This document shows positions 1-64,000 of a stretch of DNA of 64,000 nucleotides, in pieces. The translations under genes and the position numbers were made by a program. The notes below the pieces were generated by a model. That model saw nothing but the letters and a program-made list of their open reading frames with translations, was not told where the DNA came from and made no database searches. The DNA is from Symbiodinium sp. CCMP2592 (Eukaryota > Sar > Dinophyceae > Suessiales > Symbiodiniaceae): positions 124,001-188,000 of the forward strand of contig CAJNDT010004924.1 in the NCBI GenBank assembly GCA_905221615.1. The letters are read 5' to 3'. Each line of letters begins with the position of its first letter. Position 1 is the stretch's first letter.

Positions 1-734
1 TTTCACCGCTTTGACATCCCCAGTGTTCGCACCCTCACAGGTTTGCAGGCAACTTCTTCGCGGCGACGGCTTTTTTCATCTCAATGGTATCCCAACTGGT
101 CACCATTCGCGTATGTTCGTGTCGTCGTTTGTGATCGGCTGTTGCTATTTGGTTTGGTTCCGTAGCATTGCTACTCGGGCGTGGGCTACGTACCTTCAGC
201 CTTCTGGCTGGAGGTGATGTCCATTTCCAGGCCTGTCAATCCCCGGCCTCACCTCATTTTCATGTGGATTGGACTGTCTGTCAGCTTTGTGCTTTTGTTA
301 AACCCTCTAATCAGACACTCTGTAACACTCCCGAGCACAAACCCTGCATGAACGGCAACCTGCGGCCCACGTACACCCAAAGTCGAGTCACATCAATGTC
401 GATCTCCTCGCTCAATCTTCGGCCCCTTGCGATAAGTTCATGAAGAGGTATGCAAGCACTGCGCTGTACTGATCAACAGACAGGAATTGCACCTTCTCGT
501 TGATTGAGACATGCAAAGACAACAATGGAGAAGCGCTGCTGTGCACTTCCCAACATCTTCAATTGACTTCATATGGACGGACCCTCACTGGCTTGTGCCT
601 TCGGCCGAGGCTGCCGCAGCCACATGTGTCCCAGGTGTCCCAGCACACATCGAGCGGAATGCTGTCACGCATGCCGGGCTGCTTCCTCAGTAGCTGTTGA
701 CTCCATCGGGCATGGATCTCGTATTGCTCACAGC
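1..734. other. No gene recognised
   Basis: Short open frames occur on both strands, but none has a recognisable domain, signal peptide or consistent coding character. No repeat family of the window is evident here. I see nothing I can name. Confidence 0.5.
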
Positions 735-840
735 CCCTATTCTGACATACATAAGTACGTATGTATGTGTATACATATAAATAAATAAACATGTATATAT
801 ATATATATGTAGATGTGTGTATACATATACATACATGCAC
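735..840. repeat. TA/CATA-type microsatellite
   Basis: Degenerate alternating purine-pyrimidine tract (CATA, GTAT and TATA steps). Similar tracts recur at about 22.1, 24.7, 38, 51 and 61 kb. Confidence 0.85.
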
Positions 841-941
841 AAATATGTGCCTTCCAAGGAACGCCTGCTCTCGCTTGGCTCTTAGGAGCTGATGGAAGAT
901 GCCGAGGTTCAGGGCTGCTCGGGAGTTAAACTCAATTCAAT

Positions 942-1345
942 TATGGGGGTTTCCGAAAACTACCTTTAAAAGGGATCCATAAGGGTTCTAGAAAGAGTTC
1001 AGGGTTTAAGGGTTTCCGAAAATTAAGGGTACCTTATAAGGGGTCTTTATAATAAGGATCCTACTATTTAGGGTACTGAATCCCGGAGGCTTGAAAAGGT
1101 GAAATGAAGATAGGTGGGATTAAGGGTCCCCTTATATAAGGGCCCCTATTTTAGGATATTTTCATTAAACTCACGTCGAGGCTCACTCGAAGAGTTCGCG
1201 GCACCTGCTCATGCCTTTGGAGGCGCGGGGGTGGGGGGGTGCAGGTGCCCAGACCCCCGGGAGGATCCAAAAAGTAGATCCCTTAATGGGGCTTCCTATA
1301 AAGTACCCTTAGTAGTATAGAACCCCAAATCAAGGGATCTACTTT
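942..1345. repeat. Cluster of family A inverted-repeat fragments
   Basis: Contains several pieces of the TTTCCGAAAAT...GGGTACC...AAGGATCCTACTATTTAGGGTAC sequence that forms complete hairpin elements elsewhere (for example 37725-37822). The pieces are out of order and separated by unrelated G-rich sequence, so this is probably several overlapping or decayed insertions. Confidence 0.6.
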
Positions 1346-1368
1346 CTAGATTCTCCCGGGGCTCTGGG

Positions 1369-1410
1369 TGTGAGTGTGTGTGTGTGTGTGTGTCTGTGTG
1401 TGTGTGTGGG
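1369..1410. repeat. (TG)n microsatellite
   Basis: About 40 bp of TG dinucleotides with one interruption. Confidence 0.9.
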
Positions 1411-1845
1411 AACTTGCTACTAGAAGTTTAGAAGCTACACTAAAGGGAACATTTCCATGTGGACACCTGGAGAAACGCTGCTTGGAGCTTGGAGGGAGTG
1501 CTGTGTCGTGAGAACTCGGGCGAGATAGTGCAACATTTTTGCATTTCGAGCATGCCCAGCAAGATTTTGAGAGAATCACTGCCAGCATGCTGTAGCCTAA
1601 CGGCGGCAAGCTGCCTGCAGTGAACGTGCAAAGTTGCATCTGCGTTGGAGCGGTCTCATGGCGCAACTTCATGAAAATGGGGCCAACCTTCCACCGTCCG
1701 CAGTACCATGTTACTACGCCTGCTTCTGAGCCCTTAGAAAACGGTCGAACCTCTCTGCTGCCAAAGTTGAACCGCTTCAACTTGGAAGACTCGCTCCCTC
1801 CATGAAGCTTCCGAGCGGCTCATTCACGAAGAGAATGACCTTACT

Positions 1846-1943
1846 TGCGCTGAGTTCATAAGCCCCAAACAGTGTACACTGTCAGTTTTATAGTGGATAA
1901 ACTTATCCCAAAAAATGTAAAGTGTATCCACTCAGCTACTAAG
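1846..1943. mobile_element. MITE-like hairpin, family K copy 1
   Basis: About 95 bp with a conserved core (CAGTTTTATAGTGG, then AAGTGTATCCACTCAGC). Inverted ends pair GCTGAGT on the left with ACTCAGC on the right. Further copies are at 16213-16313 and 26860-26961. No coding capacity. Confidence 0.7.
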
Positions 1944-2602
1944 TGACAGAGATCCGCTTCCCGAAGCCGGCGGGTGACTTTGCCGCAGGCACCGAGTGTT
2001 TGAAGAAGTTGTTGAAAGGCCTTTCGGGACTCAACGCGTCGATGAACGTCGGGTTCTTGCAACTCTGCCAGAACAAGCCAGAACCAAAACTGGATCCCAT
2101 CACGCGATGCATCTGACGCATCGACCCAGGCTTCAGCCGCTTTAGCCCGCTGAAAACAATCAAGGGGGCTCATCGAAAGCGAAGATGTCGCCATTCTGCT
2201 GAAGCACATGATATTCTCCTCCGGCGAAAGCCGCTACGGGATGCTTGCTGTCTCCCACTGTAGCATCAGCAGTTTATGTCATGTAACATGCTCAGTAAAC
2301 TCTGTTGCGACCAGATCGGCCCCCCTGGAAAGCGAGACGCCTGCGCACTACACCTCACGGCAGAGCCTCTTGGGTTTTAAGCTTGTCGGAGTCGGGGTTC
2401 CCAGATCCTCAAGATGTCCTCGAACTATTAAGGAATGTCCCACCATGATGCCCAGGATCCATACCGTAAAGAGCTGGATAAGGTCTCCTAATTTAGAGGA
2501 GATCGGAGTCTCGCACTTGCTGGTCCCGAACCTTCAGACAACTGGCTTTCGGGTCCTTGGGTCCGTGCATCTTGGAAGGCCAAAGCCCGCACCTCATAAA
2601 AA

Positions 2603-2611
2603 TTGCTCTCC

Positions 2612-2667
<56 letters not shown>
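2603..2667. repeat. (CT)n microsatellite
   Basis: About 65 bp of CT dinucleotides with a single T interruption. Confidence 0.9.
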
Positions 2668-2668
<1 letters not shown>

Positions 2669-2842
2669 GACTAATTATACCATAACATAAGTTATACAAA
2701 CGAGGGGAAACTCTGGCATCTTGTTCGTGGTCACACTGTTTTGCACAACGCATTGATGTAGTCTGTCTCTGTTTGGCGGCGCTGCGTCGTAGCCCTGGCG
2801 TAGTGGCTCCAGCGTCGCAGCAATCGGTACTCCAAAAGCCGT

Positions 2843-3010
2843 AAAAACCCTAAACCCTGAACCCCAAAACCCTAGACCCAACACAAACGCCAAAACGTCC
2901 CTCAACCCCAAGATCTCTTAACCCTAAACCCTGAACCCTTAGAAACCCAAAACCCTAAAACCCTAAACTCTAAAACCCCAAAGCCCTAAACCCCCAAGAA
3001 CACCCAAAGC
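2843..3010. repeat. Telomere-like CCCTAAA tract
   Basis: Degenerate repeats of CCCTAAA/CCCTGAA, the complement of the TTTAGGG telomere repeat known from plants and dinoflagellates. It lies inside the window, not at a chromosome end, so it is an interstitial tract. Confidence 0.8.
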
Positions 3011-3113
3011 CCTATAGATCCCTTAGAAGGGGCCCTGAAAGGATGTTCCCTTGGCCCTGTTTTGAGAGGCGCCTGGCCGAGACTTAGGCCGATGGTGGCC
3101 GTCGGCCTGCGGC

Positions 3114-3195
3114 GGTTTAGGGGTTTAGGGGTTTATGGGTTTAGGGTTTAGGGGTTTAGGGGTTTAGGATTTAGGGGTTTAGGGGTTTAGGGTTT
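3114..3195. repeat. Telomere-like TTTAGGG(G) tract
   Basis: About ten TTTAGGG or TTTAGGGG units in the orientation opposite to the 2843-3010 tract. It ends in a CACTCTCGGACAAGCC motif that also follows such a tract near 14.5 kb. Confidence 0.85.
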
Positions 3196-3199
3196 CAGC

Positions 3200-4880
3200 A
3201 CTCACTCTCGGACAAGCCTAGGCGAGGATCCCAAGTCCGCATCAGGCACATGTGGCCCAGTCCATTACACATTGGCAACGGACAAAGCATTAACTCTCAA
3301 GCACTCCAGTCTAGTCAGTCACATCCCATTCGTACTCGAAGGCCGTCCGTCAAACTCTCACTGCCAGGGCATGCAATCTTGCAAGCAATCACCGCATCTA
3401 GCCACCACCATGCAGAAGCACCATAAGGACTCCCTCAGTCAGCAGCCATCTTGCAGCAAATATGGTATTCTCATGCAACAAGCATGCCATGCACACAGCC
3501 AACCCGATCGCCAGCCAGGTCTTCACAGGAGGTCTCCCCATCGCACTCAGACTGACAATCGCCATAATTCGTTGGAGGGTCCCGTCTCGTCTCTCTTCCC
3601 ACTCAGAATCAGCAGAACTCCGATGCTCCAAACGTTGTGACATCCAGTCGGCGTCCCACCTGTTTCAGAGACCAGAAGCATAGGTAGCGAGCGCTGAATT
3701 CAAACTGCCAGCCAAGGCATCGCAGAATGTAGCCTCACCACCGAACCCAGAATCTCATGTCGCCTGGCAGCTAGGGCGCCTGGCCAACCAGAGGCACATG
3801 AGTCCAACAGAAAAGTGCCACTTCTTAGATCGTTAGTCAGCAACACTGCATCGTCGCCCGTCTCATGCAGCATGCAGACCCCAGATGCCCATGCCCATCA
3901 TGCAGTCAGGTTCTGCGAAGTCGGAGTCGCAGCTGAGAGAGGGTGTTCCCTTTTGTCCATCCACAGCATAAGGCTGCTGAATTCATGACAAGCAGCCCTC
4001 ATCACTGTTCTCCCAATGGCTGGTTGTAGCAGCCGTCAACAAATTCCCATGCACAGCATGCAGTCACATGCAGTGAACAAATTCCAGAATTCAGTGAAGT
4101 CGGAGTCACAGCTGAGAGAGTTTGTGCCCCTTTGGCCATCCACCGTGTAAGGCTGCTTGAGGCACGACGAGTGGACCTGAGGTCCGGCAGCCCCGCAGAG
4201 TGCCATGGTCCCGCACGGGCGAGGGTTAGGGTAACCTAAACCCCGACTAGGGAGAGAGAGGGATATTATTAACGACAAACGTACGCGGCAATGGCGGGGC
4301 CCGCGCAGGATGGCGTGTGTGATGTGTTGTTCGTTACCCCAGGGCCGACCCCTCTGCGTTGGCCATGGGCATCCCTTGGATGCGTCGGTTCCGCGGAGCG
4401 TGAAAGGCCTGGCGGCAGGAGGGGCTGGCGACCCGTAGCTACATTGCCAGTGTGAGGAGGAGGGGGAAAGGGGGCGGCAAAAGGGCCGACTCAGAAACGA
4501 CAAGACGCTTGGCTGGGAATTAGGGAACAGCAGGGAAGGAGCTAGGGAACAGCAGGGAGAGGCCTCCAGGGGGTAGTTTGGCTTCGCGACGATGCAACAA
4601 ACGCTCAGGCTTGGGTTGGGACAGAACTCCGCTTCGTAGTTACTTCAGTTGAGTTGGTTGTTGGGGAAGGGGAGGACGCAGGAACGCAAGTTGGGCTCAC
4701 AGACTTTCAGCATGCATGCAGTATCATGGCAAGGTGCAGTGGTCGGCTCAGATCATTCACAAATTCGTCACACACAAATTCACATTAGGAAATTCACACG
4801 CAGTACATGCATTAAATTCGTTGTCTTCACGACACATGCAACTTGCTAAATTCGTTTGGCTAGGCTTACGAAAAACGTAG
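3200..4880. other. No gene recognised; contains a direct duplication
   Basis: Open frames here have no recognisable domains. About 75 bp beginning GAAGTCGGAGTC at 3917 recurs at 4096 with roughly 80 percent identity, a 179-bp spacing. The region may be the 3' flank of the minus-strand gene cluster at 5-13.6 kb, but no boundary is visible. Confidence 0.5.
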
Positions 4881-5021
4881 CTCAAGCCATCTGGGCTGAC
4901 ATGCAACATCTGGAGCCGCACGGGCAGTGATCAGAGCAAGCTGTCTCGGGGCAAACAGAACCAAAAAAGGACAGGTACAATAAATAGTCACTCCTGCTCG
5001 ACCTTGCCCTCACTGCAGTAT

Positions 5022-6206
5022 TTACACAACATGTGCTCCGAGCATCTGCGCAAGAACAGCCTTGGGGATGAAGATGATCTCGCCATCGGGAAGCGTGATG
5101 GGGCACAGATAGCCCTGTCCCTGTCTTTGCATGACAGGCAGCGACTCATCCAAGTTCAGCATCGTGGGCCCTGTGGCGCTCTGTGTGGTCGCCGCTGGTG
5201 CCCCGCCAGGAGGGGGAGTGGGTTCTGTGGTCGGCGATCGTGCCGACTGTTCCGCTCCCCACGACTCAATTTCCTTTTGCACTGCCTCCAGTTGTTCCTT
5301 GGTCGTCTCGAGGAGGCCACGGAGAAAATTGAGTTTATCTGGCAAGTGTTCGCTGTCTCCTTGGATCCTGTCCAAGGATTGCTGAGCCCATCGCAATTGA
5401 CCGCTGAGGTCCTTGAGCTGCTTACTCAGGCCGTAGGAGAGCGAGGAGAGTTCTTTCTGCAGCTGCTCAAACCTCCCGTTCATGCCTGTCCCGAAGCTTT
5501 CTTGGTTGCGCTGAAGTGGACCAAGGAACCGCTGAAGGTCCCCATAGTCCTTCATCATCTTCTTGGCCACTCCCTCCAAGGCTGTGGAGGTGTTCTGCTT
5601 GGTCTCGTCCATCGCGGTTTGGATGGCCTGGAGGGTGTCGGCGATGCCCTTGTACTCAGCTCCACCCAGGCCGTCGGTGGCCTTGGCGAAGGCTTGTTTC
5701 AAGTCCTCTTTGGCTTTCTGCATAGTGCGTTGCAGCTCCATTTGGTGACTTGCAAGGGTATTCCCCAAATTCGCGTGCATGGCATGGATCGTATCGATGG
5801 TCCCGCTCACTTTCATGAGCTTGTTCATGATGGCTTGCACACGCTGTGTCCCATCAGTAAACCCATGTGTGCACGCACGAATCAGAGGGCCTTCCTCGTG
5901 AAGCAAATCCAGCACTTGCTGAAGGGCTTCCACGCCAGCCTGACGAGTGGCGTAGCCTTCAGCATGCACCAGGGCTTGGAGTTGCTGTACTGCCTTGACC
6001 AGATCGTCCATGCGCCGCTGAATTCCTCCACTTCGCATGCAGCACGATGACGGCCAGCCCCACCGGCAGCCCAGGAGAACTCCGGCGATGCAGGCACCAA
6101 GCAGAGCCGTGACGAGGGCCGTGCACCACATGTGCATAGGCCCGTCATCTTGTTGCGGCGTGCTCCCCGACCCTGACATACGCGAGTGGTACAGAGCAAT
6201 CGACAT
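5022..6206 (-). CDS. Membrane-anchored coiled-coil protein (394 aa), unknown function
   Basis: I do not recognise a named family. The start is an ATG at 6206. The N-terminus is short and polar, followed by one hydrophobic helix at about residues 27-48. A long Gln/Lys/Glu-rich helical region (about 60-330) with heptad-like spacing suggests a coiled coil. A Pro/Thr/Ala-rich linker leads to a small C-terminal module around LPDGEIIFIPKAVLAQML. The 161-residue ORF at 6917-7402 has the same plan (N-terminal membrane helix, coiled coil, short C-terminal strand-like segment), and the sequences around the two stop codons look related, so the two are probably paralogues. It lies on the same strand downstream of the LINE reverse transcriptase and may be an accessory gene of that element or of a tandem cluster. 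The long uninterrupted frame and coherent composition support a real gene. Confidence 0.6.
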   Translation of the reverse strand: MSIALYHSRMSGSGSTPQQDDGPMHMWCTALVTALLGACIAGVLLGCRWGWPSSCCMRSGGIQRRMDDLVKAVQQLQALVHAEGYATRQAGVEALQQVLDLLHEEGPLIRACTHGFTDGTQRVQAIMNKLMKVSGTIDTIHAMHANLGNTLASHQMELQRTMQKAKEDLKQAFAKATDGLGGAEYKGIADTLQAIQTAMDETKQNTSTALEGVAKKMMKDYGDLQRFLGPLQRNQESFGTGMNGRFEQLQKELSSLSYGLSKQLKDLSGQLRWAQQSLDRIQGDSEHLPDKLNFLRGLLETTKEQLEAVQKEIESWGAEQSARSPTTEPTPPPGGAPAATTQSATGPTMLNLDESLPVMQRQGQGYLCPITLPDGEIIFIPKAVLAQMLGAHVV

Positions 6207-6916
6207 GGCCAGAAACTAGCTGTAAGCTGTAGTTGTCGCTTGAGCTGAAAGGAGCTGCAGTAATCACTTGCGTGCAATCGACCATCCTCTCGCATGCAGA
6301 CACTGACATGGGAGCAGGAAAGCGAGCTGCAGCGAACTCCGAGCCCTAAACGAGAAACGAAAGAACTGACTGCCAAACCGAAAAGCCCCAAAGCCCGCCA
6401 AACCGAAGAGCCCGAAAACCAGAAAGCCAGAAAGTGACGAACCCTGGCCCTCCGGTTACCCACGCGCCTTCTCGATCTTGTCTTCAAGACATCGGGACCA
6501 TGCAAGGCAGGGAGGGTGGCTGGGCTACTCAGGGCGGGCAGTAGGAGGCTCAGCCACGGAGTTCGCAACTACTAGGTGGTTGGGGCTACGAGGCAGCCAG
6601 GCCAGGTGGCTGAGGTAGGCTAGGTTGGTGCTACTCACTTGTCGACCGTCACACTGTTGCACCCTTGCACCACACAGAGCCCACTTTACACCGGCAAGCA
6701 AGAGTCCTCGCATCCAATTCAAGCAAATTCACGAATTCACAAATTCCTCAATTCAGGACGAGCATACACTGCAGTTGCATCGATGTCGGGACACCGTGAT
6801 CAGGCAAAGGTGAGCAAACAATACCTACACCAAGACAGCTAAGCAAACAATGCGGGACCAAATATTGCGAAAGATGCTCTGATCAATAAAGGTCCTTGTA
6901 AATATATCTACAGAAT
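6207..6916. other. Spacer between two membrane coiled-coil ORFs
   Basis: No gene seen. At 6719-6755 there is an ATTCACAAATTC-rich stretch resembling one at 4745-4800. Each lies some 170-280 nt past the stop codon of one of the two coiled-coil ORFs, consistent with duplication of a gene-plus-3'-flank module. Confidence 0.45.
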
Positions 6917-7402
6917 TTACAACAGCTGCAACTCAGTACCATTGGGGACTGCCAGCCGCACTATGGGCAGAGAAGGTGAGCCCTGGCCACCCTCCGCATA
7001 CGTCGCGTCCAGAGAGCTCTGCATGGAGCGGACCATGTCCGTCAGATCGTGTAGTTGCCCTCGCAGGTGGCTGACATGTTGGATTTCAGCAAAGTTTGGT
7101 AGCCGCGAATGTATCTCCTGAACCAGAGAGTGGGTGTTATCCAACGACCCCAGTCGGCTGCGGATCTGGAGGCCATGGTACAGTGCATCTAGAGAGTCAC
7201 CGTGGCGCCGTCTGAGGTCTGCTATCTCCCCACGCAACTGGCGTAGCAGATCTTGCTGTTGTTGTTGTACCTCCAGCATCTGGGTCACTGTGGCCTGACA
7301 CGCACGCATTGAATTCCGACCTGTACGTATGGTGCACACCGTCATGCATAGGATTGCGAGGCCCAGCATGGCTGCCAAGGCACAGAAAGCTAGGAAAAAC
7401 AT
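6917..7402 (-). CDS. Small membrane-anchored coiled-coil protein (161 aa)
   Basis: The start is ATG at 7402. Residues 1-26 form a strongly hydrophobic helix (a signal anchor, or less likely a cleaved signal). Residues about 35-140 are rich in Gln, Leu, Arg and Asp with heptad-like spacing, including a QQQQQ run near residue 50. The end, LPIVRLAVPNGTELQLL, resembles the C-terminal module of the 394-residue neighbour. It is on the same strand as the LINE ORFs, 146 nt after the oxygenase-like ORF. The function is unknown. It could be a duplicated, shortened copy of its neighbour. Confidence 0.5.
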   Translation of the reverse strand: MFFLAFCALAAMLGLAILCMTVCTIRTGRNSMRACQATVTQMLEVQQQQQDLLRQLRGEIADLRRRHGDSLDALYHGLQIRSRLGSLDNTHSLVQEIHSRLPNFAEIQHVSHLRGQLHDLTDMVRSMQSSLDATYAEGGQGSPSLPIVRLAVPNGTELQLL

Positions 7403-7547
7403 GTATGTCGACCGGTGCTCCTACAGAGAGTGGTCAAGTTGCGAGCCCAGCTGCAGCAGGTCAGCGGATTACCCACAACCCGATGCTAGCTACAAGCTCT
7501 TAATTCGGGCAGCCAGACCACTTTATCAAAGAAACATCAACACCAAC

Positions 7548-8418
7548 CTAATCAGGATCAGAAAGAACACAATCCCAATAATCGGGCTCAGGGCTGCCTG
7601 CGCCCATGCACATGCTAATGACATCCGACTCCGTGTCCGAGCTGATCGGAATGGTAGCGGGGCAGGTGTCCTCCAGATCGATCGTGACGGGAGCATGGTG
7701 CAGAAGCACCCCCCGTGGCCACACCGGTCTGGATTCAAGGCGGAGTTGCCGGGTGATCGTGGCCCCCCAAATCTCGTGCCGAAAGCGATCTTCTTCCTCT
7801 GCTGTGGGAGGTCGAAAGCCGAAAGAAGTCAAACTGAAGTGCAGCTCATCGGAGAGGTTGGCCGTGCTGCGGGATGTGCTGTAGGCAGACAGGACAACCC
7901 GGTCCCCTTGCCAAGCACACGTCGCATGCATGATACTTCTGGCCGAGAACTGAAAGGGAGTAGTGACATCGATCTTGATCCCCCGCCGGGACATGCCATT
8001 ACAAAGCATGCGAGTGTCTCCAAGGTCATGTGCCAGCCAGAGCTCCCCGCCAGTGTAGTCCCGAGTGAGAGCCAAGAGGACCCCAGGTACTTCTGAGTTG
8101 TGGCAATCAGTATGCGGGGTAGTCATAACATTGTCCAACACCGTGATCGTAGTGAAGGCAGTGTCAGGTGACCAGTGGCGCACTAGTCTCGTCATCAATC
8201 TGGTGGTGAGGGGGTATCTTCGGCTGGAAGACCTCATCCCAGAGCGGGCTCGCTGGAAGCTGCCAAAGGTAAGCGCGAGGCCTCCCTGCTTTCTGGTCCA
8301 CTCCACTGTCGGTATCAGCCTGAGCACCTCGAGTGCTTGTGGCTTGGTGACAAAGTCACGACTCTAGGAGCTGGAGGGCCTTAATCTCTGCAGCGAGGCG
8401 GGGGCGCTTGGGAGCCAT
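7548..8418 (-). CDS. 2OG-Fe(II) oxygenase-like protein, frameshifted near its N-terminus
   Basis: The open frame covers 7548-8361. Counting the Val encoded by GTG at 8327 as residue 1, it shows PHTDCHN (His72, Asp74), then GGELW (94-98), a distal MHAT (His134) and GDRVVLSAYS (Arg143). This HxD...H...R order is the iron and 2-oxoglutarate binding layout of the double-stranded beta-helix dioxygenases (AlkB, prolyl-hydroxylase and TET/JBP relatives). A TAG just upstream closes this frame. An ATG at 8418 in a different frame opens a short basic N-terminus (MAPKRPRLAAEIKALQLLES) that runs to the same point, so a single-nucleotide shift at about 8355-8365 probably separates the original start from the body. 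The PKRPR stretch could be a nuclear signal. It starts 110 nt after the RT stop on the same strand, which suggests it travels with the LINE. Family assignment is from motifs only; substrate unknown. Confidence 0.55.
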
Positions 8419-8527
8419 TGTGTGTCCGCCCTGCCCCCCCCCCCCCCTTTCCCCACGAGAGGGAATGGGTAGGGAGAGGACAAGTCAAAACAGAGGCTCT
8501 CGGGCCGGAAGTCTTCGGAGTCACACT

Positions 8528-11090
8528 TCAAGTAGCTGCGGCCGAAGGAGAACAAGGAGAGCTGACCTTAATTAACTCCGAAAAGTACTGGGCCTGATGG
8601 AAATCAGCGGTGCGAAACAAGAAATCCCAGGTGTCCGGAAGAACGGGGGGTGTAAACCCGAGTTGCACCGCCCACCTATCCGGCAGACGCTTGGGGCAGA
8701 CTGCAGACCGCGACAGCAAATCGACTTCCTCAGAGACTCTGGTAAATTTCGCAGCATCAACGTCGCGCGCATCCGCAGCCCCCTCCAATACATGTTTCTG
8801 CAACAGGTGGGGAGGGAGTACAACCACGGCCTGCTGTAGGGGGTTGGGATTGGTGACATCATGCAATCGCAGGAGTTCACACATTGAAAGCAAAACCGGC
8901 AGGCTGCAAGGAGCCCTCCCTTCCGAAGACCTAAGTCGGACATGTAGTACTGTGGCATGATGTGGCCGAACCTTAGCTCGGAAACAGTAAATGCATGCAA
9001 CGAGGCTGCCGGGCGTATGTGTCACCCAGAAGGTGACGGAGGTCCTGCTGTTCGCTCGCCAAGGTTTGAGGGAGACAAGCCCCACACGATACATACCTTC
9101 TAGTGCGTCGCGGCGTACTCGGAGGGCCGAGATGCCTCGATCCACAACTACGAGTTGCCGACCTGCCAAGTGTTCTGCGGTGGTGGGGTGCGGGGTCGAG
9201 GCATGCCAGTACTGCAACCATCTAGGCAGCATGGCCGCCCATGCCGCGCGGTCGGCAGCCTGCCACTCCCAGTGCGGCATCTCTCCCAGCTCCTGTAACT
9301 GCTGATAAACAAGCCTGAACTTATGGAATGGGGTCTCCGAAAGCCACGACGGCTTTAAACCCCCCGTGGCCAAGCGGTGACTGCCCATGGTCCTAAGCAT
9401 GCGTCGGAGCGGAGTGTCTTCACTGGACCTAGCCAGGTGGCCAAAGTACGTCCAGATGCGAGTGAGCCAAGCAACCTGCCACTGTGGTCCTCGGAACTGC
9501 TGGCAGTAGACATTCAGCGCCCTGCGGCATCCCTGAACATTTTCAAGCCACGTGCTGAAGGGGTCCCGTCCGAACCGGAAGACCCCCAAAAGCAAGGAAT
9601 TCTTAAGCCCTTCGATGCTCTTCAGTGCACGGACCGTAGGCCAGATCACGGAACTACACCATTGCCATTTGGAGCTGATGTAGGAATCAAAGAGGACCGC
9701 CTTGATACGGTGGGGTGTTGTTGGCTTGTCTAGGATCTTCTTCATAGCAAAGAAAGAGTTAGTCATCTTTCGAAGCGGGTGCATCAGGACCATGTCCGGC
9801 GCATTAGTGTGCGCAAGAGGCATCCCAAGGAACATGAGACGATCCCTGCCCTGTAGTGGCACACACGACCCCCGCAGCCAAACCCCTGGAGTGGTCCCCG
9901 CCACGTTAAGGACACTACACTTGGCTGGGTTGACAAACAGCCCGATGGCCGACAAGGTGTCCGTCAGATCTCGCAATTTGATCTGCAGTTCCCTCGCATC
10001 CATGGCAAAAAGCATAATGTCGTCAGCATAGAGCAGGAAGTGCGGCAGCTCAATCTGGTCTGCCCAGCTCGGAAACTCCGTATGACCTCTCAAGTGGAAG
10101 TCAATGGACCTGGAGAAGAGATCAGCCGAGTAGCTACTGCCTTGCATGATCCCCTGTCGGACGTCAGTACGCCACGAGTCCGTACCTAGGCTCATCAATA
10201 GGCGATTCTGGGAACACAACCGCCAGAGCAGAAGGATCTCAGGGCAGACCTCACAGTGGAGGAAGTAATGAACTATCGAGGCATGGGAGAGGCTGTCGAA
10301 CGCAGCCCTAATATCAAGCTTGGCCACATGGGCCTCCACCTGATGCTTTCTACGCAGCACACCTATGATTGTCTGGGCAGCCAAGATTCCATCTACCGTC
10401 TGGGTTTTGGGCCGACAGCCCATCTGACCACTCTGGTACGGAGGACATTTGTTGGCTACTCTGCTCATGAGTAGCCGGCCAAAGATTTTCGACAGGCAGG
10501 GGGACAAGCAGATGGGTCTGAGGTCACCGGGCCCCATTGGTTGAGGGAGTTTGGGGAGCAGGACCACTTTGGCCTCATACCACTCCTCTGGGAGCGGCTC
10601 TTGCCGAAAGAGGAGCCTGTTCATGCACTGAAGAAGTCGACCTTCCCTATCAACCCTATGGTACGCTTTGATGGCTTCGTAGCACACGCCGTCCAGTCCC
10701 GCACTAGTGCGGGGCTTACATTTAGCAACCGCCTTGTCCAGGTCGTCCTTAGTGAAAGACACAGGTCTGACCGAGGTGTGCGTGTCGATCATGCGCTGGA
10801 TCGACTCCTCAGTGGGGGGCGGGAGAAGCGAGGCATATTTACGGTCATAGAATCGCCGCAGTTCAAGGCCAGCAGCTTGCTGACCTCCTCGTTGCTCAAT
10901 GTAGCTAGTTTCAAAGGAAGCATGTGCCGCACTCTTGCGCAGATATGTAATGGCCTGTCGGTCGCCCTCCCGGGCACGTTGCAATATCTCCAGCTGATGC
11001 TGGTGCCGGTCCCGAGTCCGTGTTGCGCGGATTTCGGACAGCAGGTGAGCCCTATAGTCTGGGGGTCCTGACAGGAACGACGTGTGCTTA
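8528..11090 (-). CDS. LINE reverse transcriptase domain
   Basis: RNA-dependent DNA polymerase of a non-LTR retrotransposon. Counting from a TTG at 10984 (the frame is open further upstream, so this is not the real start), motif 0/1 is KPRTSAGLDGV (90-100). LRPICLS is at 155-161 and GCRPKTQTVDG at 189-199. Motif A is LDIRAAFDS (catalytic Asp224), motif B is QGIMQGSSYSADL (277-289), and motif C is LLYADDIMLF (318-327) with the YADD box intact. The thumb and connection region follows, including the WTYFGHLARS segment (511-520) typical of LINE C-termini, then a CxxC...HH cluster at 664-676. The frame differs by one nucleotide from the endonuclease upstream. The continuous 800-residue frame with intact catalytic residues suggests a fairly young insertion. 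Confidence 0.92.
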
Positions 11091-12045
11091 TGAGGGCCTT
11101 GAGCTCCGGGGAGTCCTTATACCGCAGCGAGGGGACCCTACGATCCTTTTGGCAAAGTTCGGACAGCCGAGACGGACAGAAAGATTCCCCAGAGGATGCG
11201 TAAGCTTCTATCTCTTCCACACTGGGAAGCCATCGGCCACATCGGGTGCGAGGACGTGCCCCTCGACACAGCAGGGGTGCAGGAGTTACAACTGTGAGGA
11301 ACACCGGCGCATGATCAGAGGGGAGAGCAACTCGCATGTCATCCCTCTTGTGGGCATGTACTCGACTATGATGTACCCGGAAGAGCACTGCGTCAATTTC
11401 ACTTTCCGCCCCTCGTGCTGTCCATGTAACCCCGACCGACCGGTGAGCCCCCAACGAATACTTCTGCATGAGAGCTCTCAACAACCCCATTCCCGAGAAA
11501 GAGTCTGAAGCGGCATGCAGGTCCTGGTTGAAATCTCCACCAATCAGGAGAGTGGCGTCTTGGGGAGCCTCCTGCAGTTGCACATCCAGGGACTCCAGCG
11601 TGTCTCTCCAGACCTCTTCCGCCGCAGATCGCGGACGAGTCACGGTACTGACCCTCTTACTGTGCGGCAGATGCAGACATGCTAGGTGAATTCGGTGATT
11701 CCCACATGCACCATGCAGAACGAGCCCAACTGGTAGGCCAACCTTACGTGTAGCATGGAATTCCAACTCGGCTTTGACTAGAATTGCTTGGTTGAGGTGT
11801 GCTTCTGGCGAGGCGCAGCAATACAGCTTGTAAGAGACAGTTCCTAAAAGGAAGTCCGAGACCTGAACCTCTGGAGTGGCCCCGGGGCATGCACCTAATT
11901 CCTGCACAAATAACACATCGGGGTATGAAACAGTCCCTTGCCAAAGATCGGCAACCTCACGGAGACTTTTACCATGAAGGTTCCAAGTACATGCTACGAA
12001 TTCTGGCTTGCGGGCAATCCCTCTCGACTTGTTCCGGCCTCCACC
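10789..12045 (-). CDS. LINE apurinic-type endonuclease domain
   Basis: Target-nicking endonuclease of the exonuclease-endonuclease-phosphatase fold. The frame is open right after the TAG at 12046-12048. It shows ACTWNLHG (the conserved Asn of the first strand), LFVQELG (catalytic Glu), GGDFNQDL (Asp and Asn), TWTARGAESEIDAVLF, and finally SDHAPVFL with the catalytic Asp-His pair. All signature residues are present. There is no convincing ATG between the TAG and the first motif, so it was probably translated as a continuation of ORF1 by stop readthrough, or the TAG is a mutation. The meaningful part ends near 11090, where similarity passes to the RT frame; the remaining ~300 nt of this frame is out-of-frame RT sequence. 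Confidence 0.85.
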   Translation of the reverse strand, partial: GGGRNKSRGIARKPEFVACTWNLHGKSLREVADLWQGTVSYPDVLFVQELGACPGATPEVQVSDFLLGTVSYKLYCCASPEAHLNQAILVKAELEFHATRKVGLPVGLVLHGACGNHRIHLACLHLPHSKRVSTVTRPRSAAEEVWRDTLESLDVQLQEAPQDATLLIGGDFNQDLHAASDSFSGMGLLRALMQKYSLGAHRSVGVTWTARGAESEIDAVLFRVHHSRVHAHKRDDMRVALPSDHAPVFLTVVTPAPLLCRGARPRTRCGRWLPSVEEIEAYASSGESFCPSRLSELCQKDRRVPSLRYKDSPELKALISTRRSCQDPQTIGLTCCPKSAQHGLGTGTSISWRYCNVPGRATDRPLHICARVRHMLPLKLATLSNEEVSKLLALNCGDSMTVNMPRFSRPPLRSRSSA

Positions 12046-13414
12046 CTAGGGCCCAGACGACTCCACCTCAAAATGTGTGTGAAGCTCCTTAAGCTGAATA
12101 CCTAGCGTCTGGGCGAGCAATGGGCCAGGAACCCACCACCCGGTTTCGTTGCCCCGGACATCGAGCAGTAGCAGGGCCCCCTCGTCCGGCCGTTTCTGGT
12201 CCACATGAGCCAAGACACTGATGCCATTGGCCCAGAATCGGCCGCGCCAGTCAAACTCAAAGTCGCGGGGAGAGAGGTGTTTGGCTACCAGGTTCTTTAA
12301 GGAAACTATGGCACGAATTCGTGCTCGTTCCTCTGGGCTTCTGTTTCGCTTGGCCCACAGGGTTGAAGTAGGCTGTCCTAGGATCCCACTAGCACGTGCT
12401 ACAGATTTCAGTGCCTCCACACACATGCTCTGTACCTTGCGCCTTTCTGACAAATTGTCCTGCATGTACAACAGATCCACTCGACACGTGTTGGCTCGTA
12501 CAGAATTGCAGTACATGGTTTGAAGCAGGGGCTCACACTCCGCTCTCCCGAACCACTCTCGGACTTCTCTCTCGATGTCTTCACGCTTAGCATCTTTCCA
12601 ACCCCCTAATACAATCTGCCAATCGTCATGGGTGGCGCCGCCTCTACCCCCTCTAGGGGAGTGGGAGGGCGTGAAGCCCGAAGCAGCACTGGGAGATTTT
12701 GATCGGTAGTCACGAAGCTCCTGCTCAAGTGCTGCCAGTCGCAACTCTAACGCCGAAGTCCTTTCTAGGTGTGTATCCTGACGGGACTCCAAAGACTGAA
12801 CTTTAAGAGCGATCCCCTGAACAGCTTCGTTGTTACGCTCAAGAGCCTGCATCTGGTCCTGTTGTCCTTGGTTCAAGCGGTCGATGCCCGCCTGGATGGA
12901 CGCCGCCCAGGGCGGGGGAACGTCGTCCCCAATGTGGTATTCCTGAGGCAGAGGCCGCTTCCCTTTATCAGGGAGCCCTCCCCCGCCAAAAGAGTGGCGG
13001 CGGCTGCAACCCCAGTGACGGTCCTTTGGCAGGCGCTGGGTACGGCTCAACCGCCGGCCGGGCTTTCTTCTCAGGGCTCGTACGGGGGGAAGTTTTCGGG
13101 GGGCGACTACTACCGTGCTTGGCTATGAGGTTCGCTGCAACCGCCGCCGCTTGGGCGTGCTTGGCTTCGGTTTCTTCCAGACCAACCCCCCGGCCCGGCC
13201 CCGGATCTCCATTCCCGGCCTCGCCCCCATCCCCTAGAGCTGCACGGAGCGCATCCCGAGCAGCATCCTTCATGTCCATGTCTGGCTGTTCCGCATCCAG
13301 CAAATGCCCGGAGCTGATGGGCGTCCCCGCCTGGTCATCACCCAAGTGGCCTCCCACAGCCCCACTCCGATGCAGGTTGGGCAGAAGCAGAGTTGAATCC
13401 TCGGACCTCGCCAT
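12046..13414 (-). CDS. LINE ORF1-like nucleic-acid-binding protein, frameshifted
   Basis: The ATG at 13414 opens a frame of about 148 codons, rich in Gly, Pro and Ala, with a Lys-containing RPPKTSPRTSPEKKARP segment. A one-nucleotide shift within about 12970-13045, near a C-run at 12979-12984, leads into the second frame. That frame has a coiled coil (NQGQQDQMQALERNNEAVQG and following heptads), a Ser/Gly linker, and a compact domain with DWQIVLGGWKDAKREDIER and FEFDWRGRFWANG. The layout (disordered N-terminus, coiled coil, then an RRM-like region) is that of L1-type ORF1 proteins, which coat element RNA. The assignment is by position and architecture, not by a diagnostic motif. It ends at TAG 12046-12048, in frame with the endonuclease. 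Confidence 0.7.
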
Positions 13415-13578
13415 CACCGACGGACGACGACGAAGAGAAACAGGGAGAGTTTGAACAAGGAGGGCCTCAGAACAAGTATCGAGGGGGGGTCCTGCTCAAG
13501 ACACCGCCCGGCAATGCCCCGCTCAGGTGCGAATCACACACCAGGAGTTCGGGGGGACACTCGCCAGCTGTCGGCAGT

Positions 13579-13614
13579 CTTGAGCCAAAATGGCTTGAGC
13601 CAAAATGGCTACGG
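13579..13614 (-). other. Tandem spliced-leader relict at the LINE 5' end
   Basis: Read on the minus strand, 13614-13594 is the complete 21-nt core of the dinoflagellate SL (CCGTAGCC...GCTCAAG). 13593-13579 is a second 15-nt piece (CCATTTTGGCTCAAG). This is the pattern left when a trans-spliced mRNA is reverse-transcribed, inserted, transcribed again and trans-spliced a second time. It lies 165 nt upstream of the ORF1 start. Confidence 0.93.
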
Positions 13615-13668
13615 GGTTTAGGGTTTAGGGGTTTAGGATTTAGGGGTTTGGGGCTTAGGGGTTTAGGC
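13612..13668. repeat. Telomere-like TTTAGGG tract next to the LINE 5' end
   Basis: About seven degenerate TTTAGGG or TTTAGGGG units directly touching the SL relict. The LINE may have inserted into this tract. Confidence 0.85.
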
Positions 13669-13669
13669 T

Positions 13670-15240
13670 TTTTTTTCCCTCTCGCATTGCTGGTAACTAT
13701 GACCACGGCGAGGAAGATTTGGGACAGAAGGGATCACGCATGTTGGTTCCCCGTTACGGTTCTAAATTCCTTTCAACCATCTTAAATGGTTGGCTTCAAA
13801 AGGCGTTCACCCCCAATTTTCAGGGGTCCACCACCTGCACGGTGTTGACTATACACTATACAACTTGCAAGCATCCCTCCCTCAGCCTGAATCTGCTGTA
13901 GGCCTCTCTCTTCTTCACACTTCCAGTTGCACGTTCTGCAAGCCTTGCTGACTGCGGGAACCTCTGACGTTTCAAGATATGTGCACTACGAGCTGACCAT
14001 AGGGGGGCCAATTGCACGGTCGCAACAAACATATCCCAAAACAAGGTCACACATGATGTTCGACAGCGTAGCCCCAGCATCATCGGCTCGTATGTCTCAT
14101 CCTGGCACATGTTGTGTGTTGCTGCTGCGATTGATCACACCCAGTGGCTTGCCCACTAGTGAGAGTCCACCACCCTCTTCCGGGGGTACATCCTTCAAGG
14201 CAATGCCTTGAAGCTTCCACCATATAGTGGCCATGCCCGGTTTCTTCCAGACTTCGCGGTTGCCTCGGTGATTATGTTTTGTTGTTTTTTTGCTTTTTGA
14301 AATCTCCTCAGCAGCCAGTCTGTCCACAGAAAAAGAGCGTCGCCTTTTTACCTCTGTTCACTAATAGCCTTTTGCCTGCACAATGCGGTCCAGTCCGCTG
14401 ATGTTGCATCTGCGCCACAGGTCAGGGTTTGTGTCTGTGTCGAAGGTCTCTCTGCAGCCAGTTGCTTTGAAGTACAGCCCGAGGGTTTAGGGTTTACGGA
14501 TTTTTGACACTCACTCTCGGACAAGCCTGGCGAGGTCTGTAGAGCAATGAGGGTTTAGAGTTTAGGGCCGATTGGGGCCAGGCAGTAGGGTGTGAGGGTT
14601 TTGGGTGTTAATTCTTTGTTGAACCCTCTTTCCCTTAGCAGTTAGGGTGCTCGGGTTTAGGGATTAGGATTTAGGTTGTAAGGGTTTAGCGTTTAGAGTT
14701 CTTTCTGGTGTGAGTTTCTGGTGTGAGGGTTCGGGTTCTTTCTGAGGAACTTCATTTAGGCTTGTGTGTTGTAGGGTTTTGGGTTTCGAAGGGACTCATT
14801 GAAGCTACCACCATACGGGGAGCACACGGCTCCCTGCAAATTTCATCATGGTAAATCGAATCAGAGCCCAGACGTTGATCCAGACCGAGATTTCAGCTTC
14901 TTACCGGCGTTGTGGGTTGCCACGGAACCGTACATCACCGAATCGCCCAGTCGCAGTGCCAATGCGAAAGCGCTTCACAGTACTGGGGTCGAGTTCCCGA
15001 TGCCTGCCTCAGGCCGAACAGTGGAAGTGGAGGTTAGTCACCATTCCCAAGATGATCCGCAATCCCCCACCCCCCCTCCCACAATGTGAAGAATGGGGGA
15101 TTGCGCGGTTTGGATCCCCGTCATTGGCGCTCACTCGACGGCAACTAGGACCAGTGGAGGGAGGCCACGATCATTCTGCGATTAAGAGTGTTGCTAGTTG
15201 TGGTGCCTATGCTCAGAATGGCACCAGTTGGTGTTGGCTG
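13670..15240. other. No gene recognised; scattered telomere-like units
   Basis: Open frames lack recognisable domains. Degenerate TTTAGGG units are scattered from 14483 to 14790, with a CACTCTCGGACAAGCC motif at about 14511-14527. Confidence 0.5.
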
Positions 15241-15247
15241 ATTACCA

Positions 15248-15354
15248 TAGGAGCCTTAATAATTAGAATGGGGTTTTGCGGCCCAATATACTATATTTAT
15301 CCTAAGGAACCCCTAGAATATAGTATAGGTGTATAGGTAATTGATAATTAAAGG
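15248..15354. mobile_element. MITE-like hairpin, family B
   Basis: Begins AGGAGCCTTAATAATTAGAA, continues GGGTTTTGCGGCCCA...AAGGAACCCC, and ends near GATAATTAAAGG. This is the most frequent short element in the window. Noncoding. Confidence 0.75.
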
Positions 15355-16212
15355 GCTTCAGCCAGGCGCAGCACGTGCCGTTGAAGCCCCGCTCTACGAA
15401 CCCCGAGAAGCAGTCAGCACCCAGAGTTTTCGCAGGAGAGCTCCAAGTACCAGTAAGAGGCACCCTGGTGCAAACCCTGAAAAAGCAGCATAGACTTAAA
15501 CAGCTCCCGCATAGCCGGTGGAAGTGGCCACTGTGGTTAGGCATATTGCAACTAGGTGTAGCAGTGCTAAGACTAGTACTGATGGAGCTCTGGTGGTTTT
15601 GGGCATAAGACCTCAGAGTTAATGAAGGATCTATGGGTTTAGGGTTTCGAACCCCAACCAGCATCCCTCCTTGCACAAATAATTCCGCCTCCGTGATCGG
15701 GTTTTGATATTCGGGCGGGTGGGGGGGGGTTCGTCATGGGATTATTTACCAAGTGAATCGAAGTTTCTCGTGTACGAAAACCACGCGACAGCTGCCCGTC
15801 GTAATGCTTCAATCCCGAAACTCCAGCCGATCCAGCTCACCATCCAACAGGAGCCCCGCAGCTCCTGTGCTGTACCCCCCTCTAAACCCTAAACCCGAAA
15901 CCCCAAACCGTGGCTCAAAACCGAAGCTTCAGTGCGCATGAGTTCGCCTTGGGCTCCAGTCTTGGTAGTTGTCATGATGCCAGGACTTGAAGTCGTCTTC
16001 CTGGGCTTCAAAGCGTGCCCGGAAGTTCCGCTTTGGGGACCTGGAGAAGTACAGCCCCGACTTGAAGCAACATCGGCCAGATTGTGGAGGTCCCACTGCA
16101 ACATTGACATGAACTTTAATGTCAGCTGGGGGGCGCATCGATACAGATTGGCCCAGCAGTCTACCAGAGTGAGGTCGAACATGGCCAGCGCGTGCGTGAT
16201 CCTGATTTGACT

Positions 16213-16313
16213 GAAGAGTTCATAGGCCCCCCCCAAAGTGTACACTTTCAGTTTTATAGTGGGTAATATTGTCCCCAAAAGTGTAAAGTGCATCCACTCA
16301 GCTACTAAGTGAT
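16213..16313. mobile_element. MITE-like hairpin, family K copy 2
   Basis: Shares the GTACACTTTCAGTTTTATAG and AAGTGTAAAGTG core with the copies at 1846 and 26860. A C-run is expanded near the left end. Confidence 0.75.
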
Positions 16314-16820
16314 TTGAGTGAAGATTATCTCAACAAGGAGTCAGGACTAGGTTAGGAAACAGCGGGGCCTAAATAGTTACGTAGTACAATGGTTGTGACT
16401 AAACTAAATCTCAATTGTAGATATCCCATTGCTTGTAGGGTTCCCGATCATGACGAGACTATTTACAATAATATTGCAGTGCCAGTATATTTATCAAGGT
16501 TCCTTGTTACAACTACGACGACTACTATGACTATTCTATGCGCGATAGCTCTAGTAACAGTATATTTCAAAGTTCCCTATTATAACTCTAACTCTAACAT
16601 AACCCCGTCGCTTTGTCATGACTATACTATATACCTTGTACTGCACTAGAGTTAATAGCACTATATATATATATATATATATTGCAGGTATCTAACATAC
16701 CCAGTGACCCCCAAGGGGGCGAGGGCTGTGGAAGGGCTGCAAGCCGAGGTTCACGGAGGCGAAGGCCCGGGATCCAGACCTGCAAGCAAAGCAGAGGCGT
16801 TGCGTGGGCTGTATGGGGGT
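16314..16820. other. AT-rich stretch, no gene recognised
   Basis: Rich in short A/T triplets (ACTATTATG-like), ending in a (TA)n tract at 16661-16682. No recognisable feature. Confidence 0.4.
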
Positions 16821-16824
16821 GGGG

Positions 16825-16935
16825 TGTAGGGATTAAGGGTTGAGGGTTTAGGGTTAGTATGAGGGCTACTACAAGGGCTTTATATGGGGCTGGGGTGTAG
16901 GGATTTAGGGTTTAGGGCTGGGGTTTGGGGTTAGG
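16825..16935. repeat. Telomere-like TTTAGGG tract
   Basis: Degenerate GGGTTTAGGGTT units interrupted by GGCTGGGGT segments. Confidence 0.7.
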
Positions 16936-17030
16936 GTGGTAATGTCGGAGCCTTGATAATTCGATAAGGACTCCTTTAAGAATCCCTTTAAAGGGTTCTA
17001 TACTGAGGGTTTCGAAAAGGGCTTTACATG

Positions 17031-17127
17031 GGGGCCTTAATGATTAGAATAGGGTTTTGTGGGTTCCTCATCATAACTATAGCGCAATATGCCCCGAAAC
17101 CCTATCATGATTAAGGCCCCTACATTA
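17031..17127. mobile_element. MITE-like hairpin, family B
   Basis: Left arm GGGGCCTTAATGATTAGAAT, right arm ATTCATGATTAAGGCCCC-like (CATGATTAAGGCCCCTACAT), with GGGTTTTGTGGGTTCC inside. Confidence 0.75.
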
Positions 17128-17349
17128 AGGGCCTTAGGGGCTTCCAGGCTCTCGCAACTCGGACAAAGGGACTATCTTCTATGCTTATGCCATGCCCTTG
17201 GGATTTAGGGTTTTTGTGGGTGTGCGATTATACCCTTCTTTTGGAGATTAGGGTGTGGACATCCGTGGAGTCACAGTGCAAGCAGGCAGCAACGCGTCAC
17301 CCCAAATCTGGAGATGCTTGCGACTCCTGGCAAGCAGATCATGGAGCTT

Positions 17350-17456
17350 GATATAGGAACCTGATTAGGAAACCTTGGCTCTCTTTAAGGGTTTCCTTAT
17401 ATGAATCCTAATATATTGGGGTTATAGGACCAGGGTTTCTTAATCAGGTTCCTACA
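17350..17456. mobile_element. MITE-like hairpin, single-copy family P
   Basis: Ends pair ATAGGAACCTGATTAGGAAA with TTTCTTAATCAGGTTCCTAC, about 105 bp overall. No second copy noticed in the window. Confidence 0.7.
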
Positions 17457-17654
17457 TTAGCACCGTTGCTTGCAGTATGCACTGATGTCGGTGGGATCTT
17501 TTAAGACAAGCCGAACAGCTGCCGATTCTTTCAGTGGGCCGAGAAGCAGTACGGGGATAGAAGCGTACTAGTATCAACGTAAGCACAGGCACCACGAGAC
17601 AGAAACGGAGTTACTGCACCAGCCACGAAGCTTGGCCGAGCCATTCAAGTCTGA

Positions 17655-17752
17655 ACGAGGGGATCCTACTAAGTACAATATAGTACCCTAAATAGTAGGA
17701 TACTTATAACAAGGACCCCCACAGTCAGGTACCCCTAGTTGTCGGAAACCCT
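17655..17752. mobile_element. Family A hairpin, decayed
   Basis: Contains TAGTACCCTAAATAGTAGGA and GGTACCCCTAGTTGTCGGAA, matching the internal and right-end sequence of the intact copy at 37725. Confidence 0.65.
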
Positions 17753-18065
17753 AAACCCTAAGCCCTAAACTCTTAATACAACCCTTGTAGATCCCGTTAA
17801 GGATTCCTTTAAAGGTACCCCTAATTTTCGGAAACCCCCTCATCTGCCTGTGGAAGCCGAGAGCATCTCCTGGCCGCTGGTAGCTGGCGACCTGGCGGGA
17901 AAGCTTCGGCTCTCCGAGCTTCTGGGGTTTATGGCTTAGGCCTCCTTTAAGGGGTACTTAATAAGGGCTTAGGGCTTTAGGGTTCCTTTAAAGGGTACTA
18001 TAAGGGCTTCAGGGATTTAGGGTTTAGGGTCTTGGGGTTTTGGGGTTTAGGGTCTAGGGGTTTCG
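17740..18065. repeat. Scattered telomere-like units
   Basis: CCCTAAACCC units at 17750-17775 and GGGTTTAGGG units at 17975-18062, separated by sequence unlike either. Confidence 0.6.
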
Positions 18066-18963
18066 GCGAACGCTTGAGGGTGCCTCTGCTAGAGTCTCTT
18101 GCATTGAATGAGGCGCAGGCCCGGGACCCAAGATACGCCACTCAGGAATGCTGCTAAGCACGAACCGCCAGCTTCAGCAGCAACATGGTTCAAACCCTCG
18201 TGAAAGGCAGAATCTCACACTTTGCTGCAGAGACACTTCGATCTCCTTCTCAACGGCTTCAAAGAGGCTGAGGTCGTCATGCCGGCCTTTGCTTCGGTCA
18301 GCAGCCACTGAGTGAAGCTTCAAAGCATCCCTGCGGCTTCACATGGGATGCAACATGATGCAAACCAAACCTCTTAGCCCCCATGCCGAAATCCTTAAAC
18401 CCCTACAGGCCCGGTTATTCAACCCTGAAGTAACGCTCTGACACCTCCCTCCTCAGATCTCGGAAGCTCCCCCAATCTCCGGGGGTCCCTACACAAAGCC
18501 GCGCGGAGGTGAATGCAACTTCCGGCGCCGCTGAGAGCCGGCGGTAGCCTGGGAGCCGGCGCATCCTTCTCTCCAGTATTTGTTTTAAGGGGTCTTGGTT
18601 CTGTATCATTCAATGGAAGTTTTCATGCTGTCTTATGTATGTTTGTATAATGGTAGCTTCTTTAAGGCTTTCTGCCTTTTTTGAGGGTTTATTAACATTC
18701 TTTAGCGATTTATTGCTTGTTTACAGGGTCTATGAGGTTTTACACTGACTCTGAGCGCCTGCCGGGCAAACTGCAAGCTTCAAGATTGACTCTCGCTCAA
18801 CTGTTTCATCTCCAATAAGCCGAGGATATTATCTCTATATAGCATCTCTAAGCACTTGGCGGTGCTCAAGAAGCTCCGATGCAAAACACCGGAGCAATCT
18901 TTGCAGAGAGCCGTGGAACGAGGCCAAGCGCCTCCGTCAAAACTTCAGACACTTCTGGTCTTT
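18066..18963. other. 3' flank of the protease gene, no gene recognised
   Basis: Contains short open frames without domains. A minus-strand polyadenylation region for the protease would be expected here, but no firm signal is seen. Confidence 0.4.
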
Positions 18964-20917
18964 TCACACGACCAACGGCTCCTCCTTGCTTTGAGCCGAA
19001 GGGGTGGCCGTCGCCGACGTGCTGGCGCGGCGGAACATCGCGGCCTGCCGGGCGGCGGCCTCCCGCGCCTCCTCCTCCGAGAGGTCCACCTTGACCTCGG
19101 GGATCGTTGCATCATCGGCGACGCCACAGGTGTTCTTGGCCATCTCCAGGTAGATATAGCCCTGCATCCCCCAGGTCGATGCCCAACTATTGCGCACGAT
19201 CCAGTATGGTTTGGGAGCCGTGGCATTGAAGCCGACGGCCATGACGCAGTGGTCCTGGTACGCCGCGCCCATCGGACCACATGCTTCCGCCGACAAAACA
19301 CCACCGGTGTAATCGTTCCAGACACCTGCGTTGACGCACACGGAGATGGGAGATTCCTCTAATGCAGCTGCCAATCCCTTCAGGTCCTGATTTTCACAGC
19401 TCCCCTCAGTGCACGGCTTCACCGCGTAGCTGTAGCCCGTCACGGCTGCGTAGCCGCCTGACAGCTGCATGTCAGGGCCGTCCATGGCTGCCACTTTCTC
19501 CTTGGGGCAGGCGACGGTGTCTGTGGACTCTGTAAGGCTCTGCTGGTAAGGGATGTAGAAGCTGTTGGCCAGGCCCGGCGCGGTCTTGAGATATTCGTAG
19601 GCACCCTCCGTGAAGCCCCCATTGCATCCTTGGCAACCATAAGTTCCGGTGCTGGGCGCGCAGCTGGTGATCCTGGGGTCTTCTTAAGGGATTCTTTTTA
19701 AATTGCCAGAATAAGGAAACCATATTATATACTATAGATCCCTATTATGGTAACTTAAATGACTTAAATTAAAGCCTTTAACGAGAACCCAGGATCTGTT
19801 GGGGAGACAGAGCAATGTCGTACCTGCCGCCGGAGGCCAGGATCAGTTGGGACTCGATGGCTTCCGTCGCACTGAATGCCCAGCCTAGGTTCAGGCTGAC
19901 CCTCTTTAAAAGTCGGTTTAGGGTTTAGGGTTCAGGGTCGGTAAGCAGATTCGTGAGAAAATGACAGTATTTCGTAGACGCACACAAGGAATTATGTGAT
20001 AGTACAGAATCAAAAACATTCCAATGGCCAAAACTGTAGGGGCCTTAAATCGTCGCCTTAATCGTTCGAACAGGGTTTTAAGGGATATTAGACTAGATCT
20101 GATTATAATAAGGAGCCCTCATCACCCTATTCTAATTACTAAGGCCCCTACATTTGCTTCCCGCCAAACCCTATACTAATTATTAAAGCCCTACAGTATA
20201 CCGAGCAGCAGGAGCCGCATTGTCCTTGATTCTTGATGGGCGTCACGGCCTCAGTGAGACGCCAGTCAACAGCCTTCGCCGACACCTGGGCTCTTCTTAA
20301 GGAGTTGAAGCTGCCCTGAAGGACACCGATACTATGTACTAATAGATACCTATTCTGGTAGCTTTTACCTTCACGAAACCGATACAGTACTCTTTACCAT
20401 AGATCTATACTTCTGGTAACTTAGACTCAGCTCCTTAACAGGAGCCCAGACACGGCATCGGAGAAGTTTCGCACCGGCGCGACGGGGACGAAGCTCTTGG
20501 GCTTGCGGTGGCCCCTGGCGAAGCTTGGCAGGTCAGGGGTTTAGCTTAGAGTCTTGTTTTGTTCATTCTTTCTGTTTTAATCTGTTGATTTTTCGTGCTT
20601 TCTTTTCCGTCAGCTGTGCAGATCCAGTTGTGGAACTTTAGGATTTGGTTGGGGCCATAGGGTCTGGGCCACGGCCTCTTGTACTTCTCCTCCTCATGAC
20701 GGTCTGCCATCCAAGTGATGCCGAAGGCGGGCTCACCGTTCAGCTTGTTCAGGTGATCGACTCGTGTCTGTGTGGCCTTGAAGAGCTGGTAGCGGGCCAC
20801 TTCCTCGCCCTTGCTGGAATAGCTCTTCTTGTACTTGTGCTTGAAGGCCTCCCAGTCCGGGTCGGAGATAGCGGCCACCGCCAAGGGAAGAACAGCCCAG
20901 GCTAACGCGCGGAACAT
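18964..20917 (-). CDS. Papain-like (C1A, cathepsin-type) cysteine protease, multi-exon
   Basis: Secreted or lysosomal thiol protease. Exon 1 starts at ATG 20917 with a signal peptide (MFRALAWAVLPLAVAAIS) and an I29-type inhibitor prodomain (DWEAFKHKYKKSY...ARYQLFKATQTRVDHLNKLN). It probably ends near 20676. Exon 2 (about 20500-20454) encodes HRKPKSFVPVAPVRNFSDAV. Exon 3 is 20285-20210 (AVDWRLTEAVTPIKNQGQCG). Exon 4 is 19884-19797 (WAFSATEAIESQLILASGG). Exon 5 is 19672-18964, with CNGGFTEGAYEY, DHCVMAVGF (catalytic His), RNSWASTWG (catalytic Asn) and a charged C-terminal tail to TGA. Gln and catalytic Cys (QGQCGSCW) span the exon 3/4 junction, so the triad is complete. Introns 2, 3 and 4 all start with a 4-bp sequence repeated at the next exon start (GTGT, GCTG, GATC), giving GT, GC and GA donors, all with AG acceptors. 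Exon boundaries of intron 1 are uncertain. Confidence 0.9.
19669..19796 (-). mobile_element. Introner-type element in protease intron 4 (family D)
   Basis: Element 19673-19792 has ends CTGGGGTCTTCTTAAGG and (inverted) CTGGGTTCTCGTTAAAGG, flanked by GATC at 19669-19672 and 19793-19796. On the minus strand the intron is one GATC copy plus the element: GA donor, CCCCAG acceptor, exon resuming with the second GATC. Joining the exons there restores SPQQITSCAPS, as expected for a papain fold. Confidence 0.88.
19885..20209 (-). other. Protease intron 3, with element pieces and a 4-bp flank duplication
   Basis: The intron opens GCTGCTCGG (GC donor) and ends CCTAG before GCTGGGCATTC, so GCTG is duplicated across it. 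It contains two family B-like arms (20036-20200) and a short telomere-like tract (19917-19937). The ends CTCGG...CCTAG resemble the CTGGG...CCCAG ends of family D, suggesting an older introner later invaded by other elements. Confidence 0.7.
20281..20453 (-). mobile_element. Introner-type element in protease intron 2 (family D)
   Basis: Element 20286-20449 starts CTGGGCTCTTCTTAAGGAG and ends CTCCTTAACAGGAGCCCAG, flanked by ACAC (GTGT on the gene strand) at 20282-20285 and 20450-20453. The intron is one GTGT plus the element, giving a GT donor from the target duplication and an AG acceptor from the element end. Splicing yields the in-frame SDAVSAKAVDW. Confidence 0.88.
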
Positions 20918-20964
20918 GATTGAAAGCTGAAACCTGAAAGCCTTGTGCTCCTTTGCTAAGCCTT

Positions 20965-20996
20965 CGTCGAGCCAAAATGCTGCACCAAAATGGCGA
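20965..20996 (-). other. Degenerate tandem SL relict upstream of the protease
   Basis: On the minus strand: GCCATTTTGGTGCAG followed directly by CATTTTGGCTCGACG, two neighbouring versions of the SL 3' part (CCATTTTGGCTCAAG) with a few substitutions. They lie 48-80 nt upstream of the protease ATG, where a retroposed, re-trans-spliced mRNA would carry them. Confidence 0.75.
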
Positions 20997-23240
20997 AGTA
21001 TAGTGTCGCGGATGAGTAACTAACAGCCGTCAAAATCAAGGAATCGAAGGCAAGAGCGCATGGATGAAAATGTCGTGGCTGCAGTTTGCCAGCTTACGAT
21101 TGAGGATGCTGATCTGCCATTCACCTCTGCAGTCACGTTTCGTTTTTGTACAGGCAACGGGGCCTCGCAAAGATGTGATGCCAAAAGGAGGTCACTAGCC
21201 ACATAAGTTCATCGACAAGATTCCCTCAGAAACTTACAAGTTCCCTGCAACATGCAACTGTAACCTGACACCAGCGCCAGTCAACCAGGCAAAAGCGCTC
21301 ATGAGAGCCTAAAATCCACTGATGGGAGGCCAAAAGCGGCGTTTAAGATTCTTGGGGTAGGGATTCCTGAATATGAACCTTTGGCCTCCTATGATCCACT
21401 CAGCTCGCCTGGCCACCCTAGTGAGACCAAGCTGCGGCGCAGCTGTGTCTTTGAGCCGCGGCCGCCGCTTCTGAGCCCTTGCAAGCTTCTTCTGCAGCTC
21501 AGGCAAGCACAGAAAAAAACTCTGCATCTGTTCTTACATATTCCATATGACATGCTATATAATGGCTCATGTGCTGTGCTTAGCGGCAAGGAGCGTGCCA
21601 ACTTCACAAAACTATGGGCGGACCCGCCTGGCGATGGCCCCCTCGCAATCCAGCTCCCCGGACGGCACATGGGCGCCCAGGGGGCGATTGTAGAGCGCCA
21701 TGCTGGCGCATTGCGAAGCTGTTTCTTGATGGGTGCCACGTGTGCAAAGACTATGCTGAGCCCTTCGGGTCGGGAGCTTCGGGTTGGCCTGGGGGTGTCA
21801 GCTTGCACGGGCTTCAGATGGCTGCAGGCTCTGGATCCCTGGTTCTGGCGAATCCGGCGGCATCCTGCAGCCCTGTGAGTTATGGGGACAGGCGGGAACC
21901 ACATCTATACAACGTAAGCCTATCGTTTCTCGTGAACTGATGAAGCCAGGCAGCGGAGGTTGAACTGGACTTTTCTTAAGCTGCTGGCGCATCAAGCCTG
22001 CCGAAGTGATTCGCAGTTCTGGCAACGAGCCCTCCGAGCGCAGAACCGAGGTTGGCGTCGGTGGACACGTCAACAGCCACAGATGCCCTGAGCAAATGAA
22101 TTTGTAACATATAAGTAGATTATAAGTAGTATGCACGTATGTGAGTATGCGCGCATGCACGCATGCATGCATGTGTGTATGTGTGTATACATACATACCT
22201 ACATAGTCTACACAAACAGTAGTATAGTAGAGAATTCACGTGCGCAGCTCCACTGCAAGCGCCCTAGGCTTCCGCGAAGCCACGGAAAACCCGGTGAGCC
22301 AGAGCTCCGCAGGACTTGCGGCCCAGCTGCGTGGTTTCAGTGACCACTTTGTCAACAGCAGCAGCGACGGTTCCCGCCTGCTCCCATGATTCGAGCAACA
22401 GGAACACGACGCTTTTAATTTTGGCAGGTACTCCCAAGCTGCTTCTAGGCCGTCTGTCCATCATGCAACCCACAGACGTCATGAGCATGAGCCGTGCTGT
22501 CCCCTACCGCAAGACCGGGATCAGGAAGCAACTCAAAGCATTAGACCATACTCGTCTAACTTGTTAACTTGTCCTGTTCCTGCTTGGTACTCCCGCACCC
22601 TAATTACTTGGTTTCAAGCATCAGCAACATGTCGGTCATGGCCTCAGCCTCGGCATCGTGACCAGCAACAGGAGGCATTTGCGAGAAGTCCGCAACCTCA
22701 GGAGACTTTCGATAGCGGCAGCGCGTGTTCGGGGGCGTTGACCGATTCGAATAACCTTCGAGAGAACATCAAACCCTTTTTCAGATGGCTTGGATTGTAT
22801 GCCAGCGAACACTCCTCAACAGCGGGGCCTTCTCGTTTGACGAGGGATGCAAACGCGGGAGTGAAAGAAACACGAGAAGTGAAGAAGAGTCGACGATCTC
22901 CTGAACTGTCTTCCGAAGTACTATCTGAACTAGCTTCTGAACTACACATCCGGCATGGGGCAACCTAGAGACTGCAGAACATCAAACCCTTTTCAGCACG
23001 GACTGAGGTGCCGGCCAGCGCCCACGAACATCAAACCCTAAACCTCAGCTGAAACCAAGTAGGGGCCCCGACCCACTCGAGCTCCACAGCAGGCGGTGCC
23101 TGCTCCTTTCTACGCGTGAAGCAGGAAAAGTTGGAGGTGCCAAGTTCTAGAACCTGGTACGTGCCGATGCTCCGAGCCGAAGGACGGACTGCCAAGTCAC
23201 TTGCGGCGATCTAGAATTCCAAAGGACAACAACGCGACGC
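20997..23240. other. No gene recognised
   Basis: Open frames on both strands at 21381-21904 have no recognisable domain. A CATG/CATA microsatellite lies at 22128-22202. I see no other feature. Confidence 0.45.
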
Positions 23241-23248
23241 CTTGAGCC

Positions 23249-23374
23249 CAGAATTTCATTGAAAGGTTCCCCAAAAGATTCAGAATTTCACCGAAAGTTT
23301 CCCCAAAAGATTCAGAATTTCACCGAAAGGTTCCCCAAAAGATTCAGAATTTCACCGAAAGGTTCCCCAAAAGA
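23249..23374. repeat. 32-bp tandem repeat
   Basis: About 3.7 copies of a unit reading GAAAGGTTCCCCAAAAGATT then CAGAATTTCACC, nearly identical, with sharp ends. Confidence 0.9.
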
Positions 23375-23479
23375 TCGGCTCCTGCGATGCCTCCTTGGCT
23401 GTATCGGCAGACCGGACCAGCCCGGTAGAGACGAATTCCTCGACCTCCCAAACAACAGCCGTTCAGGGTTTAGGGTTTA

Positions 23480-23665
23480 GAGGCCTTAATAGTTAGGATG
23501 GGGTTCCTTTTGGAGGGGTCTAAGGGTCTATAAGTCTCTATAAAGGGTTACTATATGGGCTTGGTATAGGGCGCTTTATAATAAGAATAGGGTTTCGTGG
23601 CCCATTATGCTATGATTATAGCAAGGAATCCCTAAAATAGTATTGTTGATTATTTAAGCCCCTAT
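23480..23665. mobile_element. Family B elements, overlapping
   Basis: GAGGCCTTAATAGTTAGGAT at the left, a second start at about 23570 (CTTTATAATAAGAATAGGG), and ATTATTTAAGCCCCTATT at the right. Probably one copy inserted into another. Confidence 0.6.
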
Positions 23666-23968
23666 TTTTTAGCTTTGGTGGTTTCGGCTGCACTCTCGGG
23701 ACAAGCCACGCGAGGTTGCTGGTGATTTGTTTAAGGCCATGAACAGAGAACGGCGCGAGACGGGAATTCAATTGAAACACGCCGATGCTTCTCAAAAGGC
23801 CGGACAACTTATCCTACCTAAACCCTAAACCCAGACCAAACCTTTTTGCAGCTGGGCTATTAGTGTCAGCCAGCGACCCATCCTTCTTTGAACCCGGGCT
23901 TGCTGGCTGCCAGGACTGACCCTCCGACCTGTTGCCAAGGATCCAGAAACTAAGAAACCAGTATCGAT

Positions 23969-24067
23969 TAGGAGCTGGCCCCACCCTGTAATAGTGACCA
24001 TAAGGATTATATTAGGGCCCTATTGTATTCCCATTATACCACTATTACAGGGTGGGGGCAGCTTCTA
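23969..24067. mobile_element. MITE-like hairpin, single-copy family M
   Basis: Ends pair AGGAGCTGGCCCCACCCTGT with ACAGGGTGGGGGCAGCTTCT, with TAATAGTG/CACTATTA continuing the stem. About 99 bp. Confidence 0.75.
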
Positions 24068-24370
24068 AAGTATCGACAAAATCGGCTCGTGTGATCGATC
24101 TGCGAAAGATCAAGAAGCAACCTGGTCCATTTTTTGAAACCGGACTTGATGACTGCCAGCACTTCCTCCTCTGCCGGTCTTCAGCTGAGGCCCGAAAACT
24201 TCAACACAGAAGCCCAGTTGCTAAACCCCAAACCCAACCCTAAACTCATAAGGCTCTTACATAAGGTACTGCAAATAAAGGCTGCTGGCCTCGGATGCCA
24301 GGGCCAGAGCTGTCGGACGCTCCCCCGGTGACCGGCAGAGGCTGCTGCGGAGCCACCTTCGGCTCTCTTT

Positions 24371-24472
24371 AGGTTTACCTTAACCCTGAAGGACCTACCT
24401 TTTTAAGGACATATCTAAGGAAAGCATAATAAGGAACCCTAAAAAGGTAGGTTATTCAGGGTTAAGGTAGAG
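24371..24472. mobile_element. MITE-like hairpin, single-copy family N
   Basis: Ends pair TTACCTTAACCCTGAA with TTCAGGGTTAAGGTA and continue as CCTACCTTTTT/AAAAAGGTAGG. About 100 bp. Confidence 0.75.
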
Positions 24473-24639
24473 TTTAGGGTAGGGTTTCGGCGCTCACACT
24501 CAGGGTAGGGTGTAGGGTTTAGGGTCTAGGATTTTGGTTTAAGTACTAAACCGAACAAGTACATGCAAATTTGAATCCACCAAGGGGGAGCAAATAAATC
24601 GTGCATAAATGAATGCATCTGAGTCCATGGGTGAGGGAA

Positions 24640-24780
24640 TCCATAAGTAGACATGTAACTAACTATACACATTATGTACATATGTGTATTATGCTACAAA
24701 GCATATGTATATGCACATATACATATGCATACATAGATGTATGTATTTACACACACATACACTCATGCATAGAGGTAACC
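24640..24780. repeat. CATA/TATG microsatellite-like tract
   Basis: Degenerate TATGTATATGCACATATACA-type sequence with no open gene. Confidence 0.7.
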
Positions 24781-25194
24781 TAGGTATGGACTCGTATAGA
24801 CCGACCAGTAGACAGGGTCATTCCATTCATGTGCGCAGACAAAAATCTGCATACAACACAACAAGTGGCATGCGAATGCTTGCAGGCTCCCGGTCGTGTT
24901 TGGTTAGGGGTGTTTTGACCTTGGTGCGCGCAAGGCTTCCTGCATGGCCACGAAGGCTCGGGCCGACTTCGAGTTCAACTCTCTGTGGCCATGGCTGAAG
25001 TTTCGAACTGCGCATCATCTGTGCTACTGAATTATTAAGGCCCCTATTAAAGAGCTCCATCATAGATACCTTTAAGGAACCCTTTAAAGGAACCCTAAGA
25101 CCCCTGGCCCTGTGGTAGCCAAAGCTTCTGCACAGGTCGCTGCCTGATGATGTCTGCAGGGTATGCCTCGGCGCAAAGACCGCGCGAACAGGCA

Positions 25195-25311
25195 GTTGCT
25201 GGGTTCTTGCTTAGGACTTTAATTTGCTACCAGAATAGGGATCTATAGGAACTCATATGGCTTACTTATCATAGTAACTTAAACTAAACCCCTTAACAAG
25301 AAGCCAGGTTG
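25195..25311. mobile_element. Family D element, intergenic copy
   Basis: Element 25199-25307 with ends CTGGGTTCTTGCTTAGG and CCTTAACAAGAAGCCAG, flanked by GTTG at 25195-25198 and 25308-25311. The same ends and 4-bp duplication as the two introners in the protease gene. Confidence 0.85.
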
Positions 25312-26440
25312 GCTGGATCGATGACGACGCATGCCCTGACGGATGCACTGGGATGACGGCTGCTTCTGCCTCTGTCGGCAGGTGAAAGCGCGCCTGCATG
25401 CTCAACGCGAGTATAAGAAGGACTTGCAATCAACACCGGTGTGAATGCTTGAACGTTTCACGAAGTGTCCCGGTGCCGGAGACGTGTGCCTGAATGTTGG
25501 CAAGCAGCGAGTCCATGGGGAACGGGTGAACGCCAGCCAAACAAGCGTATAGCACACAACCTGGTGCTGGCAAAAGTGCAGTCTTCGTGGGCAGGTTCAG
25601 CTGAAAGGCCATCTACCATTACCGTCGCCACAAGTTTGCGCACTGCAGCGACTACAAAGATGGAGGACTACCCCAGACAGCCCCTCGATGCCGCAGGGCT
25701 GGGCCGCCCCGCCGAGAGCAAAAATGTCCGCCTTGGGGCCTCAAAAGAGCTGTCACACTTGTCACCTTTGCATTTCACCTCCTTTGCCCAAGAATATCTG
25801 AGGCGGGCACCTATCGGCCATCTGAGATGCACGTCGGCAACCTCTTGCTGCAAGGCATGCTGGTGAAAAGCACGTACTAGCCGTATGTACCACATACACG
25901 ATGTAGTGGTCAGTTCCTGGACACTTCTTGACGAAGAGGTGGGGGTTCCGGAGTTACTCTTTACACTCTCGGAAACTCCAGGGGAGGTGTATCCGGCGTG
26001 GTCGGCGTGTCCGAAGTTACCCTGTAGGCCTTTTACTGTCTCACCCATCATCTGAAAAACATCAGTACCATGAACTTGAATTGTGCAACCCGGTCGTATG
26101 CAGTAGACGATCCAGTGTGTCACTGATGCCACTGCCCCCGCCCCTCTCACTCAGACCGAGCTCCTGGAGACAACGAGCAGGTGCACCCGGAACCACCGAA
26201 CTTGGACCGAACATCGTGCACATCTGCTGCTACACCACCGTGAGCACCTGCCTCTGGCGCCCGGTAGATCGTTGTGCACCGACCGTGCACGAACTCCTCT
26301 GCCTGGGACCAGAACATGCAAAAAAGCCACCACGAGACCCAAATTGTCTCTGGGTATGCTCCAGACATCACAAACGCCGCAACGCCCCGCAAGCGAAGAC
26401 TTCGAGACCTACTCTATAGGCCGTGGAGAAGTTGGACGCC

Positions 26441-26545
26441 TTATCTGGGTTCTTGTTAGGGATTTGTAATCAGGACATCATTTTATTTACTATAGATCCC
26501 TATTCTGGTAACTTAAGATACATCCCATAACAAGAACCCAGTTAT
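26441..26545. mobile_element. Family D element, intergenic copy
   Basis: Element 26445-26541 with ends CTGGGTTCTTGTTAGGG and CCCATAACAAGAACCCAG, flanked by TTAT on both sides. The best-conserved terminal repeats of the four copies. Confidence 0.87.
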
Positions 26546-26859
26546 GGAGTAACTGGCCAGCACGCCCTCTGCCAAAGCGATGAATGGCAGCCAAGTGTGC
26601 CAACTAGACCCAACTAGGCCCCATCCACATGTTCAGCGAAGTGAAGGACTCAAAAGGCCAAATTAGAATGCTTCGGTCAGGGGTACCTTATTTTGGGGTC
26701 GTTACAATAAGGATCCTACTATTTAGGGTACTGTATTCATTGAAACCAGAATGCGGATTCAGGCCTCTAAGACCAGCTTACGAGGCGCCCCGGTGAAGTC
26801 GAACGTGCGCTCGCCTGGCTTGGATTTCTTTGTCGGGCTCAGGGTTCGGATGAATCTTA

Positions 26860-26961
26860 GTTGCTGAGTTTATAAGCCCTCAAAAGCCTACACTTTCAGT
26901 TTTATAGTGGGTAATATAATCCCAAAAGTGTAAAGTGTATTTACTCAGCCACTAAGGAGTC
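26860..26961. mobile_element. MITE-like hairpin, family K copy 3
   Basis: Ends pair TTAGTTGCTGAGTTTATAAG with TTTACTCAGCCACTAAG, sharing the ACACTTTCAGTTTTATAGTG core with copies at 1846 and 16213. Confidence 0.75.
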
Positions 26962-27132
26962 AACTAGCAACTTGAATCAACGGCACTCTTTTTGCTTCAT
27001 AAGCCCACAGCCCACAAACCTGAATGAACCCTGAAACAAATGCTTCAGCTCCACTGAGCAGCGCGCTTGCTGACCCGAAGTCGCCCAATTTCCATAAGCC
27101 ATCTGCACCTCGTATCATTGGATTCGGGTCAC

Positions 27133-27241
27133 ATCTGGGTGGTTGTCAAAATTAGGGTCCCTTTTTGGGTACCATAAATATTAGATGCCGTATTATAATA
27201 GGGACCCAAAAAGGGACCATGATTTTGATAACCACCCATCT
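27133..27241. mobile_element. MITE-like hairpin, family G copy 1
   Basis: Element 27137-27237 with ends GGGTGGTTGTCAAAATTAGG and TTTTGATAACCACCC, flanked by ATCT on both sides. The second copy is at 58889. Confidence 0.87.
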
Positions 27242-27776
27242 AGAAGCCTTGAATGATTCATGCTGGCATTGCTTGGGGTTCCGTTTTGTCGGGACATTGC
27301 TGATACACCCCGAAATCTTGTTCTATTTTCTTTGCCCCAGGGGCCAAGGTATTTCTGATTCGGAGGCCCGGGGACCGTCATGCTCAGAAAGATGCTTATC
27401 CGAGCTCGCCCAGAAGCATCTAGAAACCTGCGATTTAGGCACAGGGACCCGACAGACTCCGCAAACATAGTCAGGCCGAGCCCACACCCACCTTGCGCAA
27501 CGAAGGTGCCAAAACATATCGAACCAAACACACCGCTTCTGTTGAAGCAGGGCTCTGCAGCTCTTCCTCCTCTCCAACACTGAGTTCATGTCAGGACAGG
27601 AAGGCCGATACACACCACCAGCCGAATTAAGAGGACAGGCAAAGCAAGGATAACGCTTTGGAGTCCATAGTCCAGCGCTCTCCCGATGCTAGGTGCATAG
27701 AGTTACAGTACAAAGATGCATGACAAGAGGTCGCCAGTCAAAGCCGCAAAGGAAAACGATGGATGGACGTTTTTGC

Positions 27777-30029
27777 CTACAAGTAAAGTGTCAGAGCTTC
27801 AGGGATGCGCGAATTTCGCTTGATGAATGAAAACCAAAACATTGCACGAAAGGTGGGGTGAAACAGGACGACCACTGCCTGGACCGCCGAAAGAGCTGTC
27901 CACACGAAGGGGCAGTAATACACAAACAAAGCGACAGGCGCCGCTAGGTCGGTTGGCGGACGTACCAGGATGTACACTTGCAAGGCAGGGAGCGAAGCTA
28001 TAACAACACACACCCACATGCGTAACCAGATCATCAGACAGCAGTCCAAGACGACGGGTATTGGCCTCTCGCTGGGCACGCAGCCTGCCGCTTTAAAGCC
28101 TGCAGTGCCTACAGCAAGAAGAAGGACAAGAACTGGCGTTGCAAGGAGAACCATGCTGGGGACAGTGAGCCAAAGGTCTCCAACCAAGGATCTTCCATCT
28201 GAAATTAGAAAGCTATACTCGAAGAGGCCAAATAAAAAATGGCACGAAAACGCGATGAAGATATTGGCCAGGAGTGACTTTTCAAGATAGACTTCCAACT
28301 TCTGAATGGAGGGGGCACCAGCGCAAGTCATGGTCAGATGGATCTCGCCATATCTCCTCAAGATCTCGTTCCGCCGAGTCTGTAGGATGGCCACAGCTTC
28401 TTTTCCGAAGCAGTTGTGATCGAGCGACAGCATTTGCAAAGCAACATTCTCAAAGAGGTCTGCCATGCTGGCTGCTCCGTCATCTGCAATGGAGTTGGAG
28501 CTCAGGTCCAGTTTTCGCAAGAAGCAGTTGTGGATCAAGGCATCGGAGAGGTGCTTGGCCCCTGTGCACCCAAGCACATTGTGAGACAAATCCAGGGATT
28601 CCAACCTGGTTTCCTTGCATGCGAGTGCGTCTGCCAGACCCAATGCACCTTCCGCGTCCACCAGGCACTCAGTGAGTGTCAGGTGCAAGACTGCACTGTT
28701 TCCCTTCAAGCCCAAAGCTAGCTTGCGGACTGCGTCCATGGGGATGCGAAGCTTGCTGAAATTCAGTTCTTGCATCGTCAAAACGGTGGATAAGGCCTCT
28801 GCACCACGACGGTCAACCTGGCTGTTGCTGATCCGCAGGACCGTCAGGTTCTTGTAAAATGGCAGCGAGGCAGAGAGGATCGGAAGCTCGCGAGGTGGCA
28901 AAACGGACATCTCCAGCATCTCACATTCCGCCGCTTTTTCCATGAACACACGTCCCTGCAACTCCTTAACGGCCTCGGCACTGTCTTCGTGCGTGAATAA
29001 CAGCTCGCGGTTGGCCACTTTTGCTTGGAACATCGCAGGTGCCATGGGAGCTCTGGTCCAGGTCTCCGGAGACACGGAGGAGAGCGAGACAGTCTGTTGA
29101 GAGTTGCTGCGCATGCTCGACCACTGGCACTCAGCCTCACACCAACCCCGCATAGAGTAAGGTGTGGAGTTCTGCTTGAGATCTGCCAAAGGCCGCACTT
29201 CCACCTTTCCATCTTGAGGGACTTCTGTCTCTGTGAAGAATACTTGGACTTGCTTCTGTCGGTCAGCTTCTTCAAAAGGGGCCAAGTCCTCAATGCGGTA
29301 GGTCCATGTGAACTCATGTGTGTAAAAGAAGTGCATGTGCATCATCGTGTATTGAAAGCTTCTGTTCTGATGGAGGCTTGTGCGGTAGAACTGATAAACC
29401 GACATGTAGTCCAAGAAATACCAGGAAAACCGGTCGTGCCAAAGCTGGGCCCCGGCGATCATTGCCAGTTGATTTCCCCTGGGATCCGGGTGCTCCCTGG
29501 TTTCCCACACGTGAGAGACGCCGATGATCCGAACCTTGCTACGATATGCTTCGTCTGTCTTCCACTTCAGCAAGTCCTCGCGCGTGACGAAAGCGTTCTG
29601 GTACTTCACCTGGTTTTCCAACTCCTGGCGACGGATGAAAGTTTGCCCATCCCTTTCAAGAGCTGTCAGGAAATCCCCACGGACGAGTCGAATGTCTACC
29701 CTGTCGTCCAGGAGTAGGTCGGCAAGCCCAGCAGGATCCTTCAGGTTTCTATAGAGCAGCCGTACTGGGCCGTCGTGCATTGCGACAGCAACCTCCTCTT
29801 CGTCGAATCGCGAGGCGTCCCTAAAGGCAAAATGCTGCGCAACAGCACGGCGTGCGTGTTTCGGCCAAATGCAAGAACCGAAGATACAGTCAGTGCAAGC
29901 AAGATAAGAATCTGCAGCACACCGTTTCTTTGATGACAGCAGTGAAACATAGCAGCATGTCTTGCTTGGGCGTTCTCTGTGGTCGTCGTGTTGTGTTTTG
30001 CCTCGGGCCGGGCCTAGGGAGGCGTCCAT
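27777..30029 (-). CDS. HET-like / leucine-rich-repeat / multi-pass membrane protein (750 aa)
   Basis: One uninterrupted frame from ATG 30029. Residues 168-183 read IIGVSHVWETREHPDP, and 203-213 WYFLDYMSVYQ. This spacing resembles the SYxW and WxDxxCxxQ motifs of HET (TIR-related) domains. A RGWCEAE motif follows at 294-300. Residues about 395-545 hold five or six RNI-type leucine-rich repeats (LTVLRISNSQV, LESLDLSHNVLG, LRKLDLSSNSIADDG). Residues about 587-608, 622-645, 665-688 and 697-723 are hydrophobic helices, so the C-terminus is probably embedded in a membrane. The combination recalls intracellular sensor proteins, but no NB-ARC or NACHT module is present. The role as a receptor is inference. 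The gene is intronless and no SL relict is visible upstream. LRR and membrane parts are clear; HET-like is tentative. Confidence 0.75.
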   Translation of the reverse strand: MDASLGPARGKTQHDDHRERPSKTCCYVSLLSSKKRCAADSYLACTDCIFGSCIWPKHARRAVAQHFAFRDASRFDEEEVAVAMHDGPVRLLYRNLKDPAGLADLLLDDRVDIRLVRGDFLTALERDGQTFIRRQELENQVKYQNAFVTREDLLKWKTDEAYRSKVRIIGVSHVWETREHPDPRGNQLAMIAGAQLWHDRFSWYFLDYMSVYQFYRTSLHQNRSFQYTMMHMHFFYTHEFTWTYRIEDLAPFEEADRQKQVQVFFTETEVPQDGKVEVRPLADLKQNSTPYSMRGWCEAECQWSSMRSNSQQTVSLSSVSPETWTRAPMAPAMFQAKVANRELLFTHEDSAEAVKELQGRVFMEKAAECEMLEMSVLPPRELPILSASLPFYKNLTVLRISNSQVDRRGAEALSTVLTMQELNFSKLRIPMDAVRKLALGLKGNSAVLHLTLTECLVDAEGALGLADALACKETRLESLDLSHNVLGCTGAKHLSDALIHNCFLRKLDLSSNSIADDGAASMADLFENVALQMLSLDHNCFGKEAVAILQTRRNEILRRYGEIHLTMTCAGAPSIQKLEVYLEKSLLANIFIAFSCHFLFGLFEYSFLISDGRSLVGDLWLTVPSMVLLATPVLVLLLAVGTAGFKAAGCVPSERPIPVVLDCCLMIWLRMWVCVVIASLPALQVYILVRPPTDLAAPVALFVYYCPFVWTALSAVQAVVVLFHPTFRAMFWFSFIKRNSRIPEALTLYL

Positions 30030-30156
30030 GCTCGTGCTTCTGAAAACCGAATGTCCTCCAGGATTATACGAACCCCTATGTGTCGGTTAACCCGTGATAG
30101 AACTTCCTCAGAGCACGGAGATATAGCTGAACTGCTGCTGCAGCCAGGCCTCTCTC

Positions 30157-30266
30157 TACTTGGAGGATCATGGGACTTAGTAAGTAGGGTTATAAGTGCC
30201 TTAATTCTTGGGGTCATAAGTAATTACAAGTATCCCACTTACTAAGTCCCATGATCCTTTAAGTAG
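30157..30266. mobile_element. MITE-like hairpin, family C copy 1
   Basis: Ends pair GGATCATGGGACTTAGTAAG with CTTACTAAGTCCCATGATCC (perfect 20-bp inverted match). It lies about 130 bp upstream of the LRR gene start. Other copies: 32459 and 62214. Confidence 0.87.
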
Positions 30267-30566
30267 GCCCCAGCATCCCCTCCATAAGTAGAAGTTTCCC
30301 GGTCAGCTCCAGTCTGCGGATCTGAGGGTCTGACCCAACATCAAGTTTTCGCTCTTGACATCGTAGTGAATTATTCCTCAGAAGCCGGTGCCAACACAAA
30401 GCTGCGCTTCGTGGCAAATCAAATCGCACGTGCCAAAAGCGGATGATGGGGAGAACTGCTGTGGTGACTATCTTAACCCCTCCTTTGTAGACTCTAAACA
30501 CTACCCCTAAACCCCAACCCCTCCCTTTCTAGACCCTAACCCCTGTTGGCGGACTAGCTGCGACCA

Positions 30567-30682
30567 GCTACTGTCTGGTGTTTAGTAGGGGGAATGGATC
30601 CCTATGATAGTCCCTAAGGTCCCCTTTCGTAGTCCCCGATAGCCCGTTCCCCCATTCCCTATACTAAGAATCAGAAAAGCTA
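30567..30682. mobile_element. MITE-like hairpin, family J copy
   Basis: Element 30571-30678 starts CTGTCTGGTGTTTAGTAGGG and ends CATTCCCTATACTAAGAATC plus AGAAAA, flanked by GCTA on both sides. Confidence 0.8.
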
Positions 30683-31037
30683 TCTGAGACTTACCGTAGA
30701 GCCCTGGGTCAACCCGGCGCGGCAGAGGAAGGATGCGACGGCGAGGCACCACTACAAGTACTTTTTGTCACTCGTGCTCGACAAGTCAGACGAGGGTTTA
30801 GCAACTGACAACACTACTAAGGCATGCCTTACTACAAGTACTTATAATCGCACCAATACATACCAAATATACTTATGATAATAATAACCATATAGTTCTA
30901 ATCACGATAATAATCCTAATAATCGTATATACTACTTGCCTGGCATGAACACGTCACTCCTGCGTGCATGTCCCACAATGAGGCCGCTGCTGTGCTCGTG
31001 CAAGTGTGCCAGTGCGGAAGCCGCGGCTCCCAACCTC

Positions 31038-31300
31038 GTCTAGGATCTGTCGGAAACTGTATTTGGCTACTATAGGGGCCTTAATAATTATAATGGGGTT
31101 GTGGGGCCCACTATACTATAATGAAAATAAGGAGCCTCTAGGATCTGTCCGAAACTGTATTTGGCTACTTTAGGTCAATTAGAATAGGGTTGTGGGGCCC
31201 AATATACTATCTGGCTACTTTAGGTTATAGGGGGCTTAATAATTAAATAGGGTTGTGGGGCCCGTCTAGGATCTGTCGGAAACTGTATCTGGCTGGCTGT
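31038..31300. repeat. Local triplication containing family B sequence
   Basis: The stretch AGGATCTGTCGGAAACTGTA followed by TTTGGCTACT occurs at about 31040, 31139 and 31264. Between the copies are truncated family B elements (GGGGTTGTGGGGCCCA). This points to repeated slippage or unequal exchange at one element. Confidence 0.75.
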
Positions 31301-32210
31301 TACTGTTCATTACCTTCCCCGTTGTAGCGTTATGGAACCCTAAAGCCTAGCTGTTACCTTCACCGTTGTAGCTGTAAGGAACCATACAACACCAAGATCC
31401 GGAAACTAAGGACATGTCTGGCTTCAGAAGGGATGTGGGAGTTTCCGAAAATACGAAGACCCAAGTATAGTACCTAGTAGGATCCTTCTTCCCATGTAGT
31501 AGATGAAGTAGGTGTTGGAGTCGGGACAATCGGAAGGATGAGAATCTGGACCGCAAAGCCTGAAAGCTCGTAAAGCATTGGAAGTTGTAGAGGTGATATA
31601 CAAGACATGTGCCTGTCGGTTGAAACTCACTCAGAGGCCCTTCACAGCCCCAACCAGTAAGGTTTGAAACATCCAGTAGGATCTGTCGTTGGCATTCGGG
31701 ACTGCGGAAGGGTTTCTGGCTGACATTATGCTTGTGACTGTGGCCTGCTGGCTTGAGGGTTTAGGGTTTAGGGGTTTAGGTTGGAGACCTGACTCCACTG
31801 TGGTCGGAAATGTAGGGATTGTAGGGGTTGCCGAGCAAGTCTGCAACTATAAGGTTTGGGGACGATGGAAGACGACCGCACCGCGCAATGTAGTATGGCA
31901 TGTAGAAGGATCTGTCGTAGCCTGGGTTACAAGTCATAGTTAACACTGGTCGTGCGAAGCTGGTGTATGACATGCATCGTGTGGTGCGATGAAACGTTTC
32001 TTCAGCAAGGTGTTGCGAGCCTTCCATGATTGTGCCTGTCTATGCACACAGGGTTCTTCAAGGCATCGTATTCACTGGCGGGGTTTTAACTTTTCAGTTC
32101 GAGATGCAGTCACGCAGCGGCGCAGCAGAAAGAAGCTAGGCACCCCACACAGCCAAAACCTCCACTTCTGAGAGGCAAGGGCCTGGCTTTTCGGGTCTTC
32201 ATGCGAATGT

Positions 32211-32312
32211 AGGGGCCCTCATAATTAGAATAGGGTTTTGAGGCCCGTTATACTGTAATTATAGTAAGGAACCCCCAAAATAGTGTAGGTAACTAGTAAG
32301 GCGGCTATATTA
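32211..32312. mobile_element. MITE-like hairpin, family B
   Basis: Left arm TAGGGGCCCTCATAATTAGA, internal AAGGAACCCCCAAAATAGTG, right arm partly decayed (AACTAGTAAGGCGGCTATA). Confidence 0.7.
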
Positions 32313-32458
32313 TTCTGCATGGTGGGTGGGCTCTATGAGAGCATCCAGCAGGCGAACCAAGGGCTATAGGCCATAGTAGAAAAGAAGAGCCAGCTCCTGG
32401 CAAGCAGCGGAAGGGGGCTCTGAAGCCCCAACCTTAAATCTAAACCCCAAAACCCTTA

Positions 32459-32582
32459 CTTAAAGGATCATGGGACTTAGTAAGTGGGCTTATACACAAG
32501 GTAACTATACTTATAAGTACTTATAACCCCAATCAGGGCACTTACAACCCTGCGTACTAAGTCCCATGATCCTCCAAGTAGA
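32459..32582. mobile_element. MITE-like hairpin, family C copy 2
   Basis: GGATCATGGGACTTAGTAAG on the left and TACTAAGTCCCATGATCC on the right. Followed by CCCTAAACCCTAAACCCTA and a short array of CCCTATAGATCCCTTTAAGG units to about 32660. Confidence 0.85.
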
Positions 32583-32764
32583 CCCTAAACCCTAAACCCT
32601 ATAGATCCCTTTAAGGAACCCCTATAGATCCCTTTAAGGAACTCCTATAGATCCCTTTCAGGAACCCTAAGCCCCAACCCTCCACCCAAGGCCCAAGCAG
32701 ATGTACTTCTCGCTGGAGCCCTTGCCTTCGGCTCAACAGTGGTTCTCCATCGCCACAGGGGGCC

Positions 32765-32871
32765 GGGGGGTCCGAAAATAGGGGTACCTTCCCTTGTGGG
32801 CTCCGTATAATAAGGATCCGACTATTTGAGGTACTATTATCTTATAGGGTCCCCTGTTTTTGGAAACCCCC
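32765..32871. mobile_element. MITE-like hairpin, family A
   Basis: Starts GGGGGGTCCGAAAATAGGGG and ends GTTTTTGGAAACCCCC, with AATAAGGATCCGACTATTTG inside. Confidence 0.75.
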
Positions 32872-32879
32872 ACATCATG

Positions 32880-34055
32880 GAGACAATCAGACAGCGATAC
32901 TCTGATGCTCCATGGCTACCGACATTTTGCTCTGAGCTTTGAGAGTCCGTCTTGCCTTTGGCAAGATGCGCCTTTTCCACCACGCTGTCCAGCCTTGAAG
33001 GCAACAGTGACTTTGAGTTTCTCTGGTCGAAGCAGGCTAGGCTGTAGTGTTTCGGGATTCTGTGGGAAGATATTTCGCTGAGCCTACGGGCTCTCACCGG
33101 CAGTACTCGGACATTGTCCGAGACAGATGCAGCCCCCAAGTTTCAAACATGTTTCAACCAAGGACCAGCTCCCTCCACAAGTCAAGCCCAAGCTTCCTAA
33201 TTACTCTTAGAAACGAGCAGGCTCCCAAAAGAAGAACCAGCCCTGCTTTGCAGCTCCCCCGGTTAGGGTCCTGGTGTGACACAGGCCTCGGTAACCCATC
33301 TCTTGTTGCCGAAGCAGCTCCACGTGACATGTGGAAAGCCCTCAAGCCTCAGCACCTCCCCAGGTGGCGGACCGTGAGAACAAGGTCCCACCTGTGCCTC
33401 AGCATGCTGCCGAGTTCTTCGATGGGAGCTGGAAGTTCCATGAGACAGCTGCAGTCGCACAGACACAAGTTCTCAACTCGAGCAGAAGCAACTTTCTCAG
33501 CAGGCTAAGCCTCCGCACAAAGCTCGAACAGGGACACTGCCTGTTGCAAGCGGCAAGGCCAATTTCAAAATAAAGAGTACAATGTACGGCGCGGCACCAA
33601 CGTCTTTGGTTGCTGCTTGCCTGCGTCTTTGATGCAGCGGCACCCGCTGCACCTTGCGGCATTTGCGAGATAATTCTTTTAAACGCCATCCAGAAACCGA
33701 CAGATACCATCGATGTGCGAATGCCTTCACAGCTTGAGTGTTGCAGCATCAGACGGGAACCATCATCAGCTTGATTGTTGGAGCAAAATCTAGGGGCCTA
33801 AGAGGGCTTTGGGGTCCATAATGCTAAAACCGTAATAAGAGCACCCCCCCAAACAAACCAAACAAAACACAAAGCATTGGTAATTATTCAAGATTTAGGC
33901 CGTTTCATTCTACAAACAAAACAAAAACAAAGTATTGGCAATTATTTAGGCCCCTGCATTAAGCCGGTAACCACTGACGGACTTGCGATCGAACAGACCA
34001 CTGCAGCAAGTGAGTCGTGATTCGACGAGCACCAAACTCCGAAGAACGCAGGCTA
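32880..34055. other. No gene recognised
   Basis: Several overlapping open frames at 32837-33749 on both strands, none with a recognisable domain. CCGACATTTTGCTCTGAG at 32918-32935 is only loosely SL-like. Confidence 0.4.
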
Positions 34056-34059
34056 TGCC

Positions 34060-34147
34060 GCTACTGCCAGAGTAGTTCCGTCCATATGTAGAATCCTAGA
34101 AAGCAATCCCTGTAAAAAAGGAACTACTATGGGGCCTCTGGGTATGC
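34060..34147. mobile_element. Family H hairpin, decayed
   Basis: GTAGTTCCGTCCATATGTAG...AAAAGGAACTACTATGGGGC, matching the intact copies at 39367 and 56321. Confidence 0.6.
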
Positions 34148-34429
34148 CAGTCTGCGCCACCAGCCACCACATGTGAAGCCTACCAGCAGAATGCGGCATG
34201 ATCCCAGAGAACCCAACATCCCTTAATTAAGGAATGTACCTGAAATCATATTAAGGATCCTATCATAATTTAAGGTATATTCCTTAATTAAGCAGAAGAG
34301 GACGCTGTGGGAACCTATGGTTTTGTAGTTTTCGGTATCGGTTGCATGGTTTTCGGAAGTCTCACGGCGTTCCCTTCGGTAGCATATAATAGTTAGCTTG
34401 CAATAGACATGGAATCCAAGATTTCCAGA

Positions 34430-34975
34430 AAAACTTTCTAGAGGTATCTTGGATCTTGGATTCCGGGGGGGGGCTATTGAGGTTCAATCGCCGATATTTA
34501 ACCTCAATAGCCCCCCCCCGGAATCCAAGATCCAAGATGCCCCTAGACAGTTTTTCGGGTAATCTTGGATTCCATGGTTAGGGTTTATTGAGGTTCAATA
34601 GCCGATATTTAACCTCAATAGCCCTCCCCCCCGGAATCCAAGATTGTCTGAAAAACTTTCTGGGGACATCTTGGATCTTGGATTCCGGGGGGGGGGCTAT
34701 TGAGGTTCAATCGCCGATATTTAACCTCAATAGCCCCCCCCCCCCCGGAATCCAAGATCCAAGATGCCCCTAGAAAGTTTTTCGGGGAATCTTGGATTCC
34801 ATGGTTAGGGTTTATTGAGGTTCAATAGCCGATATTTAACCTCAATAGCCCTCCCCCCCGGAATCCAAGATTGTCTGAAAAACTTTCTGGGGACATCTTG
34901 GATCTTGGATTCCGGGGGGGGGGGCTATTGAGGTTAAATATCGGCTATTGAACCTCAATAGACCCCAGCTGCATT
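34430..34975. repeat. Tandem array of large palindromes
   Basis: Alternating arms of ATCTTGGATTCCGGGGGGG and its complement around GCTATTGAGGTTCAATCGCC / GATATTTAACCTCAATAGCC loops. Two near-identical repeats of about 280 bp (roughly 34420-34700 and 34680-34975). Variable G or C runs of 7-11 bp sit at each arm. The array can fold into several alternative cruciforms. Confidence 0.88.
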
Positions 34976-35451
34976 CTGTAGGGTATTGCAGATGGTATTC
35001 TGTAAGGTACATCGGGGGTATATAGGGTGCATTGTACAAGGTATTACACGGTATTCCATGTAGGTGGTATTCTAGAACGTATTTTACAAGGTACTCTACA
35101 GGCGCCATAGGGTATTCAATAAGGTATGTCTGAGGTATATGGTGGGTCTTTTATGAGGTATTTTGCAGTGTATTCTATATGAAATTCTCCAAGGTCTGTA
35201 AAGAAAGGGTGTGTTCTATATCGTACTTTATCATTATGATGCTATTCCTCCAGGTTCCTGGTTTCCTTCATAGAAAACCCTTACTCAATTATAAGCTCCA
35301 ATAATAAGCTCCAGTTCAACTAGGGGAATTCTCAGCTCTTGGACTCCTTTCGATTTTCACTATTTGACTGCTCTATCCTTACGGCGTTCTATAGGTATCC
35401 CATAGGGTACTCGAAAGGGTATCGGATAGGGTAATAATATCATATCATGGC

Positions 35452-35503
<52 letters not shown>

Positions 35504-35608
35504 TGGGGTATGCGTTTTGCATTCTATAAAGTGTTCTGTGAGCGTTCTATCGGGTACTCTATAGGGATTTTCTTAGGATTGTATTCTTTAGGTATTCTTT
35601 AGGCTATG

Positions 35609-35641
<33 letters not shown>

Positions 35642-35698
35642 CGGGTATGATAGGTTTTCTTAGGCGATAGAGGGTGGCATATTCAATCTAGTGTGCGT

Positions 35699-35730
<32 letters not shown>

Positions 35731-36059
35731 ATGAGGTATCTAGGGAGGATTCTACAGCGTATTCTGCATTATATTCTTTATGAAATTCATTAAGGCATAT
35801 AAGGGTGTGTTCTGTAAAGCATTCTATAGGATATTCGCCTGAGTTCCTGACTTCCTACAGAAAACCTCTACTCAATAAGCTACAATGTAGATGGTGAGGG
35901 CGAGATCTTATGCTCCTCCTGGTTGTCCTTATATAAATCCTCATAGGTTTTCGATACGGTATTCTACAGGGTTTATGAAAGATATACTGGGGGTATCTTG
36001 CATGTAGATGATATTCCATGAGGTACTCTGCAGGCTATTCCAGATGTCTTTGTAAGGTG

Positions 36060-36091
<32 letters not shown>

Positions 36092-36350
36092 GGTATATGT
36101 ATATACACATACATATCGGGTACATTGCGCGTACTATGCAGAGTATTCTATAAGGTATTCTATTAGGTATATTTTAAGGTATTGTATAGGGCATTGTAGA
36201 GGGCATTCTATAGGGTATGTAAAGGGTGTTCTGAATGGTATATATGATTCAATTTAGGTGGTATTGTAGAGGGAATGCTATAAGGAGTTCTATAAGCTAC
36301 AGTGTGTTCATTAGGATATATGCAAGGTATATAGAGTGCAATGATGCGTC
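34976..36350. repeat. Degenerate GTATTCTATAGGG-type repeats with AT tracts
   Basis: Dozens of variants of GGTATTCTATAAGGTATTCT with poor unit definition, broken by (TA)n tracts at 35453-35478, 35612-35641, 35700-35727 and 36058-36086 and a (GTAT)n run at 35477-35505. No coding signal. Confidence 0.75.
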
Positions 36351-36601
36351 GCAACTTGGAGGGCTTGAGGGTTTTCCGGTTTTGGTTTGATAATTCTATG
36401 TTTGCTTTTCCTTGGTACGTTGTTCCCGACCACTACAAACCTTGAAAACGATAGGTTCCCACAACGTCCTCCTCCCTAATTAAGAGGTATTGGGGTCTCT
36501 GGGATTGAAGGCCTTCGAGAATCTCGCCGCCCAAGAAGCGGACGACGTGCAAGTGGTGAGGCCTCGGAAACCAATTATCCTTGACACAGCCTGAAGAAGT
36601 A

Positions 36602-36707
36602 ATATAGGGGCCATAATAATTAGAATGGGGTTTTGGGGCCCACTATACTATAACTAAAATGAGGAATCACCCAAAAAATACGGGAAATTCTGAAGGCCCC
36701 TATATTG
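36602..36707. mobile_element. MITE-like hairpin, family B
   Basis: ATATAGGGGCCATAATAATT on the left, CTGAAGGCCCCTATAT on the right, with GGGGTTTTGGGGCCCACTAT inside. One of the most complete family B copies. Confidence 0.8.
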
Positions 36708-36981
36708 CCACAGCAGGGTTCGATCTGATCCCAACAGAACACACAGAGAGCGGTCCTGACTTCCGGCTTTCTCCTAGACTGGAGCTTGGATGACCACTTG
36801 GCAGCAAATCTCGGCTCGAAGTCTCTAAACCCTTTTTAAGCACGGACTTGCAGTGTATAGTCTCTAAACCCTAAACCCTGAACCCTAAACCCCTCCTTTA
36901 TCGCCGAGATCAGCCCCAGTCAGAGCCAAGAGCGCTGCAGACGCCGCAACAGCGAGAGCTCCAGCCGTGCCGCTTGATGTG

Positions 36982-37069
36982 CCTTTGGTTAGTAGGGAAT
37001 GGAGGAATGGGGTACAATTATGACTACAGTACTATGACTACCATTCTTCCATTCCCTTCTAACCAAAGG
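36982..37069. mobile_element. MITE-like hairpin, family J variant
   Basis: CCTTTGGTTAGTAGGGAATG pairs with CATTCCCTTCTAACCAAAGG. The inner GGGAATGG part is shared with family J; the outer end differs. Confidence 0.78.
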
Positions 37070-37125
37070 TAAATTGTTGTGCCTGAAAATCGAGCCCGGA
37101 AGGCCGGGGGGTTCGAGTCTCAGAA

Positions 37126-37300
37126 TATAGGGGCTTTAATAATCAGAACAAGGGATCTGGGGTTCGAAATGGATGTATAGTCGGGAACTTGATAATTAGA
37201 GTGGGGATTTGGGTTAGAGTGGGGATTTGGGGTATCTTATACCATAGTTATAATAAGGAATCCCCAAAGTACTATAAGTAATTATTGCGGCCCCTATAGT
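37126..37300. mobile_element. Family B element with internal duplication
   Basis: ATAGGGGCTTTAATAATCAG left arm, GTAATTATTGCGGCCCCTAT right arm, and a repeated AGAGTGGGGATTTGGG in the middle. Confidence 0.72.
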
Positions 37301-37720
37301 ACTCGCATAAGGCAGGCAAGGCTTCTTGTGTTTCGCATGTGCCGACATACCCAGGAGTCGTAAATGTGTGCTGGCGGATGATGACAACAGCAAGGTTGCT
37401 AGCTGCTTGCGTTTTCGTCCCCATCATCCATGACACCTCGTCATTGCGGTGTGCACCCAGGCGAACCGGATGGGCCATGCCCTCTTCTCTGAGACCGCGC
37501 GTCCTGACCTTCACAGCGATGCCTCTTGCTTGAACGCGCATGCTGTCAAACTGCCTTCCCAGTGTCTTGCCCCGTGCTCATGGCGCTGCCCGTTGACACT
37601 AAAGCCAACATGACACAATTCCCCCTGAAACCATCATACACAGTTCTTGAACTATATTATTTTTTTTTAAAGTGCATCGGCCTTTTCTGTTGTGCAGCGT
37701 CGGCCTTGAACTATATGAGT

Positions 37721-37826
37721 ATATGGGGGTTTCCGAAAATAGGGGACCCTAATATAGTACCCTAAACAGTAGGATCCTTATAAGGACCCCCAAAAAGGTA
37801 CCCCTAGCTTTCGGAAACTCCCATAT
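37721..37826. mobile_element. MITE-like hairpin, family A, intact copy
   Basis: Element 37725-37822 starts GGGGGTTTCCGAAAATAGGG and ends CCTAGCTTTCGGAAACTCCC, flanked by ATAT on both sides. Reference copy for the A fragments at 942, 17655, 26680, 32765, 47416 and 58030. Confidence 0.87.
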
Positions 37827-37989
37827 AGTCTAGCATTCGTATAAAAAGTTTAGGCTGCCTCGGAGTCCTGGAGCAGCGTGAGGCGGATCGCCTCGTGGGC
37901 AGCACTGAAATTCGGCTCAAACTCAGGTTTGTCAGCACTCAGAACCAGTGCACAGCCAGTCGAGGATCCGAGTACAACGACACGAAACC

Positions 37990-38075
37990 CTGTATACACA
38001 TATCTATATATATATATATAGATATTATATGTATGTATTTATATATATATATATATATGTATATGTATGTATAGT
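37990..38075. repeat. (TA)n/(TATG)n microsatellite
   Basis: Two TA tracts joined by TATGTATGT-like units. Confidence 0.85.
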
Positions 38076-38232
38076 TATGCTTTAACATATCAAATATCCT
38101 ATCAAAAATACGTTAAACTCCGTTATGTAATTATTATAAAGATATTTACTTGCGCACTCCTTTCAGGCAGACACGGGTTCAGGCGATGCTTACTAGGGTA
38201 CCATGCAGAAACAAGCCGGCAACAAACAGCCA

Positions 38233-38296
38233 CAGTTAGGGTTTAGGTTTAGGGGTTTAGGCTTTAGGGGTTTAGGGTCTAGGGGTTTAGGGTTTC
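38233..38296. repeat. Telomere-like TTTAGGG tract
   Basis: Six or seven degenerate TTTAGGGG units. Confidence 0.8.
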
Positions 38297-39028
38297 TGTA
38301 CCGCCAAATACCGCCAAAACCTGTGATTCTGAGAAATGCACAAATCACAGTGATGCCAGCGCAGTTCGAGCTAAAGAAGGTACGAGGATTGCATTGTCGA
38401 GCTTTAGCCCTCCTGTCGGCGAAGGCGCCGTATTTCGAGGAACTCAGGCGATCTCACGTCCTCCTTTAAAGAACCCTGGAACCCCGAGCAAGTGGATGCG
38501 GTTGTCGCAGTCCCAGCTTGCCTTCCTGACCCCGGCTCTGGCACTCTTTTTCCATGTTCCGGCAGAACGCCCTGCTGAGGTGGCAAGGAGTCCCGAACCC
38601 TAACCTAAGCCCTAAACCCCTTACCCCCCCCTCCCCCCCCCCTCCAAAAAAAAAACAAAAACAAATCCTAAGCCCGAAACCCCAGCAACGAAGGCTGCGA
38701 TGCTCCTTGGGCTCCCACCAAAGGCTCGCCGGTTCGGACCTCAAGGCCTCGGCATTGGAGTTTTTAAAAAAAGACTCGAATTTCCCGAGATGAGGGCTTC
38801 CGGAAGTACAGGGACCCTAATATAGTGCCCTACATATTATTACTATTATGATGACTATTAATATGATTGCTATTATGATTACTATTATTATAAGGCCCAC
38901 CCAAACAAGGGGCTTCCCCGTCTTCAAAGGCCGAGTCTCAAGGCAAAAATAACCTAAACTTCGCTGAGAGTGTCTCACTGCAATCTGGCCGAGTAGCACA
39001 ACAAAGCTGATTGTGAACATATTTCGGC

Positions 39029-39088
39029 ACATATATATATATATATATACATATGTATATATACATATATGTATAAATATAAATATAA

Positions 39089-39140
<52 letters not shown>
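39029..39140. repeat. (TA)n microsatellite
   Basis: About 110 bp of TA with scattered C and G interruptions. Confidence 0.9.
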
Positions 39141-39141
<1 letters not shown>

Positions 39142-39227
39142 TGCACATGGCTTGCAACCTCGCCCATTTCAAGGCACTGCCAGCTCCTCGGCTCCCGACC
39201 CCTGTACCTGCGAGACGGGGTACAGTA

Positions 39228-39318
39228 GAAGCCAGAAAGTTGGAATATCATTATCGCAACCCCTTTAAGGTAAATTATAGGGGATCCTACTATTAATCCA
39301 TATTTCAACTTTCTGGAG
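39228..39318. mobile_element. MITE-like hairpin, family I copy 1
   Basis: CCAGAAAGTTGGAATATCAT pairs with ATATTTCAACTTTCTGG. The second copy is at 63234. Confidence 0.8.
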
Positions 39319-39366
39319 TTCCCTTTATAAGAGTATACGTGCAAACGTAGCAAGGCCAGGTGCTAC

Positions 39367-39457
39367 CTAGAGGCTCCATAGTAGTTCCTTTTTGGCTTTC
39401 ATATTCAGAATCCTATAAGGTAATCCCAAAAAGGAACTACTTTGGGGCCTATGGCTA
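39367..39457. mobile_element. MITE-like hairpin, family H
   Basis: CCATAGTAGTTCCTTTTTGG pairs with CCAAAAAGGAACTACTTTGG, with AATCCTATAAGG in the loop. Confidence 0.82.
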
Positions 39458-40779
39458 GACTGGCGTCCAAGCCCAGTTACTGAAATCACAGCCGAGTGCC
39501 GGCTTAGCCCACCAAGTGCCGCGACCCATGGCCTAGAGTTGCAGTGGGCAACTGCCGAACCCACTCGGTCTCGCCCTCCTACCAACTTTCCCACCACTGC
39601 AAGTCTGGCACGGATTTCATTCATGGATACATCTGGGCAATCTGTAAACATGGGAGTTGCCACGACGGATGCTCCGAAAGTGCGGGAGAGCACCAGAAAC
39701 TTGCAGCTGCATCAGCAGCAAGATCTGCGACGTATTCAATATGTGCTCTGACGCCAGCATCTCTGTCACACGAGTTCAAGGAAAGCTTCCGACGGGACTC
39801 CGGCAAGGATCTTGTATGCATGAGCTGTGCACAGCACCAGCGACTAATGTGCAGCGGGGGCGTACACATAGGCGAAGCCACCATCAGCAAGTAGACTCTC
39901 CTGCAGCACCTGCGAGGAAGCATGCCGGAACTTAGCTTGCTGGAGCTGGGAAACAACAATAATACCTAATAAGAATGAGGCAGGCACGCCGGACCCCCAC
40001 TTCGATTTCATCAAACCGTTCGGGCGTTCCTGCCTCTCGGCCCTCGATGGTCAAACTCCCAGACTCTGTCGCCTTAGTGAGGTGTAAAAAGCTGCTGGAG
40101 GGTTGCTCAGGGATGCTTCCGTGTATGTTTACCTATCTCGAATGTGCCACAGCGTGTATTGTATAGTGTGTTCATAAATTAGCCGAATAATTTGCAGAAA
40201 TAATATACTCATGAAATTAGTACAGCAATACCCCTTTAATATCGCAGCACCCCTTCAAATCAAGAAATGTGTGGAAAGGCCAGAACAAAGTAGATGTCGG
40301 TGCCCAGATGCTCTGCACGTTTCCGGAAAGTAAGTAGGCATGCTTGTGTGTGTGGCGGAGTCATCTTCTCACTGACCGGCAGTGCAGAGACCACTTCAAC
40401 ACTGATAGTGCCAAGTGCTGCCTCATGAGCATCAAAGCAACTCTATACACTGCTGGTATTGTCTGCACCTTGAGGCAAAAGGTGCTAATTAAGCTTCAGT
40501 TGCTGCTGGCGGAACTCAGTTGGTGCGCTGGCGTCGTCTCAATGCTAGTCGTGCATTTGTACGCAGTATCGTTCAACCCTTCGGAGCACCGTTTGGAACA
40601 ATGTTGTTACTAGTGTCTATCAAAGGTACGGTATAGCGAGTGTTCTATACAGGCATATGTACTTTAGTACGAATGACTGTTTTTTGTCACTCGTGCTCGA
40701 CAAAGTATGAATGACTGTTACACAAACACAACTAAACACCAACTATAAGATGAGTAACTACGTATATGAATATATGCAC

Positions 40780-40814
40780 ATTTGTATATATATGTATATA
40801 AACATTATTACATA

Positions 40815-40866
<52 letters not shown>

Positions 40867-40882
40867 TACATATATCAAGGGA
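40780..40882. repeat. (TA)n microsatellite
   Basis: TA-rich tract with ACATATATG interruptions. Confidence 0.9.
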
Positions 40883-40984
40883 GATTGTCATTTGTAAACA
40901 CATATCAATTTTGTACGTAAGCATGGTCATCGCTTTTTGTGCGCTACCGCCTGTGCCGGGATGGCGCGCCGTGCAATCTTCGGT

Positions 40985-42095
40985 TGAATGCACCGCTCCG
41001 GCAAGCATCACGAGCATCAGCCGCCAGCTTGGCGATCCAGCTTGATTTGGCAATGCCACCGCTCCGGCAAGCATCACGAGCATCAGCCGCCCCAGCGATC
41101 CAGCTTGCATTGGCAGGGCCCCCCCTCCGGCAAGCATCACGAACCTCAGCCCCCAACGATCCAGCTTGTATTAGCAAGGCCACAGCTCCGGCAAGCATCA
41201 CGAGCATCAGCCGCCCCAGCGATCCAGCTAGTATTGGCAGGGCCGCTGCTCCGGCAAGCATCACGAGCATCAGCCGCCCCAGCGATCCAGCTTGTCTGGG
41301 AAAGGCCATCGCTCCGGCGAGCATCAGCTGCCCCAGCGTGCCAGCTTGAATTTGGTTCCAGAAATCGAGCTTGTATTGGCAAGGCCACAGCTCCGGCAAG
41401 CCCCAGCGAGCCAGCTTGTATTTGCTCCCAGAAATCGAGCTTGTACTGACAAGGCCACAGCTCCGGCAAGCATCACGAGCATCAGCCGCCCGAGCGATCC
41501 AGCTTATTACCAAGGCCACCGCTCCGGCGAGCATCACGAGCATCAGCCGCTCCAGCGATCCAGCCGGTATTGGCAGGGCCGCCGCTCCGGCAAGCATCAC
41601 GAGCATTAGCCGCCCCGTCCCAGCGATCCAGCTTGTATTGGCAATGCCATCGCTCCGGCAAGCATCACGAGCATCAGCCGCCCCAGCGATCCAGCTCGTA
41701 TTGGCAATGCCACAGCTCCGGCAAGCATCATGGGCATCAGCCGCCCCAGCAATCCAGCTAGTATTGGCAAGGCCACAGCTCCGGCAAGCGAGCATCAGCC
41801 GCCCCAGCGATCCCGCTTGTATTGGCAAGGTCATCGCTCCGGCGAGCATCACGAGCATCAGCTGCCCCAGCGTGCCAGCTTGAATTTGGTTCCAGAAATC
41901 GAGCTTGTATTGGCAAGAGCACAGTTCCGGCAAGCATCACGAGCATCAGCCGCCCGAGCGATCCAGCTTGTATTGCCAAGGCCACCGCTCGGCGAGCATC
42001 ACGAGTATCAGCCGCTCCAGCGACCCAGCTAGTATTGGCAAGGCCACAGCTCCGGCAAGCATCACGAGCATTAGCCGCCCCGACGCACGCGCCCT
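40985..42095. repeat. Satellite block 1, ~63-bp unit
   Basis: About 16-17 diverged copies of a unit containing GCTCCGGCAAGCATCACGAG, CATCAGCCGCCCCAGCGATC and CAGCTTGTATTGGCAAGGCC. Some copies carry an extra AATTTGGTTCCAGAAATCGAG segment. Because 63 is a multiple of three, several frames stay open over long stretches; indels break each of them. Confidence 0.93.
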
Positions 42096-42530
42096 TGTAT
42101 TTGCCCCTCCCTTTCCCTCTCAGCCCTCGTCGGCCCTCCATGTAGCACGCACCCCCGTCCGCCGAACCCAGCTGATGCTGATGATGCACGCCCTTTGGGG
42201 GCTTCCGCAATCCACTCAAAAAATTGGCAAAACATCGCTTCACGCCGGCGGGACGGTTGTGGGCGCCCGCGTGCTGATGATGCTCGCCGGCTGCTGGGGG
42301 CGTGCACGGCGGCCCCGAAACCCGCCATAGCCCGGGGAATGGCTGCAAAACGCGTGCGGGTTCCGAGAGGTCTGTGGCCGAGGGCCCGCGTGGCCCGATG
42401 GAGAAACCAAGGTCCGATGAAGCAGGGTCGGCGGCGTTCGCGGCTTTTTGCTTCGCATAGCTTGAACGGCTCGACCGACCCAAGCTCGGAACTCACAGGA
42501 CGCAAGCGCTCGGGGACCGAGCGCTGCCCG
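42096..42530. other. Unique insertion inside the satellite
   Basis: About 435 bp of non-repeat sequence (from CCCTTGTATTTGCCCCTCCC to GAGCGCTGCCCGATTTGCAA) splits the array. Both strands are open for long stretches with GC-rich composition, but no domain is recognised. Confidence 0.6.
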
Positions 42531-43330
42531 ATTTGCAAGGGCACCGCTCCAGCAAGCATCAGTAGCATCAGCCGCCCCAACGATCCAGCTTGCATTGGCA
42601 ATGCCACCGCTCCGGCAAGCATCACGAACCAGCTTGTATTGGCAAGGCATGGCAAGGCCACTGCTCCGGCAAGCATCATGAGCATCAGCCTTTAGCGATC
42701 TAGCTTGTATTGGCAATGCCACCGCTCCCGGCGAGCATCACGAGCATCAGCCGCCCCAGCGATCCAGCTTGTAATCGCTCCGGCGAGCATCACGAGCATC
42801 AGCCGCCCCAGCGATCCAGCTTGTAATCACTCCGGCGAGCATCACGAGCATCAGCCGGCCCAGCGAAACAGCTTGTAATCGCTCCGGCGAGCATCACGAG
42901 CATCAGCCGCCCCAGCGATCCAGCTTGTAATCGCTCCGGCGAGCATCACGAGCATCAGCTGCCCCAGCGATCCAGCTTGTAATCGCTCCGGCGAGCATCA
43001 CGAGCATCAGCCGCCCCAGCGATCCAGCTTGTAATCGCTCCGGCGAGCATCACGAGCATCAGCCGCCCCAGCGATCCAGCTTGTAATCGCTCCGGCGGGC
43101 ATCACGAGCATCAGCCGCCCCAGCGATCCAGCTTGTAATCGCTCCGGCGAGCATCACGAGCATCAGCCGCCCCAGCGATCCAGCTTGTAATCGCTCCGGC
43201 GAGCATCACGAGCATCAGCCGCCCCAGCGATCCAGCTTGTAATCGCTCCGGCGAGCATCACGAGCATCAGCTGCCCCAGCGATCCAGCTCGGCGACGGCT
43301 TGATTTGGCAATGCCACCGCTCCGGCTTTC
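42531..43330. repeat. Satellite block 1 continued, including a 52-bp subarray
   Basis: From 42531 the 63-bp-type unit resumes. From 42772 to 43291 there are ten head-to-tail copies of a 52-bp derivative (TAATCGCTCCGGCGAGCATC...CAGCTTG) that are almost identical. The TATTGGCAAGGCC part has been lost. 52 is not a multiple of three, so the subarray is noncoding. Confidence 0.93.
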
Positions 43331-43693
43331 AGGTTTGGGGTTTAAGGGTTTGGGGTTCCTCGACGGGTTCTGTAAAGGCTGATTAGCCTGCGGTTTAGGA
43401 TTTTAGCTAGGGCGTTTATATCTGTTCAGTATGGTTCGACGGTGATATAGGGGGGGCGGTGATATAGGGGGGTTGCAGGGATTGTAGAAACACATAAACT
43501 TTAATGACTTCGCAACAAGCGGTTTTTGGAGCAGCACAGGCAGTGCGCGAAGTAGTGGTTGCCTCCAGCAGAGTGTGCAACCTCTCACAGTGCCCAGATG
43601 CATGGAAAAAGGGTGGCATTAGCACCGAAGACCTTGCACTTGTCCGCATTGCATTGCAGCAAAGGACTCACAAACTCCGACTGCTGCGCCGCA

Positions 43694-45130
43694 TCACAGA
43701 TACTTTCTTCTTTTGTTCTTGTCTGTGCTAGACTCCTGCAAAAGGCGTGCAACCTCCAGCTGCCCTGCCTCAGCTGCAATGAACAAAGGGGTGGCGCCGT
43801 CCTGCCTGGCCTTGTCCTTGTCTGCATTGCTCTCCAGCAAAAGGCGTGCAATCTCCAGCTGCCCCTGCTGAGCCGCAATGAACAACGGGGTGGGGCCATC
43901 CTGCATGGCCTTGTCCTTGTCTGCATTGCTCTCCAGCAAAAGGCGTGCAACCTCGAGCTGCCCCTCCTGAGCCGCAATGAACAACGGGGTGCCGCCATCC
44001 GGCATGGCCTGGTCCTTGTCTGCATTGCTCTCCAGCAAAAGGCGTGCAATCTCCAGCTGTCCCTGATGAGCTGCAATGAACACAGGGGTGGCGCCATCCT
44101 GCGTGGCCTTGTCTTTGTCTGCATTGGCCTCCAGCAAAAGGCGTGCAACCTCGAGCTGCCCCTCCTGAGCCGCAATGAACAACGGGGTGCCGCTATCCTG
44201 CGTGGCCTTGTCCTTGTCTGCATTGCTCTCCAGCAAAAGGCGTGCAATCTCCAGCTGTCCCTGATGAGCTGCAGCGAACAACGGGGTGGCGGCATCCTGC
44301 CTGGCCTTGTCCGTGTCTGCATTGCTCTCCAGCAAAATGCGTGCGAATTCCAGCCTCCCCTTTTGAGCTGCAATGAACAAAGGGGTGGCGCCGTCCTGCC
44401 TGGCCTTGTCCTTGTCTGCATTGCTCTCCAGCAAAAGGCGTGCAATCTCCAGCTGCCCTGCCTCAGCTGCAATGAACAAAGGGGTGGCGCCGTCCTGCCT
44501 GGCCTTGTCCTTGTCTGCATTGCTCTCCAGCAAAAGGCGTGCAATCTCCAGCTGCCCCTGCTGAGCCGCAATGAACAACGGGGTGGGGCCATCCTGCATG
44601 GCCTTGTCCTTGTCTGCATTGCTCTCCAGCAAAAGGCGTGCAACCTCCAAGTGCCCGAACGCAGCTGCAATGAACAAAGGGGTAGCGCCATCCTGCATTG
44701 CCTTGTCCTTGTCCGCGTCGGCCTCCAGCAAAAGGCGTACAACCTCGGTTTGGCCGTGCTCGGACGCCTCGAAGAGAGGGGCCGGATCGCCCAAATCTGG
44801 GTCTTGCGGCCTTTGTAGAAAGGTCTCCACTTCTGCTGACAGGCCAATTCTAGCTGCATCCCGAAGTGCTGTCACTTGAGGGTCCGATGGTGGGCAAAAG
44901 CTTAGAAGTACGACCTGAGCTTCGCCAGGTCTCAGGGTGCCATCGTCATCTAGAACCACCTTGTCATCCAAGAATACCAGCCTTTGTCTGAATCTTGACA
45001 CACCACAAACTCTGTGCAAGTGTTGCTTCAGTGCCCGGACGGGATGCATGCCGGCAGGCTGCATCTCGAGAAAGCTGGCCAGGTCAAGGGCAACGAGTTC
45101 TTCAGCCGACACGGTCTGAATGCGCAGCAT
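43694..45130 (-). CDS. Ubiquitin-like / ankyrin-repeat protein (478 aa)
   Basis: Start chosen at ATG 45130; the frame continues 66 codons upstream without features. Residues 1-83 (MLRIQTVSAEEL...VRALKQHLHRVCG...RFRQRLVF...VVLLSF) look like a ubiquitin-like fold domain. A short helix region follows, then 11 ankyrin repeats of 33 residues with the consensus DGATPLFIAAQQGQLEIARLLLESNADKDKA split across repeats. The repeats are nearly identical at DNA level (99-bp units), and the frame stays open to TAG at 43694, which supports selection for the frame despite recent expansion. The last repeat ends with a basic tail (TDKNKRRKYL). Ankyrin proteins bind other proteins; the partner is unknown. No intron or SL relict seen. 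Satellite blocks lie about 360 nt downstream and 570 nt upstream. Repeat number could differ between alleles. Confidence 0.82.
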   Translation of the reverse strand: MLRIQTVSAEELVALDLASFLEMQPAGMHPVRALKQHLHRVCGVSRFRQRLVFLDDKVVLDDDGTLRPGEAQVVLLSFCPPSDPQVTALRDAARIGLSAEVETFLQRPQDPDLGDPAPLFEASEHGQTEVVRLLLEADADKDKAMQDGATPLFIAAAFGHLEVARLLLESNADKDKAMQDGPTPLFIAAQQGQLEIARLLLESNADKDKARQDGATPLFIAAEAGQLEIARLLLESNADKDKARQDGATPLFIAAQKGRLEFARILLESNADTDKARQDAATPLFAAAHQGQLEIARLLLESNADKDKATQDSGTPLFIAAQEGQLEVARLLLEANADKDKATQDGATPVFIAAHQGQLEIARLLLESNADKDQAMPDGGTPLFIAAQEGQLEVARLLLESNADKDKAMQDGPTPLFIAAQQGQLEIARLLLESNADKDKARQDGATPLFIAAEAGQLEVARLLQESSTDKNKRRKYL

Positions 45131-45311
45131 GGCAGGTGCTAAGCCGAAGAGAGGTGGACTCCAAAGAACAAGCTTCGCTACATGTGCTCGGTTCTTCAAA
45201 ACAGGCTTGGGCTGTTGATCCGCGTGCTGCGTCAATAGATGTTGCGTCGTAGATTTTGTAGCCAGGGGTTGAGAGTTTTTTTGAGGACTTTTTTCCAGCT
45301 GCAGTACAGTT

Positions 45312-45600
45312 GAGAGTTTAGGGGTCAAGGCTTAGGGTCGAGGGTTTAGGGCTCAGGGCTTTAAGGCTGAAGCTGAGAAGGTTAAAGGTTTAGGATTTGG
45401 GGTTTGGGGTGAGGGGCTGCGACGGCCAACAATTACAAAGACGAACACCACCTCTACCTCTGTGTTGCTCATGAGCCCTACACTTCAATGACTAAACCCC
45501 AAGCCCCAAAACCCAAATCCTTACACAACTAAACCCTAAAAACAAGTCCCCACTCCCCAAGCCCTAAACACTAATCTCTACTTTCAGGCCTCGAAAACAC
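45312..45600. repeat. Telomere-like units, both orientations
   Basis: GTTTAGGG-type units at 45315-45410 and CCCTAAA/CCCCAAG-type units at 45490-45570, facing each other. Confidence 0.65.
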
Positions 45601-45629
45601 CAAACCCCACAGCAACTAGAACCCTACCA

Positions 45630-45702
45630 TAGGGGCCTTCATAACTAGAATGGGGTTTTGGGGCCCATTATACTATTATATTGAGGAACCCCAAAAAACA
45701 GT
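45630..45702. mobile_element. Family B element cut by satellite block 2
   Basis: ATAGGGGCCTTCATAACTAG, then GGGGTTTTGGGGCCCATTAT and GAGGAACCCC. The right arm is missing and satellite begins immediately (GCCAGCTTGTATTGG). Confidence 0.72.
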
Positions 45703-46225
45703 ATGCCAGCTTGTATTGGCAAGGCCACCGCTCAGGCAAGCATCACGACCATCAGCCGCCCCAGCGATCTGGCTTGTATTGGCAATGCCACCGCTTCGGC
45801 AAGCATCACAAGCATCAGCCGCCCCAGCGATCCAGCTTGTATTGGCACGGCCGCCGCTCCGGCAAGCATCACGAGCACCAGCCGCCCCAGCGATCCAGCA
45901 TGTGTTGGCAAGGCCACCGCTTCTGCAAGCATCACTATAGCATCAGCCGCCCCAACGATCCAGCTTGTATTGACAAGGCCACCGCTCAGGCAAGCATCAT
46001 GTGCATCAGCCGCCCCGGCGATCTAGCTTGTATTGGCAATGCCACCGCTCCCGGCGAGCATCACGAGCATCAGCCGCCCCAGCGATCCAGCTTGTATTGG
46101 CAAGCCTACCGCTCCGGCAAGCATCACGAGCATCAGCCGCCACAGCGATCTAGCTTGCTTGTACCGCTTCCAGAGATCGGGCTTGTATTGACAAGGCCAC
46201 AGCTCCAGCAAGCATAACGAGCATC
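45703..46225. repeat. Satellite block 2, ~63-bp unit
   Basis: About eight diverged copies of the same unit as block 1, same orientation. It sits upstream of the ankyrin gene. Confidence 0.92.
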
Positions 46226-46918
46226 AAGTCTGTGATACGTTGCCAGTGCCGAGAACACTTGTAAGAAGCTATGCCGAATGCTTCAATCCTCCCAAAAAAC
46301 CCTTGAACCTCTAAACCCTCAGCACTGCGGCAATCTAGACCCAAAACACTCAACCCTGAGAGAGTGAGCTCTACTCAGCTCCCGGCACCCCAAAGCCATG
46401 CCATCTGCCACGTCACCGACTTCTCTGGCAATCGCTAAGAGATGGTATATGCAGTTAGGGGTGTAGGGCTTAACAATTGCGGAAGCGGCCACTTCATTCT
46501 ACTTCGGGATGCATGAGAGGGTTGGAAATCTTGCTAAAGGCTCAAATTGCCAGCAACGGCATTGCTATTACCATTGCTGCTAGAAACCATGATTATTACT
46601 AAGACCAATTATTGTTCCTCTTCTTTTGCTTAGCATTATCATGGCTATCATTAGAACAATTCGTAGGGAGCACTGCATGGAAGGGCAAAAAGCGAGGGTT
46701 CTACTACCAGCAGGACACCCTTGTCCTTTTAGAAATAATAGACAGAGCCCTATACCTAATCCCTTAGTAGGAATTATTTAAGAAGGTCTATTAGCCGGTC
46801 TGTTTATTCTTTTGGGGGAACCATGAAAAAGGACAAGGCTGCTCAGCGGGAGCCAGGAAAACGAAGCGAGGATCCCATCATTTGGGCCGGCTTTCAGCTC
46901 TATCTTTGCAGAGGTTCA
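46226..46918. other. No gene recognised
   Basis: Nothing beyond short CCCTAAACCCTCA units at about 46300. A weak TAATAGACAGAGCC/AAGGTCTATTA foldback lies at 46736-46796. Confidence 0.4.
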
Positions 46919-46920
46919 CT

Positions 46921-47340
46921 GGGTTGGCCTTTAAACACCCTGAAAAATATTTATATATAGGGTCCCTTATAAACCCCAATAAGGACAATAACAAATGTCC
47001 CCAAATCCAACCTAGTTCAGATGTGAATCCGGAAGTGAACCAACCTAGACCCTCCATCTACCCTCTATTAGCCCTTATTTGGGACCATATACCCCTATTT
47101 GAGGCTACAAGGAGGATCCTGGAACCCAGAGGGTCCAAGTGCCCAAATAGTAGGGTTTTAGATCTCAAAATCCATACTCTGAATCTAGGTTGGATTTTGG
47201 GACATTTTTTATTTTCCTTATTTGGGTTTATAAGGGGCCCTATATATAAATATTTTTCAGGGTGTTTGAAGGCCAACCCAGGAATGGCTTCTGGACCTTG
47301 AAACCCTACTACTTGGGTACTTGGACCCTTAGGGGAAGTG
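46921..47340. mobile_element. Large nested foldback element
   Basis: Left arm GGGTTGGCCTTTAAACACCC and onward (46921-47047) pairs with the right arm ending GGGTGTTTGAAGGCCAACCC (47150-47279). A second pair joins the interior GGGTCCAAGTGCCC...AGTAGGGTTTTAG (47128-47162) to the outside sequence CCCTACTACTTGGGTACTTGGACCC (47303-47331). Noncoding. Confidence 0.75.
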
Positions 47341-47345
47341 AACCA

Positions 47346-50300
47346 AGTCGCTAGAAGCTGCCGCTCCTGCATCACCATTTATCGAAGAGCCGAGGCCGCC
47401 CCTCAAAAAACGCATGTTGGGGCTTCCGGAAAGAGGGGGCCCTACTATAGTTCCCTAAATAGTAGGCTCCTTATTCTGGGTAGATAGCTCTTTGCAAAAT
47501 CTGTGCTGCCTCCCCCCCCCCCCCCCAGAGACTCACAACCGAAACCTTCGAAGAGCAAGTTCGGTTTTTCCCTTCAAGCACCTGGTGACAGCAACTTTTC
47601 TGCAACCGTCACCGGGCCGGCACGTTTGAGAATCCTCTCCTCTGAGTCTGAGATGGCCTCGGGCGAGAGTCCAAGTAGCTCTGCAACCTACTGCACATCT
47701 GGAGCAGGAGCCGTTGCAACCTGGCAAGCTCGAGTGCCTGTCAGCAAGGCTACCGCTAGCATAGCCATCGTGGCAGTGCTTTACTTCCTGGGTCCTCAGT
47801 GTGGGGCCAATAGGCGAAGCCTTGAGCCTTGTTGCCAGGCAAGCAAAATACCCGGCCGCGAACAAAACAGCTTACAAACACTTCAAGACTTTACATGCAT
47901 GTCCGTCGGAACACCCGGAAGTTGCACAGGTGCCCAGGACAGGAAACCACCTGCGCATTGCAAAAACGCGGCCTTCGAAGGTGGGACTTACGTAACACCG
48001 AAACACATGCAAACAAACGAGCGGAACAAGGGACTGCATCGTATCAGACTCATGTAAACTCGGCTGCATGACGTGATTACAAGGCCTCGCACTTCGTTTG
48101 ACAGGATAGAACAGATTGTTGTTGTTCCTGCTTCGCCAGCGTATTCTTACTTGCACCCTCGAAACAGCCATGAGCAACATGTCTCAGATGTGGGGTCTCA
48201 CATCTATCAAGTTGAAACGGCACAGGTAGTAACATTAGGTGCATGCGCAAATGAGCTTGGGCTGGGCAGCAGGACATGAGCGGTCGTTCAGGCACTGGGG
48301 GTAGTGGGGCCTGCAAACGGGATGCCGCAATGCTGCGAACCTTGCTGATATGGGTGTGGGCCTCATTTGACGGAGACTTTCTCCGGCGGTGGATTGCCTA
48401 TGCCGAAGGTTGCATGTCAGTTCAAAAACAACCCAATTGGGCATGTCTCCAGTACTGCCAGCACCAAGCTCATCTGAAACGATGCACAGGTAGCAGGTAT
48501 CGAGCTGCAGAACTTCAGCGCTTGCATGCGCGGCCGTAGCTGGAACATTGAAATTGGTGTAGTGGCTCCACGCATCTGAGCACGAATATCCTGAGACAGT
48601 TGAGGCGCACGGTGCTAGCCCGTCTAGCCCAAGCATACTCCGATGGATAAGCCCCTTGATCGCTGAGTACCTAGTCGAAAGGACTTGAAGGAAATTGCGT
48701 GGCCTGTCTTTCGTCTCGCTTCTGTGGGCTTGGAAGTGTTATCCGATATCCCCCCAGTTTCTCTACTGCTCTCTTCCGTCCTGGAGTCTTGTGTTTTTCA
48801 TCGACATCCTGGGAGTAGTGTGGAGCCATTACATGTGGTTCCAGCTGCTGTAGGCCACTGTAGGCCCAGCGGCGAGGTCCCTTCGGCACGCGCTTCTTCG
48901 TGCCGGGAGCTGCTCCCACGACAGGGAGCAGGTCACACAGTTGGACTCTTGGCGTACCTAGGAGATGTGTTGGGGGAGCCCAAATGGCCGAGACATGAGC
49001 GCCTTCGTCCAATGTGTTCACAGCTTCAAACTGATACATCCAAATGAACTCTGGATTCTGTCTACCGAGGAGAAGAATGCTTGGGGGCTTGCCCCCTTAC
49101 AACGAAAGACTTCTTCCACACTCCGCACGACACACGATTCTGACAAACCTCCTGTCGGGCGCGGTGGAAATTCAACACAGAAAGACCACACTTGACTGCA
49201 CCGTGCTTACCGGAGTGCTACAGTTTGCATGCCGTGGAGTGGCGAGAGACAGCCTGAGTCTTAGCCAAAAAGCTCAAGCATTCATTCCCCCTGTAATATG
49301 CCGCTTTGGCGTGTAAAAATAGGGCAAGCCGATGAGCATCAGCCTCGTGATGGCTCATCATGGTCCCGCACAAGGATCGCTAACAAGCCCTGGAGGGATG
49401 TCGTCTGTGATGTGGCCTCTGGCGCTAGCAGCATTGGCGTCTTCACGTTTCTTTAAAGAGCCGTACATCTCTGAAGCCCAGAGACTACTTAGGCCGCGAA
49501 GTGAAATGAAAGCAAGTGCGTGGTGGGCTTGGGGACTTCAGTGAAATCGCCTCAAGGGCAATGGTCAGGGTATGTAAATCGATCTGCCGCATCGTGCGAA
49601 GAGGCAGAAGTTTGAGGTACAGATGCCCTGGACTATCCAAGGCTGTCTAAGCCGAGCCACGAGCCCGGATTTAGCCTGCATGAGAAGTGTCACAGGTGTG
49701 TCAGAAACCGCTCTTTGTCAACAATCACTAGTCCACGAGCATGTTAGATAAATGAAACCTCAAACTTCGCCGGGTCGACGCAAGAGGAGCCCATCAGCTC
49801 CGCTTCGTCTTCTCCCATGGAGTTTTAAACGCCAGCACGCTCAGTCCAAGCGTCACCTGGCTGGACTTGAAGCATCACAAACCACAGGCAGGTAAGTCAC
49901 AGCAGAGCAAATCTACAGGGCACCCCTCGGCACAAACCTCTCACACACATGCTAGGCGCAGATTGCTGGCCTGTGCGATCAAGCCAAAAGCTGCCTCACA
50001 GCGACTTTGGGATTTTCGTGGGACATGGAAATCGTCGGATTTCGACTCTCGCGCTGAAAGCAAGAAAGGCCCCAGGCAGCAAGGGTGCACTACATGATCG
50101 GGTCCCGGGTTCAGGATTGTCACATCATGTCAGACTCATGCCGTGTTGCAGTTGAGATGGCCAGGGACCCAATACGAACATGCTTAGGGCAAAGGACGAT
50201 GATGTACTATAGGCAACCTGGTCGATCTAGCCGGGCTGCTATGTGATCAGGGACTTTCTTTATCTCCCTACTCTAGTACGACGTTGCAAGAACGTGCTCT

Positions 50301-50900
50301 CACTTTGTCCTTGAATCAGACCAGACTATAACAAACCCTAACTACACATGCAGAATTACGCATTATATTTTGCAAAAGTCTCCCCTCACGTGTAGCCCCT
50401 GGAACTTGCCCTTGCTCCACGCATGTATCCTATCATGTAACAACTTTAAACATAACTCGATACCATATGTTATGATATGGAGGAATATTACAATACAAGG
50501 ACACCATCAACAGGAATCCGATAACAACGTAGACCTTTGCAGGATACAGCTAAACCCTAAAACCCATCATGGGTGCTTTACATATACATCCCTTACTGTG
50601 TAGGTCTTCGGTGATGCAAGCAGCAACCCTAAACCCCCTAAGCCCTGAAACCCTGAACCGCACGAGGCTTTTTGGGTGCACAGGCGATAAGCCCTAAAAC
50701 CCTAAACCACGTTTTTTGCACAGGCTTGTACATGCCCACCTACCCTCAAAAAACTAGGTTTCTGCGGGTCCCCAACTTCTGCCCCACATCTGAAGCCTTA
50801 AGCGCTGAGCTACCCGAAGCCCTACCCGAAACCGCCAGAAAGTAGGTAAACTCATCCCCCCCCCCCCCCCGCACCCATGAAAAGCTCTTATTCTATATGC
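47346..50900. other. No gene recognised with confidence
   Basis: A family A fragment lies at 47416-47480 and a C-run at 47513-47526. Open frames at 47503-48057 (plus) and 48235-49039 (both strands) lack recognisable domains. CCCTAAACCC units occur at about 50540-50720, and a C-run at 50858-50871. Confidence 0.4.
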
Positions 50901-51239
50901 TTCAGGGGTCCTGATAAAACACCAAAAATCCCCTAAAGGAAGGCCTTGAGTCGGCTGTCTCCGACGTAGGGAAACCTCGGGGGCGTCGCTTCGGCCTTTT
51001 AAAAAAATGCACCGGGCTGCGGTTTGCGGTGTGTATACACATACCTACATACCTACCTACCTGCGTATGCATGTATAAATGCATACTCTCATAACCTCTC
51101 ATAGACATATGCACATACGTATACTTGTACGTACAATTGTAGTTAGAGTGAGATGCATATGTGCGTTTATATATACATGCACATACATGCATGCTGTTCA
51201 CGCCTATCGGCTTTTCGGGTACAAACTCCATGAGGTCGC

Positions 51240-51557
51240 AGCCCAGATCCATACGTACATATATATATATATATATATAATGTACATAAATACACATCGC
51301 ATGCGCACACACACATACACATACTCAGACATATATACATGCGTAAGTCATACATACATACATACATAATACATACATACATACATACATACATGCATAC
51401 ATACATGCATACATACATACATACATACTTCCTTACTTGCTTACATACATTACATAAAATACATACATACATACATACATACATGCATACATACATACAT
51501 ACATACATACATAGATACGTACATACATACCTACCTACTTACCTACCTACCTACCTA

Positions 51558-51592
<35 letters not shown>
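51240..51592. repeat. (CATA)n microsatellite cluster
   Basis: TA tract at 51258-51280, then long CATACATACATA runs (51345-51530), (CTAC)n and (TA)n to 51592. Related tracts start at about 51040. Confidence 0.92.
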
Positions 51593-52595
51593 CTAGATGA
51601 ATTAGAATGTATGCATTATTCTTGTAGGTACTGATAACCTTACGTACCGCTGCTCCAAGAAGGCGTACCGGGGCTCCATGGAGGATTCCGAAGCACTCTG
51701 TGTGGCAGCCAGGGAGCTCGGTCAAGAGCATCTCTTCGCCGTAGTAACTTGCACACCTCGGCTTTAGGGTTTGGGCGTCGTTCTATCGGAAGGGGGTTTG
51801 CTCTCTCGCAACTCGGCCTCGGTAGCGGGTTTACGCTCTCGCAACTCGGACGCATCCAGACGAGGTTCTTGGTCGGCAGGTCAGGTATCTACGGCATGTT
51901 CCCTTCGGGCACGCTGAAAGACAGCTCACAACACAAGGCAATGCCACGGAGGACTGGCCCAAAGGGTTCACGTCAAATCAAGCACCCTTCATCGGGGCGC
52001 GGGTTTAGGGTTTCGGATTCCCAAGTCCTGGACCTTAAACCCTGAGCCCTCATCTCCCAATCTACCAAACCCATAAGGCTCGAGCCATTGCATCAGCAGC
52101 AGCGCAAAGCAGGACCAGCCTGTGAGAATCTGATTAGCGGGGGTTGTTGTTAACTTAGAGCCTTTGGGATCGTTTCTGGACGCCCAGGAAAAAAGAGTGA
52201 GCACTGAACACTCTCAAAACCGGGCTTGCCAGATGAGGTTTGCAGTCGGCAGTCGACTGAGAATGCACCGGTCGCCAGGCTTTGTCGACGTGTGTCTTGC
52301 ATGACACAAGACACGAGCCTTCAACATCACCCCCCCATGTGCCAATAGTCAAAATTGAACCTCCAGCCAACTCATCACACACGGGGATGTTTTTGACAAA
52401 GTGTGCTATGACTGTCGTGCCTGAGGCATCAAGAACCCCTGAGCATTCTATACACAGCCAGAAAGGGCCTGTCGCCGAAGCCTGTACATTGTGACGGTCT
52501 GGGCTCCTCAGCCAACTCTGTACATCAGCACGTCGTGAACATCTAAAATAAAGCAATCAACAGGGAATCTGCACTGTTGGCAGGGGGTGACTTGG
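51593..52595. other. 3' flank of the glycosyltransferase gene, no other gene recognised
   Basis: Contains two tandem GCTCTCGCAACTCGG motifs at about 51800 and 51833, and an SL-like AAGGCTCGAGCCATTGCATC at about 52075-52094 that I cannot tie to a gene. Confidence 0.4.
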
Positions 52596-53951
52596 CTAGG
52601 CACCCGCAATCAGCGATTGCCGCGCCATTGCAGTCTCCAGGATCACATTCGCAGCTCGCACGACTCCCCCTGCCGACTGCATGCGCTTGCTGAGGCCTTG
52701 CGCTGCCTGTCGGAAGGGGTTGCCAGGTGCAGCGTCCACCAGTTGTCGGATGGAAGAGCGAAGGGCCGTGCTGCTGAGGGTCTCCAAGGGCCTTCCAAAC
52801 GCGACGCCGGCTCCGGCCTGAGCGACGGACTGACTGTTGGGGACCTGGTCTCCGAAGAGCGGCACGCCCACCAATGGGACGCCAAATCGAAGTGCCTCGT
52901 GCATGCTGTTGGCACCGCAGTGCGAGAGGAAAGCGTGGCACTTGGGGAGAAGCTCGATCTGGGGAACGGTCTCACGAACAATGAAGTTGAAAGGCGGAGT
53001 GGGGAGGCCCTCCAGCACGTCTGGCTGACAGCCCACCACCAGAACAACCAACACGTCTTCCTCGTCTCTCAGCGCTTCGAAGGCTGTGCGGAAGACGTGC
53101 TGGATGATCTCCTTACCGGTGCAGTTCTCCAGACCGTTGTTGAGCCCCTGCGCTCCGAACTGTTCATCCCAAAAGTGGGAGTTCGCAACAGTGCCAAGCG
53201 AGATCAGCACAAGCCGTTTCGACGCAGCGAGAGCACCGTCGATGACATCCCAGGGCAAGCCACTGGACGGCTTTGACTCCGCATCGGCCCAGGGATGGCA
53301 TACACGCTTCACCTTGGTGTCCAAGAGGGGGCCGACGCACGTAAAGGGAAAATTTCCAAATCGATCACGCTGCACTCCCGCTGCGCGCGGCACGAAGAGC
53401 CCGTCGATCGTGGTGACGATGCTCCGGTTTGGGGAGTAGAACTCCATCAGCCCACCGAAGTGAAAGACGTCCACACCGTACATCTCCAGGATTTCGCGCC
53501 GAGCTCGGCGAACTACCTCGTTGGACTCCCACTCTGCAGTCACCTTGGCAGGTCGAGCGATGACGCCCGGGCCGGGCATAGTCAGGGTGCTCACAGCAGG
53601 AATACCCAGGACCTGCGCTGCCACCAGGGCTTGTGGCAGGAAGGGGTCATACACGATGGCCGTGACTGGCGGGCTGAAGCTTTTCAGCTCGGGGATCAGC
53701 TTCGGGAGCTGTGAAGCCGCCACGGGCATGGACATCATGGGAAACTCATACTCCTCCAGCGACATCCCCTCCTTGAACTCCTCCAAGAGTTGCCAGGTAG
53801 CTCCGGCGGCCTCGACCACCTCACGCATCTGTGGGGGCACGAAGTAGGTCACCGCCACGCCTCGCGAGCGCAGCTCAGCCACCACCGGCAGGGTCGGGTT
53901 CATGTGTCCGGCAGCTGGAAGGTTGAAGAACACGATGTGCTGCTGCTCCAT
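52596..53951 (-). CDS. UDP-sugar-dependent glycosyltransferase, bacterial MGT-like (451 aa)
   Basis: GT-B fold transferase moving a sugar from a nucleotide donor to a small acceptor. Start is ATG 53951 (MEQQHIVFFNLPAAGHMNPT); the frame upstream is just translated CA repeat and is not protein. N-terminal domain: HIVFFNLPAAGHMNPTLPVV with the His that acts as base in this family, then VYDPFLPQALVAAQVLGIPA. C-terminal donor-binding domain: FLSHCGANSMHEALRFGVPL and GVPLFGDQ, the hallmark HCG...E...P...DQ motif. Length and the NLPAAGHMNPTLP start resemble bacterial macrolide-type transferases more than plant UGTs. Intronless, with an SL-like relict 50-70 nt upstream, so the copy was probably retroposed. 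Bacterial origin is inference from the motifs. Confidence 0.92.
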   Translation of the reverse strand: MEQQHIVFFNLPAAGHMNPTLPVVAELRSRGVAVTYFVPPQMREVVEAAGATWQLLEEFKEGMSLEEYEFPMMSMPVAASQLPKLIPELKSFSPPVTAIVYDPFLPQALVAAQVLGIPAVSTLTMPGPGVIARPAKVTAEWESNEVVRRARREILEMYGVDVFHFGGLMEFYSPNRSIVTTIDGLFVPRAAGVQRDRFGNFPFTCVGPLLDTKVKRVCHPWADAESKPSSGLPWDVIDGALAASKRLVLISLGTVANSHFWDEQFGAQGLNNGLENCTGKEIIQHVFRTAFEALRDEEDVLVVLVVGCQPDVLEGLPTPPFNFIVRETVPQIELLPKCHAFLSHCGANSMHEALRFGVPLVGVPLFGDQVPNSQSVAQAGAGVAFGRPLETLSSTALRSSIRQLVDAAPGNPFRQAAQGLSKRMQSAGGVVRAANVILETAMARQSLIAGA

Positions 53952-54000
53952 GACCGATGATCTTGTCCTTCCACGAAGCTGTGGGAAGATAGCTGGAGAG

Positions 54001-54022
54001 CTGAAATGGCTTGAGCCATGAC
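54001..54022 (-). other. Probable SL relict upstream of the glycosyltransferase
   Basis: On the minus strand, GTCATGGCTCAAGCCATTTCAG carries an SL end (TGGCTCAAG) followed directly by the start of another (CCATTT). Located 50-71 nt upstream of the ATG. The joint between the two units is the same as in the LINE relict; both units are eroded. Confidence 0.55.
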
Positions 54023-54211
54023 GCAGGGAATGTAAACTAATGTAAATTCGCCCATGGCAACACCCGTGGTGAATCAGGACTCTCATCGGACGGAATTCCT
54101 GCATTTCTGTGACTTTGCTTGCCTCACGTTTCCAGATTTCCATTCTTTGGCCCGGTACTACTTGCAGATGACAGACCCTAAACCCTAAACCCTGATGAAG
54201 CAAACGCACGC

Positions 54212-54464
<253 letters not shown>

Positions 54465-54599
54465 GCAGCTCAGGAAGCCTATTCCCTGCAGGAAGACGTG
54501 AAGCGAGCCGCCCTGGAAGGGCATCCACAGCCGATAGGCTGGCTGCCTTCGCCAGGTGAAAATTCGGCTGTTGGAGAGTTGTCAGCACAAGATCCTGGT

Positions 54600-54720
54600 A
54601 TCTCCTAGCCTATGCCTAATCTAGGGGCCCTATGTAACAATCCATAATCAGAATATGGTTTTGAGTTCGTTTTGGGGGTATATTGTACTACAAGTATAAT
54701 CAAACCTAAGGAATAGTGTT
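54600..54720. mobile_element. Degenerate family B element
   Basis: CTAGGGGCCCTATGTAACAA, then ATCAGAATATGGTTTTGAGT and ACTACAAGTATAATCAAACC; the right arm is poor. Confidence 0.45.
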
Positions 54721-54817
54721 CGTAAGTATTCCGACCTCAGAACTCTACCAACTGCACCGGCTTCGACATATCAGGGCTTGGCTCTGAGGCATCGAGCGGC
54801 CCCCAATAGCGACCTTT

Positions 54818-54884
54818 ACTGTCTGGTTCTCAGAAAGGAATCGGGGAATGGATCCCTTTATGATAGTCCCTTAAGGATCCCTTA
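54818..54884. mobile_element. Family J element, truncated by the CT tract
   Basis: ACTGTCTGGTTCTCAGAAAG, then GGGGAATGGATCCCTTTATG, as in the intact copy at 60168. The right half is missing where the CT tract starts. Confidence 0.7.
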
Positions 54885-54983
54885 TAATCTCTCTCCCTCT
54901 CCCGCTCTCCCGCTCTCCCGCTCTCCCTCTCTCTCCCTCTCCCTCTCTCTCCCTCTCTCTCCCTCTCTCTCCCTCTCTCTCCC

Positions 54984-55081
<98 letters not shown>

Positions 55082-55482
55082 CCCCCCTCTCCCCCCCTCT
55101 CTCCCCCTCTCTCCCCCTCTCTCCCCCTCTCTCCCCCTCTCTCCCCCTCTCTCCCCCTCTCTCCGTCTCTCTCCCTCTCCCCCCTCCATAGATCTCCCTT
55201 CTCTCCCTCTCCTCTCCGCTCCCTGTCTCTCCCTGTCCTCTCCCTCTTCCTCCCTCTCCTCTCTCTTCTCCCGCTCCTCCTCCCTCTTCTCTCCCATCTC
55301 TCCCTCTCTCTCCCCTCTCTCTCCCTCTCTCTCCCCCTCTCAATCCTCATCTCCCCTCCCGGACCTCTCTCGTCCCATCCCTCTCTCATCGCTCTCTCTC
55401 TCTCTCTCCCTCTCTCATTAACTCCTCCCCTCGCCTCTCCCCTCCCCCCTCTACTCTCTCCTCTCTCCTCCTCCTCTCCCTC

Positions 55483-55514
<32 letters not shown>

Positions 55515-55518
55515 CCTC

Positions 55519-55605
<87 letters not shown>
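54885..55605. repeat. Long polypyrimidine (CT)n-rich tract
   Basis: About 720 bp, almost pure C and T on this strand: CTCTCC, CTCCCC and (CT)n blocks. The only longer non-repeat break is about 55180-55480, still pyrimidine-rich. Apparent open frames here are translated repeat. Confidence 0.95.
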
Positions 55606-55606
<1 letters not shown>

Positions 55607-56124
55607 TCCGCCCGAGGATGAGGGGCTGTTAAGACCCCTCGGCCACTAGGGCCCCCCCATATTTTGTGGGGACTTTGGAGGAGTGTGAAAGGTTTTTCGC
55701 AGTTATGTCCCCTGGTGGATCTGTTTGAAACGAGAGCAGTGAGCACATAGAGAGTACGTAACACAAGTATGATCCCCCGAGGACGTTGAAGTACACAGAG
55801 CAAGACAGTTGATGCCATGGCCCGGGGTCACGTTACAGCATCAAAACTTGATAAAGCCAAGACGAGCTCCGAAACATCACTAGCAAGGAAAAAGTGAGTT
55901 TGCCCCCCGGTTCATGCTTCAATGTACTGTACGGTATCGGTGCGGGGGATCCATCGTCTGTCAGCACAAAGATGAGTAACTTGACACCAGATAAAGTGTA
56001 GGATCACGGTTTAAGGTTCCCCCACGACCGCTTGTGTCATACCAGGCTTACCTGACTCTCCCTCTCTCTCTCTCTGTCTCTGCCGTTGCATCCAGAGGGT
56101 CTAGCAGCGCCAGGCAACGCATAG

Positions 56125-56177
56125 TAGTCCCTGTAATTCACTCTTTCCCCCATTCCCTACTAAGAACCAGACAGTTT
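56125..56177. mobile_element. Family J half-element
   Basis: CCCCCATTCCCTACTAAGAA then CCAGACAG, the right end of family J without a left end. Confidence 0.6.
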
Positions 56178-56320
56178 ACTCCCGGCAGTGTTTCAGCTCT
56201 CGCAGCTCGGAGGGAGCCAGACGACGTCTCTCGGTTCGCGTTTCGCAACTACTGGATCGAGCTGGGAAGCAAGAACACAAATCAACACAAGCTGTCGTCG
56301 TTTCTCGGGTTTAGAGGATT

Positions 56321-56416
56321 ACCCAAGGGCCCCAAAGTAGTTCCTTCTGGGGATTACCCTATAGGATTCTATATACGAACCCCAAAAAGGAACTACTTTG
56401 GGGCCTTTGGGTAGTT
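56321..56416. mobile_element. MITE-like hairpin, family H
   Basis: TTACCCAAGGGCCCCAAAGT pairs with ACTTTGGGGCCTTTGGGTA; the stem continues through AGTTCCTT/AAGGAACT. Confidence 0.85.
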
Positions 56417-56461
56417 CCTGCTGGTATGCTGCAGGTGACCAGTCGAGCAAAAGATCGCTAA

Positions 56462-56567
56462 TGTAGGGGCCTCCATTATCGGAATAGGGTTTGTGGTGGT
56501 ATATGGCACGAAAACTATAACCATGCACCCTCAAAATAGCTACTAAATATTCAGGCTTCCATATTAT
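56462..56567. mobile_element. MITE-like hairpin, family B
   Basis: GTAGGGGCCTCCATTATCGG on the left, AAATATTCAGGCTTCCATAT on the right. Diverged copy. Confidence 0.6.
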
Positions 56568-57552
56568 CTGCTAGAGCTCCGGGCTGCGGGAGATGCCAAG
56601 GCACGTTACGAAGCCACAAACGTGCGTAGCAGGCGAGGAGACAAAGAAGCCGAACTGACAAAGACCTGAACATGCCAACCCTGGTGTCAGCATGGGCACT
56701 GCACTCCTGGTGCTACGAACCAAAACAGCACACATCAATTATCCATGGACTGGCCGGCAGGTTCTGCTTCTCTTCTATGCCGACGGAAAAGCTAGAGCTA
56801 CAGTTGTACTTATCTCGGGCGCCTGTCGCTTAGCAGCGCTATGAATGACATGCGAAGGACCAGTTTGAAGATGCTTAAAGCAGGTTTTTGCGCTAGAGCT
56901 TGTGCACAACCAGCTGCACAAACGGTTCAAGGCGATGAGGAAGACGGATCGAAGAGGATCCCGATGGGCGCGTGTGAATGCTTCCGGGAGCGAATGAGCG
57001 AAACGGTGGGAAGCTTCCGGATCATCCTTTACCGATAGACGTGCTTCAACAGCCCAGTCTTTGGAGTGCTGCTGGTGATGGTGGCACTGAAGAGAAGGAA
57101 ACTGATAACTCACGTTCGATTCTGATGACAACACGCCGACGCACACGATGCAGGTGCTCATGATCGTGTTGGCTTTCTTCGTGATGCCGAGAACGATGAT
57201 GGTGATAAGGATGGCATTGACTTGCTGCCTATGCGTCGTCTAACAATCATGCGTCAGCCGATGGCGACTTTTGCTTATGATGGCGATGAGAACTGCGACT
57301 GCATGCAACCGCGTTTCTGCATCTGTCTATCCGTCTGCCTGCTATTTTCTGCCGGTTCTCTGTCACTGGTTGAATGTCGGCATTTCCTTGTGTTGTCTTG
57401 TTCGTTGACACTTGTACCGAAATCATCTTAACCTCATTTAACCTCGACAAAAGCAGGCGGAAACATAGTGCATGGGAGGAATCCATCTGTTTGCACTGCA
57501 GCTACCAGTAGGAGTCAGTGAGGGGAACATCCATTGAGGCCGGGGGTCTTCT

Positions 57553-57649
57553 ACTATAGGGGCCTTAAGAATCAGAATAGGGTTTGCGGCCCCTTTATAG
57601 TATAATTCTAATAAGGAACCACCAAAATAGTATAGGCCCTATAGTATCA
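57553..57649. mobile_element. MITE-like hairpin, family B
   Basis: CTATAGGGGCCTTAAGAATC on the left, internal AATAAGGAACCACCAAAATA, right side GTATAGGCCCTATAG. Confidence 0.72.
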
Positions 57650-57795
57650 TGGCTCAAAGTCGTGAGAAGTCAAAAGCGGTCCCATTACCAATTTTGAGGA
57701 TGCACGATTGCAACACGGAATCGAGCCCGTGCAAAACCATCTTAGATTTGCCACCGAGCTGCTGCACAGGCTCCAGGATGTGGAGCATGCAACCT

Positions 57796-57945
57796 CGTAG
57801 GGTTTAGGTGTTTTATTTTTTTTAAGATAAGCTCCTTCTTCCAGAAAAAAAAGCATCCTGTTTTAGGGGTTTAGGGCTTATAGGGTTTAGGGGTTTAAGG
57901 TTTGTTTTTGACGACATTGGTTTAGGGCTTAGGGTTTAGAAGCTT
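57796..57945. repeat. Telomere-like TTTAGGG units
   Basis: Four or five GGGTTTAGG units separated by T-rich and A-rich runs. Confidence 0.65.
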
Positions 57946-58029
57946 TGGGGGCTTTGCCTTCGGGCCAGCAGCGCTCCTCACGAGCCTTGCTCGGTTGACG
58001 TGCCATCAAGCCGTGAAAGGCACATCAGT

Positions 58030-58186
58030 CTCCGAAAATAGGGGACCCTAATAAAGGGATCCTTTACGGGTTCCTTAAAGGGGTTTAGGGTTTAGGGTTT
58101 CCGAAAATAGAGGATCCTAATACAGTACCCTAAATAATGGGATCCTTCTTATATATGGATCCCAAAGTAAGGTACCCCTAGTGTCA
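58030..58186. mobile_element. Two family A left ends in tandem
   Basis: CTCCGAAAATAGGGGACCCT at 58032 and TTCCGAAAATAGAGGATCCT at 58109, then GTACCCTAAATAATGGGATC and GGTACCCCTAG. A short telomere-like tract lies between. Confidence 0.65.
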
Positions 58187-58888
58187 GCCTTGAATAGACG
58201 ATCGAGTGTTCAAGGCTTCGGCTCAATAGGGATCAAACTACAGACGAGTCTGACTAGACGATCCCCACCGATACATCAGCCGACATCCGCTGCAGAAGAC
58301 TTCGCAAAATCCCTTCAATCGTTTTTTTCCGGATTGTCCCGCCGCAAGAACTGCAGCTGAAAGGCAGAAAGGCTCAAGCCACCGCAAAGCATCACCAAAA
58401 CCTGAGCTGTCAACTGCCGGTTTTGCCACCCACAGCGAGCACGTGCTGATGCGGGTGTTGCAGTAACAACGTTGATTGGTTCGAAAAATATGGCCCAAAC
58501 TCTCGCTCTGCAGCTTGGTGCAGCAAGGTTCACTTTGCTCGGCAATTATATCGAAGCCAACGAGGCACCACTCATGACATCCATTACGCAATGATTGTAG
58601 AGGTGCCCATGATACGACCAGTGATCGTGCTGGAGACGATGCCTACTTGAAGGTCAGTGGGTAGTCCTTGCTGTTGCTACACAAAGGGCAATGCACAATA
58701 TTCGCCACCGCTCTTGGTGAAGAAGATGATGATGACGAAGCTGGCCATCCTGCGTCTTCTTCCTATGATCATTGCTACTACTTCTGGCCCTTCACCACAG
58801 CCAAATATGCAAAGCAGAGAGCTTCACAGCGGCCCGAGGCTTGAAGCTTCCCATAATAACAACAAAAACAGGAAGAGTAAAAAACAAC

Positions 58889-58997
58889 AAATGGGCGGTT
58901 GTCACAATTAGGGTCCCTTTCCGGGTCCCTAATATAGTACGGCACCTACTATGTAGGGAACCCAAAAAGGAACCATAATTTTGACAACCACCCAAAT
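58889..58997. mobile_element. MITE-like hairpin, family G copy 2
   Basis: Element 58893-58993 with ends GGGCGGTTGTCACAATTAGG and ATTTTGACAACCACCC, flanked by AAAT on both sides. Confidence 0.87.
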
Positions 58998-59472
58998 CAA
59001 CAATACGAGTAGTGATAATCACAATCATAATGAGTAATGACAATACGAATAGTAACAATGATATGTCGAGGCCGCGACCATTGTACAAAGGGAAATAACC
59101 ACAGGCCCTGCCACGAGGGTCAACCTTAGCCGGCCAAAGGCGCTGGCGTGGGTTAGGTACGTGGATATGTGTGTATATATATATATATATATAATTCTGT
59201 AGTATAAAATGCAGACCGCTAAGTTGGATTGTAAGCTTAAAATGCAGGGAAGCCGAAGAGCTGCGAGTCTGACATCTGAAATGCGCATGATGGAATTCCG
59301 GGTTCCAGCTCAGGACCACGCGTACCAGGCCGCTTGTTGTGCGAGTGTGTCTGCCTGCAGGCAAGACTTCGGGCTTCGGGTTTAGGTTTTAGGGTTTAGG
59401 CTCTGCCAGGAACCTAGCTGAAACGGTAGGTGGAAACAGCTCGGTCCTTGGTCCCAAAGTGGCAAAATCCTA

Positions 59473-59820
59473 CTATCCTCCCTTGCGGTCGCCTGGGGCG
59501 GCTCTGCTTCTGAGCTGCCGCCACCATGGCCACTGACTCCTGGATGGAAGTTGGGATGACGGGGACACTGTGGAGCTCATGTGACCCGCAACTCTCAATG
59601 GGTCAGCCTCAGTGGTGTAGAGGTGGCTGTAGCCAAAAGTCTCTCGAAAAAGAGTGTTGTCAAACCTGAGGCTTGCCAAGGCTTCGTATCTGAAAGCCAG
59701 CAGAACTACTTGGACCATTGTCTGGGCGCCAGTCTCAAACGACTCAAATGCTCGGAGAACCTCAGACCTTGTTGGTTCACTGCCAGGGAGCCACTGGTCG
59801 ATGAGGCCTTTCTTGGCCAT
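59473..59820 (-). CDS. Possible short gene or exon, unknown
   Basis: ATG in a good context (ATGGCC) at 59820 opens 115 codons: MAKKGLIDQWLPGSEPTRSE, then a helical AFESFETGAQTMVQVVLLAF stretch, ending in a Ser/Arg-rich tail. The first ~90 residues look protein-like; the tail does not, so an exon may end near 59550. No family recognised. An antisense frame is also open. Confidence 0.25.
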   Translation of the reverse strand: MAKKGLIDQWLPGSEPTRSEVLRAFESFETGAQTMVQVVLLAFRYEALASLRFDNTLFRETFGYSHLYTTEADPLRVAGHMSSTVSPSSQLPSRSQWPWWRQLRSRAAPGDRKGG

Positions 59821-60163
59821 GGAGTATCTGGGCAGCGACAGTCAAGAGAAGGAGCACAATCATGCAGCAACATGGCGCCTGAGGATTTGCTTATCAGCAA
59901 GCTTCTGAACTTTCTTGCAGGCAATTATGTTATCTTACCTTAGAGTGTCGTATGAGTATACTTATGTATGTATACTATAGTATAGTATAACATGCTAGCT
60001 TATAGCTATAGTCTACTGTAGTAAAGTATAGTATATTCAGATGAGGATCTTTCTGTCCCTCCCGTTTCTGGCCCTGTGCTCGCAGTGACAGAAGCTCTGC
60101 AGTCCTTTTCTGGGCCCGCGGCGTGGTGAAGTACGACTTCGGCTCCACGACACGCCCTGTGCA

Positions 60164-60276
60164 AAATCTGTCTGGTTCTTAGAAGGGAATGGGTTATTGG
60201 GACTACTATTGGGGGTTGTATAGGGACTGCTTTTGGGATCCATTCCCCCATTCCCTACTAAGCACCAGACAGAAAT
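60164..60276. mobile_element. MITE-like hairpin, family J, intact copy
   Basis: Element 60168-60272 starts CTGTCTGGTTCTTAGAAGGG and ends CCCTACTAAGCACCAGACAG, flanked by AAAT on both sides. Confidence 0.88.
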
Positions 60277-60297
60277 CCGACTCCCAGCCCAAACAGC

Positions 60298-60408
60298 TTC
60301 CCAGAGATCCCAATATCACTTAATTAGGGAATCTACCTTAAACTAAAGGGGTCTTAACATTATGGTTTAAGGTATATTCCTTAATTAAGGGGTAGTGGGA
60401 TCTCTTGG
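60298..60408. mobile_element. MITE-like hairpin, family E
   Basis: CCCAGAGATCCCAATATCAC pairs with GTGGGATCTCTTGG; inner CTTAATTAGGGAATCTACC pairs with GGTATATTCCTTAATTAAG. The same family forms the left end of the composite element at 34202. Confidence 0.85.
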
Positions 60409-60504
60409 TTCCTGCAGCTGTTAGCGGCCTGCAGGCTGATTGAGTGGCCAGCTGGGCAGCTGGAACTGGAACGACACCAGGAAGTTCATGACCTCAACAC
60501 TTCT

Positions 60505-60655
60505 TGGGGTTTAGGGCTTCGGCGCTCACACTCGTTTCGAAGCTCACTCTCGCACAAGGCAGGCAAGGCTCCACATAGTCCATCGTATCACTACAGGGTT
60601 TCGACGCTCACACTCGCACAAGGCAGGCAAGGCTCCACATAGTCCACGGGATCGC
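60505..60655. repeat. Duplicated GCTCACACTCGCACAAGGCA motif block
   Basis: CTCACTCTCGCACAAGGCAGGCAAGGCTCC followed by ACATAGTCCA occurs twice (about 60542 and 60608), each preceded by a GGTTT/GGCTTCGGCGCTCACACTCG-type motif. Confidence 0.75.
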
Positions 60656-61243
60656 AACTAATGATAGGCAATGCCCCAACACACGACACGAACAGATGAA
60701 GTCAAGCAGAAGATAACAAGCATGACAGAATAAACAGCAATAAAAGCTTAAAGAACATGTCTATGCCGGGGCATTTGCAGAGGGTAGAGGTCCGCTTTGA
60801 GACCCCTCTATTTCAAAAGAGCTTTCTCGGGCAAGATCCTATCCACTACAGGGTTTAGGGTTTGCTGTAGGATTTCGCGAACTCCCTGGCAGACTATGGC
60901 TGGAGTCAGGGGTCAAAGTTCTAAGTCGAGTTCTTGGCGCATGCCGGTGGCAACGAGGACCCGGCTGCCAGCCACACGTGGATCACCCAAGTCGGGGCCT
61001 CATGCTCATGCTGGGCACTTCTCCGGTCAAAGGGCCCCAGGTACTAGTATGGGGGAACTTCCCCAATTCATAACAGAAATTACTATTATAGAAACCCTGC
61101 ATTCTACCATATAGGTACTTTGGACCCTTTGGGCCGCACTAACCACAAGCGGTCCTAGACTCTGCCAGATGCACACGCTTCGCTTCTTCTCGAGGAACTT
61201 GGGAGCTCGGGGGCGCAAGCTGGAGACCACAACATAGGCTGCG

Positions 61244-61245
<2 letters not shown>

Positions 61246-61283
<38 letters not shown>

Positions 61284-61300
61284 CTACATACACATATATG
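61246..61300. repeat. (TA)n microsatellite
   Basis: TA tract followed by CATA-type units. Confidence 0.85.
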
Positions 61301-61984
61301 TATACGTCTGTACACATCTATAGACATAGTACACACACAAAAATATACTTATGTGTGTGTTTACTTCATTAAAATCTAGGATTCGCCTCCAGGCTTGGTG
61401 GTTATGGCGCAGTGATGCACTGCGGCTCACTATTGGGAGGTTCATTTGTAGTTAGAAACGGGCGAAACAGCCCAGCTCAGTCCGGGGCTGTAGCCTGGCA
61501 CAAAAAACTTTCAATACCCTCTTGGGGCTCATGATGATGGTGATGATTCATACTGCTATTACCATTACCATGAGATTATTACAAGTATATACCCTAAAAC
61601 CCTATTCTATTTATTGCGGCCCCTATGTTAGCCTAAGTGTAAGCAAGAGGGACGGGTTCCCACTTCTCGATAAAATGTCGGTCTTTAGGCCTTGGGATTT
61701 GAGTTACGTGGCGTGTAGTGGGGTGTGCTGCAGGGCCGTTTAAGGCTTAGAGGTTTTAGGGTTTAGGGGATGTCGAAGCTGGCGTGGTTGTGAAGCTTTG
61801 GGGCTTTGCTGTCAACTGCAATCCACATCAGCATGTACATGCAAGAACTTTGACGGAACGCTTACAAGAACTTCTTATCGCGTGTTTTGTAACCCTGACA
61901 CCCCCAAGACCTGGAAAACCCTACATCCCGAAAGCCGCAAAACCGCCATATAGCCTTTCCCAGTATCTAGAACCCTATATAACA

Positions 61985-62050
61985 CCAGAAGAACCCTGTC
62001 CACTCCTAAACCTTAAACCTTAAAACCCTAAACCCCCAAATCCCAAAACC
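61985..62050. repeat. Telomere-like CCCTAAA units
   Basis: CCTAAACCTTAAACCTTAAA then CCCTAAACCCCC, degenerate. Confidence 0.65.
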
Positions 62051-62213
62051 CCTTAATGGCCCTCAGCCCTCCTAAAGGCAAAACGCGAGGGCCCGGCGGC
62101 CAAATGAAAACGTCCTGTGGCCTCTGCCAGCCGAAAGCCCAGCTCCTGCACTTCCAAACACCATCACAAGGACCCCTACGCGTTCCTTTAAAAGGGGCAT
62201 TAAGGCCCCCTAC

Positions 62214-62343
62214 TTGGAGGGTCGGGGGACTTAGTAAGTAGGTAGTAAGTAGACTTGTACCCTAAAAGGGACCCTAATTGGGGTTATGGTACTTATAAGT
62301 CCCGAAAATAACCACTTACTAAGTCCCCGACCCTCCAAGTACC
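62214..62343. mobile_element. MITE-like hairpin, family C, diverged
   Basis: ACTTGGAGGGTCGGGGGACT pairs with AGTCCCCGACCCTCCAAGT, and the stem continues through TAGTAAGT/ACTTACTA. Confidence 0.85.
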
Positions 62344-62725
62344 CCCCCCTCCTAACAGTCCCTATGACACCATAGGGGCCGGAATAAGTTCTTGAAGGTT
62401 GCGGGGTTCCTTTAAAGGGTACCCTTTAAGGGATCTATAGGGTTTCAGCTGTTCCCCACCGTCACAAGGATGTTTACGGGTTCCTTTAAGGGGTCTCTAA
62501 GGGTTCCTCTCTGGGTATCTTTAAGGGTTCCGTGAATTATTTAGGGACCCTCAGGGCTGGGGGGAGGGGTGTAGGGGGCCTTAGTGCCCACAATAAGGAC
62601 CCAGAAAACATCTATTTACGAGAGTTTGGCCCCCTACCTCCCGAACAGTCCCTATGACACCATAGGGGCCGAAACAAGTTCTTGAAGGTTTCTGGGTTCC
62701 TGTAAAGGGTACCCTTTATAGGGTT
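62343..62725. repeat. Direct repeat pair about 290 bp apart
   Basis: The stretch AACAGTCCCTATGACACCAT AGGGGCCG...AAGTTCTTGAAGGTT...GGGTTCCT with AAAGGGTACCCTTTA occurs at 62353-62447 and 62644-62725. Confidence 0.8.
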
Positions 62726-62739
62726 TAGGGTTTAGGGCA

Positions 62740-63233
62740 TAGGATTTATAATGCCTAGGGTTCCATATGCTGGGGGCCGGCAGAACCAGAAGAGGCCTTT
62801 ATAGCTGGTGTTTTGTAGGTTAAAGTTGATGGGTCTTATCGGTCTCTATATCGGAGCCTGAATAATTTATGACAAGGGTTTGGGATGTAATGTATGACGA
62901 TTCGCAACATTGCACGGCCCGGCTCCCGATGCTACGGAGCGAGCACACGGAACCAACTAAGCCGGTTTCCTGCACACGGCAGGAAAAGCAAGAATACGGT
63001 CAACAGGAAGAAAACCAAGCTCTTGGGGTGGAGTTAGTACAAGTAGTCGTCGTAGTCAGTCGTGATCGTCGCAACAGCAGCAGCAACAGTAGTAGTGGCA
63101 GTTCTCCAGTCTTGTGATCTCCTCGCCTGCTGTGTGACATGGCGCTCCCCAATGGTGTAGAAGTAGAAACCTTCGGCGACGAACGGTGTCGGCGCTCACA
63201 CTCGGAGAATTCAGGCGGGGCACATACAGTGAA
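62740..63233. other. No gene recognised
   Basis: One 82-codon open frame at 62869 ends in translated CAG/AGC repeats and has no domain. CGGCGCTCACACTCGG at 63189-63204 is a further copy of the dispersed motif described at 60505. Confidence 0.4.
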
Positions 63234-63338
63234 TCCCAGAAAGTTGGAACATGGTTTAAGGGTAATTAGTGCTGGGATTCCCTATGCTTTACCTTAAGGG
63301 CATGAGGATAATGATGTTCCACCTTTCATTCTACTAAA
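63234..63338. mobile_element. Family I hairpin copy 2, diverged
   Basis: CCAGAAAGTTGGAACATGGT left, ATGTTCCACCTTTCATTCT right. Confidence 0.65.
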
Positions 63339-63566
63339 AAGTGAAGGGCTGGCCAATGAAGATCACTAGCCCATACAGATACAAACCTAAGCGAGTAAAA
63401 AGAAGAATCCAGCCACCCTCCTGCGATTCCGTTCTTCCTGCTCAAGCCCCTCAAAGAAGCCTAGACCCTAAACCCTAATCCAAGGAACATGTCAGGATTG
63501 GAAATTCGCTGGTTCAGGCTATCTCACTGGGGATACGTTGCCAGGCCTGAGGCTGCTTACCTCGTA

Positions 63567-63699
63567 TTTCAAAGGGGAAAAGGAGGGACCCTTAATGGGG
63601 ACCCCGACGCTATAATGGGCTATATAATGGGTATATAATGGCAATATTAAGGGTATATACCTAGGGGTCCGTATTAAGGGTCCCTCCTTTTACCCTTGG
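63567..63699. mobile_element. MITE-like hairpin, single-copy family O
   Basis: GGGGAAAAGGAGGGACCCTT pairs with AAGGGTCCCTCCTTTTACCC; the stem extends to AATGGGG/... and the loop holds three ATAATGGG units. Confidence 0.82.
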
Positions 63700-63767
63700 A
63701 GTATTCTTTGCTCAGCATCCTGGCTAGTAAGGGAATCTGCACAAACTCTTTCACAGCCGCGCGTGCC

Positions 63768-64000
63768 TCAGTCAGTGATTGTTTCGGATTCGTCTATTTT
63801 CTCCAGCTCTGGGACAGGGCCATCGCTGCCTGCCTGGCGCCGCCGCTTCATTGCTTTCAACTGCTTTCGTTTGGCAGCTTTCAGCTTCTTCTGTTCCGCC
63901 TTCATCGCAGAACTAGTCTTTCCTCGCTGCGAGTTTGAGTTGTGCGCGTACGTTAGCATTCCTTTCTTCCGCTGGGTCTTCGTCCTCCTGTAGGCGGTGT
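63768..64000 (-). CDS. Possible C-terminal exon of a basic protein, runs off the window
   Basis: The minus-strand frame enters from the right edge (RRTKTQRKKGMLTYAHNSNS) and continues through a Lys/Arg-rich helical stretch (EQKKLKAAKRKQLKAMKRRR). It ends ELEKIDESETITD and TGA. The even charge pattern looks protein-like. No family recognised; the true start would be outside the window. A second minus-strand frame over 63900-64000 is also open, so the frame is not certain. Confidence 0.33.
   Translation of the reverse strand, partial: TAYRRTKTQRKKGMLTYAHNSNSQRGKTSSAMKAEQKKLKAAKRKQLKAMKRRRQAGSDGPVPELEKIDESETITD

Follow-up and report, generated by a model that had tools for sequence, protein, structure and literature searches.

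The papain-like cysteine protease gene analysed here (gene A), located in a 64,000-nt stretch of dinoflagellate DNA (the window), is probably a second-round retrocopy of a gene resembling its closest paralogue (gene C), later refilled by transposable elements. As a probable RNA copy it would have dropped most of its introns and acquired new ones from elements whose ends and duplications are still readable. Dinoflagellates recycle mRNAs into genes, yet have many introns, and this protease family, with intact genes in one genome, shows how the two can coexist. It may also serve as a template for a genome-wide count, in which the number of leader relicts, the number of introns and the duplication-flanked introns are compared between retrogenes and their parents.

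Structure of gene A and its paralogues

The locus was searched in the 1.098-Gb genome of 5383 contigs, in which the window corresponds to C4878:124001-188000; its leader relicts and its introns of the GT/GC/GA-AG type are as expected of a dinoflagellate. The reading frame of gene A is intact in the corrected model (Table 1), and its translation contains the motifs QGQCGSCW, DHCV and RNSW, which we take to be the Cys, His and Asn motifs of Peptidase C1A. Pfam matches to Peptidase_C1 (1.7e-50) and Inhibitor_I29 (1.9e-9), as well as the best PDB sequence match (9hjy_A, E 1.6e-35), were obtained with a provisional 407-aa model. The two domains of the provisional model and the motifs of the translation place gene A in Peptidase C1A; it has the I29 propeptide and the catalytic-domain motifs in common with the cathepsin L type, and is otherwise an ordinary member. 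An earlier note on this DNA had claimed four introns, and four are present in the corrected model, the fourth being i1. Joining the junctions proposed there at 20453/20286, 20209/19885 and 19796/19673 regained an open frame with QGQCGSCWAFS, and we infer that i1 to i4 are spliced from the RNA.

Table 1. Location of gene A, its introns and leader relicts, related element copies in the window, and the two paralogues.
Feature	Location	Strand	Remarks
Gene A, papain-like (C1A) cysteine protease, ATG to stop	18964-20917	minus	391 aa, 5 exons
Gene A exons	20676-20917, 20454-20514, 20210-20285, 19797-19884, 18964-19672	minus	final spliced model
Intron i1, GC-AG, 161 nt	20515-20675	minus	CDS 242; no target duplication (1/4 bases)
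Intron i2, GT-AG, 168 nt	20286-20453	minus	CDS 303; GTGT duplication and terminal-inverted-repeat element
Intron i3, GC-AG, 325 nt	19885-20209	minus	CDS 379; GCTG duplication and weakly inverted ends
Intron i4, GA-AG, 124 nt	19673-19796	minus	CDS 467; GATC duplication and terminal-inverted-repeat element
Inner (older) spliced-leader relict CATTTTGGCTCGACG	20965-20979	minus	common to A, B and C (same CTCGAC change)
Outer (younger) spliced-leader relict ATACTTCGCCATTTTGGTGCAG	20980-21001	minus	ends in AG; only in A among the three paralogues
Element copy, perfect GTTG duplication	25199-25307	plus	same family as i4
Element copy, perfect ATAA/TTAT duplication	26445-26541	minus	same family as i4; no G[TCA] donor
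Paralogue B	contig C5029, from 1462070	plus	387 aa, seven introns
Paralogue C	contig C5293, from 231456 down	minus	387 aa, 18 introns

A protein search of the genome returned two close and intact relatives, B and C, and distant ones at 28-42% identity. B and C were modelled by spliced alignment, with one B junction manually shifted two bases so as to keep the frame open, and the family comparison comprises these three members of one genome and no outside orthologue. Protein identity was 94% for A-C and 78% for both A-B and B-C, with dS of 0.455, 0.704 and 0.738 and dN/dS of 0.07, 0.195 and 0.18 for A-C, A-B and B-C, respectively. In coding coordinates of A, the introns of B are at 94, 233, 368, 478, 952, 1004 and 1050, and those of C at 92, 134, 242, 364, 379, 440, 511, 534, 577, 645, 703, 753, 804, 885, 956, 999, 1044 and 1103. 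Two exact positions (242 and 379) are common to A and C, and none to A and B or to B and C; by spliced alignment, 16 of the 18 C introns are absent from A.

Intron gain in gene A

The starting 4-mer of i2, i3 and i4 (GTGT, GCTG and GATC on the minus strand) recurs exactly just past each intron, and over all four introns of gene A the duplication match amounts to 13 of 16 bases, with a re-pairing probability of 0.04. Read as target duplications, the first copies would give the 5′ splice sites (GT, GC and GA) of i2 to i4, and the end of the insert would give the AG. Both i2 and i4 have the ends CTGGG...CCCAG, with 12/14 and 11/14 paired end positions in their terminal inverted repeats. They had been described earlier as a 4-bp duplication plus a terminal-inverted-repeat element, a description which their perfect duplications, common ends and copies elsewhere bear out.

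At the i2 and i4 sites the coding sequences of B and of C are continuous, and GATC occurs once at the i4 site in both. The empty sites in both paralogues, taken with the duplications and the multicopy family, identify i2 and i4 as insertions in the A lineage, so that the proposed intron gain by element insertion is supported for these two. Relative to B and C, gene A carries an additional codon (Val) at the junction of i2 (DAVSAKA vs DATAKA and DATATA); the site therefore has no exact match in the paralogues, and its alteration preceded, accompanied or followed the insertion. Over aligned bases, identity with the consensus of the family was 90% for i4 and 82% for i2, and these distances of 10% and 18% are, in view of the A-C dS, compatible with insertion after the split of A and C.

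For i3, the claim of the same layout stood, with a GCTG duplication (4/4) and ends weakly inverted at 7/14 positions, but copies were not detected: its 152-nt 3′ half had no genome match except 35 nt over a telomere-like stretch, in a search that skips very common words. Because of this lack of matches, the term element is for i3 an argument from layout only, and i3 was rejected as a proven element. The site is uninterrupted in B, and C has a dissimilar intron at the exact position. It is quite possible, if somewhat below an even chance, that i3 is the C intron of CDS 379 retained in A, in which case the GCTG repeat would be a coincidence or stem from an older insertion. The exact position speaks for such inheritance, since two exact A-C coincidences among four A introns have a probability of 0.018 (null of donor-capable sites), as does the lack of detected copies of the 3′ half. 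Against it, the interior of i3 is unlike the C intron (722/1000 shuffles score as high), the ends are unlike as well, with the C intron at 379 outside the best four of 18, the GCTG duplication is perfect, and the B intron at CDS 952 occupies the same GCTG|GGC target. On balance we lean towards a new insertion into a target site used more than once, and i3 was likely gained by element insertion.

Among the features of introners, multiple copies with the same ends, inverted repeats and an empty site were found for i2 and i4, and a splice-site-giving duplication for i2, i3 and i4. The 3′ half of i3 did not prove multicopy, and its site is uninterrupted in B alone of the two paralogues.

The element family

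The genome search with i4 produced 1451 candidates, of which the best 40 were scored (i4 and 39 others) and the 39 others fetched; the fetched copies are accordingly the best matches to i4 and no random sample. Both the CTGGG and CCCAG ends were intact in 31 of these 39 best matches, and a perfect 4-bp duplication was present in 23 of the 31, against 0/31 for control 4-mers taken 4 bases further out. A consensus of 111 bp was built from 25 of the 39 best matches; 18 of these 25 copies of 111 bp equal the consensus, five are up to 2% off and two are off by 14-15%, and some members of the family are accordingly very young. An exact genome search with a 35-nt element end hit 186 places (reversed control 0), and i2 had five other partial genome matches of 54-61 nt.

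The duplications of the 23 best-match copies are mostly A/T (A42 T37 G7 C6), and only 4/23 could give a G[TCA] donor. Set against these A/T-rich family duplications, the donor-type duplications at i2 and i4, two cases only, fit a filter by splicing. The two copies in the window were also considered as possible introns: a short plus-strand open frame crosses the join of the element-removed sequence at the GTTG copy, and the duplication of the ATAA/TTAT copy gives no donor of this kind.

Introns of B and C

All seven introns of B are introner-like in layout, with 3 or 4 of 4 bases duplicated in each. Altogether 23/28 bases match, in comparison with a re-pairing mean of 15.0 (a fraction of 0.00085 of 20,000 re-pairings was as high), including 3/4 bases at the hand-corrected junction, where the uncorrected register would give 2. 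An 8-bp duplication (7/8) fits better than a 4-bp one at CDS 368. Two B introns are weakly similar to the element consensus (E 2.8e-4 and 2.3e-4), and the 630-nt intron holds a nested full copy of the i4 element, 75% identical.

The borders of the C introns match at 31/72 bases, the re-pairing mean being 31.5, which is no overall duplication signal; the highest border matches of single introns are those at CDS 753 (4/4) and at CDS 134 and 440 (3/4 each). Had 4-bp-duplicating elements entered C later than the A-C split, their duplications would be expected to have remained visible. As a group without a duplication trace, the C introns are older or were made differently, and another kind of gain could remain. 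No other genome copies were found of C's 14 short introns or of a 143-nt B intron of introner layout, and for the latter reason copy number does not separate the intron classes. When the whole C gene served as query, a simple repeat in one of its long introns dominated the hits, which also included an 82-nt match elsewhere to the long intron at CDS 364. Between CDS 364 and 379, C has a 15-nt exon between two introns, with an exact copy of the exon sequence inside the following intron, which was possibly made by a small duplication.

Spliced-leader relicts and probable intron loss

The tandem spliced-leader relict reported earlier before the ATG of gene A is present, its inner part starting 62 nt before the ATG, with the outer part fused to it directly upstream. 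The sequence CATTTTGGCTCGAC is common to A, B and C, with identical departures from the end of the leader; the inner relict is therefore older than the family, and having preceded the A/B/C split it cannot alone date intron loss in A. The outer relict, a degenerate leader, is joined to the first base of the inner one, the counterpart of which in C follows an AG. Such a fusion would be expected if a C-like transcript had been trans-spliced and then reverse-transcribed. Of the 8813 AG-ended sites in the window, 13 reach the leader score of the outer relict, a figure that counts the relict itself as well as at least one perfect leader. As a sign that gene A itself passed through mRNA, the relict is supported by the second leader copy, found only in A.

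DinoSL retrogenes are reportedly the subject of Song et al. 2017. Like such retrogenes, gene A has a relict before the start codon, and its homology to C, which we regard as the parent-like copy, ends at the mRNA 5′-end. A and C are similar over a region that begins at the relict (A 3020, C 2480) and ends within the 3′ UTR, near 18809 (A 5192). Identity was 88.5% from the relict to the ATG and 71.4% over the 75 nt upstream, where the shuffle mean was 71.7%, and blastn gave no match with E < 0.2 between 3.0 kb of A and 2.5 kb of C upstream. Past the 3′ end of homology no poly(A) remnant was seen by eye; it could have decayed.

Support for a second retroposition, accompanied by the loss of many introns, comes from the outer relict, from the point at which homology to C breaks off and from the 16 C introns that A lacks. 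The loss was incomplete, however, as i1 is located exactly at the C intron position 242, which rules out full intron erasure in A. The ends of i1 have 11/16 bases alike with this C intron, the best of 18 (next best 10), and the interior gave a non-significant score that 212/1000 shuffles reached; with an interior no better than shuffles, the homology rests mainly on the exact position. By this position i1 was probably inherited from a C-like ancestor, and its retention implies that the RNA template had kept at least one intron, or that the copy recombined with the parent. The earlier claim that retroposition stripped the gene of its introns is supported for most of them and not for i1. No intron of B, the more remote paralogue, falls exactly on a C position, and the C introns are thus not proven to be older than the A-C split.

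Order of events and alternatives

From the observed element ends, duplications, empty paralogue sites, relicts, homology break and missing introns, an order of events with splicing, an RNA template and a C-like parent can be reconstructed. The common ancestor of A, B and C would already have carried one spliced-leader relict. A C-like transcript would then have been trans-spliced at the AG just before the old relict, with most introns removed, and its reverse transcription and insertion elsewhere would have left a second relict and no upstream homology. Survival of i1 could be due to a partly spliced RNA as template or to later recombination of the copy with its parent. Afterwards, short non-autonomous DNA transposons would have entered exons, each duplicating 4 bp of exon; a duplicate starting with GT, GC or GA would serve as the 5′ splice site and the terminal AG of the element as the 3′ splice site, and the whole insert, being spliced out, would be tolerated. 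This route would account for i2 and i4, and probably for i3. The proposal of loss by retroposition followed by gain through insertion is thereby retained for the gains of i2 and i4 and the large loss, with the reservations of incomplete erasure and the origin of i3.

The principal alternative, which we regard as unlikely, assumes gain only: a near-intronless retrogene ancestor from which A, B and C gained introns separately, up to 16 of them in C, with no second retroposition of A. It agrees with the inner relict common to the three genes, with the lack of any exact intron position of B in common with A or C, and with the perfect 4-bp border match of the C intron at CDS 753. It is at odds with the C introns as a group, which lack the duplication trace of B's introns and of i2 to i4 in A, and with the second relict of A, fused at the AG where homology to C is lost; the lack of other copies of the 14 short C introns is a weak test, as the introner-layout B intron shares it.

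An ordinary DNA-level duplicate, having lost its introns one by one and acquired the extra relict by chance, would accommodate the retained i1 and the degenerate state of the outer relict, and is nevertheless very improbable, since 16 introns are missing along the whole gene and homology ends abruptly at the relict, with none between A and C in the 2.5-3 kb compared upstream. Least credible is a pseudogene interrupted by elements, for, even if the splice junctions of gene A are predicted from sequence, all three copies are intact at 387-391 aa with dN/dS of 0.07 to 0.20.

The second-retrocopy account of gene A might be widened to an intron turnover cycle in the protease family, in which introns are removed by retroposition and the exons are later filled again by transposons, often near C positions; this extension is speculative and rather doubtful. 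Five of the seven B introns are at most 6 nt from a C intron (P about 0.006 with donor-capable sites as null, post hoc), and at other cut-offs, likewise post hoc, P was 0.44 (2 nt), 0.06 (4 nt) and 0.003 (9 nt). Insertion hot spots would explain the near-coincidence. If the cycle were true, introns at nearly the same place would have been inserted anew at hot spots, and be neither slid nor conserved.

Comparison with known systems

The introners of Symbiodinium microadriaticum (Gozashti et al. 2022, PMC9860276), as described in the accessible parts of that paper, agree with the introns of gene A in the 4-bp duplications, the terminal inverted repeats, the element-borne 3′ splice site and the duplication-derived 5′ splice site. 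They differ in that the duplications of our fetched copies are mostly A/T, and the likeness is one of layout. According to the available text of a review (PMC11453091), which cites Roy et al. 2023 on five dinoflagellate genomes, introner insertions in dinoflagellates are recent, and gene A corresponds to these genomes in its recent intron gain from introner families. In the Amoebophrya introner elements (PMC7789003, accessible parts), inverted repeats are likewise combined with direct repeats at exon borders, of 3-5 nt in Amoebophrya, where many splice borders are non-canonical; those of gene A run from GT, GC or GA to AG.

DinoSL retrogenes carry, in the consulted portion of the review PMC6050394, leader relicts upstream of the start codon, with several relicts denoting several rounds, and the intron-containing ones have introns "either novel or inherited". 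Gene A is alike in its relicts and introns, and differs in that single introns are traced to elements and to empty paralogue sites. Human retrogenes (PMC3565874, in the part available) also acquired introns after retroposition, by intronization of exon sequence, whereas in gene A inserted elements are responsible. Lineage-specific intron gain is shared with the Symbiodinium sPCP genes in the accessible portion of PMC4201569, from whose text the terms retroposition, spliced leader, direct repeat and transposon are absent.

Retrogenes or introners in dinoflagellates are mentioned in the available parts of PMC12014239, PMC8045281 and PMC10666404, which contained no case of introners refilling a retrogene. 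Nor was one found in the literature at large, covered mostly at the level of titles and abstract openings and thinly for subscription journals. Gene A offers one clear instance of two processes that had been recognised before in dinoflagellates, with unusually good internal controls.

Other features of the window and genome

The 5′ half of i3 includes a repeat (TGTAGGGGCCTTA...) that is partially matched in many parts of the window, and a telomere-like AACCCTAAACCCTAAACC stretch lies in the 3′ half. On the minus strand at 8528-13608, telomere-like CCCTAAA repeats are followed by a tandem spliced leader (CCGTAG-CCATTTTGGCTCAAG-CCATTTTGGCTCAAG), which precedes an open frame, RVT_1 and a sub-threshold Exo_endo_phos match. 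This arrangement resembles a non-LTR retroelement with trans-splicing of its own transcript. Exact or near-exact tandem leaders (up to 3 mismatches) occur at 157 places in the genome (reversed control 0), one of them at the very end of contig C327. When 20 such places were fetched and compared with the non-LTR retroelement of the window, seven matched strongly, seven partially and six hardly at all; with the strong and partial matches among them, the tandem-leader places are not a clean set of retrogenes. The minus strand of the window also contains an open frame with leucine-rich repeats at 27777-30029, and one with a UDP-glycosyltransferase domain at 52596-54524.
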